Origin: Aquabacter cavernae
Lineage (GTDB): Bacteria; Pseudomonadota; Alphaproteobacteria; Rhizobiales; Xanthobacteraceae
Direction: 5' to 3'
NCBI RefSeq assembly: GCF_003993795.1
Contig: NZ_RWKV01000003.1
Location: forward strand, 186,001-250,000
DNA length: 64,000 nt
Both the position numbers and the translations under genes were made by a program. Below the pieces are notes generated by a model. The model made no database searches. It was not told where the DNA came from and worked only from the letters and a program-made list of their open reading frames with translations. This document shows positions 1 to 64,000 of this stretch, piece after piece; the stretch's first letter is position 1, and every line of letters starts with the position of its first letter.

Positions 1-851
1 TGTCGCGACTGGTGTCGCGCATTCCCATGAGCGTCGCGTCGGCCATGCTGGCCGGCGTTCTGGTGCGTTTCGTCATGGCACTGGCGGACAATGCGGTGGC
101 CGTGCCTGCCATGGTCCTTCCCATGTTGGTCCTGTTCTTCGTGCTGCGCCTGTGGTCGCCGACGCTGGCGGTGTTCGGCGTTCTTGTGGCGGGGGGCGCT
201 GCGGTCCTCGCATCGGGTGCGGTGGCGCTGGGCGACATCCGCCTCGCCGCACCGCATCTCGTGCCGGTGGTGCCGCAATTCGAGGTGCCGGTTCTGCTCG
301 GCCTCGGCATTCCCCTGTTCCTTGTCACCATGGCGGCGCAGAACCTGCCCGGCCTCGCCGTGCTGCGCACCTTCGGCTACAACCCCTCGGCCACGCCGTC
401 GCTGGCGGCCACGGGCGCGGCCAGCGTGCTGCTGGCCCCCTTCGGCGCCACGGGCATCAATCTCGCGGCCATCACCGCCGCCATCACCGCCAATCCCGAT
501 GCCCATCCCGATCCCGCCCGGCGCTATCTGGCGGGCGTTGCCTATGGCGGGTGGTATATCCTTCTCGCTATTTCGGGCGCCTCGCTGGTGGCGATCTTCG
601 CGGCGCTGCCCCCGGCCTTCATCGCTACCGTGGCGGGCCTTGCCCTGCTGTCCCCGCTCACGGGGGCCTTGGCCGGGGCGCTTCAGGACGAGCGCGACCG
701 GCTCGCGGCGGTGGCCACCTTCGCCACCACCGCCTCGGGCGTCGCGGTGGCGGGCATGGGCGCACCCTTCTGGGGCCTTATGGCCGGTCTCGCGGTGCTG
801 GGATTCGATCGCCTTCGCGAGCGATTTGCCACGATGAAGCCGCATGGCTAG
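1..851 (+). CDS. BenE-family benzoate/aromatic-acid permease, 3' part
   Basis: This is the C-terminal portion of an integral membrane permease. The reading frame is open to the window edge with no stop upstream, so the true start lies outside the window; the GTG at 12 is only the first start-like codon inside it. About 280 residues are visible, nearly all hydrophobic helices. Family-typical segments are QNLPGLAVLR, the stretch LLAPFGATGINLAAITAAI, and NPDAHPDPARRY. They match the BenE family of benzoate/proton symporters in the inner membrane. No aromatic degradation genes are visible nearby, so the substrate is unproven and the family assignment is stronger than the benzoate assignment. Confidence 0.8.
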   Translation, partial: SRLVSRIPMSVASAMLAGVLVRFVMALADNAVAVPAMVLPMLVLFFVLRLWSPTLAVFGVLVAGGAAVLASGAVALGDIRLAAPHLVPVVPQFEVPVLLGLGIPLFLVTMAAQNLPGLAVLRTFGYNPSATPSLAATGAASVLLAPFGATGINLAAITAAITANPDAHPDPARRYLAGVAYGGWYILLAISGASLVAIFAALPPAFIATVAGLALLSPLTGALAGALQDERDRLAAVATFATTASGVAVAGMGAPFWGLMAGLAVLGFDRLRERFATMKPHG

Positions 852-926
852 TTTAGCCGCCCTCACGGGGAGGTGCTCAAGCGCCTCCCGGCGGCCCGTT
901 TCACCGGACCCTATATCAGGCCAGGC

Positions 927-1589
927 ATGACCGACATTTTCCACGAGATCGAAGAGGACCTGCGGCGCGAACGATTCCGGCGCCTGTGGGACCGCTACGG
1001 CCTGTATCTGATCCTCCTGTGCGTGGCGATCGTCGGCGCGGCCGGGGCCTGGAGCGGCTATCGCTATTGGACGCAGACCCAGTCCGAGGCATCCGGCGCG
1101 CGCTTCGAGGCGGCGAACCGCTTGATCGCGGACGGCAATGTGAAGGACGCCGAGACCGCCCTCGACGCCTTGTCGAAGGACGGCACCACCGGCTACCGGG
1201 TTCTGGCGCGCTTCCGCGACGCCGGGCTCCTCGGCCGCACCGATCGCGCCGCCGCCGTCGCTGCCTATGACGCGCTCGCCACCGATGCGTCGGTCGGGGC
1301 CACCGGCCAGGACGTGGCGCGCATTCGCGCCAGCCTGCTGCTGGTGGATACCGCGCCGCTGGCCGAGATGGTCCAGCGCATGCAGCCGCTGGCGGATGGC
1401 ACCGGGCCCATGCGCCACTCCGCGCGCCAGATCCTGGCGCTCGCCCATTTCAAGGCGGGCGACCTGAAGGCGGCCGGAGCCGTGGCCCAGTCCATTCTCG
1501 ATGATCCCGAGACGCCGCCGGCCATCCGCAGCCAAGGCCAGTTGATCCGTACCCTGACCGCCGCCGCCGAGGCGGCATCCGCGCCCTAG
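927..1589 (+). CDS. YfgM-like TPR membrane protein
   Basis: This 220-residue protein has a short cytoplasmic N-terminus, one transmembrane helix at about residues 24-43 (LYLILLCVAIVGAAGAWSGY), and an alpha-helical, alanine-rich periplasmic part like the TPR_21 domain of YfgM. YfgM-type proteins are ancillary partners of the SecYEG translocon and periplasmic chaperones; that role is inferred from the family. The ATG at 927 (MTDIFHEIEED) is preferred over a frame opening at 873, because the extra residues do not look protein-like and the acidic N-terminus is family-typical. It precedes a lipoprotein gene and der, matching the common yfgM-bamB-der order. Confidence 0.8.
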   Translation: MTDIFHEIEEDLRRERFRRLWDRYGLYLILLCVAIVGAAGAWSGYRYWTQTQSEASGARFEAANRLIADGNVKDAETALDALSKDGTTGYRVLARFRDAGLLGRTDRAAAVAAYDALATDASVGATGQDVARIRASLLLVDTAPLAEMVQRMQPLADGTGPMRHSARQILALAHFKAGDLKAAGAVAQSILDDPETPPAIRSQGQLIRTLTAAAEAASAP

Positions 1590-1604
1590 CCCGTGAGGTC
1601 CGCC

Positions 1605-1871
1605 ATGCCCCGATCCCTCACCCGGTCCCTGCGTCTCGTGCTCGCCCTCGGCTGCGGCCTCGCGCTCACGGGCTGCGAGACCTTCGACAAGATCAACCCC
1701 TTCGGTGAGAAGGAAACCCCGCTGTCGGGCGACCGGCGGCAGGTCTTCCCCGAGGGCGTGCCCGGCGTGACCTATTCCGGCCCCGTGGCGCAGCCGAGCA
1801 ATGCCAATATCGCCCTTCCCGCCGCCGGCGCGCCTGCGCAGCCGGGCGCCGCGGGCGCGCCGAACAACTGA
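1605..1871 (+). CDS. small lipoprotein in the bamB position
   Basis: This 88-residue protein starts with a basic n-region and hydrophobic helix ending in the lipobox LALTGC, so it should be lipidated at Cys20 and anchored to a membrane. The mature part (ETFDKINPFGEKETPLSGD, then RRQVFPEGVPGV) is followed by a low-complexity Pro/Ala/Asn tail. In many proteobacteria bamB, encoding a roughly 400-residue beta-propeller lipoprotein, lies between yfgM and der. Here only a short lipoprotein does. The NPF-EKE-PL-G-R segment resembles, from memory, the start of alphaproteobacterial BamB-like lipoproteins. It could be a conserved small lipoprotein or a BamB remnant without its propeller. I chose the ATG at 1605 over the GTG at 1593. 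Confidence 0.7.
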   Translation: MPRSLTRSLRLVLALGCGLALTGCETFDKINPFGEKETPLSGDRRQVFPEGVPGVTYSGPVAQPSNANIALPAAGAPAQPGAAGAPNN

Positions 1872-1895
1872 TCCCTTGCCCCGGGCGGAAGTCTC

Positions 1896-3269
1896 ATGTC
1901 CTTCACTTTGGCCATTGTCGGCCGCCCGAACGTGGGCAAGTCCACGCTCTTCAACCGCCTGGTGGGCAAGAAGCTCGCTCTGGTCGATGACCGGCCGGGC
2001 GTGACCCGCGACCGCCGGGAGGGAGATGGCCGCCTCGGCGACCTGTCCTTCCGCGTGGTGGACACGGCGGGCCTGGAGGAGGCGGACGCCGCCTCCCTGG
2101 AAGGGCGCATGCGCCACCAGACCGAGGCCGCCATCGCCGACGCGGACGCCATCCTCTTCATCGTGGATGCGCGTGTGGGCCTCACCCCCACGGACCGGGC
2201 CTTTGCCGGGCTGGTGCGCCGTTCCGGCAAGCCGGTGATTCTCGCTGCCAACAAGAGCGAGGGCCGGGCCGGAGAGGCGGGCACCATGGAGGCCTATGCA
2301 CTGGGCCTCGGCACGCCCCTGCCCATTTCCGCCGAGCACGGCGAGGGCCTGGGCGAGCTTTATGATGCGCTGCGCGAGGCGTTGCCCGAGCAGACCAAGC
2401 GTCGTCCGCGCGATGAGGACGAAGATGAGGACGACGACGCGGAAGCGCCGACCGGCCGACCCATCAAGGTGGCGGTGCTGGGGCGGCCAAATGCGGGCAA
2501 GTCCACCCTCATCAACCGCCTGCTGGGCGAGGAGCGCCTGCTGACCGGGCCGGAGGCGGGCATCACCCGCGATTCCATCTCGGTGGAGCTGGAGTGGCGC
2601 GACCGCAAGTTCGAGTTCTACGACACGGCGGGCCTGCGCAAGCGCGCCCGCATCGACGACAAGCTGGAGAAGCTTTCCGCCGCCGACGGCCTGCGGGCCA
2701 TGAAGTTCGCGGAAGTGGTGATCGTCCTTCTGGACGCGGAGCGCCCCTTCGAGGAACAGGACCTGCGCATCGCCGATCTGGTGGTGCGGGAAGGCCGCGC
2801 GCTGGTGCTGGGCTACAACAAGTCCGACCTCGTCACCGATCCTCATGTGCTGGGCAAGCTGCGGGAAGAGGCGGACCACTGGCTGCCCCAGGTGAAGGGC
2901 ATGCCCATCGTCCACCTGTCCGGCCTCACGGGGCGCGGTCTCAACAAGCTGCTGGAAGCGGTGGTCGAGGCGCACCGGGTGTGGAACATCCGCATCTCCA
3001 CCAATCCACTGAACCGCTTCCTCGAGGAAGCGACCGACAGCCATCCCCCGCCAGCGGTTTCCGGCCGCCGGGTGAAGATCCGCTACATGACGCAGCCCAA
3101 GGCCCGCCCGCCGAGCTTCGTCATCTTCTGCTCGCGCGCGGACGCCATCCCCGAGAGCTATCTGCGCTATCTGGCCAATGGCCTCCGGGAGCGCTTCAAC
3201 CTGTGGGGCACGCCGATCCGCTTCGCGCTGCGCGAGAAGGACAATCCGTACGACAAGAAGGGCGAGTAA
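1896..3269 (+). CDS. der: ribosome-assembly GTPase Der (EngA)
   Basis: This 457-residue protein carries two tandem GTPase domains and a C-terminal KH-like domain, which defines Der/EngA, an essential factor in 50S subunit maturation. The first P-loop is GRPNVGKST near residue 8 and the second is GRPNAGKST near residue 195. Each has its DxxG switch ([18 protein letters not shown]) and an NKS/NKSD guanine-specificity motif. A very acidic linker ([11 protein letters not shown]) separates the domains. The gene is 24 bases after the small lipoprotein and is followed 2 bases later by mepA, so it probably belongs to one operon. Confidence 0.97.
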
Positions 3270-3271
3270 GC

Positions 3272-4195
3272 ATGCGCGCCGCTTCCGCCGCGCTGCGTCT
3301 CCTGTGCCTTGCGGCCGGGCTCGCCGCCCTGCCGGGGAGTGTTTTCGCCCAGACCGCACCCGCCCCGGCGGCGGGCACCCCCGCGAAGGAATTGTTCGGC
3401 GCGGCCACCGGCCCGGCGCCCATGGCGGCGCGCTCCATCGGTTTCTATTCCAAGGGCTGCCTCGCGGGCGCCGAGGCGCTGCCGGTGAACGGCCCCGGCG
3501 CGTCGGGGGCTGGCCCCCTCTGGCAGGCCATGCGCCTGTCGCGCAACCGCAATTGGGGTCATCCGGCGCTGGTGGACTTCATCGAGCGCTTCGCCGTGCG
3601 GGTTCCCAAGGTGTCCGGCTGGCCGGGCATCCTGGTGGGCGACATGTCCCAGCCGCGCGGCGGGCCCATGCGCACCGGCCACGCCTCCCATCAGGTGGGC
3701 CTGGATGCGGACATCTGGTTGACGCCGAGTCCCGGGCGGGATCTCACGCGGGCGGACCGGGAAAGCCTGTCCGCCGTGATGATGGTGCGCCCCGACCGGC
3801 TGGACGTGGACCCCAAGTCCTTCACGCCGGACCATGTGGCGGTGATCCGCGCTGCGGCCATGGACAAGGACGTGGAGCGGGTGTTCGTGAACGCCGCCAT
3901 CAAGAAGGCGCTGTGCCGGGCGCCGGGGCCGGATCGCGACTGGCTCGCCAAGGTCCGTCCCTATTGGGGGCATGACGCGCACATGCATGTGCGCCTGTTC
4001 TGCCGGCCCGACAGCCCGGACTGCCGCCCCCAGGAGCCTCCGCCCCAGGGCGACGGCTGCGGGGCGGATCTCGCCTGGTGGTTCACCGACGAGGTGCTGC
4101 ATCCCAAGCCCTCGCCGACGCCATCGAAACCCAAGCCGCCTTTGACGCTGGCCGATCTTCCCACGGCCTGCGCGGTGGTCCTGGAGGCCCGCTGA
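3272..4195 (+). CDS. mepA: penicillin-insensitive murein endopeptidase MepA
   Basis: This 307-residue periplasmic LAS-type zinc peptidase cleaves D-alanyl-meso-diaminopimelyl crosslinks in peptidoglycan. An N-terminal signal peptide (LLCLAAGLAALPGSVFA) directs export. The zinc-site motifs are clear: SHQVGLDADIW and WGHDAHMHVR, with the His/Asp/His ligands in family positions. The cysteine-rich C-terminal part (FCRPDSPDCRPQ, GDGCGADL) and the LAWWFTDEV segment are also typical of MepA. It starts 2 bases after the der stop. The Pro/Lys-rich tail before TLADLPTACAVVLEAR looks like a flexible linker. Confidence 0.93.
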   Translation: MRAASAALRLLCLAAGLAALPGSVFAQTAPAPAAGTPAKELFGAATGPAPMAARSIGFYSKGCLAGAEALPVNGPGASGAGPLWQAMRLSRNRNWGHPALVDFIERFAVRVPKVSGWPGILVGDMSQPRGGPMRTGHASHQVGLDADIWLTPSPGRDLTRADRESLSAVMMVRPDRLDVDPKSFTPDHVAVIRAAAMDKDVERVFVNAAIKKALCRAPGPDRDWLAKVRPYWGHDAHMHVRLFCRPDSPDCRPQEPPPQGDGCGADLAWWFTDEVLHPKPSPTPSKPKPPLTLADLPTACAVVLEAR

Positions 4196-4225
4196 CCGGG
4201 TAAGCTTCATATAATACCGTCGCTA

Positions 4226-4254
4226 TTTGCGCTTTGCAGCGTGAGCGGCTATCC
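4226..4254 (+). promoter_or_regulatory. candidate promoter of the lptF operon
   Basis: TTTGCG at 4226-4231 and CTATCC at 4249-4254 are separated by 17 bases. This partly matches the alphaproteobacterial housekeeping pattern CTTGAC-N17-CTATAT. It lies in the only sizeable gap upstream of lptF. The match is imperfect and the site is inferred only from pattern and position. Confidence 0.3.
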
Positions 4255-4310
4255 AAGAGTCGTTCCAGATAGAAGCAGCTCGGGGCGGCGAGCGCGTTGG
4301 AAAGTGGTGC

Positions 4311-5474
4311 ATGGGCCGTCTCGACCGGTACATCTTCGTGACGGCCGCCACCGCCTTTTTGGGCGTGACCGCGGTGCTGAGCGCCATGATCTGGTCCACC
4401 CAGGCGCTGCGTCAGCTGGATCTGGTGACCAGCCAGGGCCAGACCATCCTCGCCTTCATTTCCATCACCAGCCTGACCATGCCCACCCTGGTGCTGGTGA
4501 TCGCGCCGGCGGCACTGTTCATCGCCACCGCCTACACCCTGCTGAAGCTGAACGGCGATTCGGAGATCGTGGTGATGGCGGCGGCGGGCATGAGCCATTG
4601 GCGCGTGCTGCGGCCGCTCATCATCCTGGCTGTGCTCGCCTCCTTGTTCGTGGAGGTGCTGGCCATCGACCTGGTGCCGGCGAGCCTGCGCTCCTTTCGC
4701 GATCAGGTATCGCGCGTGCGGGCCGACGTGGTGTCCTTCGTGGCCCAGCCCGGCCGTTTCGTGACCCTTTCGCCCGGCCTCGTCTTTCATATCCGCGAAC
4801 GCGCCAGCAACGGCGTGATGCGCGGCATCCTGATCGACGACGCCCGCGAAAAGGAAATATCCACCTATGTCGCCGACCGTGGGCAGATCGTGGAAACCCC
4901 CAAGGGGATCTTTCTGGTGCTGGAGGACGGGTCGATTCACAGGCGCACGGCGGGCTCCGCCTCCAACGGCTCCGTGGTCGCCTTCCAGCGCTATGCGTTC
5001 GGCCTCGACGGGCTGGCTCCCGGCGGCCAGGGCGGCTCCGAGCTGCGCCCCAGCGAGCGCTCGTTCGACTATGTGCAAAGCCCGCCCGCCAACGATGTCT
5101 ATGTGCTGATCGGCCAAGCCGGGCGCTTCCGCGAGGAGGTGCACAAGCGCCTGTCCGCCGGTCTCTACCCCTTCGCCTTCTTCGCCGTCGCGGCCGCCGC
5201 TCTGGCGCGGCCCCGTACCACCCGGCAGAGCCGCGGCCTCGCGCTCGCCGCCATCATCCCGGTGATGGTGGGGCTTCAGATCTCCTCCTTCGTGGTGGGC
5301 GGGCAGTTGCGCACGTCCGAGGCGGCGGTGCCGGTGGCCTATCTGTTGCCGCTGGCCTGCATCGTCATTTGCGCGTTCGCCCTGCAGGGATGGATCAAGT
5401 TCGCCCCGCCCCAGGCGCTGGTGCGGATGGTGGATGCCGTCTCCGCCCGCGTGAACCGGCTTACGGCCAACTGA
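4311..5474 (+). CDS. lptF: LPS export permease LptF
   Basis: LptF is one of the two transmembrane subunits of the LptB2FG ABC transporter that extracts lipopolysaccharide from the inner membrane and passes it to the periplasmic bridge. The 387-residue protein begins with the typical MGRLDRYIFVTAATAFLGVT helix. It has three N-terminal transmembrane helices, a central periplasmic beta-jellyroll region (about residues 120-270), and three C-terminal helices. The ATG follows a GGAAAG ribosome-binding site. lptG starts 4 bases after the stop, and lptD overlaps lptG, so the three LPS-export genes form one transcription unit. Confidence 0.93.
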   Translation: MGRLDRYIFVTAATAFLGVTAVLSAMIWSTQALRQLDLVTSQGQTILAFISITSLTMPTLVLVIAPAALFIATAYTLLKLNGDSEIVVMAAAGMSHWRVLRPLIILAVLASLFVEVLAIDLVPASLRSFRDQVSRVRADVVSFVAQPGRFVTLSPGLVFHIRERASNGVMRGILIDDAREKEISTYVADRGQIVETPKGIFLVLEDGSIHRRTAGSASNGSVVAFQRYAFGLDGLAPGGQGGSELRPSERSFDYVQSPPANDVYVLIGQAGRFREEVHKRLSAGLYPFAFFAVAAAALARPRTTRQSRGLALAAIIPVMVGLQISSFVVGGQLRTSEAAVPVAYLLPLACIVICAFALQGWIKFAPPQALVRMVDAVSARVNRLTAN

Positions 5475-5478
5475 CGCC

Positions 5479-6576
5479 ATGATCGGGCGCATCCTCGGCA
5501 CCTATTTCGCAGGCCGCTTCTTCTCGGCGGTGGCGATGATCTTTTTCTCGTGCGTCTCGCTCATCATGCTCGTGGACTTCCTCGAGATGAGCCGGCGCAC
5601 CGCCGACCGCGACGCCGTGACCACAGGCGTGGTGGCCCTTCTGACGCTCTACCGCGCCCCGGCCTTCACCGAGCAGCTCCTGCCCTTCGCGGTCCTGTTC
5701 GGCGGCATCTTCTCCTTCGTCATGCTCTCCAAGCGCCTGGAGCTGGTGGTGGCGCGGGCGGTGGGCCTGTCCGCATGGCAATTCACCTCGCCTGCGGTGA
5801 TCGTGGCCTTCCTCATCGGCGTGTTCGCCACCTGCGTCTTCAATCCGGTCTCCGCCGACTTCAAGGAGCGGGCGAACCGGATGGAGAGCGAGATCTTCAA
5901 TTCCGCGCCGTCCGGCAGCCTCCTGGGCCCGGCCAAGGGCGCGTTCTGGATCCGCCAGCAGAGCGTGGACGGGCAGGCAATCATCAAGGCGCAGGCCACC
6001 CAGCAGAGCGGGCGCGAGCTTCTGAACGTGACCGTCTTCGAGTTCGACAAGGCCGATCGGCTTGTGGAGCGCGTGGAGGCGAAGTCCGCGATCCTCGAAC
6101 ATGGTTACTGGGTTCTGAGCGAGGTTCGGGTGCTCATTCCGGGCTTCGAGCAGGAGCAATTCGCCTCCTTTCTGATCGCCACGAATCTCGATCCGGCGCA
6201 GATCCAGGAGAGCCTCCTGTCCGCGGAAACCGTGTCTTTTTGGCAACTTCCGGAGGCCATCAAGAATGCGGAGCAGGCCGGATTTGGTGCGGCGCGATAC
6301 CGGCTGCAGCTCCAGAGTCTGTTGGCCCGCCCGTTCTTGCTCGTGGCCATGGTGCTGATCGCCGCCGCCGTGGGGCTGCGCATCTTCCGTTTCGGCGGCG
6401 TGGGTCAGACGATTCTCGGTGGCGTGCTCGCCGGGTTTCTGCTTTATCTGGGAACCAAGCTCGCGGAGGATCTAGGCGAGGCGGGCGTGGTGCATCCCAT
6501 TGCCGCTGCATGGTTTCCGGCGGTGGCGGGGATTTTCCTGGGGGTTCTTGTTCTGTTGCACCGGGAGGACGGATGA
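5479..6576 (+). CDS. lptG: LPS export permease LptG
   Basis: This is the second membrane subunit of the LptB2FG lipopolysaccharide exporter, a paralogue of LptF (YjgP/YjgQ family). The 365-residue protein has N-terminal helices (YFAGRFFSAVAMIFFSCVSL), a periplasmic jellyroll domain in the middle and three C-terminal helices (PFLLVAMVLIAAAVGLRIF). The segment FRFGGVGQTILGGVLAGFLLY is characteristic of LptG and separates it from LptF. The stop overlaps the lptD start as ATGA, which suggests translational coupling. Confidence 0.93.
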   Translation: MIGRILGTYFAGRFFSAVAMIFFSCVSLIMLVDFLEMSRRTADRDAVTTGVVALLTLYRAPAFTEQLLPFAVLFGGIFSFVMLSKRLELVVARAVGLSAWQFTSPAVIVAFLIGVFATCVFNPVSADFKERANRMESEIFNSAPSGSLLGPAKGAFWIRQQSVDGQAIIKAQATQQSGRELLNVTVFEFDKADRLVERVEAKSAILEHGYWVLSEVRVLIPGFEQEQFASFLIATNLDPAQIQESLLSAETVSFWQLPEAIKNAEQAGFGAARYRLQLQSLLARPFLLVAMVLIAAAVGLRIFRFGGVGQTILGGVLAGFLLYLGTKLAEDLGEAGVVHPIAAAWFPAVAGIFLGVLVLLHREDG

Positions 6577-9068
6577 CCGTCGGGTTCACTCCCGCGGAAG
6601 GGGGGGCAGCTTCGGCCTGGCGGCGTGTAATGCGTCGTGGCGGGAACGGGCTTGCCTATGCGATCGCGCTGGGTCTGGCTGTCTATGCTGGGACCTTGCC
6701 CGCGCACGCTCAGTCGCCCGTGGGCGGCATGGCGAACACTTTTTCTGCACCGCAAACGGACGGTAACAAGAAGATGCTCGTCACGGCTGACGAGCTTATC
6801 TACGACTATGAGAAGAACACGGTCGGAGCCTCGGGCAACGTCCAGCTGTATTATGACGGCGCGAGCCTGGAAGCTCAGCGCGTCACCTTCGACCGCAATC
6901 GCAACGTGGTCATCGCGGAGGGCAATGTTCGCCTGAAGCAGAAGGACGGCAATCTCATCCGCGCCGAAAACCTCGAACTCAGCGAGGATTTCAAGAACGG
7001 CTTTATCCAGTCGATGCGGGTGGACACGGTCGATAAGACCCATTTCGCCGCGACCCGGGCCGACCGGACCGAAGGCAATGTCACGGTCTTCCAGAACGGC
7101 GTCTATACCGCCTGCGAGCCGTGCAAGAACGCGCCCGAGCGCCCGCCGCTATGGCAGGTGAAGGCCGCGCGCATCATCCACAACCAGAACGAGCAGATGA
7201 TCTACTACAAGGACGCGACCTTGGAGTTTTTCGGTCTGCCCATGGCCTATTTCCCGTACTTCTCCAGCCCCGATCCGACGGTGAAGCGCAAGACGGGCTT
7301 CCTGAGCCCGGTCTTCGCCAATGCCAGCAATCTCGGCTTCGGCGTGGGGATTCCCTTCTTCTGGAACATCGCGCCCGATCGCGACATGACCCTGACCCCG
7401 GTCTATTACAGCGAGCAGGGCCTGCTGATGCAGGGCGAGTGGCGCCAGCAGTTGATGAACGGCGCCTATGACATTCGCGCCGCCGGCATCATGCAGCAGG
7501 ACAAGGACGCCTTCGCGGGCCTTCCCGGCTATCGCGACAATCGCGGCATCATCCAGAGCCGGGGTGAGTTCGCCATTACCGACCAATGGAAGTGGGGCTG
7601 GGACGGCACGCTCGCCTCCGACCGCACCTTCCTGAACGACTATCACCTGGGCGGCTATGTCGACGCGCTCGGCCTCGTCAATTCCACGCCCACCGAGATC
7701 ATTTCCCAGCTCTATGTGACCGGGCAGGGCGATCGCTCCTTCTTCGACGCCCGCGCCCTCTATTTCCTCGGTCTGGCCGTGACGGACAACCAGGACATGA
7801 TCCCGGTGGTGGGGACGTTCAACTATAATTATGTGTTCGGAAAACCCGTTTTCGGCGGTGAAGCGGGCGTGCGGGTGAACTTCAACGCTGTTTCACGCAA
7901 CGAGGCCGACTTTGTCGGCATGTCGGCGGCCACGTCCAATGCGGGTGGCGGCACCGGAGTTCCTGCCGGTTCCTGTGCCCTCACCAATCCAAACCCCACC
8001 CAGTGCCTGCTGCGCGGCGCGCCGGGCGAATATCAGCGTCTCAGCGCCGAGCTGTACTGGAAGACGTCCGTCACTGACCAGATCGGCCAGATTTGGACCC
8101 CCTTCGTCAGCGCGCGGGTGGATGTTGCGCACGCCAATATCAGCGCGCTGCCGTCCAGTTATACGAGCGGTGTCACCCTTCCGGGCCAGAACCCGCTTCA
8201 GTCAGGTGATGAAAACCTGATCCGCGCCATGCCTGCGGTTGGTCTCGATTATCGCTATCCCTTCATCTCGGTGCAGAACTGGGGCACGCAGACCATCGAG
8301 CCGCGCGCCCAACTGGTCATCCGCCCGAGCGAGACGGGTATCGGCAAGCTGCCGAACGAGGATGCCCAAAGCCTTGTGTTCGACGACAGCAACCTGTTCG
8401 AGATCAACAAATATTCCGGCTGGGACCGGGTTGAGGGCGGTGGCCGTCTGAATGTGGGCGTCAGCTATACGGCGGCGCTCAACAATGCGGGCCTGATCAC
8501 CGCTCTGGTGGGGCAGTCCTATCACCTGTTCGGTATCAATTCCTTCGCTGAAGGCGACATGGCCAATACCGGACTGGAATCGGGCCTCGACACCAATGTG
8601 TCTGATTATGTGGCTCGTTTCTCCTATTCGCCGACAAATAATTTGGAATTCATCTCGCGCTTCCGCTTCGATCAGGAGAACTATTCGCTCCAAAGGTTCG
8701 AGTTGGAAGGCCGGACCTCGTTTGACAAGATTAGCCTCTCCGCCGTCTATGGCCGGTATGCGCCGCAGCCTCTGTTGGGCTATTATGAGGAGCGCGAGGG
8801 CATCTATACTAGCGGATCCTACCGCCTCACCAACGAATGGTCGGTGGCGGGTGGTATTCGTTATAATATCGCTCAGTCTGGAATTGATATGACTTCGGTG
8901 GGTGTGACCTATTCGGACGACTGCTTCACTCTGGCGGTGAGCTACATTTCCCAATATTCACTCAGCACCTATGACTCCGATCCGAGCCAGCAGATCATGG
9001 TTACGATCGGTCTGCGTACTCTTGGTCAGTCCAGGATCTCCAGCGCCGTAGGGAGCAGCAACAATTGA
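6573..9068 (+). CDS. lptD: LPS-assembly outer membrane protein LptD
   Basis: LptD inserts lipopolysaccharide into the outer leaflet of the outer membrane. The 831-residue protein has a signal peptide (ending near AHAQS), an OstA/LptA-like jellyroll domain at roughly residues 65-190 (VTADELIYDYEKNTVGASGN and following strands), and a long beta-barrel. The segment GLPMAYFPYFSSPDPTVKRK is a hallmark of the LptD barrel entry. Cysteines in ACEPCK and in DDCFT could form the plug-barrel disulfide seen in the family. Base composition is visibly less GC-rich than neighbours toward the 3' end. The start overlaps the lptG stop. Confidence 0.95.
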   Translation: MTVGFTPAEGGAASAWRRVMRRGGNGLAYAIALGLAVYAGTLPAHAQSPVGGMANTFSAPQTDGNKKMLVTADELIYDYEKNTVGASGNVQLYYDGASLEAQRVTFDRNRNVVIAEGNVRLKQKDGNLIRAENLELSEDFKNGFIQSMRVDTVDKTHFAATRADRTEGNVTVFQNGVYTACEPCKNAPERPPLWQVKAARIIHNQNEQMIYYKDATLEFFGLPMAYFPYFSSPDPTVKRKTGFLSPVFANASNLGFGVGIPFFWNIAPDRDMTLTPVYYSEQGLLMQGEWRQQLMNGAYDIRAAGIMQQDKDAFAGLPGYRDNRGIIQSRGEFAITDQWKWGWDGTLASDRTFLNDYHLGGYVDALGLVNSTPTEIISQLYVTGQGDRSFFDARALYFLGLAVTDNQDMIPVVGTFNYNYVFGKPVFGGEAGVRVNFNAVSRNEADFVGMSAATSNAGGGTGVPAGSCALTNPNPTQCLLRGAPGEYQRLSAELYWKTSVTDQIGQIWTPFVSARVDVAHANISALPSSYTSGVTLPGQNPLQSGDENLIRAMPAVGLDYRYPFISVQNWGTQTIEPRAQLVIRPSETGIGKLPNEDAQSLVFDDSNLFEINKYSGWDRVEGGGRLNVGVSYTAALNNAGLITALVGQSYHLFGINSFAEGDMANTGLESGLDTNVSDYVARFSYSPTNNLEFISRFRFDQENYSLQRFELEGRTSFDKISLSAVYGRYAPQPLLGYYEEREGIYTSGSYRLTNEWSVAGGIRYNIAQSGIDMTSVGVTYSDDCFTLAVSYISQYSLSTYDSDPSQQIMVTIGLRTLGQSRISSAVGSSNN

Positions 9069-9250
9069 TCCTTGCCGCCCCAGGGGCGGTAAGAATTTCC
9101 GCAACGTCATCTTGTGACGGAAGGCGGCGGAAAACGGGCCTGTGGCCGTATTGCCGCCACAGGTGCTGGCAAGATACGGTGCGCCGGCTCCGGGCACCGC
9201 GCCCGGTTCCGGCCTTTTCGCCGCGACACGGTTCCTACCCGGATGATGCC

Positions 9251-10162
9251 ATGCTGACGAGTGCCCGCCTCCTGCCGATCCTCGGCCTTGCCCTCGCCCT
9301 CCTCGGAGGGGGCGTCGCGCCCGCCGCGGCCCAGCAGCTCCTGGTGCTCGTGAACGGCCAGCCCATCACAAGCTATGACGTGGCCCAGCGCCAGAAGCTC
9401 CATCAGGTGATCGGCGAGAAGCCGCCCGGCGCCAAGGAGACGCTCGAAGAGCTGATCGACCAGCACGTCAAGGTGGCCGCCGCCAACCGGATCGGCATCA
9501 CCCTGGACGATGAGGAGCTGAACAAGCTGTTCGCGGGCGTGGCGGAACGCAGCGGGCGTACCCCGGACCAGCTTGCGGCTCTCCTCGGCCAGCAGGGCGT
9601 CAATGCGCAGACCTTCAAGAACAAGCTGCGCGCGGACAATGTCTGGCAGCAATATGTGCGCGCCCGGGCTCCGGCCATCAATGTGCGGGATACGGACGTG
9701 CTGGCGGCCCTGAGCGCCAAGGAGTCCGGGGGCCAGATGGTGGCCACCGAATTCAAGCTCTATCCCATCATCTTCGTGGTGCCGCGCGGCTCGAACGCCC
9801 ATCAGGCGCGGCTGTCGGAGGCCAATGCCCTGCGGTCCCGTTTCACCAATTGCGACAGCGGACTGGAAGCGGCCAAGGGGCTGCGGGAAGTGGTCGTCCG
9901 CTCGCCGGTTCACCGCATGTCCTCGGACATGCCCGCCGCACTCCGTCAGATTCTGGACAAGACCGATGTGGGCCGCCTGACGCCGCCGGAGGTGACCCAG
10001 TCCGGTGTCGAGATCTTCGCCGTGTGCGACAAGGTGCAGGTGAAGGGCGAAAGCTCGCAGAAACGCGAGATCAAGGACCAGCTTGCGTCCACCCAGTTCC
10101 AGGCTGAATCCAAGAAGCTCCTCGCTGATCTGCGAAAATCCGCTTTGATCGTCTACCGCTGA
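9251..10162 (+). CDS. surA: SurA-like periplasmic chaperone / peptidyl-prolyl isomerase
   Basis: This 303-residue exported protein has a signal peptide (ILGLALALLGGGVAPAAAQQ). A SurA N-terminal chaperone domain starts at VLVNGQPITSYDVAQRQKL. A parvulin-like C-terminal region (TEFKLYPIIFVVPRGSNAHQ and following) comes next. SurA-type proteins escort outer-membrane beta-barrels, LptD among them, through the periplasm, which fits its place directly after lptD. It is shorter than E. coli SurA and has at most one isomerase domain, as is usual in alphaproteobacteria. The ATG at 9251 gives a clean signal peptide. The 182-base gap upstream contains a 7-bp inverted repeat (CCGCCCC/GGGGCGG) just after lptD. 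Confidence 0.85.
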   Translation: MLTSARLLPILGLALALLGGGVAPAAAQQLLVLVNGQPITSYDVAQRQKLHQVIGEKPPGAKETLEELIDQHVKVAAANRIGITLDDEELNKLFAGVAERSGRTPDQLAALLGQQGVNAQTFKNKLRADNVWQQYVRARAPAINVRDTDVLAALSAKESGGQMVATEFKLYPIIFVVPRGSNAHQARLSEANALRSRFTNCDSGLEAAKGLREVVVRSPVHRMSSDMPAALRQILDKTDVGRLTPPEVTQSGVEIFAVCDKVQVKGESSQKREIKDQLASTQFQAESKKLLADLRKSALIVYR

Positions 10163-11190
10163 TGAGCCCTTTGGCTCTGACGCTCGGCGAGCCGGCGGGG
10201 ATCGGCCCCGAGATCGTCCTCATGGCCTGGACGCTGCGCAAGGCCGCGCTCCTGCCCGCCTTCTGTGCCGTGGGAGACCCGGACCTGCTGCGAGCCCGTG
10301 CCGGGCTGCTTGGCCTCGATGTCCCGGTGGTCGCCTGCAAGCCGGAAGAGGCCGCGCGGCTTTTCGGCGACGCTCTCCCGGTGCATCCCGCCGGGCCCAC
10401 CGCCACTGCCGCGCCGGGGCGTCCCGATGGGACCAGTGCTCCGGCGGTGCTGGAGAGCCTGGAGCGGGGCGTGGATCTGGTGCTGGAGGGGCGCGCCTGC
10501 GGCCTCGTCACGGCGCCGCTGGCGAAATCCGTGGTCTATGGGGCAGGTTTCCCGTTTCCGGGCCATACCGAATATCTTGCCGCCCGCTGCGCGCCGCCCG
10601 GTGGGGCTGCCCCTCGGCCGGTGATGATGATCTGGTCGCCGGAACTCGCCGTGGTGCCCGCCACCATCCATGTGCCGCTGCGCGCGGTGCCGGACCTGCT
10701 CACCATCGAGCTGTTGGTGGAGACGGGCCACATCGTCCATCGCGACATGCGCCGCCGGTTCGGCCTCGCTGCGCCCCGCCTCGCCTTTGCGGGCCTCAAT
10801 CCCCATGCCGGGGAGGGGGGCACCATCGGCTCGGAGGATGAGGACGTGGTGCGCCCCGCTGTCGAGCGGCTGATGGCCGAGGGCGTCGAGGCCAGGGGCC
10901 CTCTGCCCGCGGACACCCTGTTCCACCCCGCCGCGCGGGCGACCTACGACGCGGTCATCGGCATGTATCATGATCAGGTGCTGGGGCCGGTGAAGACCCT
11001 GGCCTTCCATGACGGGGTGAACACCACGCTGGGCCTGCCCTTCGTGCGGACCTCGCCGGACCACGGCACGGCCTTCGACCTTGCTGGAACCGGGCGGGCC
11101 GATCCCTCCAGCCTCGTGGCGGCGCTGCGCCTCGCGGCGCGCCTCGCGGAGGGCGAGCGGGCGGCACGGCACGCGGAGCAGGCGGCATGA
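10162..11190 (+). CDS. pdxA: 4-hydroxythreonine-4-phosphate dehydrogenase PdxA
   Basis: PdxA oxidises 4-phosphohydroxy-L-threonine with NAD in the DXP-dependent pathway to pyridoxal 5'-phosphate. The 342-residue protein opens with [17 protein letters not shown], the family signature. It carries the metal-binding histidines in [18 protein letters not shown] and SPDHGTAFD. The start codon overlaps the previous stop by one base and the stop overlaps rsmA by four, so the genes are translationally coupled. The surA-pdxA-rsmA order is conserved in many proteobacteria. Confidence 0.95.
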
Positions 11191-12041
11191 GCGCGATCGA
11201 CGATCTTCCCCCGCTGCGCGACGTCATCCGCAAGCACGAACTGTCCGCGCAGAAGTCGCTCGGCCAGAACTTCCTGCTGGACCTCAACCTGACGGCCCGC
11301 ATCGCGCGCGGCTCCGGCCCCCTGGAGGGTGCGCAGGTGGTGGAGGTGGGCCCAGGCCCCGGCGGCCTCACCCGTGCGCTGCTGGCGCTGGGCGCGGCGC
11401 GGGTGGTGGCCGTGGAGCGCGACCGGCGCTGCGTCGCCGCTTTGGCGGAGGTGGCGGACGCCTATCCCGGGCGCCTCCAGGTGATCGAGGGCGATGCCCT
11501 GAAGGTGGATGTGCTCCCGCTCCTGGGAGAGGGGCCGGCGCGGGTGGTGGCGAACCTGCCCTATAATGTGGCGACCCTGCTGCTGGTGGGCTGGCTGTCC
11601 TCGGACCCCTGGCCGCCCTGGTTCGCCTCCCTCACCCTGATGTTCCAGCGCGAGGTGGCCGAGCGCATCGTGGCTGCCCCAGGGACCAAGGCCTATGGCC
11701 GCCTTGCCGTGCTGGCGGGCTGGCGCACCCAGGCGCGTATCCTTTTCGATGTGGCGCCCTCCGCCTTCGTGCCGCCGCCCAAGGTGACCTCGTCGGTCGT
11801 CCATCTGGTGCCGCGCACGGACCCCTTGCCTTGTGCATTGTCCAATCTGGAGCGGGTGACGGAGGCAGCCTTCGGCCAGCGCCGCAAGATGCTGCGTCAG
11901 AGCCTCAAACAACTGGGCGTGGACACGCCGGCTTTGCTGGAGCGGGCGGGTGTTCCGGAGACGGAGCGTGCCGAAGAAATCGACGTCGCGGGCTTCGTTG
12001 GCCTCGCCAATGCCTTCGGGGCGCTCAAGTCCGGGGGATGA
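11187..12041 (+). CDS. rsmA: 16S rRNA dimethyladenosine transferase RsmA (KsgA)
   Basis: RsmA dimethylates the two adjacent adenines near the 3' end of 16S rRNA (A1518/A1519 in E. coli) using S-adenosylmethionine, late in 30S assembly. The 284-residue protein shows [11 protein letters not shown] at the start, the SAM-binding loop [15 protein letters not shown], the acidic ribose-binding position in AVERD, and the catalytic NLPYNVA motif. The C-terminal region ([26 protein letters not shown]) matches the family. Length is normal. Confidence 0.96.
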
Positions 12042-12123
12042 AGCGCAAACGGGGCCTTTCCCCTGGCGCGCATTCTTGCCATCGTGCGGCGGGGGCCGGG
12101 ATCTGAGATCGCGGGAGGCGAGG

Positions 12124-13446
12124 ATGGGTGGTTGGGGGGAAGACACGCTCGGCGTGGTCTGCCGCTTGGCCTGCTGCCTGTTCCAGGTGCCGTTCGCGGC
12201 CATCCGCCTGACGCATGCGGGTGCGGAGCACGTCACCTTTCACGGCGCGATCGAGGGACAGGACTGCGCCCATGCCGCTTTCGGTGCGGTGCCCCTCGCA
12301 GCCGCCTATGTGATTCCCGACACCGCGTCCGACCCGCACCCTGCTCATCATATGCAGCTGATGGGCGCGCCGGGCATCCGCTTCTGCGCCGCCGCCCCCA
12401 TCCGCCCCATGGGCAGCGATGTGGAGGGCGTTCTCTATGTGCTGGACCTTGTGCCGCACCCCACGCCTGGGGCCGGGATAAGGGAGCTGGAAGACCTCGC
12501 CGCTTTGGTGGTGCGCGAGATCGACCGGGGTGCCGAGTTGCGTGCCCTGGCGCAGCGGGAAGGCCTGTTCCGGCTGCTGGCTGAAAATTCCACGGACACC
12601 CTTGTGCGCGGAAACCTGGATGGCATCCGCCTCTATATCTCTCCCGCCGTGCGCGACCTGCTGGGCTACGAGCCTGAGGAATTGGTGGGCAAGCGCGCCA
12701 TCGAACTGGTGCATCCAGACGATCTTCCCGCCTTCGGCGCGCTGATGCGCAGCATTCGGGAGGGGAGCATCGTCGTCGCGCAGAGCGAGCAGCGCCAGCG
12801 CCACAAGGACGGCTCCTGGATCTGGATCGAAGCGTCCATCAAGATGACGCGGGATCCGCAGACCGGCGAGCCGGACGGCTATGTGGTCTCGGTGCGGGAT
12901 CTTCAGCGCCGCAAGCAGATGGAGCGCCGGCTCCAGCACCGCGCCCTGCATGACCCCCTCACGGGCCTGCCCAACCGCTCCGCCTTCCGCGATCGCCTCG
13001 GAGAGGATCTGGCAGGGGAGAATGGCGGGCTGGCGCTGCTGTGCCTGGACCTCGATCGGTTCAAGGCGGTGAATGACGGCTTCGGGCATCGGGCGGGGGA
13101 CGAGTTGCTCATGGAAATGGCCCGCCGGTTCCGGGCCGCCGCCGGGCCGCAGGATATGGTGGCGCGCTGGGGCGGGGACGAGTTCGTCCTGATCCATCAT
13201 GCGGCTCGCGGGGACATCATTGCGTCCGCGGAGCGCCTGGCGGAGGCCCTCATCGCCACGGCGGGGCGGCCTGTGGCGCTGGCCGACACGCATGCACAGG
13301 TGGGCCTCAGCATCGGCATCGCCGTGGCCGTGCCCGGCGATCCCGACCCCGATCGCCTGCTCCATGATGCGGACCAGGCTCTCTATCGCGCCAAGAAGGC
13401 GGGGCGGAGCACCTTCGTGCTGGCGACCGGGGCGGCAGTGCCATGA
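12124..13446 (+). CDS. GAF-PAS-GGDEF diguanylate cyclase
   Basis: This 440-residue cytoplasmic signalling protein has three parts. Residues about 10-140 form a GAF-like domain (GAPGIRFCAAAPIRP, EGVLYVLDLVP). A PAS/PAC domain spans about 146-263 (NLDGIRLYISPAVRDLLGYE, HPDD, VRDLQRRKQME). A GGDEF domain spans about 270-435 (HDPLTGLPNRSAFRDRL). The active-site loop RWGGDEF (residues 348-354) is intact, so it should make cyclic-di-GMP. The RxxD inhibitory site expected at residues 341-344 reads GPQD, so product inhibition through that site is probably lost. There is no EAL domain and no membrane segment. The ATG at 12124 follows a GGGAGG-type ribosome-binding site. The sensed ligand is unknown. 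Confidence 0.88.
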   Translation: MGGWGEDTLGVVCRLACCLFQVPFAAIRLTHAGAEHVTFHGAIEGQDCAHAAFGAVPLAAAYVIPDTASDPHPAHHMQLMGAPGIRFCAAAPIRPMGSDVEGVLYVLDLVPHPTPGAGIRELEDLAALVVREIDRGAELRALAQREGLFRLLAENSTDTLVRGNLDGIRLYISPAVRDLLGYEPEELVGKRAIELVHPDDLPAFGALMRSIREGSIVVAQSEQRQRHKDGSWIWIEASIKMTRDPQTGEPDGYVVSVRDLQRRKQMERRLQHRALHDPLTGLPNRSAFRDRLGEDLAGENGGLALLCLDLDRFKAVNDGFGHRAGDELLMEMARRFRAAAGPQDMVARWGGDEFVLIHHAARGDIIASAERLAEALIATAGRPVALADTHAQVGLSIGIAVAVPGDPDPDRLLHDADQALYRAKKAGRSTFVLATGAAVP

Positions 13447-13507
13447 GGCGCCAATCCTGAAGCCCCTCTTTGCCTCGCGCGCGTCTGCTCTCTCCGGGAG
13501 ATCGCCC

Positions 13508-14767
13508 ATGCCGCTCATGTCGTCCCGTCCGTCCGTCCCCGCCCGCCTTCGCCGCATGCTGCTGCCGCTCGCCTGCGCGCTGCTGCCGTTCGGGGTGGCC
13601 ACGGTTCCGGCGGGGGCTGAGACGGTGCTGGAGCGGGTGGTGCTTGTGCAGCGGCATGGTGTGCGCGCGCCGACGCAGTCGCTTGAGACCCTCGATGCCT
13701 GGAGCGCGCGGGGCTGGCCCGTCTGGCCCGTGGCGCGCGGGTATCTCACCGACAAGGGCGCGCAGGTGGTGGCGCTCATCGCCGACGGCATCCGCGCGCA
13801 TTATGCGGCGCGGGGCCTCCTTGCCGGGGGCTGCGCGAACGGGGCCGTGCAGGTCTGGGCTGATGGGCGGGACGAGCGCACGCGGCACAGCGGCGCGCAG
13901 ATGGCCGCGCATCTGGCGCCCGGCTGTGGGCTCTCCGTCCAGTCCGGTCCTCACGGCGCACGGGACCCGCTGTTCGAGAGCATTGGCGGCGCCTGCTGGC
14001 TCCAGCCGGACGAGGGCGCGCAGGCTCTAAGGGCGGCGTTGGGCGCCGGCGGTACGTTGGCCGATGCCGCCTCGGCCAAGGCGATCCCGCAAATCCTCAC
14101 CATCCTCAAGCCCGGCAGCCCCACGCCGTCTGTGGGCGCGGATGGGTTCGAGGTGAAGCCGGAGGGCATCACCATCACCGGGCCGCTCTCCGAGGCGGCG
14201 CAGGCGGGCGAAATCTTCCTGCTGGAATATGCCCAGGGCTTTCCGCCGGGCGAGGTGGCCTGGGGGGAGGCATCCGACGCCGCGCGCCTCGGGCCGTTGC
14301 TGGCGCCGCGCAACCGGCTCTCCGATCTTGCCCGCAGCCTGCCCTATCTGGCGGTGCGCCAGGGCGCGGGCATGGCGCGCCTCATGCTGGGGGTGCTGGC
14401 GCTGGAGCCCCGCGCAGCCTCACCCGCCATCGGTGCCGGGGCCCGGCTGGTGGCGCTGGCGGGCCATGACGACAACCTCTCCAACATGGCGGGCGTGTTC
14501 GGCGTGAACTGGACATTGCCGGGGCAGCCCGACGCCACCGCGCCCGCCACGGCCTTCGCGCTGGAGCGTTGGCGTGACACGGCCACCGGGGCCATCTCCG
14601 TGGGCCTCACGCTGTTCTATGCGGAGCTGGACGGCATGCGGAGCCTCGATCCGAAGGCGGTGCATGCCCTCGCTGTGCCCCTGCCGGGGTGCGGGACGGG
14701 CCGCTGCCCCCTGGAACCCATGCGTGCCCGCATTCTCCCGGAGCTTCCGGCCGCCTGCGGGCAATGA
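13508..14767 (+). CDS. secreted histidine acid phosphatase (phytase/AppA-like)
   Basis: This 419-residue exported protein has a signal peptide ending near VPAGAET. It carries the clade-2 histidine phosphatase signature RHGVRAP, with the nucleophile His50, and the distal catalytic pair His320-Asp321 in LAGHDDNLSN. Cysteines at 109, 140, 163, 401 and 406 suggest periplasmic disulfides. Family members (AppA, glucose-1-phosphatase) hydrolyse phosphomonoesters, including phytate or sugar phosphates, in the periplasm; which applies here cannot be decided. It starts 61 bases after the diguanylate cyclase gene and converges with gmk. Confidence 0.87.
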   Translation: MPLMSSRPSVPARLRRMLLPLACALLPFGVATVPAGAETVLERVVLVQRHGVRAPTQSLETLDAWSARGWPVWPVARGYLTDKGAQVVALIADGIRAHYAARGLLAGGCANGAVQVWADGRDERTRHSGAQMAAHLAPGCGLSVQSGPHGARDPLFESIGGACWLQPDEGAQALRAALGAGGTLADAASAKAIPQILTILKPGSPTPSVGADGFEVKPEGITITGPLSEAAQAGEIFLLEYAQGFPPGEVAWGEASDAARLGPLLAPRNRLSDLARSLPYLAVRQGAGMARLMLGVLALEPRAASPAIGAGARLVALAGHDDNLSNMAGVFGVNWTLPGQPDATAPATAFALERWRDTATGAISVGLTLFYAELDGMRSLDPKAVHALAVPLPGCGTGRCPLEPMRARILPELPAACGQ

Positions 14768-14807
14768 GCGTCTCCGGGCGAGGCCGGAGTTTCGCGGGGT
14801 CGGAAAC

Positions 14808-15500
14808 TCAGAGCGCGTCGCGCAGGCTCTTCACGAATTCCGCGAGACCCGTGAGGCGGCGACGCTTCAGGCGCTCCGCATTCAGGATGGCCGTGAGCTT
14901 GGCCAGGCTGTCGTCGATATCCTGGTTGATCAGGATGTAATCGTATTCGGTGAAGTGGCTGATCTCGTCCGACGCCTTCGACATGCGCTGGCGCACCACC
15001 TCGTCGCTGTCCTGCGCGCGGGTGCGCAGGCGCTGCTCCAGGTCTCCGGCGGAGGGCGGGAGCAGGAAGACCTTCACGAGGTCCTGCTGGGCGCTCTGGT
15101 CCAGTTGCTGCGTACCCTGCCAGTCGATGTCGAACAGCACGTCCCGCCCGGCGGTGAGCGCGGCTTCCACGGCGGCGCGCGGCGTGCCGTAGAGATTGCC
15201 GAACACGGTGGCGTGCTCCAGCAATTCCCCGCTGTCCCGCAGGCGCTCGAATTCCGCGACGCTGACGAAGAAATAGTCCTTCCCATCCTCCTCACCGGGG
15301 CGCGGCGGGCGGGTGGTGACGGACACTGACATGGTGATGCGGTCATCCAGCGCCAGCAGGCGGCGGGAGAGGGTGGTCTTGCCCGCGCCGGAGGGCGAGG
15401 ACAGCACCAGCATCAGGCCGCGCCGGGCGAGCCCCTTGGAGCCGGGCTTCCAGCCGGGTGTGGCGAAATGGGCGGCGGTCGGAGTGGGGGCTTGGGCCAT
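14808..15500 (-). CDS. gmk: guanylate kinase
   Basis: Gmk phosphorylates GMP to GDP with ATP. The 230-residue protein has the P-loop SSPSGAGKTT (Lys41), the GMP-binding segment SVSVTTRPPRPGE, followed by DGKDYFFVS, and the DIDWQGTQQL motif. The first 28 or so residues before the core are an N-terminal extension without obvious function. A later start is possible, but ATG at 15500 lies only 13 bases after the yicC stop, consistent with an operon. The gmk-yicC-mltG order is common in Rhizobiales. Confidence 0.95.
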   Translation of the reverse strand: MAQAPTPTAAHFATPGWKPGSKGLARRGLMLVLSSPSGAGKTTLSRRLLALDDRITMSVSVTTRPPRPGEEDGKDYFFVSVAEFERLRDSGELLEHATVFGNLYGTPRAAVEAALTAGRDVLFDIDWQGTQQLDQSAQQDLVKVFLLPPSAGDLEQRLRTRAQDSDEVVRQRMSKASDEISHFTEYDYILINQDIDDSLAKLTAILNAERLKRRRLTGLAEFVKSLRDAL

Positions 15501-15513
15501 GGCGCGCGGCAGC

Positions 15514-16416
15514 TCACTCGATGTTCTGGATTTGCTCGCGGAACTGATCCACCAGGAGCTTCAGGTCAAGCCCGATCTGGGTCAGCGCCACCGCATTGGA
15601 CTTGGAGCATAGGGTATTGGCCTCCCGGTTGAACTCCTGGGAGAGGAAATCGAGCTTGCGGCCCACCGGCCCGCCCGCGTCCAGAAGGGCATGGGCGGCG
15701 GCCACATGGGCGGTGAGGCGGTCCAGTTCCTCGCGCACATCGGCCTTGGCGGCCAGCAGCGCCGCCTCCTGGTGCAGCCGGTCCGCATCCAGCGGGGCGC
15801 CGGAGCCCAGCAGCGCGCGCACCTGCTCCTCCAGCCGCGCGCGGATGGCGTCGGTGCGGCGCTCGGGCAGGGCCTCGGCGGCGGCGATCAGGGCGGCCAT
15901 GGCGTCCAGGCGCTCATGGAGCACGGCATAGAGCGCGGCGCCTTCCTTCAGGCGCATCTCCACCAAAGCGGTCAGCGCGTTCTCGAAGCCGGCGGCGGCC
16001 TCGCGGACGATACGCTCGGCCTCCTCGGGCGTCTGTTCCGCCTCGATCACTTCCACGACGCCCTTCACGGCCATGAGGGCATCGAGGCTGGGGGCGGGCA
16101 GGCCGAATCGGTCCGCCGCAGCCCGTCCCGCCGTCACCAGCGCGTCCAAGGCGGGTCCGTTGACAGCCACCGCCACCGCCTCGCCCTCGCGGGTATAGGA
16201 GAAGGTGGCCGAGACCGACCCACGGGAGAGCCATGCGGATGCCGCCGCGCGGGCGGAAGCCTCCAGCGCATCGAAGCCGGAGGGCACGCGCAGCCGCAGA
16301 TCAAGGCCCTTGGCGTTGACCGAGCGGACTTCCCAGCTCCAGCGCCAGGCGCCGGTGGCACCTTGGGCGCGGGCGAACCCGGTCATGCTGGCAATGGACG
16401 TGCTGGCGGCGGACAT
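15514..16416 (-). CDS. yicC: YicC-family endoribonuclease
   Basis: This 300-residue protein contains the YicC N-terminal signature (SMTGFARAQG, WEVRSVNAKGLDLRLRVP) and the C-terminal DUF1732 segment ending KLDFLSQEFNREANTLCSKS and then the family-typical KLLVDQFREQIQNIE. YicC-type proteins were recently described as endoribonucleases acting on RNA, so a cytoplasmic RNA-processing role is inferred. The ATG at 16416 is used; an internal ATG at 16386 (MTGFARAQ) is an equally plausible start. It sits between mltG and gmk in the same orientation. Confidence 0.9.
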   Translation of the reverse strand: MSAASTSIASMTGFARAQGATGAWRWSWEVRSVNAKGLDLRLRVPSGFDALEASARAAASAWLSRGSVSATFSYTREGEAVAVAVNGPALDALVTAGRAAADRFGLPAPSLDALMAVKGVVEVIEAEQTPEEAERIVREAAAGFENALTALVEMRLKEGAALYAVLHERLDAMAALIAAAEALPERRTDAIRARLEEQVRALLGSGAPLDADRLHQEAALLAAKADVREELDRLTAHVAAAHALLDAGGPVGRKLDFLSQEFNREANTLCSKSNAVALTQIGLDLKLLVDQFREQIQNIE

Positions 16417-16442
16417 GGCGCGCGGCGGCCGGGGCCGCCCCC

Positions 16443-17675
16443 TCAGTTGGCGTTGGTGGAGCTTCCGGCGCCGGGGGCGGTGACCGGCGCGGTGGTCGCA
16501 GGCGGCTGGGCCGCCCTCTGGGCCGCCTCGATCTCGCGCCATTTCGCGACGTTGCGATTGTGCTGGTCGAGGGTCTTGGCGAAGGCGTGCCCGCCCGTGC
16601 CGTCGGCGACGAAATAGAGGTCGTCGGTCTTGGCGGGATTCGCCACGGCGGCCAGCGCCTCCTTGCCGGGATTGCCGATGGGCCCCGGCGGCAGGCCGTC
16701 AATGGTGTAGGTGTTGTAGGCGGTGGGGGTGACGATGTCGGTGCGGGTGATGGAGCGCCCCAGCGTCCCCTTGCCCCCGGCGATGCCGTAGATGATGGTC
16801 GGGTCCGACTGGAGCTTCATCTTCTTGTTGAGGCGGTTGATGAACACCGCCGCCACCTTGGCCCGCTCGTCGGACTTGCCGGTCTCCTCCTCCACGATGG
16901 AGGCGAGGATGACCAGTTCCTGGGGCGACTTCAGGGGAATGCTGGGGTCGCGCTTGGCCCAGACGTCGCGCACCACCTTCTGCTGCTCCGCCGCCATGCG
17001 GGTGAGCACCTCGTCGCGCCGCATGCCGCGCGTGATGCGGTAGGTCTCAGGCAGCAGCGTGCCTTCCTGGGGCAGGCGCGGGGTGCCGGTGAGCAGTTCG
17101 GACCCGTTGAGACGGTCCAGGATCTGCTGGCTGGTGAGGCCTTCGGGAATGGTGACCTGATGGACCACCACGCGGCCCTCCACCAGATCGTCGATGACCT
17201 TGGAGAGGGGAATGGCCGGGGGGAACAGATATTCGCCCGCCTGGAGCTGCTCGCCGCGATGGGTGATCTGCTGGCTCGCGAGGAACAGCAGCCAGTTCCG
17301 CACCACGCCTTCGCGCTCCAGGATCTCGGCGATGTCGCGGGTGCCGGAGCCGCGCGGGATGAACACCAGCTTCTCGGCCGCGAGGGGGCCGGGCGCTGCA
17401 TATTGCCGCTGGCCGTACCAGGCGACGAGGCCGCCGCCCACCGCCAGGAACAGGAGGAAGGTGAAGATGGCGCTGCCGATCACCACGGCGGGGTGGCTGG
17501 CGCTGCGGGAGGGGCGGCTCTTCTTGGCCTTCGCGGGCGCGGGGGCCTTGCCGCGTGCCTTTGCAGGCTTCCCCTGCGGGGCGGCGGCGGGCGTGCTCTC
17601 CGCCGGCGCAGGCTCGGGAGCGGGCGGGATCACGTCCGGCGCGCCGTTCGGGGCCTTGTCGTCGGGTGCGGCCAT
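16443..17675 (-). CDS. mltG: endolytic murein transglycosylase MltG
   Basis: MltG cleaves nascent glycan strands at the inner membrane and is proposed to set peptidoglycan strand length. The 410-residue protein has a long Pro/Ala/Lys-rich cytoplasmic segment (residues 1-60), one transmembrane helix at about 62-87, and a periplasmic YceG domain. Conserved features include IPEGLTSQQI, LLPETYRI, the catalytic-glutamate segment LASIVEEETG near 258-266, and the substrate loop YNTYTIDGLPPGPIGNPG. It lies downstream of fabF but is separated from it by a strong terminator at 17796-17828, so it likely has its own promoter. Confidence 0.95.
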   Translation of the reverse strand: MAAPDDKAPNGAPDVIPPAPEPAPAESTPAAAPQGKPAKARGKAPAPAKAKKSRPSRSASHPAVVIGSAIFTFLLFLAVGGGLVAWYGQRQYAAPGPLAAEKLVFIPRGSGTRDIAEILEREGVVRNWLLFLASQQITHRGEQLQAGEYLFPPAIPLSKVIDDLVEGRVVVHQVTIPEGLTSQQILDRLNGSELLTGTPRLPQEGTLLPETYRITRGMRRDEVLTRMAAEQQKVVRDVWAKRDPSIPLKSPQELVILASIVEEETGKSDERAKVAAVFINRLNKKMKLQSDPTIIYGIAGGKGTLGRSITRTDIVTPTAYNTYTIDGLPPGPIGNPGKEALAAVANPAKTDDLYFVADGTGGHAFAKTLDQHNRNVAKWREIEAAQRAAQPPATTAPVTAPGAGSSTNAN

Positions 17676-17795
17676 GAGGGTCTTCCTCCCTTTCGCGGTC
17701 CGGGCGCCGGAGCCGTGGCCCCGCCCGGCGCGTCCTGTCCCAGGCGACGGGTACGCTCACGTACCGTCGGGGAACAGGGGATAAGGCTCAAATGG

Positions 17796-17828
17796 ACAAA
17801 AATGGGACCATCGGCGTGCCGATGGTCC
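17796..17828 (-). terminator. intrinsic terminator of the fab operon
   Basis: Read on the minus strand just after the fabF stop, this is an 11-bp GC-rich perfect inverted repeat (GGACCATCGGC at 17805-17815 with GCCGATGGTCC at 17818-17828) followed by CATTTTTG. It should end transcripts leaving fabF and isolate them from mltG. Confidence 0.85.
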
Positions 17829-17834
17829 TTGCGC

Positions 17835-19097
17835 TCACGATTGCGGGCGACGGAACAGCAGCGAAGCGTTGGTGCCGCCGAAGCCGAAGGAGTTGGACAG
17901 GGCCACGTCGATCTTGCGCGCCCGCGGCTTGTGCGGGACCAGATCGATGGCCGTCTCGACGGAGGGATTGTCGAGATTGAGGGTGGCCGGCGCCACCTGG
18001 TCGCGAATCGCCAGGATGGAGAAGATGGCCTCCACCGCCCCGGCGGCACCCAGAAGGTGGCCGATGGACGACTTGGTGGAGGACATGGACACGCCCGCCG
18101 CCGCATCGCCCAGAAGGCGTTCCACTGCCTGCAGCTCGATGCCATCGGCCATGGTGGAGGTGCCATGGGCGTTGATGTAGTCCACCTCGGCCGGGGTCAC
18201 GCCGCCGCGCTTCAGGGCCGCGCTCATGCAGCGATAGGCGCCGTCACCGTCGGGGGAGGGGGCGGTGATGTGATAGGCATCGCCCGACAGGCCGTAGCCG
18301 ATCAGCTCCGCATAGATCTTGGCGCCGCGCGCCTTGGCGTGCTCGTATTCCTCAAGCACCACCATGCCCGCGCCTTCGCCCATGACGAAGCCGTCGCGAT
18401 CCCGGTCATAGGGACGCGAGCCGCGCGCGGGTTCCTCGTTGAAGGCGGTGCAGAGCGCCTTGCAGGAGGCGAAGCCCGCCAGCGCGAGCCGGTTGACCGG
18501 CGATTCGGTGCCGCCCGCCAGCATCACGTCCGCATCGCCCAGGGCGATGAGGCGCCCGGCATCGCCGATGGCGTGCGCGCCGGTGGAGCAGGCCGTGACC
18601 ACCGCATGGTTCGGCCCCTTGAGGCCGTGCGCGATGGAGACGTAGCCGCCCGCCAGGTTGATGAGGCGGCCGGGAATGAAGAAGGGCGAGATGCGGCGCG
18701 GGCCGCGCTCCTTCAGGATGAGGGACGCTTCCGCGATGCCCTCGATGCCGCCGATGCCGGAGCCGATCAGGACGCCGGTGGAAATCTGGTCCTCATAGGA
18801 GGTCGGATGCCAGTCGGCATCGTCCAGCGCCTGCTGCGCGGCCGCCATGGCGAAGACGATGAATTCATCGACCTTGCGCTGTTCCTTGGGCTCCATCCAG
18901 TCGTCGGGATTGTAGGTTCCATCGGAACCGTCACCGCGGGGAATGGTGCAGGCGATCTTGCAGGGCAGGTCCGAAACGTCGAAACGCTCGACGACCGACG
19001 CGCCGCTCTGGCCATCCAGCAGCCGCCGCCAGCTCGGCTCGACACCGCAGGCGAGCGGCGTCACCATGCCGAGGCCAGTGACGACAACACGTCTCAT
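17835..19097 (-). CDS. fabF: 3-oxoacyl-ACP synthase II FabF
   Basis: FabF condenses malonyl-ACP with growing acyl-ACP in type II fatty-acid elongation. The 420-residue protein shows the Cys-His-His triad: Cys170 in VTACSTGAH, His311 in NAHGTSTMADG and His347 in SIGHLLGAAGAVEA. The start at 19097 (MRRVVVTGLGMVTPLACG) gives the canonical N-terminus; a six-residue extension is possible but unlikely. It follows acpP in the same orientation by 77 bases, the usual acpP-fabF pairing. Confidence 0.96.
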   Translation of the reverse strand: MRRVVVTGLGMVTPLACGVEPSWRRLLDGQSGASVVERFDVSDLPCKIACTIPRGDGSDGTYNPDDWMEPKEQRKVDEFIVFAMAAAQQALDDADWHPTSYEDQISTGVLIGSGIGGIEGIAEASLILKERGPRRISPFFIPGRLINLAGGYVSIAHGLKGPNHAVVTACSTGAHAIGDAGRLIALGDADVMLAGGTESPVNRLALAGFASCKALCTAFNEEPARGSRPYDRDRDGFVMGEGAGMVVLEEYEHAKARGAKIYAELIGYGLSGDAYHITAPSPDGDGAYRCMSAALKRGGVTPAEVDYINAHGTSTMADGIELQAVERLLGDAAAGVSMSSTKSSIGHLLGAAGAVEAIFSILAIRDQVAPATLNLDNPSVETAIDLVPHKPRARKIDVALSNSFGFGGTNASLLFRRPQS

Positions 19098-19174
19098 GGG
19101 AGAACTCCGGAACAATCAGACGGACGGCCGCGTACGCCCGGGGCGCCGCGACCGTCGAATACACAGGCTTGAGA

Positions 19175-19411
19175 TCAAGCCGCGTTCTTTTCCAGGAACT
19201 TGATCGCGTCGCCGACCGTCAGAATGGTCTCGGCGGCGTCGTCCGGGATCTCGGTGTTGAACGCTTCCTCGAAGGCCATCACGAGCTCGACGGTGTCGAG
19301 GCTGTCCGCGCCGAGATCGTCGATGAAGCTGGCATTTTCCGTGACCTTCGCGGGCTCGACGCCCAGATGCTCCGCGACGATCTTCTTCACCTGATCGGCG
19401 ATTTCACTCAT
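19175..19411 (-). CDS. acpP: acyl carrier protein
   Basis: This 78-residue acidic protein carries growing acyl chains on a phosphopantetheine arm. The attachment site is Ser37 in the perfect motif [19 protein letters not shown]. Length and sequence are typical of primary AcpP rather than a specialised carrier. It lies between fabG and fabF and is preceded by a 247-base gap that probably holds its own strong promoter, as expected for such an abundant protein. Confidence 0.98.
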
Positions 19412-19598
19412 CGATGCACCCTCATTATCTGAATTATGTCCTGCCGTGCGGCGGCTGTGAGACGGCATAAAGCCTTTCACCCGCCGTGCCCAGCCCCCAT
19501 GCTCGGTTCCCGTCGGGCTGATCGAAGCACAGAAATCCTCACCCGAACGCGCGTTTGTCTGCTCGACCGGATGGCGGGTCGTTACCACACTTCCCAAG

Positions 19599-19628
19599 CC
19601 TATGCCAGCAAACCCCATCCCCGTCAAA
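19599..19628 (-). promoter_or_regulatory. candidate acpP promoter
   Basis: On the minus strand, TTTGAC (19628-19623) is followed after 18 bases by CATAGG (19604-19599), resembling the alphaproteobacterial CTTGAC-N17-CTATAT pattern. It lies about 190 bases upstream of acpP, in the otherwise empty fabG-acpP gap. Confidence 0.4.
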
Positions 19629-19658
19629 AGGTCCAGCGGGGCTTGCCATGCACAAGGC

Positions 19659-20396
19659 TCAGATCATGGCCATTCCACCGTTTACATGCAGCGTCTGGCC
19701 GGTGACATAGCCGGCTTCGTCGGAGGCCAGATAGACGCAGGCATTGGCGATGTCGGCGGGCGAGCCCAGCCGCGCCGCAGGCACGGCCTTCAGGATGCTT
19801 TCCCGCTGCTTTTCATTGAGCGCGTCGGTCATGGGCGTGGCGATGAAGCCGGGGGCGACGCAGTTCACGGTCACGCCGCGGCTCGCCACTTCCTGGGCCA
19901 GCGACTTGCTCATGCCGATCATGGCCGCCTTGGCGGCGGCATAATTGCCCTGGCCCGCATTGCCGGTGACGCCGACGATGGAGGTGATGGAGATGATGCG
20001 GCCCGCCCGGCGGCGCATCATGGAGCGCACCGCCGCCCGCGACAGGCGGAAGGCGGAGGTGAGGTTCACCGCGATCACCTGGTCCCAGGCCTCGTCGGTG
20101 AGGCGCATGAAGATGTTGTCGCGGGTGATGCCGGCATTGTTCACCAGGATGTCCACCTGGCCCATGGCGGCCTCGGCGTCGGGCACCAGCTTCTCCACCT
20201 CCTCGGCGACGCCGAGATTGCAGGGCAGCACATGGGCCCGCTCGCCCAGCTCGGCCGCCAGCGCCTCCAGCGCCTCCTTGCGGGTGCCGGAGAGGGAGAC
20301 GGTGGCGCCCTGGGCGTGCAGGGCCTTGGCGATGGCGCCGCCGATGCCGCCCGTGGCGCCGGTGACGAGCGCGGTCTTGCCGCTGAGGTCGAACAT
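19659..20396 (-). CDS. fabG: 3-oxoacyl-ACP reductase FabG
   Basis: FabG reduces 3-oxoacyl-ACP with NADPH in each elongation cycle. The 245-residue short-chain dehydrogenase shows the cofactor loop [16 protein letters not shown] at 86-89, and the Ser139, Tyr152, Lys156 catalytic residues ([15 protein letters not shown]). The C-terminus [15 protein letters not shown] is typical of FabG. It follows fabD by 32 bases and is likely co-transcribed. Confidence 0.95.
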
Positions 20397-20428
20397 GGGA
20401 GCTCCAGAAGCCGAAGAGGAAAAAGGGA

Positions 20429-21385
20429 TCAGGCGGCGGGCGCGGCACGGGCCGCGATGAAGGCGGCAACGTCCTCGGGCGTGCCCACCGCGCTCGCCGC
20501 GATCTGCTTGGCGATGCGGCGCGACAGGCCGGAGAGCACCTTGCCGGCGCCCACCTCGACGGTGCGGTCCACGCCCGCGGAGGCCATGAACAGCACGCTC
20601 TCGCGCCAGCGCACGGTGCCGGTCACCTGCTCCACCAGCAGGCGGACGATCTCCGCCGGGTCGGTGACGGGCGCGGCCTTCACGTTGGAGACCAGGGGAA
20701 CCACCGGGGCCTTCACGTCGGCCTTTGCGAGCGCCTCGGCCATGGCCGAAGCCGCCGGGGCCATGAGGCTGCAATGGAAGGGGGCGGACACGGGCAGCAG
20801 CACCGCCTTCATGGCGCCCTTGGCCTTGGCGATCTCGATGGCCCGCTCCACGGCGGCCTTGGTGCCGGAGACCACCACCTGGCCGTCCGCATTATCGTTG
20901 GCGGCGGCGCAGACCTCGCCCTGCGCCGCCTCGACGGCGACGGCGGCGGCATCGGCATAATTGAGGCCCAGCAGGGCGGCCATGGCACCCGCGCCCACCG
21001 GCACCGCCTGCTGCATGGCGCTGCCGCGGATGCGCAGCAGGCGCGCCGCGTCGGTCACCGAGAGGGCACCGGCGGCGGCGAGCGCGGAATATTCACCCAG
21101 CGAGTGGCCGGCCACGAAGGCGGCGTCCCGCGCAAGGTCGAGGCCCGCCTCGCTTTCCAGCACGCGCAGGGTGGCGAGCGACACCGCCATGAGGGCGGGC
21201 TGGGCGTTGGCGGTAAGGGTCAGCTCATCGGCCGGCCCCTCCCACATGAGGGTCGAGAGCTTCTGCGACAGTGCCGCGTCCACCTCGTCGAACACCGCGC
21301 GTGCGGCGGGAAAGGCGTCGGCGAGGGCCTTGCCCATGCCCACCTGCTGACTGCCCTGGCCGGGGAAGATAAAGGCCGTGCTCAT
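20429..21385 (-). CDS. fabD: malonyl-CoA-ACP transacylase FabD
   Basis: FabD moves malonyl groups from coenzyme A to ACP. The 318-residue protein begins AFIFPGQGSQQVGMG, has the nucleophile Ser95 in GHSLGEYSALAA and the catalytic His204 in APFHCSLM. It is the first gene of the leftward fabD-fabG-acpP-fabF group and is divergent from rpsF. Confidence 0.96.
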   Translation of the reverse strand: MSTAFIFPGQGSQQVGMGKALADAFPAARAVFDEVDAALSQKLSTLMWEGPADELTLTANAQPALMAVSLATLRVLESEAGLDLARDAAFVAGHSLGEYSALAAAGALSVTDAARLLRIRGSAMQQAVPVGAGAMAALLGLNYADAAAVAVEAAQGEVCAAANDNADGQVVVSGTKAAVERAIEIAKAKGAMKAVLLPVSAPFHCSLMAPAASAMAEALAKADVKAPVVPLVSNVKAAPVTDPAEIVRLLVEQVTGTVRWRESVLFMASAGVDRTVEVGAGKVLSGLSRRIAKQIAASAVGTPEDVAAFIAARAAPAA

Positions 21386-21430
21386 GCGGTTCTCTCGCTT
21401 TTGGTTGCGGGCCTGAAATTTGGGGAGGGG

Positions 21431-21459
21431 AGAGACACTGCCTCGGGCAGGGAGTCAAG
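21431..21459 (-). promoter_or_regulatory. candidate fabD promoter
   Basis: On the minus strand a perfect CTTGAC (21459-21454) is followed after 17 bases by GTCTCT (21436-21431). The -35 element is ideal and the -10 element weak. It lies about 50 bases upstream of the fabD start. Confidence 0.35.
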
Positions 21460-21554
21460 GTTGCCCGTGCTGCGTCCACGCGCAATGGTGTCGTGCGGCG
21501 GGCGCAGAGCGCGCCGGAACCCCGCCCGGAGGCTCGGCCACAGGGCCCGGAAAG

Positions 21555-21582
21555 CTTGCATCGGCGGCAGAACCTGCTATAC
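21555..21582 (+). promoter_or_regulatory. candidate rpsF operon promoter
   Basis: CTTGCA at 21555-21560 and CTATAC at 21577-21582, 16 bases apart, closely match the alphaproteobacterial pattern CTTGAC-N17-CTATAT. It would give an rpsF leader of about 180 bases. Together with the fabD candidate it accounts for the 387-base gap between fabD and rpsF, which holds no gene that I can support. Confidence 0.5.
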
Positions 21583-21708
21583 GCCCCGCTTCCGTTGTCC
21601 CGGCCGGGGGCTGAACGGACGGTCGTCTTCATGCCAGCTTCAGAGGCGCGCAGGAAGTCGATAGGGCGAAAGCCCGTCGTCCCGTGTTCCCGCCTTCCGA
21701 GCAGACGC

Positions 21709-21722
21709 GCCTTTCCGAAGGC
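21709..21722 (+). promoter_or_regulatory. hairpin in the rpsF leader, possible S6:S18 autoregulatory element
   Basis: GCCTT (21709-21713) pairs with AAGGC (21718-21722) around a TCCG loop, 50 bases upstream of rpsF. A CCG-containing stem-loop bound by the S6:S18 complex is known in the rpsF leaders of many bacteria. This hairpin is short, so the assignment is tentative. Confidence 0.3.
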
Positions 21723-21772
21723 CGAAAGGGCTTGGCGCCGGGGGCGGAACGAACAGAAAGGCAAGAGACGAC

Positions 21773-22210
21773 ATGGCTCTCTACGAGCACGTGTTCCTCG
21801 CGCGCCAAGACGTGACGGCGCAGCAGGTCGAGGAACTGACCACCCGCTTCAAGGGTGTGATCGAGGCGAACGGCGGTTCGGTCGGCAAGACCGAATATTG
21901 GGGTGTGAAGACCCTGACCTATCGCATCAACAAGAACCGCAAGGCGCACTTCACGCTCCTGAACATCGACGCCCCCTCGGCGGCGGTGCAGGAGATGGAG
22001 CGCCAGATGCGCATTGACGAGGACGTTCTGCGCTTCCTCACCCTGCGCGTCGAAGAGCATGAAGAAGGCCAGTCCGCCATGCTCCAGAAGCGTGATCGCG
22101 ACGACCGCGAGCGCGGCGAGCGTGGCTTCGGCGGCGATCGCGGCTTCGGCGGTGACCGTCCGCGCCGTCCGCGCGAGCGGGAAGAGGCCCAGAGCGAGGA
22201 GACTGTGTGA
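21773..22210 (+). CDS. rpsF: 30S ribosomal protein S6
   Basis: S6 binds the 30S platform together with S18. The 145-residue protein has the normal S6 core ([39 protein letters not shown]). It also has a charged C-terminal tail, from about residue 104, rich in Arg, Asp, Glu and Gly, with two GFGGDR repeats. Such extended tails are common in alphaproteobacterial S6. The stop overlaps the rpsR start. Confidence 0.97.
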
Positions 22211-22467
22211 TGGCATTCGCTCAAGCCGGTGGTGGTGGCGGTCAGCGTCGCCCGTTCTTCCGTCGTCGCAAGACCTGCCCGTTCTCCGGCCCCAACGCGC
22301 CGAAGATCGACTACAAGGACGTGCGGCTCCTGCAGCGCTACATTTCCGAGCGCGGCAAGATCGTGCCGAGCCGCATCACCGCGGTGTCCGCCAAGAAGCA
22401 GCGCGAGCTGTCGGCGGCCATCAAGCGTGCGCGCTTCCTCGGCCTGCTGCCCTTCGTGATCCGCTGA
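22210..22467 (+). CDS. rpsR: 30S ribosomal protein S18
   Basis: This 85-residue protein partners S6 on the 30S platform. It has the conserved block [20 protein letters not shown], then [19 protein letters not shown] and [11 protein letters not shown]. The ATG at 22210 overlaps the rpsF TGA, indicating translational coupling. A strong intrinsic terminator begins 17 bases after its stop. Confidence 0.97.
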
Positions 22468-22483
22468 TCGCGGAACGATGATC

Positions 22484-22512
22484 CGGGGCGCGCGCTGTCG
22501 CGCCCCGTTTTT
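22484..22512 (+). terminator. intrinsic terminator after rpsR
   Basis: A 9-bp perfect GC stem (CGGGGCGCG at 22484-22492 with CGCGCCCCG at 22499-22507) and a six-base loop are followed by TTTTT. It separates rpsF-rpsR from the DUF2232 gene and rplI, which are often treated as one operon. It may act as a partial attenuator or a full stop. Confidence 0.85.
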
Positions 22513-22610
22513 CGAGTAAAAGAGGCCGCGCCGGCGCGGCCCAGTTGGGGACGATGGCGCGACCGGCGCCGCAACCGCCCTCTAACCGCCTCGGCGGGAC
22601 AGCGAGAGAC

Positions 22611-23573
22611 ATGGGACAGATTCTTCTCATCGGCCTGGCCGCGGGCGCGGCCTCTGCACTTCTCGTGGCGGGCGTCGCCGCGGGCACCATGCTGGCCGTT
22701 CCCCTGTTCTATCTCGCCCCTCTCCCCATCATGGTGGCGGGCCTCGCCTTCAGCCACTGGGCCGCTCTGTTCGGCGTGCTGTTCGGCGCGGCGAGCCTTG
22801 GCGTGGTGTTCAGCACCACCTTCCTCTTCGCCTATCTCATCGGCATTGGCGGCCCGGCCTGGGTCCTGGCTTATGCCGCCCTCCTGGCGCGCGACGAGCC
22901 TGCCGGGCGCGGCGGCATGGTCTGGTTCTCCGTCTCGGGCATCGTAATCCTGGCGGCGGTGCTGGCGACCGGCAGCACGCTGGCGGGTCTCCTGTCGGTG
23001 GCCAGCGACTACGAGACCTATCGCGCGGCGGTGGCCGCCGCTTTCGGTGCCTTCGTCGAAGTGCAGAAAGAGGTGGGCGGAGCGGGCCTTGCGCCGGCGG
23101 ACGCCGCCAGCATGTCCGGCCTCGTGGCGGGCGTCCTGCCCGGCATGGCCGCAACGCTCTCCATGGTGACGCAGCTCGTCTGCCTCTATCTCGCCGGGCG
23201 GGCGGCCATGGTCTCGGGGCGCCTCGCGCGCCCCTGGCCGCATCTGGCGGGCCTGCGCCTGCCGCAGGTGACGAGCCTCCTTCTGGCAGTGATCGTCGCC
23301 GCCTCCGTGATACCGGGCATGGCCGGCCTTGCGGCCTCGGCGGCGGGGGCCACGCTGGTGACGGCCTTCGTGCTCGCCGGTTTCGCCGCCCTTCACGATC
23401 TCACGCGCGGCCGCACGGCGCGGCCGCTCATCCTGACCGCAGCCTGGGTCGCGACGCTCGCCCTCGGCTGGCCGGTGCTCGGTGTGGCGCTGTTCGGACT
23501 GGTGGACACCATGTTCCACCTGCGCACCCGCCTGGGCACCGGGGGCGGCCCGCCGGCCGCCAACGACCGCTGA
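22611..23573 (+). CDS. DUF2232 integral membrane protein
   Basis: This 320-residue hydrophobic protein has about eight predicted transmembrane helices, beginning MGQILLIGLAAGAASALLVAG and ending with a short polar tail (HLRTRLGTGGGPPAANDR). It matches the DUF2232 family by its position between rpsR and rplI and by its overall pattern. The family is conserved in Rhizobiales at this locus, and its function is unknown. The ATG at 22611 is chosen because upstream in-frame codons encode a non-hydrophobic, Pro/Arg-rich stretch lying on the terminator leader. Confidence 0.8.
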   Translation: MGQILLIGLAAGAASALLVAGVAAGTMLAVPLFYLAPLPIMVAGLAFSHWAALFGVLFGAASLGVVFSTTFLFAYLIGIGGPAWVLAYAALLARDEPAGRGGMVWFSVSGIVILAAVLATGSTLAGLLSVASDYETYRAAVAAAFGAFVEVQKEVGGAGLAPADAASMSGLVAGVLPGMAATLSMVTQLVCLYLAGRAAMVSGRLARPWPHLAGLRLPQVTSLLLAVIVAASVIPGMAGLAASAAGATLVTAFVLAGFAALHDLTRGRTARPLILTAAWVATLALGWPVLGVALFGLVDTMFHLRTRLGTGGGPPAANDR

Positions 23574-23624
23574 CCGCATTCCACGCATTCCAAAGACAGC
23601 ATTCTGAAGACATAGGAGACACAC

Positions 23625-24197
23625 ATGGACGTTATTCTTCTCGAGCGCATCGCCAAGCTCGGCCAGATGGGCGAAGTGGTGAGCGTGCGCCCCGGCTATG
23701 CCCGCAACTTCCTGCTGACCCAGGGCAAGGCCCTGCGCGCCACCAAGGCGAACCGCACCAAGTACGAGCAGATGAAGGCTCAGCTTGAGGCCCGGAACCT
23801 GGAGCTGAAGACGGAAGCCCAGGCGGTCGGTGCCAAGCTCAACGGCGTCAGCGTCGTGGTCATCCGCCAGGCCGGTGAGAGCGGCCAGCTCTACGGCTCG
23901 GTCTCCACCCGTGACATCGCCGACGCGCTGACCGCCGCCGGCTTCACCGTGGGCCGCCAGCAGATCGTGCTGAACCACCCCATCAAGACCATCGGCCTGC
24001 ACGGCTTGCCCGTGACCCTGCACCCCGAGGTGGAGGTGTCCGTCACCGTGAACGTCGCCCGCAGCGCCGAAGAGGCCGAGCGCCTGGCTCGCGGCGAGGA
24101 CTTCCGCGCCCGTGACGACGAGGATGAGGACGAGGTGGATGCCACCGAGGAGCAGGTGGTGGAAGTCGTCGCCGAGGAAGGCGAAGAGGAAGCCTGA
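23625..24197 (+). CDS. rplI: 50S ribosomal protein L9
   Basis: L9 binds 23S rRNA at the base of the L1 stalk. The 190-residue protein starts with [20 protein letters not shown], followed by [15 protein letters not shown], the RNA-binding N-domain, then a long central helix and the C-domain ([20 protein letters not shown]). An acidic C-terminal tail of about 30 Glu/Asp-rich residues extends beyond the E. coli length, as in other alphaproteobacteria. A TAGGAGAC ribosome-binding site precedes the start. Confidence 0.97.
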
Positions 24198-24325
24198 GTT
24201 CACGCCGCGCCCGGCGCGCGGCGCGGGTAACGCAGGCGACCGAGACTGGAGCGGTGCACCCACCTTGGGTGGGCTTCCGCTTCCGGAGCTTTGCCGTCCG
24301 GTCCAGTACGCTGCAGTACCCCTGA

Positions 24326-24354
24326 ACGCCCGGCTTCGGCCGGGCGTTTTCTTT
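24326..24354 (+). terminator. intrinsic terminator downstream of rplI
   Basis: An 8-bp perfect stem (CGCCCGGC at 24327-24334 with GCCGGGCG at 24339-24346) and a TTCG loop are followed by TTTTCTTTT. It lies 129 bases after rplI. The interval before it also holds a smaller CCCACC/GGTGGG hairpin. I see no gene between rplI and ccmB. Confidence 0.85.
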
Positions 24355-24485
24355 TGTGCCTCTCAAGAGCCGTCTTGCCGACAGGAGAAGGCGGTGATGT
24401 GGTCCTGGAACCGCCCGGCGCTAGCGGAGCGGGCTGTTGCAGGCCGACCATTCAAGCGGGATTCGCCAGGGCCGTGCGGTCTTTG

Positions 24486-25154
24486 CTACCGCGCCGCGCG
24501 CAGGGCAGCGGCAGCCGCAACGGGGCCGAGCACCAGGGCGAACAAAGACAGGCCCGCCAGCACCTGGAATGGCGTGCCGAAGGGGACCGGCCCCGTGATG
24601 GCGGCATTGGTGGCTGATACGGCGAAGATCAGCACCGGGATGGCCAGCGGCAACACCAGAACCGCGATGAGCAGCCCGCCCCGCCGGAACGCGCCCGCGA
24701 AGGCCGCGCCGATCAACCCGAGCGCGGTGACGGCGGGCGTGCCCACCAGCAGCGTGGCCATGAGCGCGCCGATGCCGGGCAGGTCCAGGTTCAGCATGAG
24801 GGCGAGGAAGGGGGCCGCCACCACCAAGGGGAGCCCCGTGGCCAGCCAGTGGGCGAGGCCCTTGGCGGCGGTCACCAGTTCCAGCGGCAGGACGGCGCCT
24901 GCGAGCGCATCCATGGAGCCGTCCTCCACATCCGCCGCGAACAGGCGCTCCAGGCCGATGAGGCTCGCCAGCATGGCGCCGATCCACAAGATGGCCGGGG
25001 CGATGCGGGCAAGGAGCGCGAGGTCCGGCCCCACCGCGAACGGCACCACCGTGACGACGCTGAGGAAGAACACGACGCCGAGCCCGGCCCCGCCGCCCGC
25101 CCGCATGGCCAGCAGAAAGTCGCGATGGACCAAAGCGAGGAAGGGGGCGGTCAT
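24486..25154 (-). CDS. ccmB: heme exporter permease CcmB
   Basis: CcmB is a membrane subunit of the CcmABCD complex that provides heme for c-type cytochrome maturation. The 222-residue protein has six hydrophobic helices and the family segments FLALVHRDFLLAMRAGGGAG and LVGTPAVTALGLIGAAF. The start overlaps the ccmA stop by four bases. Unusually, nothing like ccmC or ccmD follows; the next thing downstream is the rplI terminator region. Confidence 0.93.
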   Translation of the reverse strand: MTAPFLALVHRDFLLAMRAGGGAGLGVVFFLSVVTVVPFAVGPDLALLARIAPAILWIGAMLASLIGLERLFAADVEDGSMDALAGAVLPLELVTAAKGLAHWLATGLPLVVAAPFLALMLNLDLPGIGALMATLLVGTPAVTALGLIGAAFAGAFRRGGLLIAVLVLPLAIPVLIFAVSATNAAITGPVPFGTPFQVLAGLSLFALVLGPVAAAAALRAAR

Positions 25155-25804
25155 CGCGGGGCTCCCAGCCGCAATTCCCGTGCGCCCGGGCCGAAATCCA
25201 GCGGCGTATGGGTGGCGGCGAGGATCAGGCCGCCGGCCTGGAGATGGGTCCGGCCGAGCGCCGCGAAGCGGGCCTGGGCCTGGGCGTCCAGCGCCGTGGT
25301 GGGCTCGTCCAGCACCCAGAGCGGGCGCCGGGAGACCAGCAGGCGGGCGATGGCGAGGCGGCGCTTCTGCCCGGCGGACAGAACCATTGCGGGAAGCCGC
25401 CCCAGGCCGCCCAGCCCCACCTCGTCCAGCGCATCCTCCACGGGCAGGCCCTGTGACCCCAGAACCGCGCGCCAGAAGCCGAGATTTTCACGAACCGTCA
25501 GCGACGCCTTCAGGGCGTCGTCATGGCCGAGATAATGGGTGCGCTCGCTCATGCGGGTGTCGGCGGCATCGCCCTCCAGCCGGGCGCGGCCGGATGTTGC
25601 GGTCAGCAGGCCGGCGGCGAGGCGCAGCAGGGAGGATTTGCCCACGCCGTTCGCGCCGGTCACCACCAGTGCCTCGCCGGACCGCACGGAAAACGACAGA
25701 TTCTCGAACAGAAGGCGCGTGCCGCGTCGGCAGGCGAGGCTTTCGCCAACGAAAGCGAGCCCGGACCAGGAATCATCGAGCCCTGCGTTTGGTGCAATGC
25801 ACAT
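25151..25804 (-). CDS. ccmA: heme exporter ATPase CcmA
   Basis: CcmA is the ATP-hydrolysing subunit that drives release of heme-loaded CcmE. The 217-residue protein has Walker [10 protein letters not shown], the ABC signature [14 protein letters not shown] and Walker [13 protein letters not shown]. The first dozen or so residues ([12 protein letters not shown]) are not family-typical, so the real start may lie slightly downstream. It is divergent from acnA, an arrangement frequent in Rhizobiales. Confidence 0.93.
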
Positions 25805-25819
25805 TCGTTCGTCTTACCG

Positions 25820-25848
25820 CATGACCGCCGTTTAAAATCGCTCTATAA
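25820..25848 (+). promoter_or_regulatory. acnA promoter
   Basis: CATGAC at 25820-25825 and CTATAA at 25843-25848, exactly 17 bases apart, differ from the alphaproteobacterial CTTGAC-N17-CTATAT pattern at few positions. The predicted leader to the acnA GTG is about 95 bases. Confidence 0.55.
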
Positions 25849-25948
25849 AGCGGCTGAACCGCACCGTCCAAGGTGGGATGACGCCTTTCTCACCACATTC
25901 GCCGGACGGCTGGCGTCGGTCGATACATCGAACCGGAGAGAACGCGCC

Positions 25949-28645
<2,697 letters not shown>

Positions 28646-28650
28646 CCTGC

Positions 28651-28674
28651 CGGGCGCCTTCGGGCGCCCGTTTT
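28651..28674 (+). terminator. intrinsic terminator of acnA
   Basis: An 8-bp perfect stem (CGGGCGCC at 28651-28658 with GGCGCCCG at 28663-28670) and a TTCG loop are followed by TTTT, six bases after the acnA stop. Confidence 0.9.
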
Positions 28675-28830
28675 CTCCCCCGGCTTCGGCTGGGTAAACC
28701 CGGTGGCGCAGGCGCGGCGCCGGGTCTTTCCCGCGGGGAGCGTTTGGCTCCTCTCACCGCGAATTGACTGGCCTCCCCTGCGGCAGGCGCCTATGTGGGA
28801 ACGTCTCCTTTATTTGGACTGTTCGTGCCG

Positions 28831-29619
28831 ATGCGCGTTCGCCTTGCCCTTCTCCCTCTTCTCGCCCTGGCGCTTCTTTCAGGCCCGGCCGGGGCGCAGC
28901 AGGTGAGCGGTACGCAGGCCCCGACGGCAGCGACTGGCTCCACGAATCCCAAAGCGATCATTGAGCTTTTCACCAGCCAGGGCTGCGCCTCCTGCCCGCC
29001 GGCCGATGCCCTTCTGGGCGAGCTAGCGAAGGATCCGGACGTGCTCGCCATCACCCTGGCGGTGGATTACTGGGACTATGTGGGCTGGAAGGACACCCTC
29101 GCCAAGCACGGCCATTCCGTGCGCCAGCGCGCCTATGCGGAGCAGCGCGGCGACCGGATGATCTATACGCCGCAGATGATCATCGACGGTCAGTTGCCGG
29201 CTAAGGGTAGCGACAAGTCGGCAGTTCTGCGGGCGGTGGCGCGGGCCAAGGAGCCACATTTCTCCTTGAGCGTGCCGGTCACCCTCTCGCGCAAGGACGA
29301 CCAGATCGTCATCGATGTGGGCGCGCTGCCCAAGCACGCGCCGGCGGGCCTGGCGGCCGATATCTGGGTGTGCCCGGTCATTCGTAGCCACGAAGTCTCC
29401 ATCGGGCGTGGCGAGAATGCGGGGAAGACGGTCACCTATACCAATGTGGTGCGCGGCTGGATCCGCCTCGGCCCCTGGACCGGACAGGCCGCCACCTATT
29501 CGGTGCCGCTGGACAAGGTGCGGATGGAGAATGAGGACGGCGTGGTGGTGATGGTGCAGACCGGTAATCCCGCCGCGCCCGGCGCCATTCTCGGCGCCTC
29601 GCGTCTCGCCCTGGACTGA
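28831..29619 (+). CDS. DUF1223 exported thioredoxin-fold protein
   Basis: This 262-residue protein has a signal peptide (LALLPLLALALLSGPAGAQQ) and a thioredoxin-like N-terminal region with a CxxC motif (ELFTSQGCASCPPADALL), followed by the family segment VDYWDYVGWKDTLAKHGHS. These are hallmarks of DUF1223, a periplasmic family of unproven function, presumably redox-related. The ATG at 28831 gives the cleanest signal peptide. It converges with the aldolase gene across a small terminator-like hairpin. Confidence 0.85.
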   Translation: MRVRLALLPLLALALLSGPAGAQQVSGTQAPTAATGSTNPKAIIELFTSQGCASCPPADALLGELAKDPDVLAITLAVDYWDYVGWKDTLAKHGHSVRQRAYAEQRGDRMIYTPQMIIDGQLPAKGSDKSAVLRAVARAKEPHFSLSVPVTLSRKDDQIVIDVGALPKHAPAGLAADIWVCPVIRSHEVSIGRGENAGKTVTYTNVVRGWIRLGPWTGQAATYSVPLDKVRMENEDGVVVMVQTGNPAAPGAILGASRLALD

Positions 29620-29711
29620 GCCGAAGGCAAGGCGGGAGGGCCTCCTATAGCGATCCCGATCTTTGAGCGGCACCGGGCGGGTTCGCACCGATGCCGCTTG
29701 GTCTCAGATCC

Positions 29712-29733
29712 CTCAGCCGGAGCGGCTGAGTTT
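29712..29733 (+). terminator. terminator-like hairpin between convergent genes
   Basis: CTCAGCCG (29712-29719) and CGGCTGAG (29723-29730) form an 8-bp stem with a three-base loop and a short TTT. The weak T tract makes this only a moderate candidate. Confidence 0.45.
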
Positions 29734-29739
29734 CCGGCC

Positions 29740-30504
29740 TCACACGAACCGGCGGAACAGTGCTTCGGAGCCGCGCGCCAGGATGCCGGTGTCCGAGCCC
29801 ACCGCCGTGAAGACGGTGCCCGCCGCCATGTAGCGCTTCGCGAGGGCTTCGTCGGGGGTAAGGATGCCCGCGCGGTTCCCCGCTGCGACGATGCGGCGGA
29901 TGGAGGCCTCGATCAGGGAGACCACTTCCGGTTCGCCCTGCCGTCCCAGATAGCCGATGGAGGAGGAGAGGTCGCCGGGGCCGATGAAGACCCCGTCCAC
30001 GCCCTCCACGGCGCTGATGGCCTCGATATTGTCCAGCGCCTCCTGGGTCTCCACCTGCACGAGGACGCAGATCTCCTCCTCGGCGCGGTCGTAATAGTCC
30101 TTGATGCGCCCGAAGCGCGAGGCGCGCGAGGCGGAGGCAAAGCCCCGGATGCCCTTGGGTGGGTAGCGCGTGGCCTCCACCGCCGCGCGGGCCTCATCGG
30201 CATTCTGGACCATGGGGATGAGGAAGGTCTGCACCCCGGCATCCAGATAGCGCTTGATGGTCACCGGGTCGTTCCAGGGAATGCGCACGATGGGGTGCGT
30301 CTGCGGGCATTCCATGCAGGCCTGGAGCTGGCTGTAGACGATGGGCAGCTCGTTGGGCGCGTGCTCGGTGTCCAGCAGCAGCCAGTGGAAGCCGGATCCG
30401 GCCACGATCTCGGCGGTGAAGTTGCTCGGCACGGAGCACCAGAGGCCGATCTGCTGGCGGCCCTCGTAAATGGCGCGCTTGAAGGTGTTGACGGGCAGGT
30501 CCAA
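29740..30504 (-). CDS. HpcH/HpaI-family 2-keto-3-deoxy sugar-acid aldolase
   Basis: This 254-residue class II aldolase splits a 2-keto-3-deoxy acid into pyruvate and an aldehyde. Family motifs are LLLDTEHAPNE (metal/catalytic region), VQVETQEALDNIEAI with the metal-binding Glu, and FIGPGDLSSSIGYLG. It is the last gene of a leftward group with a sugar-acid dehydratase 14 bases upstream and a Bug receptor. This suggests it cleaves the dehydratase product, for example 2-keto-3-deoxy-L-arabinonate to pyruvate and glycolaldehyde. The exact substrate is inferred from context. Confidence 0.88.
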   Translation of the reverse strand: MDLPVNTFKRAIYEGRQQIGLWCSVPSNFTAEIVAGSGFHWLLLDTEHAPNELPIVYSQLQACMECPQTHPIVRIPWNDPVTIKRYLDAGVQTFLIPMVQNADEARAAVEATRYPPKGIRGFASASRASRFGRIKDYYDRAEEEICVLVQVETQEALDNIEAISAVEGVDGVFIGPGDLSSSIGYLGRQGEPEVVSLIEASIRRIVAAGNRAGILTPDEALAKRYMAAGTVFTAVGSDTGILARGSEALFRRFV

Positions 30505-30518
30505 GGGTCAGCTCCGGA

Positions 30519-32288
30519 TCAGAAGATGGCCGGCTCGCCCACGGGCGCGCCGAACTGGGTTTCCAGGAAATCGAAGTCGCAGCCTTCATGCGCCTGGCCG
30601 ATATGGCGGGAGAACATCCAGCCATAGCCGCGCTCGAAGCGGGGCGCGGGCGGGGTCCATTCCGCCTTGCGGCGCGCCAGTTCCGCCTCGCTCACATCGA
30701 GGGAGAGAGTGCGCGCCTCCACGTCCACGCTGATCAGGTCGCCCGTGCGCACCAAAGCGAGGGGGCCGCCAACGAAGGATTCCGGCGACACATGGAGCAC
30801 GCAGGCGCCGTAGGAGGTGCCGCTCATGCGCGCATCGGAAATGCGCAGCATGTCGCGCACGCCCTGGCGCACCAGCTTCTTGGGCAAGGGCAGCATGCCC
30901 CATTCCGGCATGCCCGGCCCGCCCTGGGGACCGGCATTGCGCAGCACCAGCACATGGTCCGGCGTCACGTCGAAATCGTCCCGGTCGATCACCGCCTTCA
31001 TGGAGGGGTAATCGTCGAACACGATGGCCGGGCCGGTATGCTTGAGGAGGTGTTCCTCGCAGCAGCCGGGCTTGATGACGCAGCCTTCCGGGGCGAGGTT
31101 CCCCTTCAGCACGGCGAGCGCGCTTTGCTGGGTGGCCGGCCGGTCCGCGGTGCGGATCACGTCGTCATTATAGACGGTGGCGCCGGCGATATTCTCGCCC
31201 AGGGTCCGGCCCGAGACGGTCAGCGCATCCAGATGCAGGTGCTCGGTGATGCGGGTCATGAGGGCCGGAAGGCCGCCCGCATAGAAGAAGTCCTCCATGA
31301 GGTAGGCATCGCCCGTGGGGCGCACATTGGCGAGGGTGGGCACCTTCCGGCTCGCCGCCTCGAAATCGTCCAGCGTCACGGTGGCCCCGGCGCGGCGGGA
31401 TTGGGCGAGCACATGGATGATGGCATTGGTGGAGCAGCCCATGGCCATGGCCACGGCGATGGCATTCTCGAAGCTTTCCCGGCTCAGTATCGCGGCGGGC
31501 GTGAGGTCTTCCCACACCATGTCCACGATGCGGCGACCGGCGGCGGCGCACATGCGCAGGTGGTTGGCGTCCGCGGCGGGAATGGAGGAGGCGCCCGGAA
31601 GCGTCATGCCCAGCGCCTCCGCGATGGCGGTCATGGTGGAGGCCGTGCCCATGGTCATGCAATGACCGTAGGAGCGGGCGATGCCGCCCTCGATGTCCAG
31701 CCAGTCCTGGTCGGAAATATTGCCGGCCCGTCGCTCGTCCCAGTATTTCCAGGCGTCCGAGCCCGAGCCCAGCACCTTGCCCTTCCAGTTGCCGCGCAGC
31801 ATGGGGCCGGCGGGCACGAAGATGGCGGGCAGGCCCGCGCTGGTGGCGCCCATGAGGAGCGCGGGCGTGGTCTTGTCGCAGCCGCCCATGAGCACCACGC
31901 CGTCCACCGGATGGGAGCGGATCAGCTCCTCCGCCTCCATGGCCAGGAGGTTGCGGTAGAGCATGGTGGTGGGCTTCACGAAATTCTCGGCCAGCGAGAT
32001 GGCCGGCAGCTCGATGGGGAATCCGCCCGCCTGGAGCACCCCGCGCTTCACATCCTCCACACGCTGCTTGAAATGGGCGTGGCAGGGATTGATGTCCGAC
32101 CAGGTGTTGATGATGGCGATGGCGGGCCGCCCGATGAAGTCCTGGGGGGCATAACCCATCTGCATGATGCGCGAGCGGTGGCCGAAGCCCCGCAGATCGT
32201 CCTGGGCGAACCAGCGGGCGGAGCGCAGCGTGTCGGGGGTTTTGCGGGGCGGGGTCTCGCGGGGCGTGATCTTGCGGGGCTCGGACAT
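30519..32288 (-). CDS. IlvD/Edd-family sugar-acid dehydratase (L-arabinonate dehydratase-like)
   Basis: This 589-residue protein belongs to the IlvD/Edd dehydratases, which use an Fe-S cluster and Mg2+ to convert aldonates into 2-keto-3-deoxy acids. Likely cluster cysteines are Cys69 (DINPCHAH), Cys137 (MGGCDKTTPAL) and Cys210 (SYGHCMTMG). The length and the N-terminal segment SARWFAQDDLRGFGHRSRIM point to the pentonate-dehydratase branch rather than to biosynthetic IlvD. Pairing with an aldolase and a GntR regulator supports catabolic use of L-arabinonate or a related pentonate. Substrate assignment is tentative; the family is secure. Confidence 0.88.
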   Translation of the reverse strand: MSEPRKITPRETPPRKTPDTLRSARWFAQDDLRGFGHRSRIMQMGYAPQDFIGRPAIAIINTWSDINPCHAHFKQRVEDVKRGVLQAGGFPIELPAISLAENFVKPTTMLYRNLLAMEAEELIRSHPVDGVVLMGGCDKTTPALLMGATSAGLPAIFVPAGPMLRGNWKGKVLGSGSDAWKYWDERRAGNISDQDWLDIEGGIARSYGHCMTMGTASTMTAIAEALGMTLPGASSIPAADANHLRMCAAAGRRIVDMVWEDLTPAAILSRESFENAIAVAMAMGCSTNAIIHVLAQSRRAGATVTLDDFEAASRKVPTLANVRPTGDAYLMEDFFYAGGLPALMTRITEHLHLDALTVSGRTLGENIAGATVYNDDVIRTADRPATQQSALAVLKGNLAPEGCVIKPGCCEEHLLKHTGPAIVFDDYPSMKAVIDRDDFDVTPDHVLVLRNAGPQGGPGMPEWGMLPLPKKLVRQGVRDMLRISDARMSGTSYGACVLHVSPESFVGGPLALVRTGDLISVDVEARTLSLDVSEAELARRKAEWTPPAPRFERGYGWMFSRHIGQAHEGCDFDFLETQFGAPVGEPAIF

Positions 32289-32366
32289 GGAACGCGTCTC
32301 ACACGGCTCAGGATACTTGAGGTGGGCGCCCCGGCGCGGCCGGGACGCCCATGAGGGAGGCGAGGC

Positions 32367-33329
32367 TTACTGGGCGGGGGTGATATTGCCGTCCTTGATG
32401 ACCTTCTTCCACATGGCCTCTTCCTGGGCCTGGAAGGCGGTGAAGTCGGCGGGGGAGGAGGCGACCACCTCGAAGCCGATGTCGTTGAACTTCTTCTTCA
32501 CATCGGGGTCCTTCATGGCGGCCTGGAGCGCGGCCACGATCTTGGCCTTCACGTCCGCCGGCAGGCCCTTGGGCGCGGCGGCCGCCTGCCAGGAATAGAC
32601 CTCCAGCGGCACGCCCGCCTGGGCCATGGTGGGGGCGTCGGGGAAGAGCGGCGTGCGGTCGGCGGCGGTCACCGCCAGCAGCTTCAGCTTGCCGCCCCGG
32701 ATCTGGTTCGCCACCGAGCCGAGATTTTGGAACGAAACATCCGCATGCCCGCCCATCAGGTCGTTGATGGCCGGTCCGCCGCCCTTATAGGGCACATGCA
32801 CGCCCTGGGTTCCGGTCTTCTGCCAGAACAGGGCCGCGGTGAGGTGATCCGAGGAGCCGATGCCGGACGAGGCGAAGGTGACCTTGTTGGGGTTCTTCTT
32901 CAGATACTCCACCAGTTCCTGCACCGTATTGGCCGGGAAATTGGGAGAGGCCACCAGCACGTTGGGGGTGCGTACCGCCTGGGTCAGGAGGTCCATGTCC
33001 TTGGGTGCGTAGGGCAAGGAGTCATACAGGGCGGGATTGATGGAGAAGACGCCGATGGACCCCACCAGCAGCGTGTAGCCGTCCGCCGGGGACTTGGCCA
33101 CATGGGCCGCACCCGTGCCGCCATTGGCGCCGGGCTTGTTGTCCACCACCACGGGCTGGCCCAGCACCTCCGACATTTTCGGGGTCAGGAAGCGAGCCGT
33201 GCTGTCCGACGCGCCGCCGGCGGGGAAGGGGACCACCACGGTGACGGCCCGGTCCGGAAAGCCGGCGGCGAATGCGGTGGTGCTGAGCGCGACACCCAAC
33301 AGGGCCGCGCCGAAAAATTTCAACGACAT
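32367..33329 (-). CDS. Bug-family (TctC-type) periplasmic solute receptor
   Basis: This 320-residue exported protein has a signal peptide (FFGAALLGVALSTTAFAAG) and the Bug signatures FPDRAVTVVVPFPAGGASD, VVDNKPGANGGTGAAHVAKS and VHVPYKGGGPAINDLMGG. Bug receptors bind carboxylated compounds for tripartite tricarboxylate transporters. No TctA/TctB membrane genes are visible, which is usual for orphan Bug proteins. The neighbouring dehydratase and aldolase suggest a sugar-acid ligand. The ATG at 33329 is chosen because it starts the signal peptide directly. Confidence 0.88.
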   Translation of the reverse strand: MSLKFFGAALLGVALSTTAFAAGFPDRAVTVVVPFPAGGASDSTARFLTPKMSEVLGQPVVVDNKPGANGGTGAAHVAKSPADGYTLLVGSIGVFSINPALYDSLPYAPKDMDLLTQAVRTPNVLVASPNFPANTVQELVEYLKKNPNKVTFASSGIGSSDHLTAALFWQKTGTQGVHVPYKGGGPAINDLMGGHADVSFQNLGSVANQIRGGKLKLLAVTAADRTPLFPDAPTMAQAGVPLEVYSWQAAAAPKGLPADVKAKIVAALQAAMKDPDVKKKFNDIGFEVVASSPADFTAFQAQEEAMWKKVIKDGNITPAQ

Positions 33330-33424
33330 CGGACGTCCTCCCAAGGACTTTTGTCTTTTCCGGTCGCGCGTCGGTTGCCGCACGCCGATTTGCCCGTCTG
33401 AGGCGGGTCTGTGAAAACAAAAAC

Positions 33425-33438
33425 ACTAATGCATTAGT
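33425..33438. promoter_or_regulatory. perfect palindromic operator for the GntR regulator
   Basis: ACTAATGCATTAGT is a perfect 14-bp palindrome, AT-rich in a GC-rich genome. It lies between the divergent Bug receptor (start 33329) and the gntR gene (start 33473). FCD-type GntR regulators commonly bind short AT-rich palindromes in such divergent gaps, so it probably controls both directions. Confidence 0.6.
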
Positions 33439-33472
33439 CGGTCAACCTCTATTCGTGTTATGGGTTTGCCCC

Positions 33473-34183
33473 ATGAACGAGGTGTTCAACCCCCAGCTTC
33501 TCCCCCGCCCGGCGCGGGACCGTTCGCGGCAGGCCGCGCCCCAGGTGCTGGACTATCTGCGCGAGCAGATCGTCACGCTGCGACTGCCGCCGGGCACCAC
33601 CTTGCCGCGGAGCGCGCTGCAGGACCTGTTCGGCGTCTCCTCCACGCCCGTACGCGACGCGCTCATGCGGCTGGAGGAGGAAGGGCTTGTGGAAGTCTTC
33701 CCCCAGCACGCGACGCTGGTGTCGCCCATCGATCTCGGACAGGCCCGGCGCACCCAGTTCCTGCGCCGCGCCATCGAGCAGGAGGCGGTGCGGCTCTTAT
33801 GCGCCCAGGCGGATCGCGCCGCCGCCGTGGCCGTGCTGGAGCAGGTGATCGCCCGCCAGGGCGCGTTCCTGGCGGCGGGGGACCTGGAGGCGTTCGACGC
33901 GGAGGATCGCGCCTTCCACGGAACGCTCTGCGATCTGGTGGAGGCGGGCGAGGTCTGGGCGATGGTGCGTCGCTCCTCGGGCCATATCGACCGGCTGCGC
34001 CGCCTCAACCTGCCCCTGGCGGGCAAGGCGCCCCAGATCATCCGCGACCATGAGGCCATCGTGGCGGGCATTGCGGCGGGGGATGCTGCTCTCGCCCAAG
34101 CCGCCGTGCGCGACCATCTCTTCCGCTCCCTCGCCTCGGCGGACGGCATGCGCCAGGGACGGCCGGATTATTTCCGGGACTGA
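33473..34183 (+). CDS. GntR-family (FadR/FCD) transcriptional regulator
   Basis: This 236-residue regulator has an N-terminal winged helix-turn-helix (VLDYLREQIVTLRLPPGTTL, LFGVSSTPVRDALMRLEEEG) and a C-terminal all-helical FCD ligand domain (AIEQEAVRLL, DRAFHGTLCDL, DHEAIVAGI). It is divergent from the receptor-dehydratase-aldolase group and very likely represses it until the sugar acid or a metabolite binds the FCD domain. The ATG at 33473 leaves the palindrome at 33425-33438 in the upstream gap. Confidence 0.88.
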   Translation: MNEVFNPQLLPRPARDRSRQAAPQVLDYLREQIVTLRLPPGTTLPRSALQDLFGVSSTPVRDALMRLEEEGLVEVFPQHATLVSPIDLGQARRTQFLRRAIEQEAVRLLCAQADRAAAVAVLEQVIARQGAFLAAGDLEAFDAEDRAFHGTLCDLVEAGEVWAMVRRSSGHIDRLRRLNLPLAGKAPQIIRDHEAIVAGIAAGDAALAQAAVRDHLFRSLASADGMRQGRPDYFRD

Positions 34184-34287
34184 GAGGCAGAACCTAGCCC
34201 GGTTCTCGATCCGGCGGTGCGGTGCTATGTCCGTGACACGTCAGGCAAGATCAAAGCGGCGGCCGTGGCCGTCCGGAGGGAAACGCC

Positions 34288-35472
34288 ATGCTCACCACAG
34301 TGGATGCCTTCGACCGGATCGGCGAGGAGAATGCCTTCGCGGTGCTCGCCCGTGCCACTGCGCTCGTGGCCGAGGGGCGGGACATCATCAATCTGGGCAT
34401 CGGCCAGCCGGACTTCCGCACGCCCGAGCATATCGTCGAAGCGGCCATAAAGGCGCTGCAGGACGGGCATCACGGCTATACCCCCTCGGTGGGCATCTTG
34501 CCGCTGCGCGAGGCGGTGGCGCATGATCTCAACCGGCGCTACGGCGTGGAGGTGGATCCCGGCCTCGTCATGATCGTGCCCGGCGGCAAGGTGACCATGT
34601 ATGCCGCCATCCGCCTGTTCGGCGAACCGGGGGCGGAAATCCTCTATCCCGATCCCGGCTTCCCCATCTACCGCTCCATGATCGAGCATACCGGCGCAAC
34701 GCCCGTGCCCGTTCCGATCCGCGAGGAGAACGGCTTCGCCTTCTCCGCCGAGGAGACGCTGGGGCTCATCACCCCCAGCACGCGCCTGCTCATCATCAAT
34801 TCCCCGGCCAATCCCACGGGCGGCGTCACGCCGAAGGCGGAGATCGACAAGCTGGTGAAGGGCCTTGCCGCCTATCCCCATGTCGCGCTGATGTCGGACG
34901 AGATCTACGACCATTTCGTCTTCGACGGAGAGAAGCACCAGACGCTCCTCGCCTATCCCGAGATCCGCGACCGGCTGATCATTCTGAATGGCTGGTCCAA
35001 GACCTATGCCATGACCGGCTGGCGGCTCGGCTATTCCATCTGGCCGAAGCGTCTTTACGAATCCGTCCGCAAGCTCTCCGTGAATGCCTGGAGCTGCGTG
35101 AACGCCGCCACCCAATATGCCGGCATCGCCGCTCTGGACGGCCCGCACGATGCGGTCGAGGCCATGGTGGCGGAGTTCGACCGTCGCCGTCATCTGGTGG
35201 TGGAAGGGCTGAATGCGCTTCCGGGCGTCTCCTGCGCGACGCCCAGGGGGGCTTTCTACGCCTTCCCGAACGTGCAGGGCACGGGCTGGGGTTCCGCCAA
35301 GAAGCTCGCCTCGGCGCTTCTGGAGGAGGCGGGGGTCGCGGTCATTGGCGGGCCGGATTTCGGCGTTCACGGCGAGGGTTATCTGCGGCTCTCTTATGCC
35401 AATTCGGCGGAGAATATCCGCAGGGCGCTGGAGCGGATGGGCGCGTTTCTGGAGCGGCGCGCGGCGGCCTGA
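34288..35472 (+). CDS. class I/II PLP-dependent aminotransferase
   Basis: This 394-residue fold-type I aminotransferase resembles the aspartate/aromatic group. PLP-binding features are NSPANPTGGV, SDEIYDHFVF and Lys238 in NGWSKTYAMTGWRLGY. The C-terminus keeps the substrate-carboxylate arginine region (GYLRLSYANS). A GGAGGG ribosome-binding site precedes the start. Its amino donor and acceptor cannot be told from sequence. It is 104 bases after the GntR gene and may or may not belong to that group. Confidence 0.88.
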   Translation: MLTTVDAFDRIGEENAFAVLARATALVAEGRDIINLGIGQPDFRTPEHIVEAAIKALQDGHHGYTPSVGILPLREAVAHDLNRRYGVEVDPGLVMIVPGGKVTMYAAIRLFGEPGAEILYPDPGFPIYRSMIEHTGATPVPVPIREENGFAFSAEETLGLITPSTRLLIINSPANPTGGVTPKAEIDKLVKGLAAYPHVALMSDEIYDHFVFDGEKHQTLLAYPEIRDRLIILNGWSKTYAMTGWRLGYSIWPKRLYESVRKLSVNAWSCVNAATQYAGIAALDGPHDAVEAMVAEFDRRRHLVVEGLNALPGVSCATPRGAFYAFPNVQGTGWGSAKKLASALLEEAGVAVIGGPDFGVHGEGYLRLSYANSAENIRRALERMGAFLERRAAA

Positions 35473-35844
35473 TCCCGGCCCTCACGCCGTGTGGCGTGGC
35501 GGGCGCAGGAACGGATCCTGGCGCACTTCGAGGTGCTCCGGTTCAGTCAGGTGTCCCAGGAAGAGAGGGCGCGCCTGTTTCCGGTGGGGGCAGGGGCGCG
35601 TGTGATGGCGAATGCGGTGAAGCCCGTCATCCCAGGCCCGCCGCCGCATTGTCTGCGTACGGTTGTCCAAGTGGGTGACCTTTCGATCTTTGCGTGTAAC
35701 AACGCCCCTGGTTCCGTTCACGTTCCATAAGGGCTCCGAAGGCAGGCCGCGCCTTGCGCGTGGGGTCGCCCTGTCGGATGGTGCGCGCCAATGAAGAACG
35801 GCGTGCCGTGGGCGCGCATCCGGGATGGACAGGATGGGTAGGAC
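35473..35844. other. intergenic gap upstream of kdgK
   Basis: This 372-base stretch lies between the aminotransferase and the sugar kinase. One open frame (35491-35730) crosses it, but it has no family resemblance and no ribosome-binding site, so I do not call a gene. There is no convincing terminator or promoter. The kdgK promoter presumably lies here. Confidence 0.5.
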
Positions 35845-36768
35845 ATGACGAGCGTAGTCTGCGTGGGCGAGGTCATGGTTGAGCTGGCGCGGGGCGCTGA
35901 CGGGCGCTTCGGCCTCGGCTTCGGCGGCGACACCTTCAACACCGCGGTCTATCTCTCCCGCGCCGGGATCGAGACGGCCTATGCCACCGCGCTGGGGGAC
36001 GACCTGTTCTCCGGCCAGCTCATGGCGCTCGCCGCCCTGGAAGGGGTGGGGCGAGACACCATGCTCCAGGTGAAGGGCCGCATGCCCGGCCTCTATCTCA
36101 TCACCACCGACGACAAGGGCGAGCGCACCTTCCATTATTGGCGCGACACCTCGCCCGCCCGCGCTTTGTTCGAGCTGGAAGGCTGGCAGGAGGTGGCCGA
36201 GCGCATGGTGACGGCGCGCGCGGTCTATTTCTCCGGCATCACCCTCTCGCTCTATACCAATACGGGCCTCGGTCGCTTCCTCGCGGCGCTGGAACTGGCG
36301 GGCACCAAGGGCGCGCAGCGTGTGTTCGACGGCAATTTCCGTCCGCGCGGCTGGGGCGGCGATCTCGCCCGGGCCCGCACCGTGTTCGCGGAGGCCATGA
36401 AGCGCGCCAGCATCGCCCTGCCCACCTTCGAGGATGAGGTGGCGCTCTGGGGCGATGCCTCGCCCATGGCCACCATCGAGCGCATCACCACCTATGGTGT
36501 GCGCGAAGTGGTGGTGAAGAACGGCCCGGCGGGCGCGCTCATCTATGCGGACGGGCAGGTGATCGAGGTGCCGGTGGAGCGCGAAGTGCTGCCCGTGGAC
36601 ACGACGGGGGCGGGCGACAGCTTCAATGCGGGCTATCTCGCCGCCCGCCTGAAGGGCGCCAGCCCGGCGGAGGCGGCGCTGGAAGGCCACCGCCTCGCGG
36701 GGGCCGTCATCATGCATCGCGGCGCGCTCATTCCCCGCGCAGCCCATGAGGGCGTGTGGGCGCACTGA
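35845..36768 (+). CDS. kdgK: 2-keto-3-deoxygluconate kinase (PfkB family)
   Basis: KdgK phosphorylates 2-keto-3-deoxygluconate to KDPG, the substrate of Eda. The 307-residue ribokinase-fold protein has the N-terminal GEVMVELAR with GFGGDTFNTAVYLSRAG, and the C-terminal signature VDTTGAGDSFNAGYLAAR, where Asp258 is the catalytic base. The segment GRMPGLYLITTDDKGERTF, followed by HYWRDTSPAR, is typical of KDG kinases. The functional partner eda lies about 1 kb downstream on the opposite strand, with an unrelated gene between them. Confidence 0.88.
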   Translation: MTSVVCVGEVMVELARGADGRFGLGFGGDTFNTAVYLSRAGIETAYATALGDDLFSGQLMALAALEGVGRDTMLQVKGRMPGLYLITTDDKGERTFHYWRDTSPARALFELEGWQEVAERMVTARAVYFSGITLSLYTNTGLGRFLAALELAGTKGAQRVFDGNFRPRGWGGDLARARTVFAEAMKRASIALPTFEDEVALWGDASPMATIERITTYGVREVVVKNGPAGALIYADGQVIEVPVEREVLPVDTTGAGDSFNAGYLAARLKGASPAEAALEGHRLAGAVIMHRGALIPRAAHEGVWAH

Positions 36769-36843
36769 GGGCGACGTCGATTGCATCCGAAGTGGCGCGC
36801 GCTATAGTTGTGTTCAAATTTAGACTATGGCGGCGAGATTGGC

Positions 36844-37668
36844 ATGTCGGACGAGAAACCCGAGGCAACCAAAAGCCTTTGGTATGCCGTCCTCGATCTG
36901 TCGATCAAAGGGCTTTCTGCCCTTGGTGTCATCACCCTCGGCATCGTGGGATGGCAGCTTCAGTCCGAAGTTCAGCGCCGTAACTCGCTGGACAAAACGA
37001 CTGAACTGAACGCCGCCACGCATCTTCCCGCTGTGCAGATTTTGGCGCAGCTTCAAGTGGTGTTTTCGGCCGCGTCGGAGGAGGCAAGCCTCGATCCTGC
37101 AGTGGGGAACTTATCGCAATTAAAAGTTGCGACATGGAAGCCGCGATACGTCATGGGTGCCCTGCGTCTGCCGGCGGATATTGATCTGTTGATTCCTTTC
37201 GCGCCACTGACGATTTATGAGAACGGCCAGTTGATCGCCACAGATCACAAGGTTCCATTTCACATAGCCGCATCGATGGCTGCGGATGTGTGGCAAGCCC
37301 TGCCGTATGTGAAGGCAATATGCGCGCGATTTAAGGACGGTGGTCAGTCGGGACAAATTCGACTTCTCTATGATGATCCCAAGAGACCAAGTCTTTATTT
37401 TTTCCAGGAGCCAGGTATTGCGCGTCCTGGCGATCAATTTGTGTGGTTGAACGCAGGCGGTCTATCCGTGTGGAGGGAGTGGTTGCCCGCTCAGGGATTC
37501 CCGCTCAGGAAAATGTGCGAGGCTGATCTTCGACAGCTCTTCATCGACGTTGCAGTGGGTGCCGCCGAAGTCTCCAGGCGGATCGTGTCCAAATATCCAA
37601 TGCTCGCCGAAAAGGCGGTGGACCTACGCACTCAGGCGCTCACGCTTCAGGATGCTTTGCTGAAGTAA
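36844..37668 (+). CDS. membrane-anchored hypothetical protein, AT-richer orphan
   Basis: I do not recognise this 274-residue protein. The N-terminus is short and polar (MSDEKPEATKSLWYAVLDLS). It is followed by one hydrophobic segment at about residues 20-36 (GLSALGVITLGIVGWQLQ) and then a long soluble part with no cysteine cluster or nucleotide-binding motif. The topology looks like a single-pass anchor with a large C-terminal domain. Base composition is clearly lower in GC than the flanks: the 60 bases from 37381 hold 27 G/C. It sits between kdgK and eda, which belong to one pathway, so recent insertion is likely. The ATG at 36844 is chosen over one at 36808. Confidence 0.65.
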   Translation: MSDEKPEATKSLWYAVLDLSIKGLSALGVITLGIVGWQLQSEVQRRNSLDKTTELNAATHLPAVQILAQLQVVFSAASEEASLDPAVGNLSQLKVATWKPRYVMGALRLPADIDLLIPFAPLTIYENGQLIATDHKVPFHIAASMAADVWQALPYVKAICARFKDGGQSGQIRLLYDDPKRPSLYFFQEPGIARPGDQFVWLNAGGLSVWREWLPAQGFPLRKMCEADLRQLFIDVAVGAAEVSRRIVSKYPMLAEKAVDLRTQALTLQDALLK

Positions 37669-37728
37669 ATTTGACCGGAGTGAACAGGTCGGAGCGCAGA
37701 TCGACGGCACTCCGACTGTCTTTTCCTC

Positions 37729-38376
37729 TCACCCGAGCTTGGCCGCCCGCTTCAGCGTGGACGCCGCCTTGGCGAGGTCGCGGACCTTGCCGAAATCCCC
37801 CGCCCGGATGGCATCCGCAGGCACCACCCAGGAGCCGCCCACCGCCACCACATTGGGCAGCGCCAGATAGCTCTCCACATTGGCCGGGCCGATGCCGCCC
37901 GTGGGGCAGAAGCGGATCTGGGGCAGGGGGCCCGCGATGGATTTCAGGAAGGGCACGCCGCCCGCCGCCTCGGCGGGGAAGAATTTCAACACCTCGAAAC
38001 CCAGCGCCATGAGCGCCATGGCTTCGCTCACCGTGGCGCAGCCGGGCAGGACCGGCACCGGGGCCTTTGCCAGGGCCTGCGCGAAGGCGGGGGTGGTGCC
38101 CGGGCTCACCAGATAGGCGGCGCCGGCCTCAAGGGAGGCTTCCACATGGGCGCTCTCGGTGACCGTGCCCGCGCCCAGGATGGCGCCTTCCACCTCTGAC
38201 GCGATGGCGCGGATGGCTTCCAGCGCCACGGGCGTGCGCAGCGTGACCTCGATGAGCGGCAGCCCGCCCTCCACCAATGCGCGGGCGAGCGGCACCGCAT
38301 CTTCCAGCCGCTCGATGACGACGACGGGGATGACGGGTGCGTGCTTGAGCAGCGGGAAGGGACTGGGAAGGCTCAT
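37729..38376 (-). CDS. eda: KDPG aldolase Eda
   Basis: Eda cleaves 2-keto-3-deoxy-6-phosphogluconate into pyruvate and glyceraldehyde 3-phosphate, the last step of the Entner-Doudoroff pathway. The 215-residue class I aldolase has Glu43 in IEVTLRTP and the Schiff-base lysine Lys131 in [15 protein letters not shown], with the phosphate-binding RFCPTGGIG. The ATG at 38376 gives the normal length. It receives KDPG from KdgK or from 6-phosphogluconate dehydratase encoded elsewhere. Confidence 0.94.
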
Positions 38377-38497
38377 GGGGCGTCTCCACGGCACTGTTCT
38401 TTGGGACGGATCTTTCAAGCGCAGCAACCCGCGCGTGTCGAGCCCCCGGCGGGCGGATTCACGCCGCGAGCGTCGTTTCCTGTCTGGACAGGCATAC

Positions 38498-38512
38498 TGA
38501 TACTCTATATCA
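38498..38512. promoter_or_regulatory. Zur-box-like inverted repeat upstream of the zinc operon
   Basis: TGATACTCTATATCA is an inverted repeat (TGATA and TATCA, five-base centre) eight bases before the first gene of the zinc cluster. It matches the enterobacterial Zur core TGTTATANTATAACA at 11 of 14 defined positions. An equally AT-rich sigma-70 -10 region could explain it in part. Confidence 0.4.
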
Positions 38513-38520
38513 ATAATCCT

Positions 38521-38706
38521 ATGTCGAAGCCCCACACCCATCCTGCTTCCACGCCGGCCGCCGGGTCGTCGCAGGGGAAGAACCGCGTGCGGGGCGATTT
38601 CGATCCGGGCTTTTCCTTTCTGCGCAGTTCGCTCGCCTCCCGCCTTCTGGTGGTGGCCGTTTGTGCGGGCGTCCTCTGGGCGGCTGTCTTCGCGGTGATC
38701 GCGTGA
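38521..38706 (+). CDS. small membrane protein of the zinc-uptake operon
   Basis: This 61-residue protein has a His/Ser/Pro-rich polar N-terminus (MSKPHTHPASTPAAGSSQGK) and one C-terminal hydrophobic helix at about residues 43-60 (LLVVAVCAGVLWAAVFAVIA). Its stop overlaps the GTG start of the ATPase gene by four bases, so it is translationally coupled to the transporter. No clear ribosome-binding site precedes the ATG. Function is unknown; the position suggests an accessory or assembly role for the zinc transporter. Confidence 0.6.
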   Translation: MSKPHTHPASTPAAGSSQGKNRVRGDFDPGFSFLRSSLASRLLVVAVCAGVLWAAVFAVIA

Positions 38707-39455
38707 GCGCCGCGCCCGGTGATGCGCCGGCTCTGCGCTTCCGCAACCTGACCTTGGGTTATGAGCGGCATCCGGCCGTGCACCATCTCAGCGGCGAGGT
38801 GGAGACGGGCGCGCTGCTGGCCATTTGCGGACCCAACGGCGCGGGCAAGTCCACGCTCCTGCGCGGTATCATGGGTCAGCTCCGCCCGCTGGGCGGCTCC
38901 ATCGAGCGCGCCGGGGTCGATCCGCGCGACATTGCCTATCTGCCGCAGGGCGCGCAGGTGGATCGCTCCTTCCCCATCAGCGTCTATGACATGGTCTGCA
39001 TGGGGCTGTGGCGCAGCGCTGGCCTGTTCGGCGGCATCGGCCGCAAGGACCGGGAAAAGGTGCGTGCGGCGCTGGCCGCCGTGGGCCTGGAGGGGTTCGA
39101 GTGCCGTCCCATCGGCACCCTGTCGGGCGGGCAGATGCAGCGCACGCTGTTTGCGCGCCTTCTGCTGCAGGATGCCCGGCTGATCCTGCTGGACGAACCC
39201 TTCAACGCGCTGGACGCGAAGACCATCGCGGACCTGCTGGACCTGGTGCGCCGCTGGCATGGCGAGAGGCGCACCATCCTGGCCGTGCTGCACGATTTCG
39301 ATCTGGTGCGCGCCCATTTCCCGCAGACCCTGCTGCTCGCCCGCTCGCCCGTCGCCTGGGGCGCGACCGCCGAGACGCTGGCGCCCGACAATCTCCTCAA
39401 AGCCCGGCGCATGGGCGAAGCCTGGCACGACGACGCGCCGGCCTGCGCCGCCTGA
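38703..39455 (+). CDS. znuC: zinc/manganese-type ABC transporter ATPase (ZnuC/AztA-like)
   Basis: This 250-residue ATPase energises a cluster-9 metal importer. Walker A is CGPNGAGKSTLLRGI, the Q-loop is YLPQGAQVDRSFPISV, the signature is LSGGQMQRTLFARLL, and Walker B is LILLDEPFNALD, with the switch VLHDFDL. The start is a GTG overlapping the stop of the small membrane protein. It is followed by the permease and the zinc-binding receptor in the same orientation. Confidence 0.88.
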   Translation: MSAAPGDAPALRFRNLTLGYERHPAVHHLSGEVETGALLAICGPNGAGKSTLLRGIMGQLRPLGGSIERAGVDPRDIAYLPQGAQVDRSFPISVYDMVCMGLWRSAGLFGGIGRKDREKVRAALAAVGLEGFECRPIGTLSGGQMQRTLFARLLLQDARLILLDEPFNALDAKTIADLLDLVRRWHGERRTILAVLHDFDLVRAHFPQTLLLARSPVAWGATAETLAPDNLLKARRMGEAWHDDAPACAA

Positions 39456-39502
39456 GGCCCCCATCCCGCTCAGGCGGGATGCCCGCAGTTTCTGGAAGCC
39501 GC

Positions 39503-40372
39503 ATGTTCACCGATATCTTCATCGCGCCCTTCGTCGAGTTCGAGTTCATGCAGCGCGCGCTGGTGGGCGTGTTTGCCCTTGCCTTGGGGGCGGGGCCGGT
39601 GGGCGCCTTCCTCATGCTGCGCCGCATGAGCCTGACGGGCGATGCCATGGCCCATGCCATCCTGCCCGGCGCGGCCATCGGCTTCCTGGTTTCGGGCCTC
39701 GATCTGTTCGCGCTGACCATTGGCGGGCTCGCGGCCGGGCTGCTGGTGGCGGTGGGCGCGGGCGTGGTGGCACGCGCGACCGAACTGAAGGAGGACGCCT
39801 CGCTGGCGGCCTTCTATCTCATCTCCCTGGCGCTGGGCGTGCTCATCCTCTCGCTCAAGGGGTCGAACGTGGACCTGCTCCACGTCCTGTTCGGCACCGT
39901 GCTCGGCCTCGATGATCCCACGCTGCTGCTGGTGGCGGGCATCGCCACCTTGACGCTCGTGACCCTGGCGGTGATCTGGCGGCCTCTGGTGCTGGAATGC
40001 GTGGACCCCGCCTTCCTCTCCTCGGTGAGCCGGGCGGGTGCGCTGGCGCACATCGCCTTCCTGGCCATGGTGGTGCTCAACCTCGTGGGCGGCTTCCACG
40101 CGCTGGGCACCTTGCTGTCGGTGGGCCTCATGATGCTGCCTGCCGCCACCGCCCGCTTCTGGGTGCGGGACCTGACGGCCCTGGTGGTGTGCGCCACGGC
40201 CATCGCCTTCGTCTCCGGCGTGGTGGGGCTGCTGGTCTCCTACCATCTGGGCGCCCCGTCCGGCCCGGCCATCATCCTGGTGGCGGGCGTCGCCTATCTC
40301 TTTTCCGTGGTTCTCGGTCCGGCGGGGGGCATCCTCGCCCGCCGCTGGCCGCGCCGTCATCTCGAAGCCTGA
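39503..40372 (+). CDS. znuB: zinc/manganese-type ABC transporter permease (ZnuB/AztB-like)
   Basis: This 289-residue ABC-3-family permease has about eight transmembrane helices. The coupling region includes RRMSLTGDAMAHAILPGAAI, the family hallmark, and ALGTLLSVGLMMLPAATARF is also typical. It forms the membrane channel for the adjacent ATPase and receptor. It starts 47 bases after the ATPase gene. Confidence 0.88.
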   Translation: MFTDIFIAPFVEFEFMQRALVGVFALALGAGPVGAFLMLRRMSLTGDAMAHAILPGAAIGFLVSGLDLFALTIGGLAAGLLVAVGAGVVARATELKEDASLAAFYLISLALGVLILSLKGSNVDLLHVLFGTVLGLDDPTLLLVAGIATLTLVTLAVIWRPLVLECVDPAFLSSVSRAGALAHIAFLAMVVLNLVGGFHALGTLLSVGLMMLPAATARFWVRDLTALVVCATAIAFVSGVVGLLVSYHLGAPSGPAIILVAGVAYLFSVVLGPAGGILARRWPRRHLEA

Positions 40373-40390
40373 CACAGAAGAGGTGCGTCC

Positions 40391-41347
40391 ATGATCGCCC
40401 GCCGCCTGTTCCTCGCCGCCACCCTGTCGCTGGCCGCCGCCCCGGTCCTCGCCCAAGGCGCGGCCGCTCCCGCCGAGAAGCTGCCCGTGGTGGCGAGCTT
40501 CTCCATCCTCGGGGATTTCGTGAAGAATGTGGGCGGCGACCGCATCGCGCTCACCACCATCGTCGGCCCCAACGGCGACAGCCACGTCTACCAGCCCACC
40601 CCTGCGGACGCGAAGAAGATCGCGGCGGCCAAGCTGGTGTTCGTGAACGGCCTCGGCTTCGAGGGCTGGATGGATCGCCTCATCAAGGCGTCCGGCTCCA
40701 AGGCCACGGTGATCGTGGCCACCAAGGGCATCGCCCCGCGCGAGCGCACGGCCTCCGAGCCCCAGGAAGAGGACGACCACGGCCATAAGGGCGGCAAGGG
40801 CCATGCCCACGACCACGGCCCCATCGACCCCCATGCCTGGCAGTCCATCGCCAATGCCAAGGTCTATGTGGCCAATATCCGCAATGCCCTGATCGCCGCC
40901 GACCCCGCGGGCAAGGCGGACTATGAGGCGAATGCGACCGCCTATCTCTCCAAGCTGGACGCGCTGGAAGCGGACGTGAAGGCGAAGATCGCCGGCATTC
41001 CGGCGGACCGGCGCATCATCATCACCTCGCATGACGCCTTCGGCTATCTGGGCGATGCCTATGGCGTGAAGCTGCTGGCGCCGGAAGGCGTCTCCACGGA
41101 GACCGAGGCGTCGGCGAAGGATGTCGGGCGCATCATCCGCCAGATCAAGGCGCAGAAGGTGCCCGCCGTGTTCCTGGAGAATGTCACCAACCCCAAGCTG
41201 GTGGACCGCATCGCCAAGGAGAGCGGCGCCAAGGTGGGCGGCACGCTCTATTCCGACGCCTTGTCCGATGACAAAGGCCCGGCGGCTACCTACATCGACA
41301 TGATGCAGAGCAATGTGCGGGAGCTGTCCAGCGCCCTCACGAGCTGA
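40391..41347 (+). CDS. znuA: periplasmic zinc-binding receptor (ZnuA/AztC-like)
   Basis: This 318-residue receptor starts with an RRLFLAA stretch in its signal peptide, which may be Tat-dependent. Metal ligands expected of cluster-9 receptors are present: His65 (DSHVYQP), His148 (DPHAWQS) and the later SHDAFGYL. A histidine-rich loop at about residues 130-142 ([13 protein letters not shown]) strongly favours zinc over manganese. It is 18 bases after the permease gene. The order ATPase-permease-receptor matches the aztABC arrangement described in Paracoccus, but no aztD is seen. Confidence 0.9.
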
Positions 41348-41423
41348 GTTCTCTCCGATCGGGGAGATATCTGCCCGAGATTTGTCTTCACGGCTCCCGC
41401 GCGGGCCGTCCCTGGAGTGCCCC

Positions 41424-42476
41424 ATGTCTGAGACCCAGAAGATTCCCGTCACCGTGCTGACCGGCTATCTCGGCGCCGGCAAGACCACGCTGCTCAACCG
41501 CATTCTCTCCGAGCCGCACGGCAAGAAATACGCCGTCATCGTCAACGAGTTCGGCGAGATCGGCATCGACAACGACCTCGTGGTGGGCGCCGACGAGGAA
41601 GTGTTCGAGATGAACAATGGCTGCGTGTGCTGCACGGTGCGCGGCGACCTCATCCGCATCATCGACGGGCTGATGCGTCGCAAGGGGGCCTTCGACGGCA
41701 TCATCGTGGAGACCACGGGCCTCGCCGACCCCGCGCCGGTGGCGCAGACCTTCTTCGTGGACGAGGAGATGGGCGCGCGCACGAAGCTCGACGCCGTGGT
41801 GACGGTGGCCGATGCCAAATGGCTGAGCGACCGCCTGAAGGATGCGCCCGAGGCCAAGAACCAGATCGCCTTCGCGGACGTGATCCTGCTCAACAAGCTG
41901 GATCTGGTGAGCCCGGAGGAACTGGCCGAGGTGGAGGGCCGCATCCGCGCCATCAACCCCTATGCCAAGCTCTACCGGACGCAGAAGTCGCAGATCGAGA
42001 TCGACAAGGTGCTGAACCAGGGCGCGTTCGACCTCGACCGCATCCTGGCCATCGAGCCCGCCTTCCTGGAAGACGAGGGCCATCACCATCATCACCACGA
42101 CCATGATCACGGCCCCGATTGCGGCTGCGACCATGACCACGGCCACCACGACCATGGCGGGCTGAAGCATTATCACGACGAGGAAATGCAGTCGGTCTCG
42201 TTCGCCACCGACACGCCGGTGGACCCCGACAAGTTCTTCCCCTGGGTGCAGAATCTGGTGGCCGTGGAAGGCCCCAACATCCTGCGCTCCAAGGGCATCC
42301 TCGCCTTCAAGGACGATCCGGACCGCTTCGTCTTCCAGGGCGTGCACATGATCCTGGACGGCGACCACCAGCGCCCCTGGCGGGACGACGAGAAGCGGCA
42401 GAGCCGCATCGTCTTCATCGGCCGCCATCTGGACGTGAAGGCGCTGGAAGAGGGCTTCCTCTCCTGCGCGGCCTGA
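41424..42476 (+). CDS. COG0523 (CobW/ZigA-type) zinc GTPase
   Basis: This 350-residue G3E-family GTPase has the P-loop GYLGAGKTT, the metal motif GCVCC (Cys67, Cys69, Cys70), the DxxG-like ETTGLADP and LLNKLDL for guanine. A His/Asp-rich insertion, [11 protein letters not shown] at about 215-225 and more beyond, should bind several zinc ions. COG0523 proteins in zinc-uptake clusters act as zinc metallochaperones under starvation; that role is inferred from its place 76 bases after znuA. Cobalamin synthesis is unlikely, as no cob genes are nearby. Confidence 0.9.
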
Positions 42477-42530
42477 CGCGACGGCCCGCGGGGTGAAGCC
42501 GCGGGCCTTGCAATCCGGCGTATGCGGCGT

Positions 42531-43238
42531 TCAGCGCCGCTCGCCGGAGGGCAGGTAGGGCGCCAGAGCGTGGGCGAGCTTGGCGGGGGTGAGCGACTGG
42601 AGCCACACTTTGCCCGGTCCGGTGAGCTGGGCGAGAAACAGCCCGTCACCGCCGAACAGGATGTTCTTGATGCCGCGCATCATGGTGATGTCGAAGGAAA
42701 CGCTTTCCTCGAACATGCCCACATGGCCGGGATTGACCAGCAGCGTCTGGCCCGGCGCGAGCGTGTAGGAGACGATCTCCCCGCCCAGTTCCACGAAAGC
42801 CGCGCCCTGCCCGGCGAGGCGCTGGAGCACGAAGCCCTCGCCGCCGAACACCCCCGCGCCGAGCCTTTGCTGGAAGCCGATGGACAATTCGATGCCGTGG
42901 GCGCCCGCCAGGAAGCCGCTGCGCTGGACCATGTAGCCGCGCCCCGGCGTCACATGCACCTCCACGATATTGCCCGGCACCGTGGCCGCGAACGCCACCA
43001 GGGCTTCCCCACCCTCGGCGGTGAATTCGGTCAAGAACAGTCCGCCGCCGGACACCGCGCGGCCGATGGCGCCGAAGAAACCGCCGGCGCCCGCGGTGGC
43101 CATGGTGGTGTTCAGCGCGACGTTGGAGGTCATCCAGGACAGGCGGTCCGGTTCCGCGATCATGGTCTCGCCGGCGGCGAGCGTGACCTGGAGGACGGGG
43201 AGCGTGGAGCCAGTGATTTCGGTACGCATGATCGCCAT
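42531..43238 (-). CDS. AIM24-family (TIGR00266) protein
   Basis: This 235-residue beta-rich protein matches the AIM24/TIGR00266 family: LSWMTSNVALNTT, GGGLFLTEFTAEGGEA, GFLAGAHGIELSIGF and the C-terminal MMRGIKNILFGGDGLFLAQL. Bacterial members have no firmly established function; mitochondrial AIM24 affects inner-membrane architecture. There is no signal peptide. It is divergent from the pepsin-like gene, with only 35 bases between the starts. Confidence 0.85.
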   Translation of the reverse strand: MAIMRTEITGSTLPVLQVTLAAGETMIAEPDRLSWMTSNVALNTTMATAGAGGFFGAIGRAVSGGGLFLTEFTAEGGEALVAFAATVPGNIVEVHVTPGRGYMVQRSGFLAGAHGIELSIGFQQRLGAGVFGGEGFVLQRLAGQGAAFVELGGEIVSYTLAPGQTLLVNPGHVGMFEESVSFDITMMRGIKNILFGGDGLFLAQLTGPGKVWLQSLTPAKLAHALAPYLPSGERR

Positions 43239-43273
43239 GATGTAGGAGCAAGGAAAGCGAGCTTGGGGGGAAC

Positions 43274-44467
43274 ATGCTTCGGGAGCAATCCCCCATGCGG
43301 GCCGGATTGCGAGACCTGACGATGCTGTTCCCCACCAGACTGACCGCCGCGCTGCTGATGGCGGCTCTTACGATTGCCCCGGCCGCTGCCGAAACACCTG
43401 CCGCCACTCCGTCTGCGGCGCCTGCCGCTGCCGCTCCCGATGTGAAGGCGGGTGGGGCTGCGGTGTTCCTCACCTTCCTCAACGCCCCTCTGAAGGGCGA
43501 TCCCATTCGCCATTCGCCCCGCCTCGGCCTCACCATCAATGGCGGGCGCACCGTGCGGGCGGTGATGGATACCGGCTCCACCGGCATCGTGGTGGCGGCG
43601 CGCCTCATTCCCGATATGGACAAGCTCCCCGTGATCGGGAAAGGGGAGCAGACCTATTCCTCGTCCGGCCGCATCATGCGCGGCAAATGGGTGCGCGTGC
43701 CGGTGACCATCGGCGGCACCAATGGCGGCGAGGTGACCACCCAGCCCATGCCGGTCCTCGCCGTGGAGCGGGTGGACTGCACGCCTGCCGCGCGCCGCTG
43801 CAAGCCGGTGATCGCGCCCACCAACATCGCCATGATCGGCGTGGGCTTCGCCCGCCAGGGATCGGGCGCGGGGGCGGAGATCCCCCAGGCGGGGGATCCG
43901 GCGCTGCAGAAGGGTGCGCGGGCGCGCAATCCCTTCCTCAATATCGCGAGCACGGGCCAGCCCGGCACGACCGGCACCGTGCGCCCGGCCTATCTGGTCA
44001 CGCGGCGCGGCGTGTGGCTGGGCCTCACGCCGGATCTGCTGGACGGCTTCCGCTTCGTGAAGTTGGAGAAGAATGCCGCCACGGGTGACTGGAGTGCGCT
44101 GCCCGTCTGCATGAGCCTGGACGGGCGCACGCCCCCGGCCTGTGGCACCGCCCTCATCGATACCGGTGTGACCGTCATGTATCTCACCCTGCCGCCCGCT
44201 CAGTTGGCGGACCGCACGCAAAAGGCGGCCAAGGGCCAGACGCTGGTGCCGGGCGCGGAGCTGAAGATGAGCTTCGGAGCGCCCGGCACGCCCCTGGGCT
44301 ATGGCTTCCAGGTGGGCGACAAGACGAATCCTGCGGCGCCGGAAGGGGTCACCCTCGTCAATCGGACGAACCGGGTGTTCGTGAACACCAGCGTCCGGCT
44401 CCTGAACGCCTTCGACTATCTCTATGACGCGCAGGAGGGGTTCGTCGGCCTGCGTCCGCGTCAGTGA
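43274..44467 (+). CDS. exported bilobal pepsin-like aspartic-protease-fold protein
   Basis: This 397-residue protein has a signal peptide (LLMAALTIAPAAAET) and an Ala/Pro linker. It then shows two Asp-Thr-Gly sites: VMDTGSTGIVV (Asp99) and LIDTGVTVMYL (Asp296), about 197 residues apart. Spacing and flanking strands are as in two-lobed pepsin-type proteases rather than the single-lobed retropepsin type more usual in bacteria. The second site reads DTGV instead of DTGS/T, so activity may be altered. Cys169/Cys176 and Cys279/Cys290 could form disulfides. The start at 43274 follows a G-rich ribosome-binding site; starts at 43298 or 43322 are possible. The substrate is unknown. Confidence 0.65.
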   Translation: MLREQSPMRAGLRDLTMLFPTRLTAALLMAALTIAPAAAETPAATPSAAPAAAAPDVKAGGAAVFLTFLNAPLKGDPIRHSPRLGLTINGGRTVRAVMDTGSTGIVVAARLIPDMDKLPVIGKGEQTYSSSGRIMRGKWVRVPVTIGGTNGGEVTTQPMPVLAVERVDCTPAARRCKPVIAPTNIAMIGVGFARQGSGAGAEIPQAGDPALQKGARARNPFLNIASTGQPGTTGTVRPAYLVTRRGVWLGLTPDLLDGFRFVKLEKNAATGDWSALPVCMSLDGRTPPACGTALIDTGVTVMYLTLPPAQLADRTQKAAKGQTLVPGAELKMSFGAPGTPLGYGFQVGDKTNPAAPEGVTLVNRTNRVFVNTSVRLLNAFDYLYDAQEGFVGLRPRQ

Positions 44468-44853
44468 GCCCCGGCGCGGCTGTCGAAATGGTCCTGCGCG
44501 GCCCCGATCTCCCCCATATGCGTCGCCGCCCAGAGCGCCAGCGGAGCGAGGGTGGCGGCCAGGGAGATGCCGAGCGGCGTGAGCGCATATTCCACCGTCA
44601 CGGGCACGGTGGGATAGGCGGTGCGCGTCACGAGCCCATCCCGCTCCAGGCTTTTCAGGGTCTGGGACAGCACCTTCTGGGAGATGCCGCCCACCTCCCG
44701 CCGCAGCGCGTTGAAGCGCACCGGCTCGCGCGCGATGACGGTGAGCAGCAGCACGGTCCATTTGTCCGCGATGCGGTCCAGCAGCAGGCGGGTGGGGCAG
44801 CGGGGGTTGAACGGGTCCGGGGTGAGGTCGGCAGGGGCGATGACAAGGTTCAT
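44461..44853 (-). CDS. HxlR-family transcriptional regulator
   Basis: This 130-residue winged-helix regulator has the HxlR signature: a conserved N-terminal cysteine in PRCPTRLLLDRIADKWT, followed by FNALRREVGGISQKVLSQTL and LERDGLVTRTAYPTVPVTVE. HxlR proteins respond to electrophiles or redox signals, often through that cysteine. It is divergent from an NAD(P)-binding oxidoreductase gene, its likely target. Its 3' end overlaps the convergent pepsin-like gene by seven bases. Confidence 0.9.
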   Translation of the reverse strand: MNLVIAPADLTPDPFNPRCPTRLLLDRIADKWTVLLLTVIAREPVRFNALRREVGGISQKVLSQTLKSLERDGLVTRTAYPTVPVTVEYALTPLGISLAATLAPLALWAATHMGEIGAAQDHFDSRAGAH

Positions 44854-44943
44854 GGGTCTCTCCCGCGCGGGCGGCCGGAGCCGGTTTACTGAGCCGGTTT
44901 CCTGCGCGAAACCAGATGAGGTGAAGGTGCCTTCTTACGTGTA

Positions 44944-44961
44944 GCTATCAGAATGGCTATC
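44944..44961. promoter_or_regulatory. direct repeat between hxlR and its target, candidate operator
   Basis: GCTATC occurs at 44944-44949 and again at 44956-44961, a 12-base period, in the 142-base gap between the divergent HxlR and NAD(P)-binding genes. The region is less GC-rich than its surroundings. Confidence 0.35.
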
Positions 44962-44995
44962 TGGTTTCCATCAGAAACCTGTCAGGAGACATCTC

Positions 44996-45607
44996 ATGAA
45001 AATCGCCCTCATCGGCGCCTCCGGCGCGGCCGGCTCGCGCATCCTGAAAGAACTGTCCGATCGCGGCCACTCGGTCACGGCCATTGCCCGCGATCCCCAG
45101 CGCATCGCGGTCCTGCCGGGCGTTACGCCCGTGGCAGGCGATGCCCTGAAGCCGGACACGCTGGCGCCGCTCCTGGCGGGGCATGACGCGGTCATCAGCT
45201 CCATCCATTTCCTCGCCAGCGATGCCGAGGCGCTGATTTCCGCTGTGAAGACGGCGGGCGTGGCGCGCTATCTGGTGGTGGGCGGCGCGGGCAGCCTGGA
45301 GGTGGCGCCGGGTGGCGCGCTCTATGATGCGCCGGACTTTCCCGCGATCTATCTGAACGAAGCCAAGGCGGGCGGCGCCTTCCTCAAGCGCCTGAAGGCC
45401 GAGCCGGCACTGGACTGGACCTTCCTGTCTCCCTCAGCCGAATTCGTGCCGGGCGAGCGCACGGGCCGCTTCCGCCTCGGACAGGACGGGCTGCTCGTCT
45501 CCGACAGCGGGCGCAGCTTCATCAGCTTCGAGGATTTCGCGGTGGCGCTGGCCGACGAAATCGAGACCCCGAAGCATCGGCGGGCACGGTTCACCGTCGG
45601 CTACTGA
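44996..45607 (+). CDS. NAD(P)-binding SDR-like (NmrA-type) oxidoreductase
   Basis: This 203-residue atypical short-chain-dehydrogenase-fold protein has the Rossmann loop IGASGAAGSRILKELSDRG and the segment YLVVGGAGSLEVAPGGALYD, followed by LDWTFLSPSAEFVPGERTG. It resembles NAD(P)H-binding NmrA/flavin-reductase-like proteins often controlled by HxlR regulators. The catalytic substrate is unknown. A GGAG ribosome-binding site precedes the ATG. Confidence 0.82.
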   Translation: MKIALIGASGAAGSRILKELSDRGHSVTAIARDPQRIAVLPGVTPVAGDALKPDTLAPLLAGHDAVISSIHFLASDAEALISAVKTAGVARYLVVGGAGSLEVAPGGALYDAPDFPAIYLNEAKAGGAFLKRLKAEPALDWTFLSPSAEFVPGERTGRFRLGQDGLLVSDSGRSFISFEDFAVALADEIETPKHRRARFTVGY

Positions 45608-45676
45608 TCCGCCCCGACCGCACGGATCCGGATCGCCTCTGGCGCGCACGAAAGCGCCGGAGCGATCCGTTTCCCT

Positions 45677-45703
45677 GCCTTTGCGTGGTGTGCGCGCAAA
45701 GGC
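45677..45703. terminator. hairpin between convergent genes
   Basis: GCCTTTGCG (45677-45685) and CGCAAAGGC (45695-45703) form a 9-bp perfect stem between the stops of the NAD(P)-binding gene and the tandem CMD gene. There is no T tract, so it is a weak terminator candidate. Confidence 0.35.
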
Positions 45704-45725
45704 TTCTGGAATGCCCGGCCCCGGC

Positions 45726-46850
45726 TCATCGGACAGTGTGCGGCGCGGGCTCCCCCAGCGTCTGCATCAGCCGGTTGGCCCATGCGAAGATGGCAATGGC
45801 CTGCGTGAGGTCGAGGATTTCGATGTCCGGCAGTCCGTGCTCTCGCAGGATCGCAAGGCTGTCCGGTGCCAGCGCCGGAGGCGTCGGCGTGAGGCTCGCC
45901 GCATAGGCCGCAACCGCCGCCTTCCGCCCTTCGAGGGCCGCCGTCGCCCCATGCGCGAAGATGGCGGTGATGGTGGCGTCTTCCTTCGCGAGCTGCGCAT
46001 AGAGGCGGCCATGGGCGGACGCGCAATAGGGGCAGCCATTGAGGCGCGATTCCATGGTGGCGGCCAGTTCACGCTCGGCCCTGGGCAGGCCGCGCGGCGC
46101 ATACATGATGCCGTTCAGCAGCTTCATGCGGTGGCGCAGGATTTCCGGCTCGCGCACCAGCAGCGTGAAGAATTCCGATGTGTCGGCGCCGGGCCATGCC
46201 TCCTTGACCACCGCGCGCTGCGTGTCGCTCGCCGCATCCATGGACACCGGCGGGAGCCATGCGTGCCAGTCCAGTTCATCGAGCGTGAAGGCGGCTGCGA
46301 TGTCCGGCGGAAGCAGCGGAAGCGCGCCGGGCTGGGTGCCGGGGATGCCGCGTCCCGCGAGCAGTTCGAGGCCCGCCAGAAGCCGCGTCTGGTAATTCAC
46401 GAAACCGATGACCTGCGAGACGACCACGATGTCGGAGGGTGAGAGCCCCACTTCGGCAAGAGCCGCGAGATGGGCGCGGCCCGCTTCCATCGGGGACAGG
46501 CTGAGACGATCGGCATGGCGCAGGAGAGCGGTCATCCGCCCGTCCAGGTCCGGCCCCCCTCCGGCCTCGATGGCCGCGACCCAGGTGGGGGCGGCGCCCT
46601 CCGCTTCCAGGGCTTGCCGGTGATAGGCAGCGAGGGCAGGGGCTGCGCTCACGCGCGCGATACGCAGCGCGAGCGCGTGCCGCTCCCCGGCGGAGACACC
46701 CTGGCCGGGCGCGAGGCGGAAGATCACTTCGTGGCAGGACTGGGCATAGTCGCGGGTCACCGGCCGCTCGCGGCGAAGCTGGTCCAGTGGCGATCCGGGC
46801 GCGATCCCGGCAAGGGTGTCGATGAGATCGACCTCAGTCGGGTGCGTCAT
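45726..46850 (-). CDS. tandem CMD/AhpD-fold fusion protein
   Basis: This 374-residue protein joins two carboxymuconolactone-decarboxylase-fold halves. The N-terminal half (about 1-175, ending VSQVIGFVNYQTRLLAGLELL) has no CxxC and resembles the 'CMD domain protein, Avi_7170 family'. The C-terminal half (about 186-374) resembles the 'alkylhydroperoxidase domain protein, Avi_7169 family' and keeps the full AhpD active-site pattern Glu261-x11-Cys273-x2-Cys276-x3-His280 (NGCPYCASAH). These families are usually separate adjacent genes. The start overlaps the upstream flavoprotein stop by four bases. A peroxide- or disulfide-handling role is inferred; family names are from memory. Confidence 0.82.
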   Translation of the reverse strand: MTHPTEVDLIDTLAGIAPGSPLDQLRRERPVTRDYAQSCHEVIFRLAPGQGVSAGERHALALRIARVSAAPALAAYHRQALEAEGAAPTWVAAIEAGGGPDLDGRMTALLRHADRLSLSPMEAGRAHLAALAEVGLSPSDIVVVSQVIGFVNYQTRLLAGLELLAGRGIPGTQPGALPLLPPDIAAAFTLDELDWHAWLPPVSMDAASDTQRAVVKEAWPGADTSEFFTLLVREPEILRHRMKLLNGIMYAPRGLPRAERELAATMESRLNGCPYCASAHGRLYAQLAKEDATITAIFAHGATAALEGRKAAVAAYAASLTPTPPALAPDSLAILREHGLPDIEILDLTQAIAIFAWANRLMQTLGEPAPHTVR

Positions 46851-48058
46851 CCGTTTGCCCCTGTGCTGGGTGTGCCGCCTGCGGTGTCGAAGCGCGACAC
46901 GGCGAAGGCCGAGAGATCGACGGTGCTGCGGCCCGTTATTGCAATCTCGGCGGCCGCCTCGCCGATGGCGGCGGAATGCTTGAAGCCGTGCCCCGAGCAG
47001 GGCGACACGACGAGGATGCGCGGCGCTTCCGGGTGGCGGTCGATGAGGAAGGCGGAATCCGGCGTCACGGTGTAGAGGCAGGTCGCGGAGCGCACCACAT
47101 CGGGGCGGATGCCGCGCAGCCGACCCTTGAGGTTGGCCTCGAACATGGCGCGGGATTCCGCCGCGCTCACCACGCGGTCGAAGTCGTTGGGGTCCACCAG
47201 GGCGTCATATTGCTCGTTGGCGGTCTTCAGCGAAGCCGAGCCGTGCAAAGCCGGGAAGCCGTAGAAGAAGTCGTCCAGGCTCTCGCCGTGCGGCCAGATA
47301 TAAGCGGGGCTGCGCTCCCAGAGCGGCACGGCGTCCGGCTCGATGGCGAACCAGTGGAGCATCTGGCGCTGGGGTTCCAGCAGGCGGGCAAACCGCCCGC
47401 CCAGGAGCGCCCCCGCCCATGCGCCGGCCGAGACGATCACCTCGCCGGCCAGCAGCGTTCCGGCGGATGTCTCGATCCGGACGGCGCCGTGCTCCGGTAC
47501 GATACGCTCCACCACGGTGCCGAGGCGAACCTGCGCGCCCAGGCGCTCCGCCTCGCCGATCTGAGCGCCGATACAGCGCTCGGGAAGCACATAGCCCGCG
47601 CCGGGCTCGAAATAGGCGCTCTCGTCGCCACGCAGGATGAATTGCGGGTGGCGATAGGCGAGTTCTGCGGCGTTCAGCACCTCGTGCGAAATGCCGTAGC
47701 GCTCGGCGGCGCGGATGGTGCGCTGGATGAAGCCGGTGCGCGCGCGGCGCTCCACCTGATCGTCCTCGCGCGAAATGATGAGGCAGCCGGCTTCGACCAG
47801 CAGCGTCTCCCCCGTCGCCGCCTCCAGCTCCCGCCAGATCGCGTGGGCGCGCAGGGCCAGCGGCACATAGGCTTCCCCCTCGCCGATGGCCTGGCGGGTG
47901 ATGCGCGTCTCGCCGTGGCTCGATCCACGCTCATGGGGCGGGGCGAACCGGTCGAGACCGATCGCGCGGGCGCCGCGGCGCGCCAGCTGGTAGAGCGCGG
48001 CGCTGCCCATGGCGCCGAGGCCGACGACGGCGACGTCATAGGTGGGAAGAGGGGACAT
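46847..48058 (-). CDS. MSOX/SolA-type FAD-dependent amine oxidase
   Basis: This 403-residue flavoprotein resembles monomeric sarcosine oxidase and N-methyl-L-tryptophan oxidase. It has the N-terminal Rossmann motif VVGLGAMGSAALYQLARRG, the active-site segment RGSSHGETRITR, CLYTVTPDSAFLIDRHP, and Cys354 in VSPCSGHGFKHS. That cysteine matches the residue forming the covalent 8-alpha-S-cysteinyl FAD bond in this family. Members demethylate or oxidise secondary amino acids and release H2O2. The gene sits between an ABC receptor gene (54-base gap) and an AhpD-type gene, so an imported N-alkyl amino acid is a plausible substrate, with peroxide handled by the neighbour. Confidence 0.87.
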   Translation of the reverse strand: MSPLPTYDVAVVGLGAMGSAALYQLARRGARAIGLDRFAPPHERGSSHGETRITRQAIGEGEAYVPLALRAHAIWRELEAATGETLLVEAGCLIISREDDQVERRARTGFIQRTIRAAERYGISHEVLNAAELAYRHPQFILRGDESAYFEPGAGYVLPERCIGAQIGEAERLGAQVRLGTVVERIVPEHGAVRIETSAGTLLAGEVIVSAGAWAGALLGGRFARLLEPQRQMLHWFAIEPDAVPLWERSPAYIWPHGESLDDFFYGFPALHGSASLKTANEQYDALVDPNDFDRVVSAAESRAMFEANLKGRLRGIRPDVVRSATCLYTVTPDSAFLIDRHPEAPRILVVSPCSGHGFKHSAAIGEAAAEIAITGRSTVDLSAFAVSRFDTAGGTPSTGANG

Positions 48059-48112
48059 GGAACCTCGCAGGCGGCGAACCGGGAGCGGCTATCGCCGCTC
48101 CCGGCGGGGCAC

Positions 48113-49249
48113 TCAAAGCAGGGCGAGCTTGCCGCCCTTCACGGTGAGCACATAGCCGCCATAGACGGGCGTGCGCTTCTCCGTGATGGTCAGCTTGCCG
48201 TCGCCGAGGATGGTGGGCATGTCCTTGATGGAGAAGATGCCCTTGCGGATGGCCTCGCGGTCCAGGGTCGCGCCGGCCGCTTTCAGCGCGGTCACCGCCT
48301 CGTAGAACTGCGTGTAGCCGATGGCCGCGAACACGTCCGGCGGCGTGTTGTACTTCTTGGTGTAGGCCTCCACGAAGGCCTTGTTCAGCGCGTTCTCGCC
48401 GCCGAGGAAGTAGTCGGCGACGAAGATCGTGCCCTCTACCGCGGCGCCGCCCACCTTCAGGAACTGCGCGGACGCCATGGAGGGCGTGCCGAGGATGCGG
48501 ACCTTGTCGGAGAGCCCGGCCTGCTTCGCCTGGATGATGATGTTGGCGGACAGTTCCGCCGTAGTGGAGATCACCAGCGTGTCGATATCGAGGCTGGCGA
48601 GCTTGGTGGCGAGGGCGGTGAAATCGCTGTCGCTCCCGACGATGGTCTCTTCCGCCACGGTGGCCACACCAGCGGCCACGAAGGCATCCCGCAGGCCGTT
48701 CTTCTGGGCGATATAGGCGTCATTGTCCCGGTTGAAGACGTAGGCGACCTTCTTGGGCTTCAGGTCCGCCAAGGCGCGCTGCGCCAGGGCCTGCATGATG
48801 GTGACGGGGGTCGCCGTCGCCTTGAAGATCCAGTCGCCCACGGGCGTCACGTCGGCGGAGGCGCCGGAGATGACGGGCGTGCCGTTCTTCTGCGCCACCG
48901 GAAGGGCGGCGAATGCCTCGACGCTGGAGGTGGGGCCGAGGATCAGGGCCGCCTTGTCATATTCGGAGAAGCGGGTGATCAGCGTGGTCGCCTGGTTCTT
49001 GTCGCTGCCGGTGTCCTCGAACAGGACCTTCAGCTTCAAGGGGCCGAGTTCGCCGGAAGCCTGCACCTGCTCCAGGGCGATCTGCATGCCGTTGCGGTTG
49101 GGGACGCCGGCGAACGCGAACTGGCCGGTGAGCGCGGCGGGAACGCCGATCACCACCTCCTGCGCGGCGGCAGGGGTGGCGAGGCCGCCCGCGAGAACGA
49201 GCCCTGCGGCGGCAAGGCGGGGTGAGGAGAAGAGCGCACGAATGGTCAC
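48113..49249 (-). CDS. HAAT-family ABC transporter periplasmic receptor, module 1
   Basis: This 378-residue type I periplasmic binding protein (Peripla_BP_6) has a signal peptide (LVLAGGLATPAAAQE) and the start VVIGVPAALTGQFAFAGVPN typical of branched-chain-amino-acid receptors. It has no lipobox. It is the fifth transporter gene of the operon, 11 bases after the LivF-like ATPase. The ligand is unknown; such receptors also bind amides, urea, aromatic acids and other compounds. Confidence 0.88.
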   Translation of the reverse strand: MTIRALFSSPRLAAAGLVLAGGLATPAAAQEVVIGVPAALTGQFAFAGVPNRNGMQIALEQVQASGELGPLKLKVLFEDTGSDKNQATTLITRFSEYDKAALILGPTSSVEAFAALPVAQKNGTPVISGASADVTPVGDWIFKATATPVTIMQALAQRALADLKPKKVAYVFNRDNDAYIAQKNGLRDAFVAAGVATVAEETIVGSDSDFTALATKLASLDIDTLVISTTAELSANIIIQAKQAGLSDKVRILGTPSMASAQFLKVGGAAVEGTIFVADYFLGGENALNKAFVEAYTKKYNTPPDVFAAIGYTQFYEAVTALKAAGATLDREAIRKGIFSIKDMPTILGDGKLTITEKRTPVYGGYVLTVKGGKLALL

Positions 49250-49260
49250 AATAACCCCCT

Positions 49261-49989
49261 TCAGGATGTGGAGAGATCGGTTTCAGGCAGGTAGTGGCTG
49301 ATGATGCGGGGATCGCTTGCCAGAGCCGCGCTGGGGCCTTCCTGGACGATGCGCCCCTGTTCGAGCACATAGGCGAAGTCGGTGGACGCGAGCGCGCGCC
49401 GCGCATTCTGCTCCACCAGCAGGATGGTCTGGCCGCGGGCCTTCAGCGTCGCCAGCGCGTCGAACACCTGCCGCGCCATGATGGGGGAAAGGCCGAGGCT
49501 GGGCTCATCCAGCATCAGGAGGCGCGGGCGCCCCATGAGGGCGCGGCCGATGGCCAGCATCTGCTGCTGGCCGCCGGACAGCGAACCGCCTTCCTGTCGC
49601 CGGCGTTCGGCGAGAATGGGGAACAGGCTGAATACCGCGTCGAGGTCGTCCGCAGTCCCGTCTGCGGCCCGCGCGCCGCGTGCCAGGCGGCCCAGCAGCA
49701 GGTTCTCTTCCACCGACAGAGGCCCGAGGATCTGCCGCCCCTCGGGCACCTGGAGCAGGCCGAGCCGCGCCACCTTGTGGGCGGGAAGGCGCGTCACGTC
49801 CGCGCCGTCGAAGCGGACGGTTCCGGCATGGGGGCGCAACACGCCGCTGATGGTGTTGAGGAGCGTGGACTTTCCCGCCCCGTTGGGGCCGACAATGGCC
49901 ACCATGCTGCCCGTCGGCACGCGGAGCGTGACGCCGCGCAGGGCGGTGATGCCATCATAGGCCGTGGCGAGATCCGTGACTTCCAGCAT
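49261..49989 (-). CDS. LivF-type ABC ATPase, module 1
   Basis: This 242-residue ATPase of a branched-chain-amino-acid-type importer has Walker A GPNGAGKSTLLNTI, the signature SLSGGQQQMLAIGRAL and Walker B LLMLDEPSLGLSP. The segment GLLQVPEGRQILGPLSVEENL is diagnostic of LivF. It follows the LivG-like gene by three bases. Confidence 0.93.
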   Translation of the reverse strand: MLEVTDLATAYDGITALRGVTLRVPTGSMVAIVGPNGAGKSTLLNTISGVLRPHAGTVRFDGADVTRLPAHKVARLGLLQVPEGRQILGPLSVEENLLLGRLARGARAADGTADDLDAVFSLFPILAERRRQEGGSLSGGQQQMLAIGRALMGRPRLLMLDEPSLGLSPIMARQVFDALATLKARGQTILLVEQNARRALASTDFAYVLEQGRIVQEGPSAALASDPRIISHYLPETDLSTS

Positions 49990-49992
49990 CGC

Positions 49993-50754
49993 TTACGCCC
50001 CGAGATAGGCGGCGACGACAGCGGGGTCGCTGCGCACCTGGGCGGGTGGGCCGGAGGCGATGATGCGCCCGGAATCGAGCACGTTGATGCGTCCGCACAG
50101 CGACATCACGAACCGCATATTGTGCTCGATGAGCAGGATGCCGATGCCTTCCCCGGCAATGCCCTGGAAGATGCGGCCGAGGGCGTCGGCCTCCACGTCA
50201 TTCATGCCCGCCACCGGCTCGTCGAGCAGGATGAGATTGGGGCGCAGCGCCAAGGTGCGCATCATTTCCACGCGCCTCTGGTGGCCGTAGGACAGAGCGC
50301 CCGCCGGCACATGGGCGAAGCCCGCCATGTCGAACCGCTCAAGGATCGCGAACGCCTGCTCCCGCGTGGCGCGCACTTCCGCCAGGGCGGCCGGAAGGGC
50401 CAGGAGGCGCGCGAGGAGCGGGCTTTTCTGCTGGGCGTGGAAGCCGATGGCGACGTTGTCGAGAACGCTCTCGTCCTTCAGCAGGCGCACGGTCTGGAAG
50501 GTGCGGGCGATGCCCGCCCGGGCGATCTCCGGCGCCTCGGCGGTGGAGATGTCCGCTGCCCCCAGCAGGATGCGGCCCGAGGTGAGGCGCAGCAGCCCGG
50601 CGATGAGATTGACCAGCGTGGACTTGCCCGCGCCGTTGGGCCCGATCAGGCCGACGATTTCCCCCGGTGCCACCGAGAACGAGACGTTTTCCACGGCGAG
50701 AACCCCGCCGAAACGGCGCGAGACGCCCTCCAGGCTCAGTGTGCTGGCGGTCAT
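49993..50754 (-). CDS. LivG-type ABC ATPase, module 1
   Basis: This 253-residue ATPase has Walker A GPNGAGKSTLVNLI, the signature ALSYGHQRRVEMMRTLAL (SYGHQ instead of the canonical SGGQ, a variant seen in LivG proteins), and Walker B LILLDEPVAGMN, with IARTFQTVRLLKDESVLDNV typical of LivG. The ATG at 50754 overlaps the LivM stop by four bases. Confidence 0.92.
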   Translation of the reverse strand: MTASTLSLEGVSRRFGGVLAVENVSFSVAPGEIVGLIGPNGAGKSTLVNLIAGLLRLTSGRILLGAADISTAEAPEIARAGIARTFQTVRLLKDESVLDNVAIGFHAQQKSPLLARLLALPAALAEVRATREQAFAILERFDMAGFAHVPAGALSYGHQRRVEMMRTLALRPNLILLDEPVAGMNDVEADALGRIFQGIAGEGIGILLIEHNMRFVMSLCGRINVLDSGRIIASGPPAQVRSDPAVVAAYLGA

Positions 50755-51614
50755 GGCGCGGCCTGCGAGACGGCGTGCCGGCGCTGGCGCAGATGCAGGC
50801 GGATGGTGTCCACGATGCCGTGGGGCCAATAGATGATGACCAGCACCATGAGCACCCCGTTGACCAGCAGCCGGTAGTCCGCGAGCGGCCGGGCGATCTC
50901 CGGCAGAAGGGTGAGGACTGCCGCCCCCACCACCGGCCCCACCGGGGAGACGCGGCCGCCGAGCACCACGAAGGTGAGCACGGCGATGAGCAGGGGAAAG
51001 CCGAAATCCTCCGGCACCAGGCTGTAGTTGCGCAGCGCCATGAGCCCGCCCCCGAGCCCGCCCAGGGCACCGCTCAGGGCAAAGGCGAGGCGGTGATAAT
51101 CGACCACCCGGATGCCCAGCGAGACCGCCACCGTCTCCTCCTGCCGGATGGCGTCGAATGTGCTGCCGATGCCCGCGCGGGACAGGGCGAGCATGGCGTA
51201 GAAGATGACGCCGAAGACGAGGATCAGCTCCCAGCCTCCGATAAGGCGCGGCAGGCCGTTCATGCCCATGGCGCCGCCGGTGACGGGTTCCAGATAGAGC
51301 GCGAGCGACAGCACGATCTGCACGAAGGCGAGCGTCGCGATGGCCTGGTAGACACCGCGCAGGCGGCTCAGCGGCACCGACAGGACGAGGCCGGCGACGG
51401 CGCCGATGAGCCCCGCGCCCACCAGCGCCAGGGGCATGGGCACGCCGTGGCGGGCGGCAAGGATGGCCGCGCCATAGGCGCCCAGGGACGCGAAGCCGGC
51501 CGTGGCGAGCGAGAACACGCCCGCGCGCAGCACCACATATTGGCTGAAGGCGAGGCAGGCATTCACCAGCACCAGCTCGCCGAGGGGTTGGAGGGAAGAG
51601 ACGAAGCCGATCAT
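50751..51614 (-). CDS. LivM-type ABC permease, module 1
   Basis: This 287-residue membrane permease has about nine hydrophobic segments. FSLATAGFASLGAYGAAILAA and LGIRVVDYHRLAFALSGALGG are typical of LivM. The ATG at 51614 overlaps the LivH stop, continuing the chain of translational couplings in this operon. Confidence 0.9.
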   Translation of the reverse strand: MIGFVSSLQPLGELVLVNACLAFSQYVVLRAGVFSLATAGFASLGAYGAAILAARHGVPMPLALVGAGLIGAVAGLVLSVPLSRLRGVYQAIATLAFVQIVLSLALYLEPVTGGAMGMNGLPRLIGGWELILVFGVIFYAMLALSRAGIGSTFDAIRQEETVAVSLGIRVVDYHRLAFALSGALGGLGGGLMALRNYSLVPEDFGFPLLIAVLTFVVLGGRVSPVGPVVGAAVLTLLPEIARPLADYRLLVNGVLMVLVIIYWPHGIVDTIRLHLRQRRHAVSQAAP

Positions 51615-52510
51615 TGCCGCACCACCCGCACCTGCCGGTGCAGCGCGCCGAACAGCCCGCTGGGCCGCACCAGGAGGATGAGGAACATCATGCCGAACAG
51701 GATGGCGTCCGAGAGGGCGGACGAGAGGAAGGCGATGCTCAGCGTCTGCACCATTCCGAAGATGAGGCCGCCCGCGAGCGCCCCGGTGATGGAGCCGAGA
51801 CCACCCAGGATGATCACCACGAAGCCGCGCAGGAGGTAGGGCTCTCCCATTAGGAAGTGCACGGAATTGAAGGCGATGCCGATGATCACGCCCGCGGCGC
51901 CCGCCAATGCCCCGGAGATGAAGAAGGTGAGGCCGTGGATATTGGAGACGCTGATGCCCAGCAGCGCCGCCGTCCGCTCCGAGATGGCGACGGCCCGGAT
52001 CTGCCGGCCGAAGCTGGTGGCGAACAGGATCCCCAGCAGCAGGGCCACCAGCACCACCACGCTCGCCACGATGACGATCTGCTGCAGCGAGATGCGCAGG
52101 CCCAGCACGTTGTAGAACACGATGGGGAAGGTGCCGAAGGGAAAGCGATACACCTGGGTCTGGGAGGCGATCTGGGCGAGACTCATGAGAATCTGCGCCA
52201 CGCCGATGCTGGAGATGATGGCGGCGAATTCCGGCGAGCCCCGCGCCCGCAGCGGGCGGAAGGCCACGAGGTCCACCAGGACGCTGATGAGACCGGCGGC
52301 CAGCATCGCCGCGATGAAGGCCACGTAGAGCGGAAGGCCCAGTGAGGTCACGGTGAACAGGCCGACGAACGCCCCCCACATGAACACGGCACCGTGGGCG
52401 AGATTGAGGACGTGGAGCACCCCGAAGATGAGCGTGAAGCCCAAGGCGAAAAGCGCGTAGGTGCCGCCCACGACGAAGCCGTTCAGGATCTGCTGGAAGA
52501 CGAGGGTCAT
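51611..52510 (-). CDS. LivH-type ABC permease, module 1; first gene of the operon
   Basis: This 299-residue permease has the LivH hallmark near its N-terminus (FQQILNGFVVGGTYALFALG, then FTLIFGVLHVLNLAHGAVFM) and RAVAISERTAALLGISVSNI. It is the first gene of a seven-gene leftward operon (livH-M-G-F, receptor, amine oxidase, CMD fusion), read from the AT-rich gap at 52511-52690. Confidence 0.93.
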   Translation of the reverse strand: MTLVFQQILNGFVVGGTYALFALGFTLIFGVLHVLNLAHGAVFMWGAFVGLFTVTSLGLPLYVAFIAAMLAAGLISVLVDLVAFRPLRARGSPEFAAIISSIGVAQILMSLAQIASQTQVYRFPFGTFPIVFYNVLGLRISLQQIVIVASVVVLVALLLGILFATSFGRQIRAVAISERTAALLGISVSNIHGLTFFISGALAGAAGVIIGIAFNSVHFLMGEPYLLRGFVVIILGGLGSITGALAGGLIFGMVQTLSIAFLSSALSDAILFGMMFLILLVRPSGLFGALHRQVRVVRQ

Positions 52511-52690
52511 GGCGGGGAAGGGGTGCGAGGATCTGATTGTACGTTGATAATATGTTATTTTCAGTTATACACACGTGATAATATTTCGTCTATCGGATTG
52601 ATTGAAGAATATGAGATTTTCCGGCTCTTATCCGCCGTGCCGAAGCCCCCATCCCGCCTGACATTTCCAAGCCTGATCCAAAGGTCCCGA
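52511..52690. promoter_or_regulatory. AT-rich divergent control region, module 1
   Basis: This 180-base gap between the divergent LivH and flavin monooxygenase genes is much more AT-rich than the coding DNA. TGATAATAT occurs twice in direct orientation (52545-52553 and 52576-52584), 31 bases apart, about three helical turns. The second copy partly overlaps a CACGTG palindrome (52572-52577). ATTGATTG at 52597-52604 recurs in the module 2 control region. Promoters for both directions must lie here; no regulator gene adjoins. Confidence 0.5.
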
Positions 52691-54151
52691 ATGACGGTCC
52701 ACAGCACCCGTGAAACGCCGCAGCCGGACGCGGAAGCCGCCCTTGACGCTTTGGTTGCCGAAGCCACGAAGGCGGTCGTCTATCTGGGCGAGGCCGGTCC
52801 CGGCTGGGTGCCGGAGCGGCCCGAGTTCGAGTCCGACGTGGCGATCGTCGGCGGCGGGCAGAGCGGGGTCGCGGTCGCCGTCGCCCTGCGCCGTGCGGGC
52901 GTGACCCGCACCACCGTTCTGGATGCCGCGCCGGCCCAGCAGGAGGGTGTGTGGCGCGGCATCGCGCGGATGCAGACGCTGCGGTCCACCAAGGCCCTCC
53001 CCGGGCCGGAGGGCGGCATTGCCGCCTTGAGCTTCCGGGCCTGGTATGAGGCGAAGTTCGGCGTACCGGCCTATGAGGCCCTCGTGCGGTGCGACCGCCT
53101 GGATTGGGCGGATTATGTGGACTGGTACCGACAGGCCGTCAGTGTGCCGGTGCGCAGCGAGGTCCGGTTGCAGCGGATCGAGCCGCTCGCCGAGGGCTTT
53201 CGTCTCCATTTGGTGCGGGAAGGTCTTCAGGTGACCGAGACGACCCGAAAGGTCGTGCTCGCAACGGGCATGGTCGGCGGGGGCGTCCCCTTCACGCCGC
53301 CCGCCATTTCCGCATTGTCGCCGGGCCGATGGGCGCATACCGAGGGTGTCATCGATTTCGAGGCGCTGCGTGGCAGGCGCGTCGGCGTGCTCGGGGCGGC
53401 ATCCTCGGCGTTCGATGCGGCAGCGACCGCGCTGGAGAATGGGGCGGCGGATGCGCACCTGTTCAGCCGCCACAACGACCTTGTGCGCATCACCACCATC
53501 AAGGGCATGGCCTATGCCGGCGTGCTCGACCATTTTCACGAGATGGCGGACGCCGACCGCTGGCATCTCATGCACTATTACATGCAGCGCTCCGCGGGCC
53601 CCATCGCGGACACCGTGCGGCGCGCGACCCGGCTGCCGGATTTCCATCTTCATCTCGGCGAAGACTGGCAGTCCGTGCGGGAGACCGGGGAAGGTGTCGT
53701 GGTGGAAACCGCCGCCGGCCGATTCGTCTTCGATTTCGTCATCGCCGGAACGGGCTATGCGGTGAATCTGGCGGCGCGGCCGGAGCTTGCGGATTTCGCG
53801 GCCCGCATCGCCCTGTGGAGCGACCGCTATCCCGCGCCGGCGGACGCGCAGAACGCCAACCTCGCCCGGCACCCTTATCTCGGCGCAGGTTTCGAGTTCC
53901 TGGAAAGACAGCCGGGAGCCGCACCCTTCCTGCGCGACATCCACTGCTTCAATGCCGCCGCCGCCATGAGCCACGGCCGCGCGGTGGGCGAGATCGCCAG
54001 CCTGAAGCATGGCATTCCCCGTCTTGTCGCCGCCATCGGCCGAGACCTGTTCCTGGCGGACAGGGACAGGCACCTCGAACGTCTCACGTCGTTCGCCGTC
54101 GCGGATCTGACGGGCGAGGAATATGCCGCGCCGGCCCCGGTCGAGGGATGA
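52691..54151 (+). CDS. FMO/BVMO-like FAD-NAD(P)-dependent monooxygenase
   Basis: This 486-residue flavoprotein has an N-terminal extension of about 48 residues before the FAD-binding loop VAIVGGGQSGVAVAVALRRAG (Gly54-Gly59). A second Rossmann region follows at 231-242 (VGVLGAASSAFDAA), in which the NADPH glycine motif is degenerate (GAASSA), as in a distinct flavin-monooxygenase-like subfamily. The ATG motif preceding the second domain is ATGMVGGG. No membrane segment or signal peptide is visible. It is divergent from the module 1 transporter and probably oxygenates the imported compound or a downstream product. The ribosome-binding site is weak (AAAGG). Confidence 0.78.
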   Translation: MTVHSTRETPQPDAEAALDALVAEATKAVVYLGEAGPGWVPERPEFESDVAIVGGGQSGVAVAVALRRAGVTRTTVLDAAPAQQEGVWRGIARMQTLRSTKALPGPEGGIAALSFRAWYEAKFGVPAYEALVRCDRLDWADYVDWYRQAVSVPVRSEVRLQRIEPLAEGFRLHLVREGLQVTETTRKVVLATGMVGGGVPFTPPAISALSPGRWAHTEGVIDFEALRGRRVGVLGAASSAFDAAATALENGAADAHLFSRHNDLVRITTIKGMAYAGVLDHFHEMADADRWHLMHYYMQRSAGPIADTVRRATRLPDFHLHLGEDWQSVRETGEGVVVETAAGRFVFDFVIAGTGYAVNLAARPELADFAARIALWSDRYPAPADAQNANLARHPYLGAGFEFLERQPGAAPFLRDIHCFNAAAAMSHGRAVGEIASLKHGIPRLVAAIGRDLFLADRDRHLERLTSFAVADLTGEEYAAPAPVEG

Positions 54152-54175
54152 CCGGGGCGGATCGAGGGGCGAGCC

Positions 54176-54733
54176 TTATTCCGCCGCGACGGTGCGGTCC
54201 GCGACGGCAGGTTCGGCATGCTCCACCTGCAGGATGTCGTTGAAGCGGTTGAACGCGCCGCACAGCGCCGTGCGCCAGGTGAGTTCCACGATCTGGGCTT
54301 CGGTGAAATGCGCCTTCAGGCGGGCGAAGATCTCGTCCCGCGTGCGGCTCCAATTGTTGGTGACGGCGATGGCATATTCCACCACCAGCTTGTCCACTGC
54401 ATCCAGCTCGGGATGGTCCTGATAGTCGAGCAGGTGCTGGGCACCCTCCGCCGAGATGCCCTGCACCGAGAGCTTGGGTGTGTGGTGGGCGACGCAATAG
54501 TCGCACTTGTTCAGCAGCGACACGGTGACGATGGCCAGTTCCAGATAGCGCTTGGAGAGCACGGCCTCGTCGGCAAGCTGGGTGAGCTGGCGCCAGCTAT
54601 GCTCGAAGATGGGCAGGCGATGGGCCATGACGCCCGCCTGGTCGGCGAAGTCGCCATAGGTCTCCATCTTGTCCCACAGGGGGTGAAGCGTCTCGGGCAG
54701 GTCGGCGCGGACTTTGCGGGTGATACGCGACAT
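54176..54733 (-). CDS. AhpD-type CMD-family protein, module 2
   Basis: This 185-residue carboxymuconolactone-decarboxylase-family protein has the complete AhpD active-site pattern Glu65-x11-Cys77-x2-Cys80-x3-His84 (KCDYCVAHH). Such proteins act as thiol peroxidases, adaptor disulfide reductases or, in some cases, decarboxylases. It is the last gene of the leftward module 2 operon, 13 bases after the LivM-like gene, and converges with the flavin monooxygenase of module 1. Upstream in-frame codons are low-complexity, so the ATG at 54733 is preferred. Confidence 0.88.
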   Translation of the reverse strand: MSRITRKVRADLPETLHPLWDKMETYGDFADQAGVMAHRLPIFEHSWRQLTQLADEAVLSKRYLELAIVTVSLLNKCDYCVAHHTPKLSVQGISAEGAQHLLDYQDHPELDAVDKLVVEYAIAVTNNWSRTRDEIFARLKAHFTEAQIVELTWRTALCGAFNRFNDILQVEHAEPAVADRTVAAE

Positions 54734-54746
54734 GGGTGGTCTCCTG

Positions 54747-55646
54747 TCAGGATGCGCCGGAGCGGAGGCGATACTCTCGTACGAGGCCGTCCGGCTTGAA
54801 GATGAGAATGGCGACAAGCCCCGCCCCCACGAGGAAGAGGCGCAGCGCGGCGAGTTGAGCGCCGTCGAGGAAGGGGATGACATCCGCCAGGAAGCGGCTA
54901 CCCTCCAGCAGGAGGATCACCGTGAAGCCGGCGATGAGAACCCCCAGATGGCTGCCCCGCCCGCCAATGATCACCGCCATGAAGGCGTAGGCGTTCAGCG
55001 TGGTGCTGAACTGGGTGGGGTCGATATAGCTGTAGTGGAAGGCATGAAGGCTGCCCGCCACGCCCAGCAGGGCGCCGCCGATGGCGAACACCTTCGCCCG
55101 CACGGCCAGCACGTTCTTTCCCAGGGCCTCGGCCACCGTCGCATCGTCCCGTGTCGCCCGCACGAGCCGCCCGAAGGGCGCGCGGGTGATCTTGCGCAGC
55201 AGCAGGAAGACGAGCGCCAGCCAGGCATAGGCGAAGGCCAGGAACACCGCGTCCGACCATTCCGGCGGCACGGAGCCGGCGAAGGGGCGCACGATGCCCG
55301 GCACGCCCAGCGTGCCGCGGGTCAGCCATTCCTCATAGCTGATGAACAGCCGGACGCATTCGGCGAAACCCAGCGTGACGATGGCGAGATAATCCTCGCT
55401 GAGCCGCACCGAGATGAGGCTGACCGCTGCGCTCACCGCGGCCGTGACCACGATGGCGGCGGCCATGGCGGCGAGCGGCGGCACGCCCTTGGTGTCGAGA
55501 AGGGCGCAGACATAGGCGCCCAGCATGTAGAAGCCGAACAGGCCGAAATTCACCAGCCCGCCCAGGCCCCATTGCAGGTTCAAGGCAAGCCCGGCGATGG
55601 TGGCGATGGCGACCAGCACCAGGGTTGCGGCCACATAGGAAATCAT
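54747..55646 (-). CDS. LivM-type ABC permease, module 2
   Basis: This 299-residue permease has the LivM features GLALNLQWGLGGLVNFGLFG near the start and GKNVLAVRAKVFAIGGALLG in the middle. It differs clearly from the module 1 LivM, so this is an independent transporter rather than a recent copy. The start overlaps the LivH stop by four bases. Confidence 0.92.
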   Translation of the reverse strand: MISYVAATLVLVAIATIAGLALNLQWGLGGLVNFGLFGFYMLGAYVCALLDTKGVPPLAAMAAAIVVTAAVSAAVSLISVRLSEDYLAIVTLGFAECVRLFISYEEWLTRGTLGVPGIVRPFAGSVPPEWSDAVFLAFAYAWLALVFLLLRKITRAPFGRLVRATRDDATVAEALGKNVLAVRAKVFAIGGALLGVAGSLHAFHYSYIDPTQFSTTLNAYAFMAVIIGGRGSHLGVLIAGFTVILLLEGSRFLADVIPFLDGAQLAALRLFLVGAGLVAILIFKPDGLVREYRLRSGAS

Positions 55647-56503
55647 TTCGCCGTTCCTTGTGCCGCGAACAGGCCGGTGGGGCGCACCAGCAGGAGCAGG
55701 GCCATCACCGCGAAAGCCACCATGGTGCGGTAATGAGGGGCGAGGACCAGCGTCGCCAATTCCTCGGTGATGCCCAGCACCACCGCGCCCGCCACCGCCG
55801 CCATGGGATTGCCGATGCCGCCGAGGATGGCGGCGGTGAAGACGGGCAGGATGTAGTTCCACCCCATCTGCGGATCCACGTTGCCGTCGAGCCCCACCAG
55901 CACCCCCGCGAGCGTCGCCAGCACCGAGGAGATGACCCATACGGCGCACACCACCTGACGGCGTGGGATGCCCCGCACGGCGGCGAGGTCCGCATTGTCA
56001 GCCACCGCCCGCATGGCCCGGCCGAGCCGGGTGAAGCGGAACACGATCCACACGACGGCGAGCGCCAGAAGGACAGTGGCGATGGTGGTGATCTGTTCCT
56101 GGTTGATGCGCAGGCCATGGAGCCGCAGCGGGCGCGCCACCTCCACCGCGAAGCCGCGCGTGGAGGAGCCGGCGATAAAGCGCACGGCATTTTCCAGCGC
56201 GATGCCCACGCCGATGGAGGCCACCAGAAGCGTCACGCCCCCGCGCCCCTTCAGCGGCTCATAGACCAGCCGGTCGATGGCCAGCGCCAGCCCGGCACCG
56301 ACCGCGCCGCCCGCCAGAGCCGCCAGCGGCAGGGGCCAGCCGAGGCCCGCATTGAAGGCGTAGACCAGATAGGCGCCCACCGTCAGCATGGAGCCGATGG
56401 CGTAATTGGCGAAGCGCAGCACGCTGAACACCAGCGCCAGCGACAGGGCCGGCAGGGCGATGAGCAGGCCGGTGACGAGGCCGTTGAAGATGAGCTGTCC
56501 CAT
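55643..56503 (-). CDS. LivH-type ABC permease, module 2
   Basis: This 286-residue permease has the LivH pattern MGQLIFNGLVTGLLIALPAL, with SVLRFANYAIGSMLTVGAY and MRAVADNADLAAVRGIP. The start codon shares one base with the LivF stop. It has about eight transmembrane segments. Confidence 0.92.
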   Translation of the reverse strand: MGQLIFNGLVTGLLIALPALSLALVFSVLRFANYAIGSMLTVGAYLVYAFNAGLGWPLPLAALAGGAVGAGLALAIDRLVYEPLKGRGGVTLLVASIGVGIALENAVRFIAGSSTRGFAVEVARPLRLHGLRINQEQITTIATVLLALAVVWIVFRFTRLGRAMRAVADNADLAAVRGIPRRQVVCAVWVISSVLATLAGVLVGLDGNVDPQMGWNYILPVFTAAILGGIGNPMAAVAGAVVLGITEELATLVLAPHYRTMVAFAVMALLLLVRPTGLFAAQGTAK

Positions 56504-57222
56504 CAGTGCCCGCCCAGATAGAGGCTTTGCATGAGGCCGTCCGAGAGGAGGTCCGTGGCGGGCGCCTCCGCCTTCACCTGCCCCGCGACCAGAACCAGGC
56601 CGCGCGCGGCGACCGCCAGCCCGAGGCGGGTATTCTGCTCGATCATGAGGAGCGTGACCCCCGTCGACGCGATCCGGGCGATGGCGGCGAAGAGCAGTTC
56701 GGCATTCTTCGGCGACAGGCCGGCGGACGGCTCGTCCAGCGCCAGAACCGAGGGCTCGGGCATGAGGGCGGCGGCCATGGCCACCATCTGCCGCTGCCCG
56801 CCGGAGAGATGCCCGGCAGCCACCTTCAGCTTCGGGCGGATCTCGGGGAACAGCGCCAGCACTGCCTCCAGGCGGCTTGCGAAGGTCGCGCCGGAGCGGG
56901 CGGGGATGAACTCGAAGGCCACTTTCAGATTCTCGGAGACGCTCAGGGAGCGGAACACGTTGGCCTCCTGGGGCACGTGGCCGAGGCCGCGCCGCGCGCG
57001 CCCCGGCGCATCCAGGCGGGTGACGTCCTCGCCCTCCAGCAGCACCCGGCCTTTCTGGGGCTGAACAAGGCCCACCACCGTCTTCATGAGGGTCGATTTG
57101 CCCGAGCCGTTGGGGCCGACCACGGTGAGGCTGCCTCGGGCGGGAACGGAAAGGCTCACCCCGTGCAGGACCGGCCGTCCGCGATACCCGGCGACCACAT
57201 TCTCAAGCACCAGCCCGCTCAC
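56503..57222 (-). CDS. LivF-type ABC ATPase, module 2
   Basis: This 239-residue ATPase has Walker A GPNGSGKSTLMKTV, the signature HLSGGQRQMVAMAAALM and Walker B VLALDEPSAGLSP. GLGHVPQEANVFRSLSVSENL is the LivF-type D-loop region. The start overlaps the LivG stop by four bases. Confidence 0.93.
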   Translation of the reverse strand: MSGLVLENVVAGYRGRPVLHGVSLSVPARGSLTVVGPNGSGKSTLMKTVVGLVQPQKGRVLLEGEDVTRLDAPGRARRGLGHVPQEANVFRSLSVSENLKVAFEFIPARSGATFASRLEAVLALFPEIRPKLKVAAGHLSGGQRQMVAMAAALMPEPSVLALDEPSAGLSPKNAELLFAAIARIASTGVTLLMIEQNTRLGLAVAARGLVLVAGQVKAEAPATDLLSDGLMQSLYLGGH

Positions 57223-57995
57223 GCGACCGCTCCCAGATAGGCTTCCGTCACGAGGGAATTGGCGGAAATCTCCGCGAAGCTGCCACTGGTGAGCACGCGC
57301 CCTTCCGCCAGCACATGGATGGGGTCACAGAGCGCGGCGATGAGATCCATATTGTGCTCCACGATGCCGAAGCTCATGCCTTCGTCCCGAAGGGTGCGGA
57401 TGAAGTCGCCGATCTCGCCCACGAGGACGGGGTTCACGCCGGCGGCGGGCTCGTCCAGCAGCACGAGGCGCGGTTCGAGCATGAGGGCGCGGCAGAGTTC
57501 CAGGAGCTTCTTCTGGCCGCCGGACAAAGCATCGGCCGGTGCATCGGCCAGCCGCCACAGGTTGACGCGCTGGAGCAGGGCGCGGGCATGCTCCGTCGCC
57601 TCCTCCTCGGCCCGGCGCACCCGCGCCTTCTGGAACAGCGCCGGCAGCACGTTCTCGCCGGGCTGGCGCGGGAAGGCGAGCAGCAGGTTTTCGAGCACGG
57701 TCAGGGCGCCGAGTTCGCGGGAGATCTGGAAGGTACGGGTGAGGCCGAGGCGCGCCCGGTCATGGGCGGGAAGCCGGGTGACATCCCGCCCGTCGAAGGA
57801 CACGGAACCCTTGCCCGGCCGGACCTGCCCGCCCAGCACGTTGAACAAGGTGGACTTGCCGGCCCCGTTGGGGCCGACAATGCCGGTGATGCCGCCCCGG
57901 CGGAAGGTGAGGCTCACCCCGTCGAGGGCGACGAAGTCGCCGAACCTGATGCCGATGTGGCGGGCGTCAAGAAAGGCGTCCGGGCCCACGCTCAT
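57219..57995 (-). CDS. LivG-type ABC ATPase, module 2
   Basis: This 258-residue ATPase has Walker A GPNGAGKSTLFNVL, the signature ALSGGQKKLLELCRALM and Walker B LVLLDEPAAGVNP. LTRTFQISRELGALTVLENLL is typical of LivG. The start overlaps the receptor stop by four bases. Confidence 0.93.
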   Translation of the reverse strand: MSVGPDAFLDARHIGIRFGDFVALDGVSLTFRRGGITGIVGPNGAGKSTLFNVLGGQVRPGKGSVSFDGRDVTRLPAHDRARLGLTRTFQISRELGALTVLENLLLAFPRQPGENVLPALFQKARVRRAEEEATEHARALLQRVNLWRLADAPADALSGGQKKLLELCRALMLEPRLVLLDEPAAGVNPVLVGEIGDFIRTLRDEGMSFGIVEHNMDLIAALCDPIHVLAEGRVLTSGSFAEISANSLVTEAYLGAVA

Positions 57996-59221
57996 TTCGT
58001 GGAGCCGACCAGCTTGCTGACCCCGTCCGTGACGCGGAAGTGGCCGTAATCGAGGTCGATCTGGTCACCGTTGGGCGCGAAGCGGAAGTTGGAGGTGGCG
58101 CCCGCATAGCGGAAGGGCTTGCCTTCGCGGATGAGCTTCAGGCCCTCCACGGGGTCGGAGATGGCCGGGCCGGTGCCGTTCACCAGGGACGGGATCTGCT
58201 TGGTGAAATCGACCGCCTTGTCGCTCTTCGCCTTCTCGATGGCGAGGGCGAGGATGTTGATCTCGTCGAACACATTGGCGCCGAACGTCGCTAGGGTGTC
58301 GGGCTTCTGGCCGGTGAGCTTCAGATAGAGCTGGTAGGTCGTGCTGTTGCCCACGGGCACGGCCTGGACGTGGTTGATGCCCTCGGCCACCTGCTTGCCC
58401 ACGTTCTGCACGAACTTGCCCTGGCTGTCGGCCGCATGGCTGAACGTGTAGAGCTTGCTCTCGAAGCCGGAGCGGTAGACCTCTTTCGCGATGGCGCTGA
58501 ATTCGGGGATATAGCTGGGCACGAACACGGCGTCCGGCTTCTTGTCGAACACCTTGTCCACCTCGGTGCGGTAGGACGGCTGGTTCGGGTTGAAGTAGAC
58601 GACGTCGATGATCTTGCCGCCGCCGGCGGTGAACGCCTCTTCAAACGGCTTCACCGTGCTGAGCGTGAAGGGCGTTTGCAGCACCAGGATGGAGGCGGTC
58701 TTGGCGCCGTCCTTCAGCGCCACATTGGCGAAGGCGCGGCCCCAGTCCTTGCCGTTGGTCTGGAAGCGCCAGACAAGGCCCTTCGTGTCGCCCTGGGTCA
58801 GCTCGTCGGCCGATCCGTTGGGCAGGAGCGCCACGCCCTTTTCCAGGGCGAGCGGGCGCACCGCAAGGCCGACCGCGCTGCTCCAGATGCCGGTGATGGC
58901 GGACACGCCGTTCACGTCGATGAGCTTGCGGGCAGCGGCGACGCCGGCGGTGGGAGCGGTCTCATCGTCCGCCACGAACAACTCCAGCTTGCGTCCCAGC
59001 ACGCCTCCGGCCGCGTTGATGTTCGCGACGGCGGCCTTGGCGGCGTCTTCCTCTTCCTTGCCATAGGGACCGCCCGTGCCGGTCAGCGGGGCGAGAAGGC
59101 CGATCTTGATGGTCTCGTCCGCCGCCAGCGCGCCGGTGGGCGCGAGCATGGGCAGGCCTGCGGCCAGGCTGAGAAGGGACGCCGCGAGGAACGACCGGCG
59201 GGCGAGGGGCGGGAACGGCAT
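57992..59221 (-). CDS. HAAT-family ABC transporter periplasmic receptor, module 2
   Basis: This 409-residue type I periplasmic binding protein has a Tat-like signal (ARRSFLAASLLSLAAGLPML) and the family start IKIGLLAPLTGTGGPYGKEE. It is the first gene of the module 2 operon, whereas in module 1 the receptor is fifth, so the two operons did not arise by simple tandem duplication. The ligand is unknown. Upstream in-frame codons do not look coding, so the ATG at 59221 is used. Confidence 0.9.
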   Translation of the reverse strand: MPFPPLARRSFLAASLLSLAAGLPMLAPTGALAADETIKIGLLAPLTGTGGPYGKEEEDAAKAAVANINAAGGVLGRKLELFVADDETAPTAGVAAARKLIDVNGVSAITGIWSSAVGLAVRPLALEKGVALLPNGSADELTQGDTKGLVWRFQTNGKDWGRAFANVALKDGAKTASILVLQTPFTLSTVKPFEEAFTAGGGKIIDVVYFNPNQPSYRTEVDKVFDKKPDAVFVPSYIPEFSAIAKEVYRSGFESKLYTFSHAADSQGKFVQNVGKQVAEGINHVQAVPVGNSTTYQLYLKLTGQKPDTLATFGANVFDEINILALAIEKAKSDKAVDFTKQIPSLVNGTGPAISDPVEGLKLIREGKPFRYAGATSNFRFAPNGDQIDLDYGHFRVTDGVSKLVGSTK

Positions 59222-59478
59222 GGCTGGCTCCGGATGAGGAAATTCCTGGCGGAACGCGAGGCTCCGCCCAGGCTGATCCCGCGGCGTGCCGGGTATGGCA
59301 TCTGGAGTGGATGCGGCAGCGCTCACGCCATTCAGGATCGCGATGATTGATTATATTAAGTCAATTGACTCAATCAATAATATATTCCACCAAAGTGATG
59401 CATTTTATGAAAAACACCGAAACATTTCGGTGAAATTTGTGCGTGCATCCCCTGGCGGATGCATCTTCAGGATCGCCC
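59222..59478. promoter_or_regulatory. AT-rich divergent control region, module 2
   Basis: This 257-base gap lies between the divergent receptor and monooxygenase genes; its right half is strongly AT-rich. It contains a perfect 12-bp palindrome AGTCAATTGACT (59359-59370), flanked by GATTGATT (59345-59352) and its reverse-type copy CAATCAAT (59371-59378). Nearer the monooxygenase gene is a perfect inverted repeat CACCGAAA-CA-TTTCGGTG (59415-59432). These are probable operators and promoters. Confidence 0.55.
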
Positions 59479-60849
59479 ATGACCAAGCCCCGCGAGCTGA
59501 GGCTCAACACGTTCCAGATGGCCGCCCCCTCGCACAATTGGGCCGGCCTGTGGCGCCACCCGCGCGACAACCAGGTGCGCTACAACACGCTGAGCTATTG
59601 GACGGACATGGCGAAGACGGCGGAGCGTGGCCTGATCGACGCCATTTTCATCGCCGACGTGTTCGGCCTCTATGACGTCTATGGTTCAAGCGGGGATACA
59701 GCCTTGGCGGCAGGGGCCCAGGCGCCCAATGCGGACCCGACCATTCCCATCTCGGCCATGGCGCATGTGACGGAGCATATCGGCTTCGGGGTGACCGCCA
59801 ACCTGTCCTACGAGCATCCCTTCCAGTTCGCCCGCCGCTTCACCACCCTCGACCACCTGACCGCCGGGCGCCTCGGCTGGAATATCGTCACGGGCTATCT
59901 GGACAGCGGCGCACGGGGCATGGGCCTCACCGTCGCCCGCGATCATGACGAGCGCTATGATGCCGCCGAGGACTTCATGGCTGCCGTCTACACGCTCTGG
60001 GAAGGCAGTTGGGAAGACGGGGCGGCGGTCCGGGACAAGGTCGCTGGCATCTTCACCCACCCGGAGCAGGTGCACCGCGTGGTGCATGACGGACCCTATT
60101 ACAAGGTGGATGCCCGGGCCCTGGCGGAGCCGTCGCCCCAGCGCACGCCGCTCCTCTATCAGGCGGGCACATCGGCGACGGGGCGGGCCTTCGCCGGACG
60201 CCATGCGGAAGCGACCTTTCTCAACGGCCAGACCAAGCCCATCGCCGCCAAGGCGGTGCGCGCGGTGCGCGAAGCGGCAGTGGCGGCGGGGCGGAAGCCC
60301 AACGATGTTCTGGCGCTGCTCGGCGCCACCGTGATCGTGGCGCCCACGTCCGCCGAAGCGCACGACCTGAAGGAAGAGTACCGGCGCTATATCCACGCCG
60401 CCGGGCAGCTCGCCCTGGTTTCCGGCTGGACGGGGGTGGACCTGTCCGGGCTCGGTCCGGACGATGTGCTGGCGTTCCAGCGCAGCAATGCCATCCGCTC
60501 CACGCTGGAGAACCTCACGGTCAACGCGCCTGCGCTGCCGAAGGTGCGGGACCTGTTCGATTTCACCCCTGCGGGCGCGCGGGCGCCCATCTTCGTCGGC
60601 TCGCCGGTGGAGGTGGCGGACGAGATGCTCTCCTGGGTCGAGGAGACAGACGTGGACGGCTTCAACCTGGTGCGCACGGTGATGCCGGAATCCCTTGAGG
60701 CCATCGTTGACCTGCTCATCCCGGAGCTTCAATCCCGAGGCGCGTTCAAGACCGCATACCGGGATGGCAGCCTGCGCGAGAAGCTTTTCCCGGATATCGG
60801 CGCCCGCCTGCCCGCCCGGCATCCCGGCGCCGGGTTCCGGCGCCTCTGA
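59479..60849 (+). CDS. NtaA/SnaA/DszA-family FMN-dependent (luciferase-like) monooxygenase
   Basis: This 456-residue bacterial luciferase-fold monooxygenase matches the NtaA/SnaA/DszA group. Typical segments are LNTFQMAAPSHNWAGLWRHP, DAIFIADVFGLYDVYG, HPFQFARRFTTLDHLTAGRL and GWNIVTGYLDSGARGMGL. Family members use FMNH2 and O2 to open or cleave compounds such as nitrilotriacetate or dibenzothiophene sulfone. The required flavin reductase is not in this window. It is divergent from module 2 and nearly abuts the convergent OppF-like gene. The ATG at 59479 starts the conserved region. Confidence 0.9.
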   Translation: MTKPRELRLNTFQMAAPSHNWAGLWRHPRDNQVRYNTLSYWTDMAKTAERGLIDAIFIADVFGLYDVYGSSGDTALAAGAQAPNADPTIPISAMAHVTEHIGFGVTANLSYEHPFQFARRFTTLDHLTAGRLGWNIVTGYLDSGARGMGLTVARDHDERYDAAEDFMAAVYTLWEGSWEDGAAVRDKVAGIFTHPEQVHRVVHDGPYYKVDARALAEPSPQRTPLLYQAGTSATGRAFAGRHAEATFLNGQTKPIAAKAVRAVREAAVAAGRKPNDVLALLGATVIVAPTSAEAHDLKEEYRRYIHAAGQLALVSGWTGVDLSGLGPDDVLAFQRSNAIRSTLENLTVNAPALPKVRDLFDFTPAGARAPIFVGSPVEVADEMLSWVEETDVDGFNLVRTVMPESLEAIVDLLIPELQSRGAFKTAYRDGSLREKLFPDIGARLPARHPGAGFRRL

Positions 60850-60855
60850 ACGCGC

Positions 60856-61860
60856 TCAGGCCGCCAACGGGGCCGCACCGGGCAGGGTCGGATCGGCGAG
60901 GTGACAGGCGGTGCTGTGCCCCGGCCCGATGCCGCGCAGGAGCGGCGTTTCGGTGCGGCAGCGCCCATAGGCCAGCGGGCAGCGCGTGTGGAAGGCGCAG
61001 CCTTGCGGCGGATCATAAGGGCTCGGCAGGTCGCCCTTGAGCGGTGCCGGCCGGTGGCCGCCGGAAATGCGCGGCACCGCATCCAGAAGCGCGCGCGTAT
61101 AGGGATGGGCGGGGCTGCGCCAGAGCGTCTCGCGGTCCGCCAGTTCCACGATGCGCCCGAGATACATCACCGCCACGCGGTCGCTGACATATTCCACCAC
61201 GGACAGATCGTGGCTGATGAACAGGAAGGCGACGCCGAGCGAGCGCTGAAGCCCCACCAGTAGGTTGAGGATCTGCGCCTGAACCGAGACGTCCAGGGCG
61301 GAGACCGGCTCGTCCAGCACCACCACCTTGGGCTCCAGGGCCAATGCGCGGGCGATACCGATGCGCTGGCGCTGCCCGCCGGAGAATTGATGCGGCGTGC
61401 GCTCCGCCGCGTCGGGGGGAAGGCCGACCTTGTGCAGGAGGTCCGTCACGCGGGCGCGTCGTTCTGCTCGGCTTCCGATGCCGTGGATATGAAGCGGCTC
61501 GGCGATCAGCTCGCCCACGGTCCAGCGCGGATCGAGGGAGGCGAAGGGGTCCTGAAAGACCATCTGCACGTTCCGCCGTGCTGCCCGCAGGCGATGGCGG
61601 GGCTGGTGCGTGACATCCTCTCCGGCAAGGCGGATGCGGCCTGACGCGGGCTCGATGAGGCGGACGACAGCGCGGCCCAGGGTGGACTTGCCGCAGCCGG
61701 ATTCGCCCACGAGGCCCAGCGTTTCCCCGGGCGCGAGAGAAAGCGAGACGCCGTCCACCGCATGGACGGTGCCCCGCGCGGTGGAGAAGCGCACGCAGAG
61801 GTCATCCACGCTGAGGACGCTCTCAGGCACGCAGGGCTTCGCGGGCGGGCTCTGGAACAT
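60856..61860 (-). CDS. OppF/DppF-type ABC ATPase
   Basis: This 334-residue ATPase of a dipeptide/oligopeptide-type importer has Walker [15 protein letters not shown], the signature QFSGGQRQRIGIARAL and Walker B VVVLDEPVSALDVSVQAQIL. The C-terminal oligopeptide-transporter Cys motif (CAFHTRCPLAYGRC) may hold an Fe-S cluster. Its start lies 38 bases inside the OppD-like gene, an unusually long overlap. With OppD it energises the OppB/OppC pair to the right. Confidence 0.92.
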   Translation of the reverse strand: MFQSPPAKPCVPESVLSVDDLCVRFSTARGTVHAVDGVSLSLAPGETLGLVGESGCGKSTLGRAVVRLIEPASGRIRLAGEDVTHQPRHRLRAARRNVQMVFQDPFASLDPRWTVGELIAEPLHIHGIGSRAERRARVTDLLHKVGLPPDAAERTPHQFSGGQRQRIGIARALALEPKVVVLDEPVSALDVSVQAQILNLLVGLQRSLGVAFLFISHDLSVVEYVSDRVAVMYLGRIVELADRETLWRSPAHPYTRALLDAVPRISGGHRPAPLKGDLPSPYDPPQGCAFHTRCPLAYGRCRTETPLLRGIGPGHSTACHLADPTLPGAAPLAA

Positions 61861-62827
61861 GGATTTCTCCCGCGCGGATGCAGGCGACGGCGCCGTCTTC
61901 CGCGGGCATGAGGGGGGGCACGGCAACGCCGCAGGCGGGCTCGGCCACGGCGCAGCGCGGGGCGAAGGCGCAGCCGGCCGGCATGGCGAAAAGGCTCGGC
62001 ACCGTGCCGGGAATCTCGGCGAGGCGCGCCCGCCCGCCGCCCGGCTGCGGGCGGGCGGCGATGAGGCCGCGCGTATAAGGATGGAGCGGGCGGGCGAACA
62101 GGTCGGCGGTGGCGCGGGCCTCCACCTTCCGGCCGGCATACATCACCAGCACCCGGTCGGAATGCTCGGCCACCACGCCGAGGTCGTGGGTGATGAGGAC
62201 GACGGCGGTGCCGTTCTCGCGCTTCAGTTCGTCGATGAGTTCGAGGATCTGTGCCTGGATGGTCACATCGAGCGCGGTGGTGGGTTCGTCCGCTACCAGC
62301 ACGGCCGGGGAGAGGGCGAGCGCCATGGCGATGACGACACGCTGGCGCATGCCGCCCGAGAGGCGATGGGGATAGTCGGAGAAGCGGCGCTTCGCGTCGG
62401 GAATGCGCACGCGCTCCAGCAGCGCCAGCGCCCGGTCGCGGGCGGCGGCGCGGCTCACTTTCTCATGCTCCAGGATCGCTTCCATGATCTGCTCGCCCAC
62501 GGTGAGAACCGGGTTGAGTGCCGTCATGGGCTCCTGGAAGATCATGGCGATGCGCGCGCCCCTCAGCCGCCGCAGCTTGGCCTCCGGCAGCGCCAGCAGG
62601 TTGCGCCCCTCCAGCCGCACCGCATCGCCCTCCACCCGCCCCGGCTCGGGCACGAGGCCGAGCAGGGAGAGCGCGGTGATGGACTTGCCGCACCCGCTCT
62701 CGCCGACGATGGCCAGGGTCTCGCCCCGCTCCACATGGAAGGAGAGATCGCGCACCGCGCGGAGCACGCCGCGCCGGGTGTGGAAGGAGATGTTGAGCCG
62801 CTCGACGGCCAGGACCGGATCGCTCAT
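61823..62827 (-). CDS. OppD/DppD-type ABC ATPase
   Basis: This 334-residue ATPase has Walker [17 protein letters not shown], the signature [16 protein letters not shown] and Walker [21 protein letters not shown]. The typical C-terminal Cys motif is [14 protein letters not shown]. The ATG overlaps the OppC stop by four bases. Its 3' end overlaps oppF by 38 bases. Confidence 0.93.
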
Positions 62828-63705
62828 CGCGCCGCCTCCTTCGGATTCAGCGCGTCGTTGAGGCCGTCTCCCAGCAGGTTCAGGGCCAGGACGGCGGTGA
62901 CGATGGCAAGGCCGGGGATTGTCGCCACATACCAGTCGGTGCGCAGCACCTCGCGGCCGGCGCCCACCATGCCGCCCCAGCTCACCACATTGGGGTCGCC
63001 GAGCCCCAGGAAGGCGAGGGAGGATTCCGTGAGGATGGCGCTCGCCACCAGGATGGAGGCGGAGACGATCACCGGCGCCAGCGTGTTGGGCAGGATGTGC
63101 AGGACTATGATGCGCAGGTCCGAGGCCCCGAGCGCGATGGACGCCTGCACCAACTCGCCATGCCGCAGCTTCAGTACCTCCGCCCGCACGAGGCGCGCGA
63201 GGCTCGGCCAGGCCGTGATCCCGATAGCCACCGTTATGGTGGGGATGGAGGGCTGGAGGATCGCCACGATGGCCAGCGCGAACAGGAAGGGCGGGATGGT
63301 CTGGAACAGCTCGGTGACGCGCATGAGCACGGCGTCGAGCCGCCCGCCATAATAGCCCGAGAGCGCCCCCGTCCCCACGCCGATGACCAGCGAGACCAGC
63401 GTCGCCACCGCGCCGATGAGCAGCGACACCCGCGCGCCATGGAAGATCCCCGAGGCGATGTCGCGGCCCAGCATATCGGTGCCGAGCGGGTAGGCGGCGT
63501 CCTCGCCCGGCCACAGGAAGGGCTGGGTCACCATGTCCAGCGGGTCATCCGGGAAGACCAGGTTGGCGGAGGCCGCCATGGCGATGATCAGGACGAGGAG
63601 CGTCAGGCCCACGGCGGCGGACGGCTGGCGGAGGAGGCGCAGCAGCAACCCGTCGCGGGCGCGGGGAGCGGGGGCCGCAGGGGCCGAGATCTCGAAGACT
63701 GTCAT
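62824..63705 (-). CDS. OppC/DppC-type ABC permease
   Basis: This 293-residue membrane permease starts with an Ala/Pro-rich cytoplasmic stretch. It shows the DppC hallmarks PLGTDMLGRDIASGIFHGAR and the EAA-loop-like VQASIALGASDLRIIVLHIL, then PNTLAPVIV. It has about six transmembrane helices. It is separated from the OppB-like gene by two bases. Confidence 0.93.
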   Translation of the reverse strand: MTVFEISAPAAPAPRARDGLLLRLLRQPSAAVGLTLLVLIIAMAASANLVFPDDPLDMVTQPFLWPGEDAAYPLGTDMLGRDIASGIFHGARVSLLIGAVATLVSLVIGVGTGALSGYYGGRLDAVLMRVTELFQTIPPFLFALAIVAILQPSIPTITVAIGITAWPSLARLVRAEVLKLRHGELVQASIALGASDLRIIVLHILPNTLAPVIVSASILVASAILTESSLAFLGLGDPNVVSWGGMVGAGREVLRTDWYVATIPGLAIVTAVLALNLLGDGLNDALNPKEAAR

Positions 63706-63707
63706 GG

Positions 63708-64000
63708 TCAGGACAGTTCGATGCGCGGGTCGAGGGCGGTATAGGCGAGGTCCACCGCGAGGTTGACCAGCACCACCACCACCGACGAGCAGAACAGAAT
63801 ACCCAGAAGCAGGTTGAGGTCGCGCTGGAACAGTGCCTCGAAGGCGAGCCGCCCGAGGCCGGGCCAGGCGAACACCGTTTCCACCAGGATGGCTCCGCCC
63901 AGGATGGAGCCGAGCTGCACGCCGAGCGTGGTGACGATGGGCAGGAGCGCATTGCGCAGCACATGGCGCACGGCGATGCGGCGCGGCCGCACGCCCTTGG
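63708..64000 (-). CDS. OppB/DppB-type ABC permease, C-terminal part
   Basis: This is the last 97 or so residues of a dipeptide-type permease; the rest lies beyond the right edge. Visible family segments are VRHVLRNALLPIVTTLGVQL, GAILVETVFAWPGLGRLAFE and the terminal VDLAYTALDPRIEL. The frame is open to the window end with no stop upstream. The cognate receptor gene is presumably further right. Confidence 0.92.
   Translation of the reverse strand, partial: KGVRPRRIAVRHVLRNALLPIVTTLGVQLGSILGGAILVETVFAWPGLGRLAFEALFQRDLNLLLGILFCSSVVVVLVNLAVDLAYTALDPRIELS

Follow-up and report, generated by a model that had tools for sequence, protein, structure and literature searches.

Fused bacterial AhpD-like dimers in which the N-terminal domain is cysteine-less were described in 2024, with YciW as a two-domain relative (PMC11429811). 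Single-ORF fusions of the two CMD families treated here, TIGR04029 (CMD_Avi_7170) and TIGR04030 (perox_Avi_7169), are annotated in Pantoea, Erwinia, and Azospirillum. A search of plasmid records gave 279 matches, many of which are a single ORF over 97% of the query, and further fused genes were found in sampled genomes of the same phylum. A literature search on the Avi names and the TIGR numbers found no paper. The gene described here lies in a window of 64,000 nucleotides from Aquabacter cavernae (contig NZ_RWKV01000003.1), the whole stretch of DNA that was analyzed. The fusion itself is already known and the window gene is a new example of this arrangement, which is not unusual. In the same-genus genomes examined the fusion was not found, and the viral contigs searched contained no fused relatives and one distant single-domain match.

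The Fused Gene and Its Two Domains

The gene and its parts have the following coordinates in the window:

45726..46850, minus strand, fused two-CMD-domain protein of 374 aa (ORF and profile matches)
46359..46829, minus strand, N-terminal CMD domain, residues 8-164, TIGR04029, without CxxC (profile match)
46296..46358, minus strand, inter-domain linker, residues 165-185 (gap between the profile matches)
45747..46295, minus strand, C-terminal CMD domain, residues 186-368, TIGR01926 / TIGR04030-like (profile matches)
46011..46070, minus strand, active site E261...C273-x2-C276-x3-H280 (invariant in 40 C-terminal halves)

The ORF of 374 aa starts with ATG and contains no internal stops; its position, strand, and length were confirmed exactly. 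GC3 stays even over the whole fused gene, and this uniform coding signal together with the in-frame profile matches rules out a single-gene artefact or a frameshift. The full TIGR04029 profile matches residues 8-164 with 119.1 bits (E = 3e-34), which is above the curated cut-off of 100.75 and makes the protein a member of this family. Positions 3-185 of TIGR04030 match residues 186-368 with 190 bits (E = 4e-56), below the curated cut-off of 233.15; the C-terminal half is homologous to TIGR04030 but outside the equivalog. It is a member of TIGR01926 (peroxidase-related enzyme), with 196.4 bits over residues 197-368 and a cut-off of 81.8. Scores under the TIGR04030 cut-off were also obtained for other members from FAD neighborhoods (185 bits for L058 and 150 bits for L062), and a luciferase-type member reaches 305 bits. 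TIGR04029 and TIGR04030 are both of the kind "hypoth_equivalog_domain", made for matching parts of longer proteins. The Pfam CMD profile (PF02627) matches in the C-terminal half only, at residues 235-317. Homology between the N- and C-terminal halves was found with hhalign (probability 97.9, E = 4e-13). AlphaFold2 models of the 374-aa chain, built with one and three input sequences, have pLDDT values of 42 and 39, respectively, and are too poor to use.

The two CMD families are joined in one polypeptide as predicted, with two separate tandem matches, one of them of the N-terminal half to TIGR04029, instead of a lone CMD match across the protein. The expected assignment of both halves held above cut-off for TIGR04029 and fell short for TIGR04030 (190 vs. 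233 bits).

The AhpD-type CMD site E-x11-C-x2-C-x3-H is present in the C-terminal half only, with E261, C273, C276, and H280 at the positions that had been proposed, and these four residues are unchanged in all 40 aligned C-terminal halves. None of the 40 N-terminal halves, fused and split alike, contains CxxC. In the window protein H58, A70, L73, and H77 align opposite E261, C273, C276, and H280 in a profile alignment, and the sole cysteine of the N-terminal half, C39, is located away from the active-site position; R57, A61, G135, and Q154 are among the conserved positions of this half. The predicted lack of active-site cysteines is therefore a trait of the family, since the split N genes also lack CxxC, and a cysteine loss caused by the fusion is ruled out.

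Fused and Split Forms

In many relatives the two families are encoded by adjacent separate genes, as had been expected, and always in the order N gene then C gene. These split pairs mostly overlap or are located within about 30 nt of each other, while the linkers in fused relatives comprise 12-29 aa. On a tree of 35 pairs, on which the window row is a long branch, the fused state takes four changes, at least three of which are forced. A single fused clade was rejected (p-AU 4e-38). In pairwise tests the joining of window and enteric fusions, of window and Burkholderia-type fusions, and of enteric and Burkholderia-type fusions was rejected in each case, where Burkholderia-type stands for four fused rows (L073, L080, L081, and L085) grouping with Paraburkholderia L028. 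A grouping of the window with Azospirillum was not rejected (p = 0.2). One origin of the fusion is thereby ruled out. Fusion or fission took place at least three times, in a direction that the tree does not distinguish and with the N part always before the C part. This supports the obligate heteromer of the original prediction, as the fused rows do not form one clade, and the repeated fusion suggests that both partners act together as a single enzyme.

The Operon Around the Fused Gene

The fused gene is the end of a liv-type operon consisting of livHMGFK, an amine oxidase gene, and the fusion. The neighboring features are:

46847..48058, minus strand, FAD amine oxidase, N-methyl-L-tryptophan/sarcosine oxidase-like, overlapping the CMD start by 4 nt (NF008425)
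48113..52510, minus strand, branched-chain-type ABC importer livH, livM, livG, livF, and livK, upstream on the same strand, with the binding protein encoded at 48113-49249 (profile matches)
52511..52690, no strand, AT-rich divergent intergenic region separating livH from the FAD gene (the genome has 68% GC)
52691..54151, plus strand, FAD class-B-like monooxygenase of 486 aa, divergent from livH (profile matches)

Within the operon, the amine oxidase is the immediate partner of the fusion. It scores 436 bits against NF008425 (cut-off 257) and matches the monomeric sarcosine oxidase of the PDB with E = 1e-67. Relatives of it were not found beside the other CMD pairs examined, and in two same-genus genomes a relative is located next to a dipeptide ABC transporter without a CMD gene. 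The short AT-rich intergenic region 52511-52690 is likely a regulatory region.

A dipeptide ABC transporter and a luciferase-like enzyme had been named as the usual context of the two families. This is only one of several contexts: no TIGR04027 luciferase-like match over cut-off was found in the genome and the transporter is liv-type, so that the window fusion lies outside the Avi_7169/7170 luciferase cassette.

The window FAD gene is located 5.8 kb from the fusion, and its product is homologous to the FAD enzyme found beside most CMD pairs. On the FAD tree it is placed outside the CMD-linked clade (100/100), among FAD enzymes mostly without a CMD neighbor. The candidate of a straightforward ortholog of the CMD-linked enzyme is weakened by this tree, and the window enzyme, which belongs to another subclade, may not be the partner of the fused protein.

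A second, single-domain CMD protein with CxxC is encoded in the window at 54176-54883 on the minus strand, at the end of a second branched-chain-type ABC operon (54176-59326). The window thus contains two neighboring liv-type operons with a CMD gene at the end of each. This second protein belongs to a rare family, found at E 1e-20 in 4 of 398 genomes. The closest FAD relative that was found (L114 in genome G343, 46%) has a relative of the second CMD gene at a distance of 6.5 kb. As the FAD enzymes of the window and of G343 are both near such relatives, the second CMD gene may be the true partner of the window FAD enzyme.

Neighborhoods in Relatives

A monooxygenase gene was found at 28 of the 30 pair loci examined. 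A FAD class-B-like enzyme is encoded at 22 loci, the window included and one with a distance of about 10 kb, and a TIGR04027 luciferase-like enzyme at six. The remaining two loci, L070 and L079, have a DAO-type oxidase; that of L079 was identified by its similarity to the L070 protein rather than by a separate profile search. One change on the CMD tree separates the FAD and luciferase-like neighbor classes. The types of transporter encoded near the pairs vary and comprise branched-chain, dipeptide, polyamine-like, and polar amino acid systems. M20 amidohydrolases are present in some luciferase-type clusters.

Within 398 genomes TIGR04029 was found in 24 and the FAD enzyme in 23, with both in 15 compared to 1.4 expected (hypergeometric P = 9e-16, kinship ignored). 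In 12 of these 15 genomes the inspected tables place the two genes at most about 10 kb apart.

At L070 a gene for a Cds1-like L-cysteine desulfhydrase (7948-9142) is located 28 nt upstream of the split CMD pair; it reaches 555 bits at a cut-off of 600.

Proposed Function and Alternatives

In the window gene two subunits of the CMD/AhpD fold are fused in frame; elsewhere these are encoded by separate neighboring genes, which are mostly coupled. Most likely the gene encodes a built-in pseudo-heterodimer in an operon for import and oxidation, with a predicted dithiol step, a reading to which we give about an even chance. It is favored by the tandem profile matches, the invariant tetrad, the homologous halves, the N-then-C coupling, and the repeated fusion or fission, as well as by the 22 FAD and six luciferase-like neighbors, the co-occurrence with the FAD enzyme, and the solved relatives, which are AhpD-type proteins. 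The FAD subclade, the unconserved amine oxidase neighbor, and the same-genus genomes without the fusion count against it. We infer the heteromeric structure, the reductive role, and the substrate as follows. The operon would import an amino-acid-like compound through the liv-type ABC transporter, and an O2-using flavin enzyme would oxidize it. The C-terminal half would then carry out the chemistry via its AhpD-type dithiol (E261, C273, C276, and H280), reducing either the oxidized intermediate or peroxide released by the flavin enzyme, and the N-terminal half, with its catalytic positions lost, may complete the fold, the oligomer, or the substrate pocket.

A dithiol redox step beside an O2-using flavin enzyme is the most likely role, of which peroxide removal and sulfenic-acid reduction are two concrete forms. 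It is possible, although doubtful, that the function of the protein is limited to removing H2O2 or organic peroxide released by the neighboring amine oxidase or by an uncoupled monooxygenase, with no action on the pathway substrate. The 4-nt overlap with a sarcosine/N-methyltryptophan-oxidase-like gene, whose class releases H2O2, points to this, as do the AhpD-type tetrad and the reactivity with O2 of all three neighboring flavoenzyme types. However, the amine oxidase is not conserved beside other members, and a cysteine-free partner in every member seems to exceed the needs of a simple peroxidase. Rather improbable is sulfur salvage, in which the flavin monooxygenase would convert an imported S-substituted cysteine derivative into a sulfenic acid or a similar product and the fused protein would reduce the latter, as in the CmoO/CmoJ pathway, where the sulfenic acid product of the flavin enzyme CmoJ must be reduced (PMC10863075). 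Besides this precedent, the M20 amidohydrolases, the CMD pair 28 nt after the Cds1-like gene, and YciW, a distant two-domain relative that has a CysB motif and shows a cysteine phenotype (PMC10821248), are consistent with sulfur salvage. On the other hand, the window operon has no sulfur gene and contains the N-methyl-amine oxidase-like gene instead, the Cds1 link comes from a single locus, and YciW is only 24% identical and lacks the CxxC spacing. For the mechanism, the CmoJ precedent, the M20 clusters, and the Cds1-like neighbor are leads.

It is very unlikely that the protein is a regulator or sensor that binds an amino acid through its cysteine-free half and has a signaling instead of a catalytic function. 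Sestrin, whose second domain binds leucine (PMC11429811), shares the plan of one redox and one cysteine-free AhpD-like domain, but its domain order is reversed, the catalytic tetrad of the CMD proteins is invariant, and their neighbors are catabolic and transport genes.

The preferred reading of a two-subunit dithiol enzyme can tentatively be extended. The CMD pair might be a portable obligate heteromer, fused several times and coupled to flavoenzymes that use O2 and are not related to one another (FAD class-B monooxygenases, FMN luciferase-like enzymes, and amine oxidases), which would act as a general second-step enzyme for oxidized intermediates in small-molecule catabolism. The context pattern makes the role of a catalytic and non-catalytic AhpD-like pair beside two unrelated monooxygenases testable. 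That the fusion recurs is good evidence for one enzyme formed by the uncharacterized TIGR04029 and TIGR04030, and the two are therefore best expressed and assayed together.

Comparison With Known Systems

Among the closest known counterparts is the fused protein of Azospirillum thermophilum (WP_109332038.1, 360 aa, "peroxidase-related enzyme"), which is 46% identical over the full length and also associated with branched-chain-type ABC genes. It differs in having a FAD monooxygenase directly upstream in the operon and no N-methyl amine oxidase. The Erwinia rhapontici protein WP_227536470.1 ("alkylhydroperoxidase domain protein") is likewise a fusion of TIGR04029 and TIGR04030 in the same order with cysteines in the C-terminal half only. 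Fusions of this type are about 38% identical to the window protein and, like it, follow a flavoenzyme gene as the last gene of an ABC-transporter operon, but they are part of the clade with the luciferase-like enzyme (TIGR04027) and a dipeptide ABC transporter, and their C-terminal half is above the TIGR04030 cut-off. The split pair WQO70031.1/WQO70030.1 of Sinorhizobium medicae comprises the same families in the order N then C (37 and 42% identical), whereas it is encoded by two genes and has a different ABC transporter type.

More distant is E. coli YciW (NP_415803.2), which has two CMD-like domains in about 375 aa but, with 24% identity and no CxxC spacing, remains under all NCBIfam cut-offs. 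The AhpD and peroxidase-related structures PDB 6k40, 2oyo, 3c1l, and 2prr are homologous to the C-terminal half and contain E...CxxC...H; unlike the window protein they are single-domain proteins with both roles in one subunit. By their description, the fused AhpD-like proteins of Comamonas aquatica and Corynebacterium ureicelerivorans, published as structural analogues of sestrin, resemble the window protein in having an N-terminal domain without cysteines and a C-terminal domain with two (PMC11429811).
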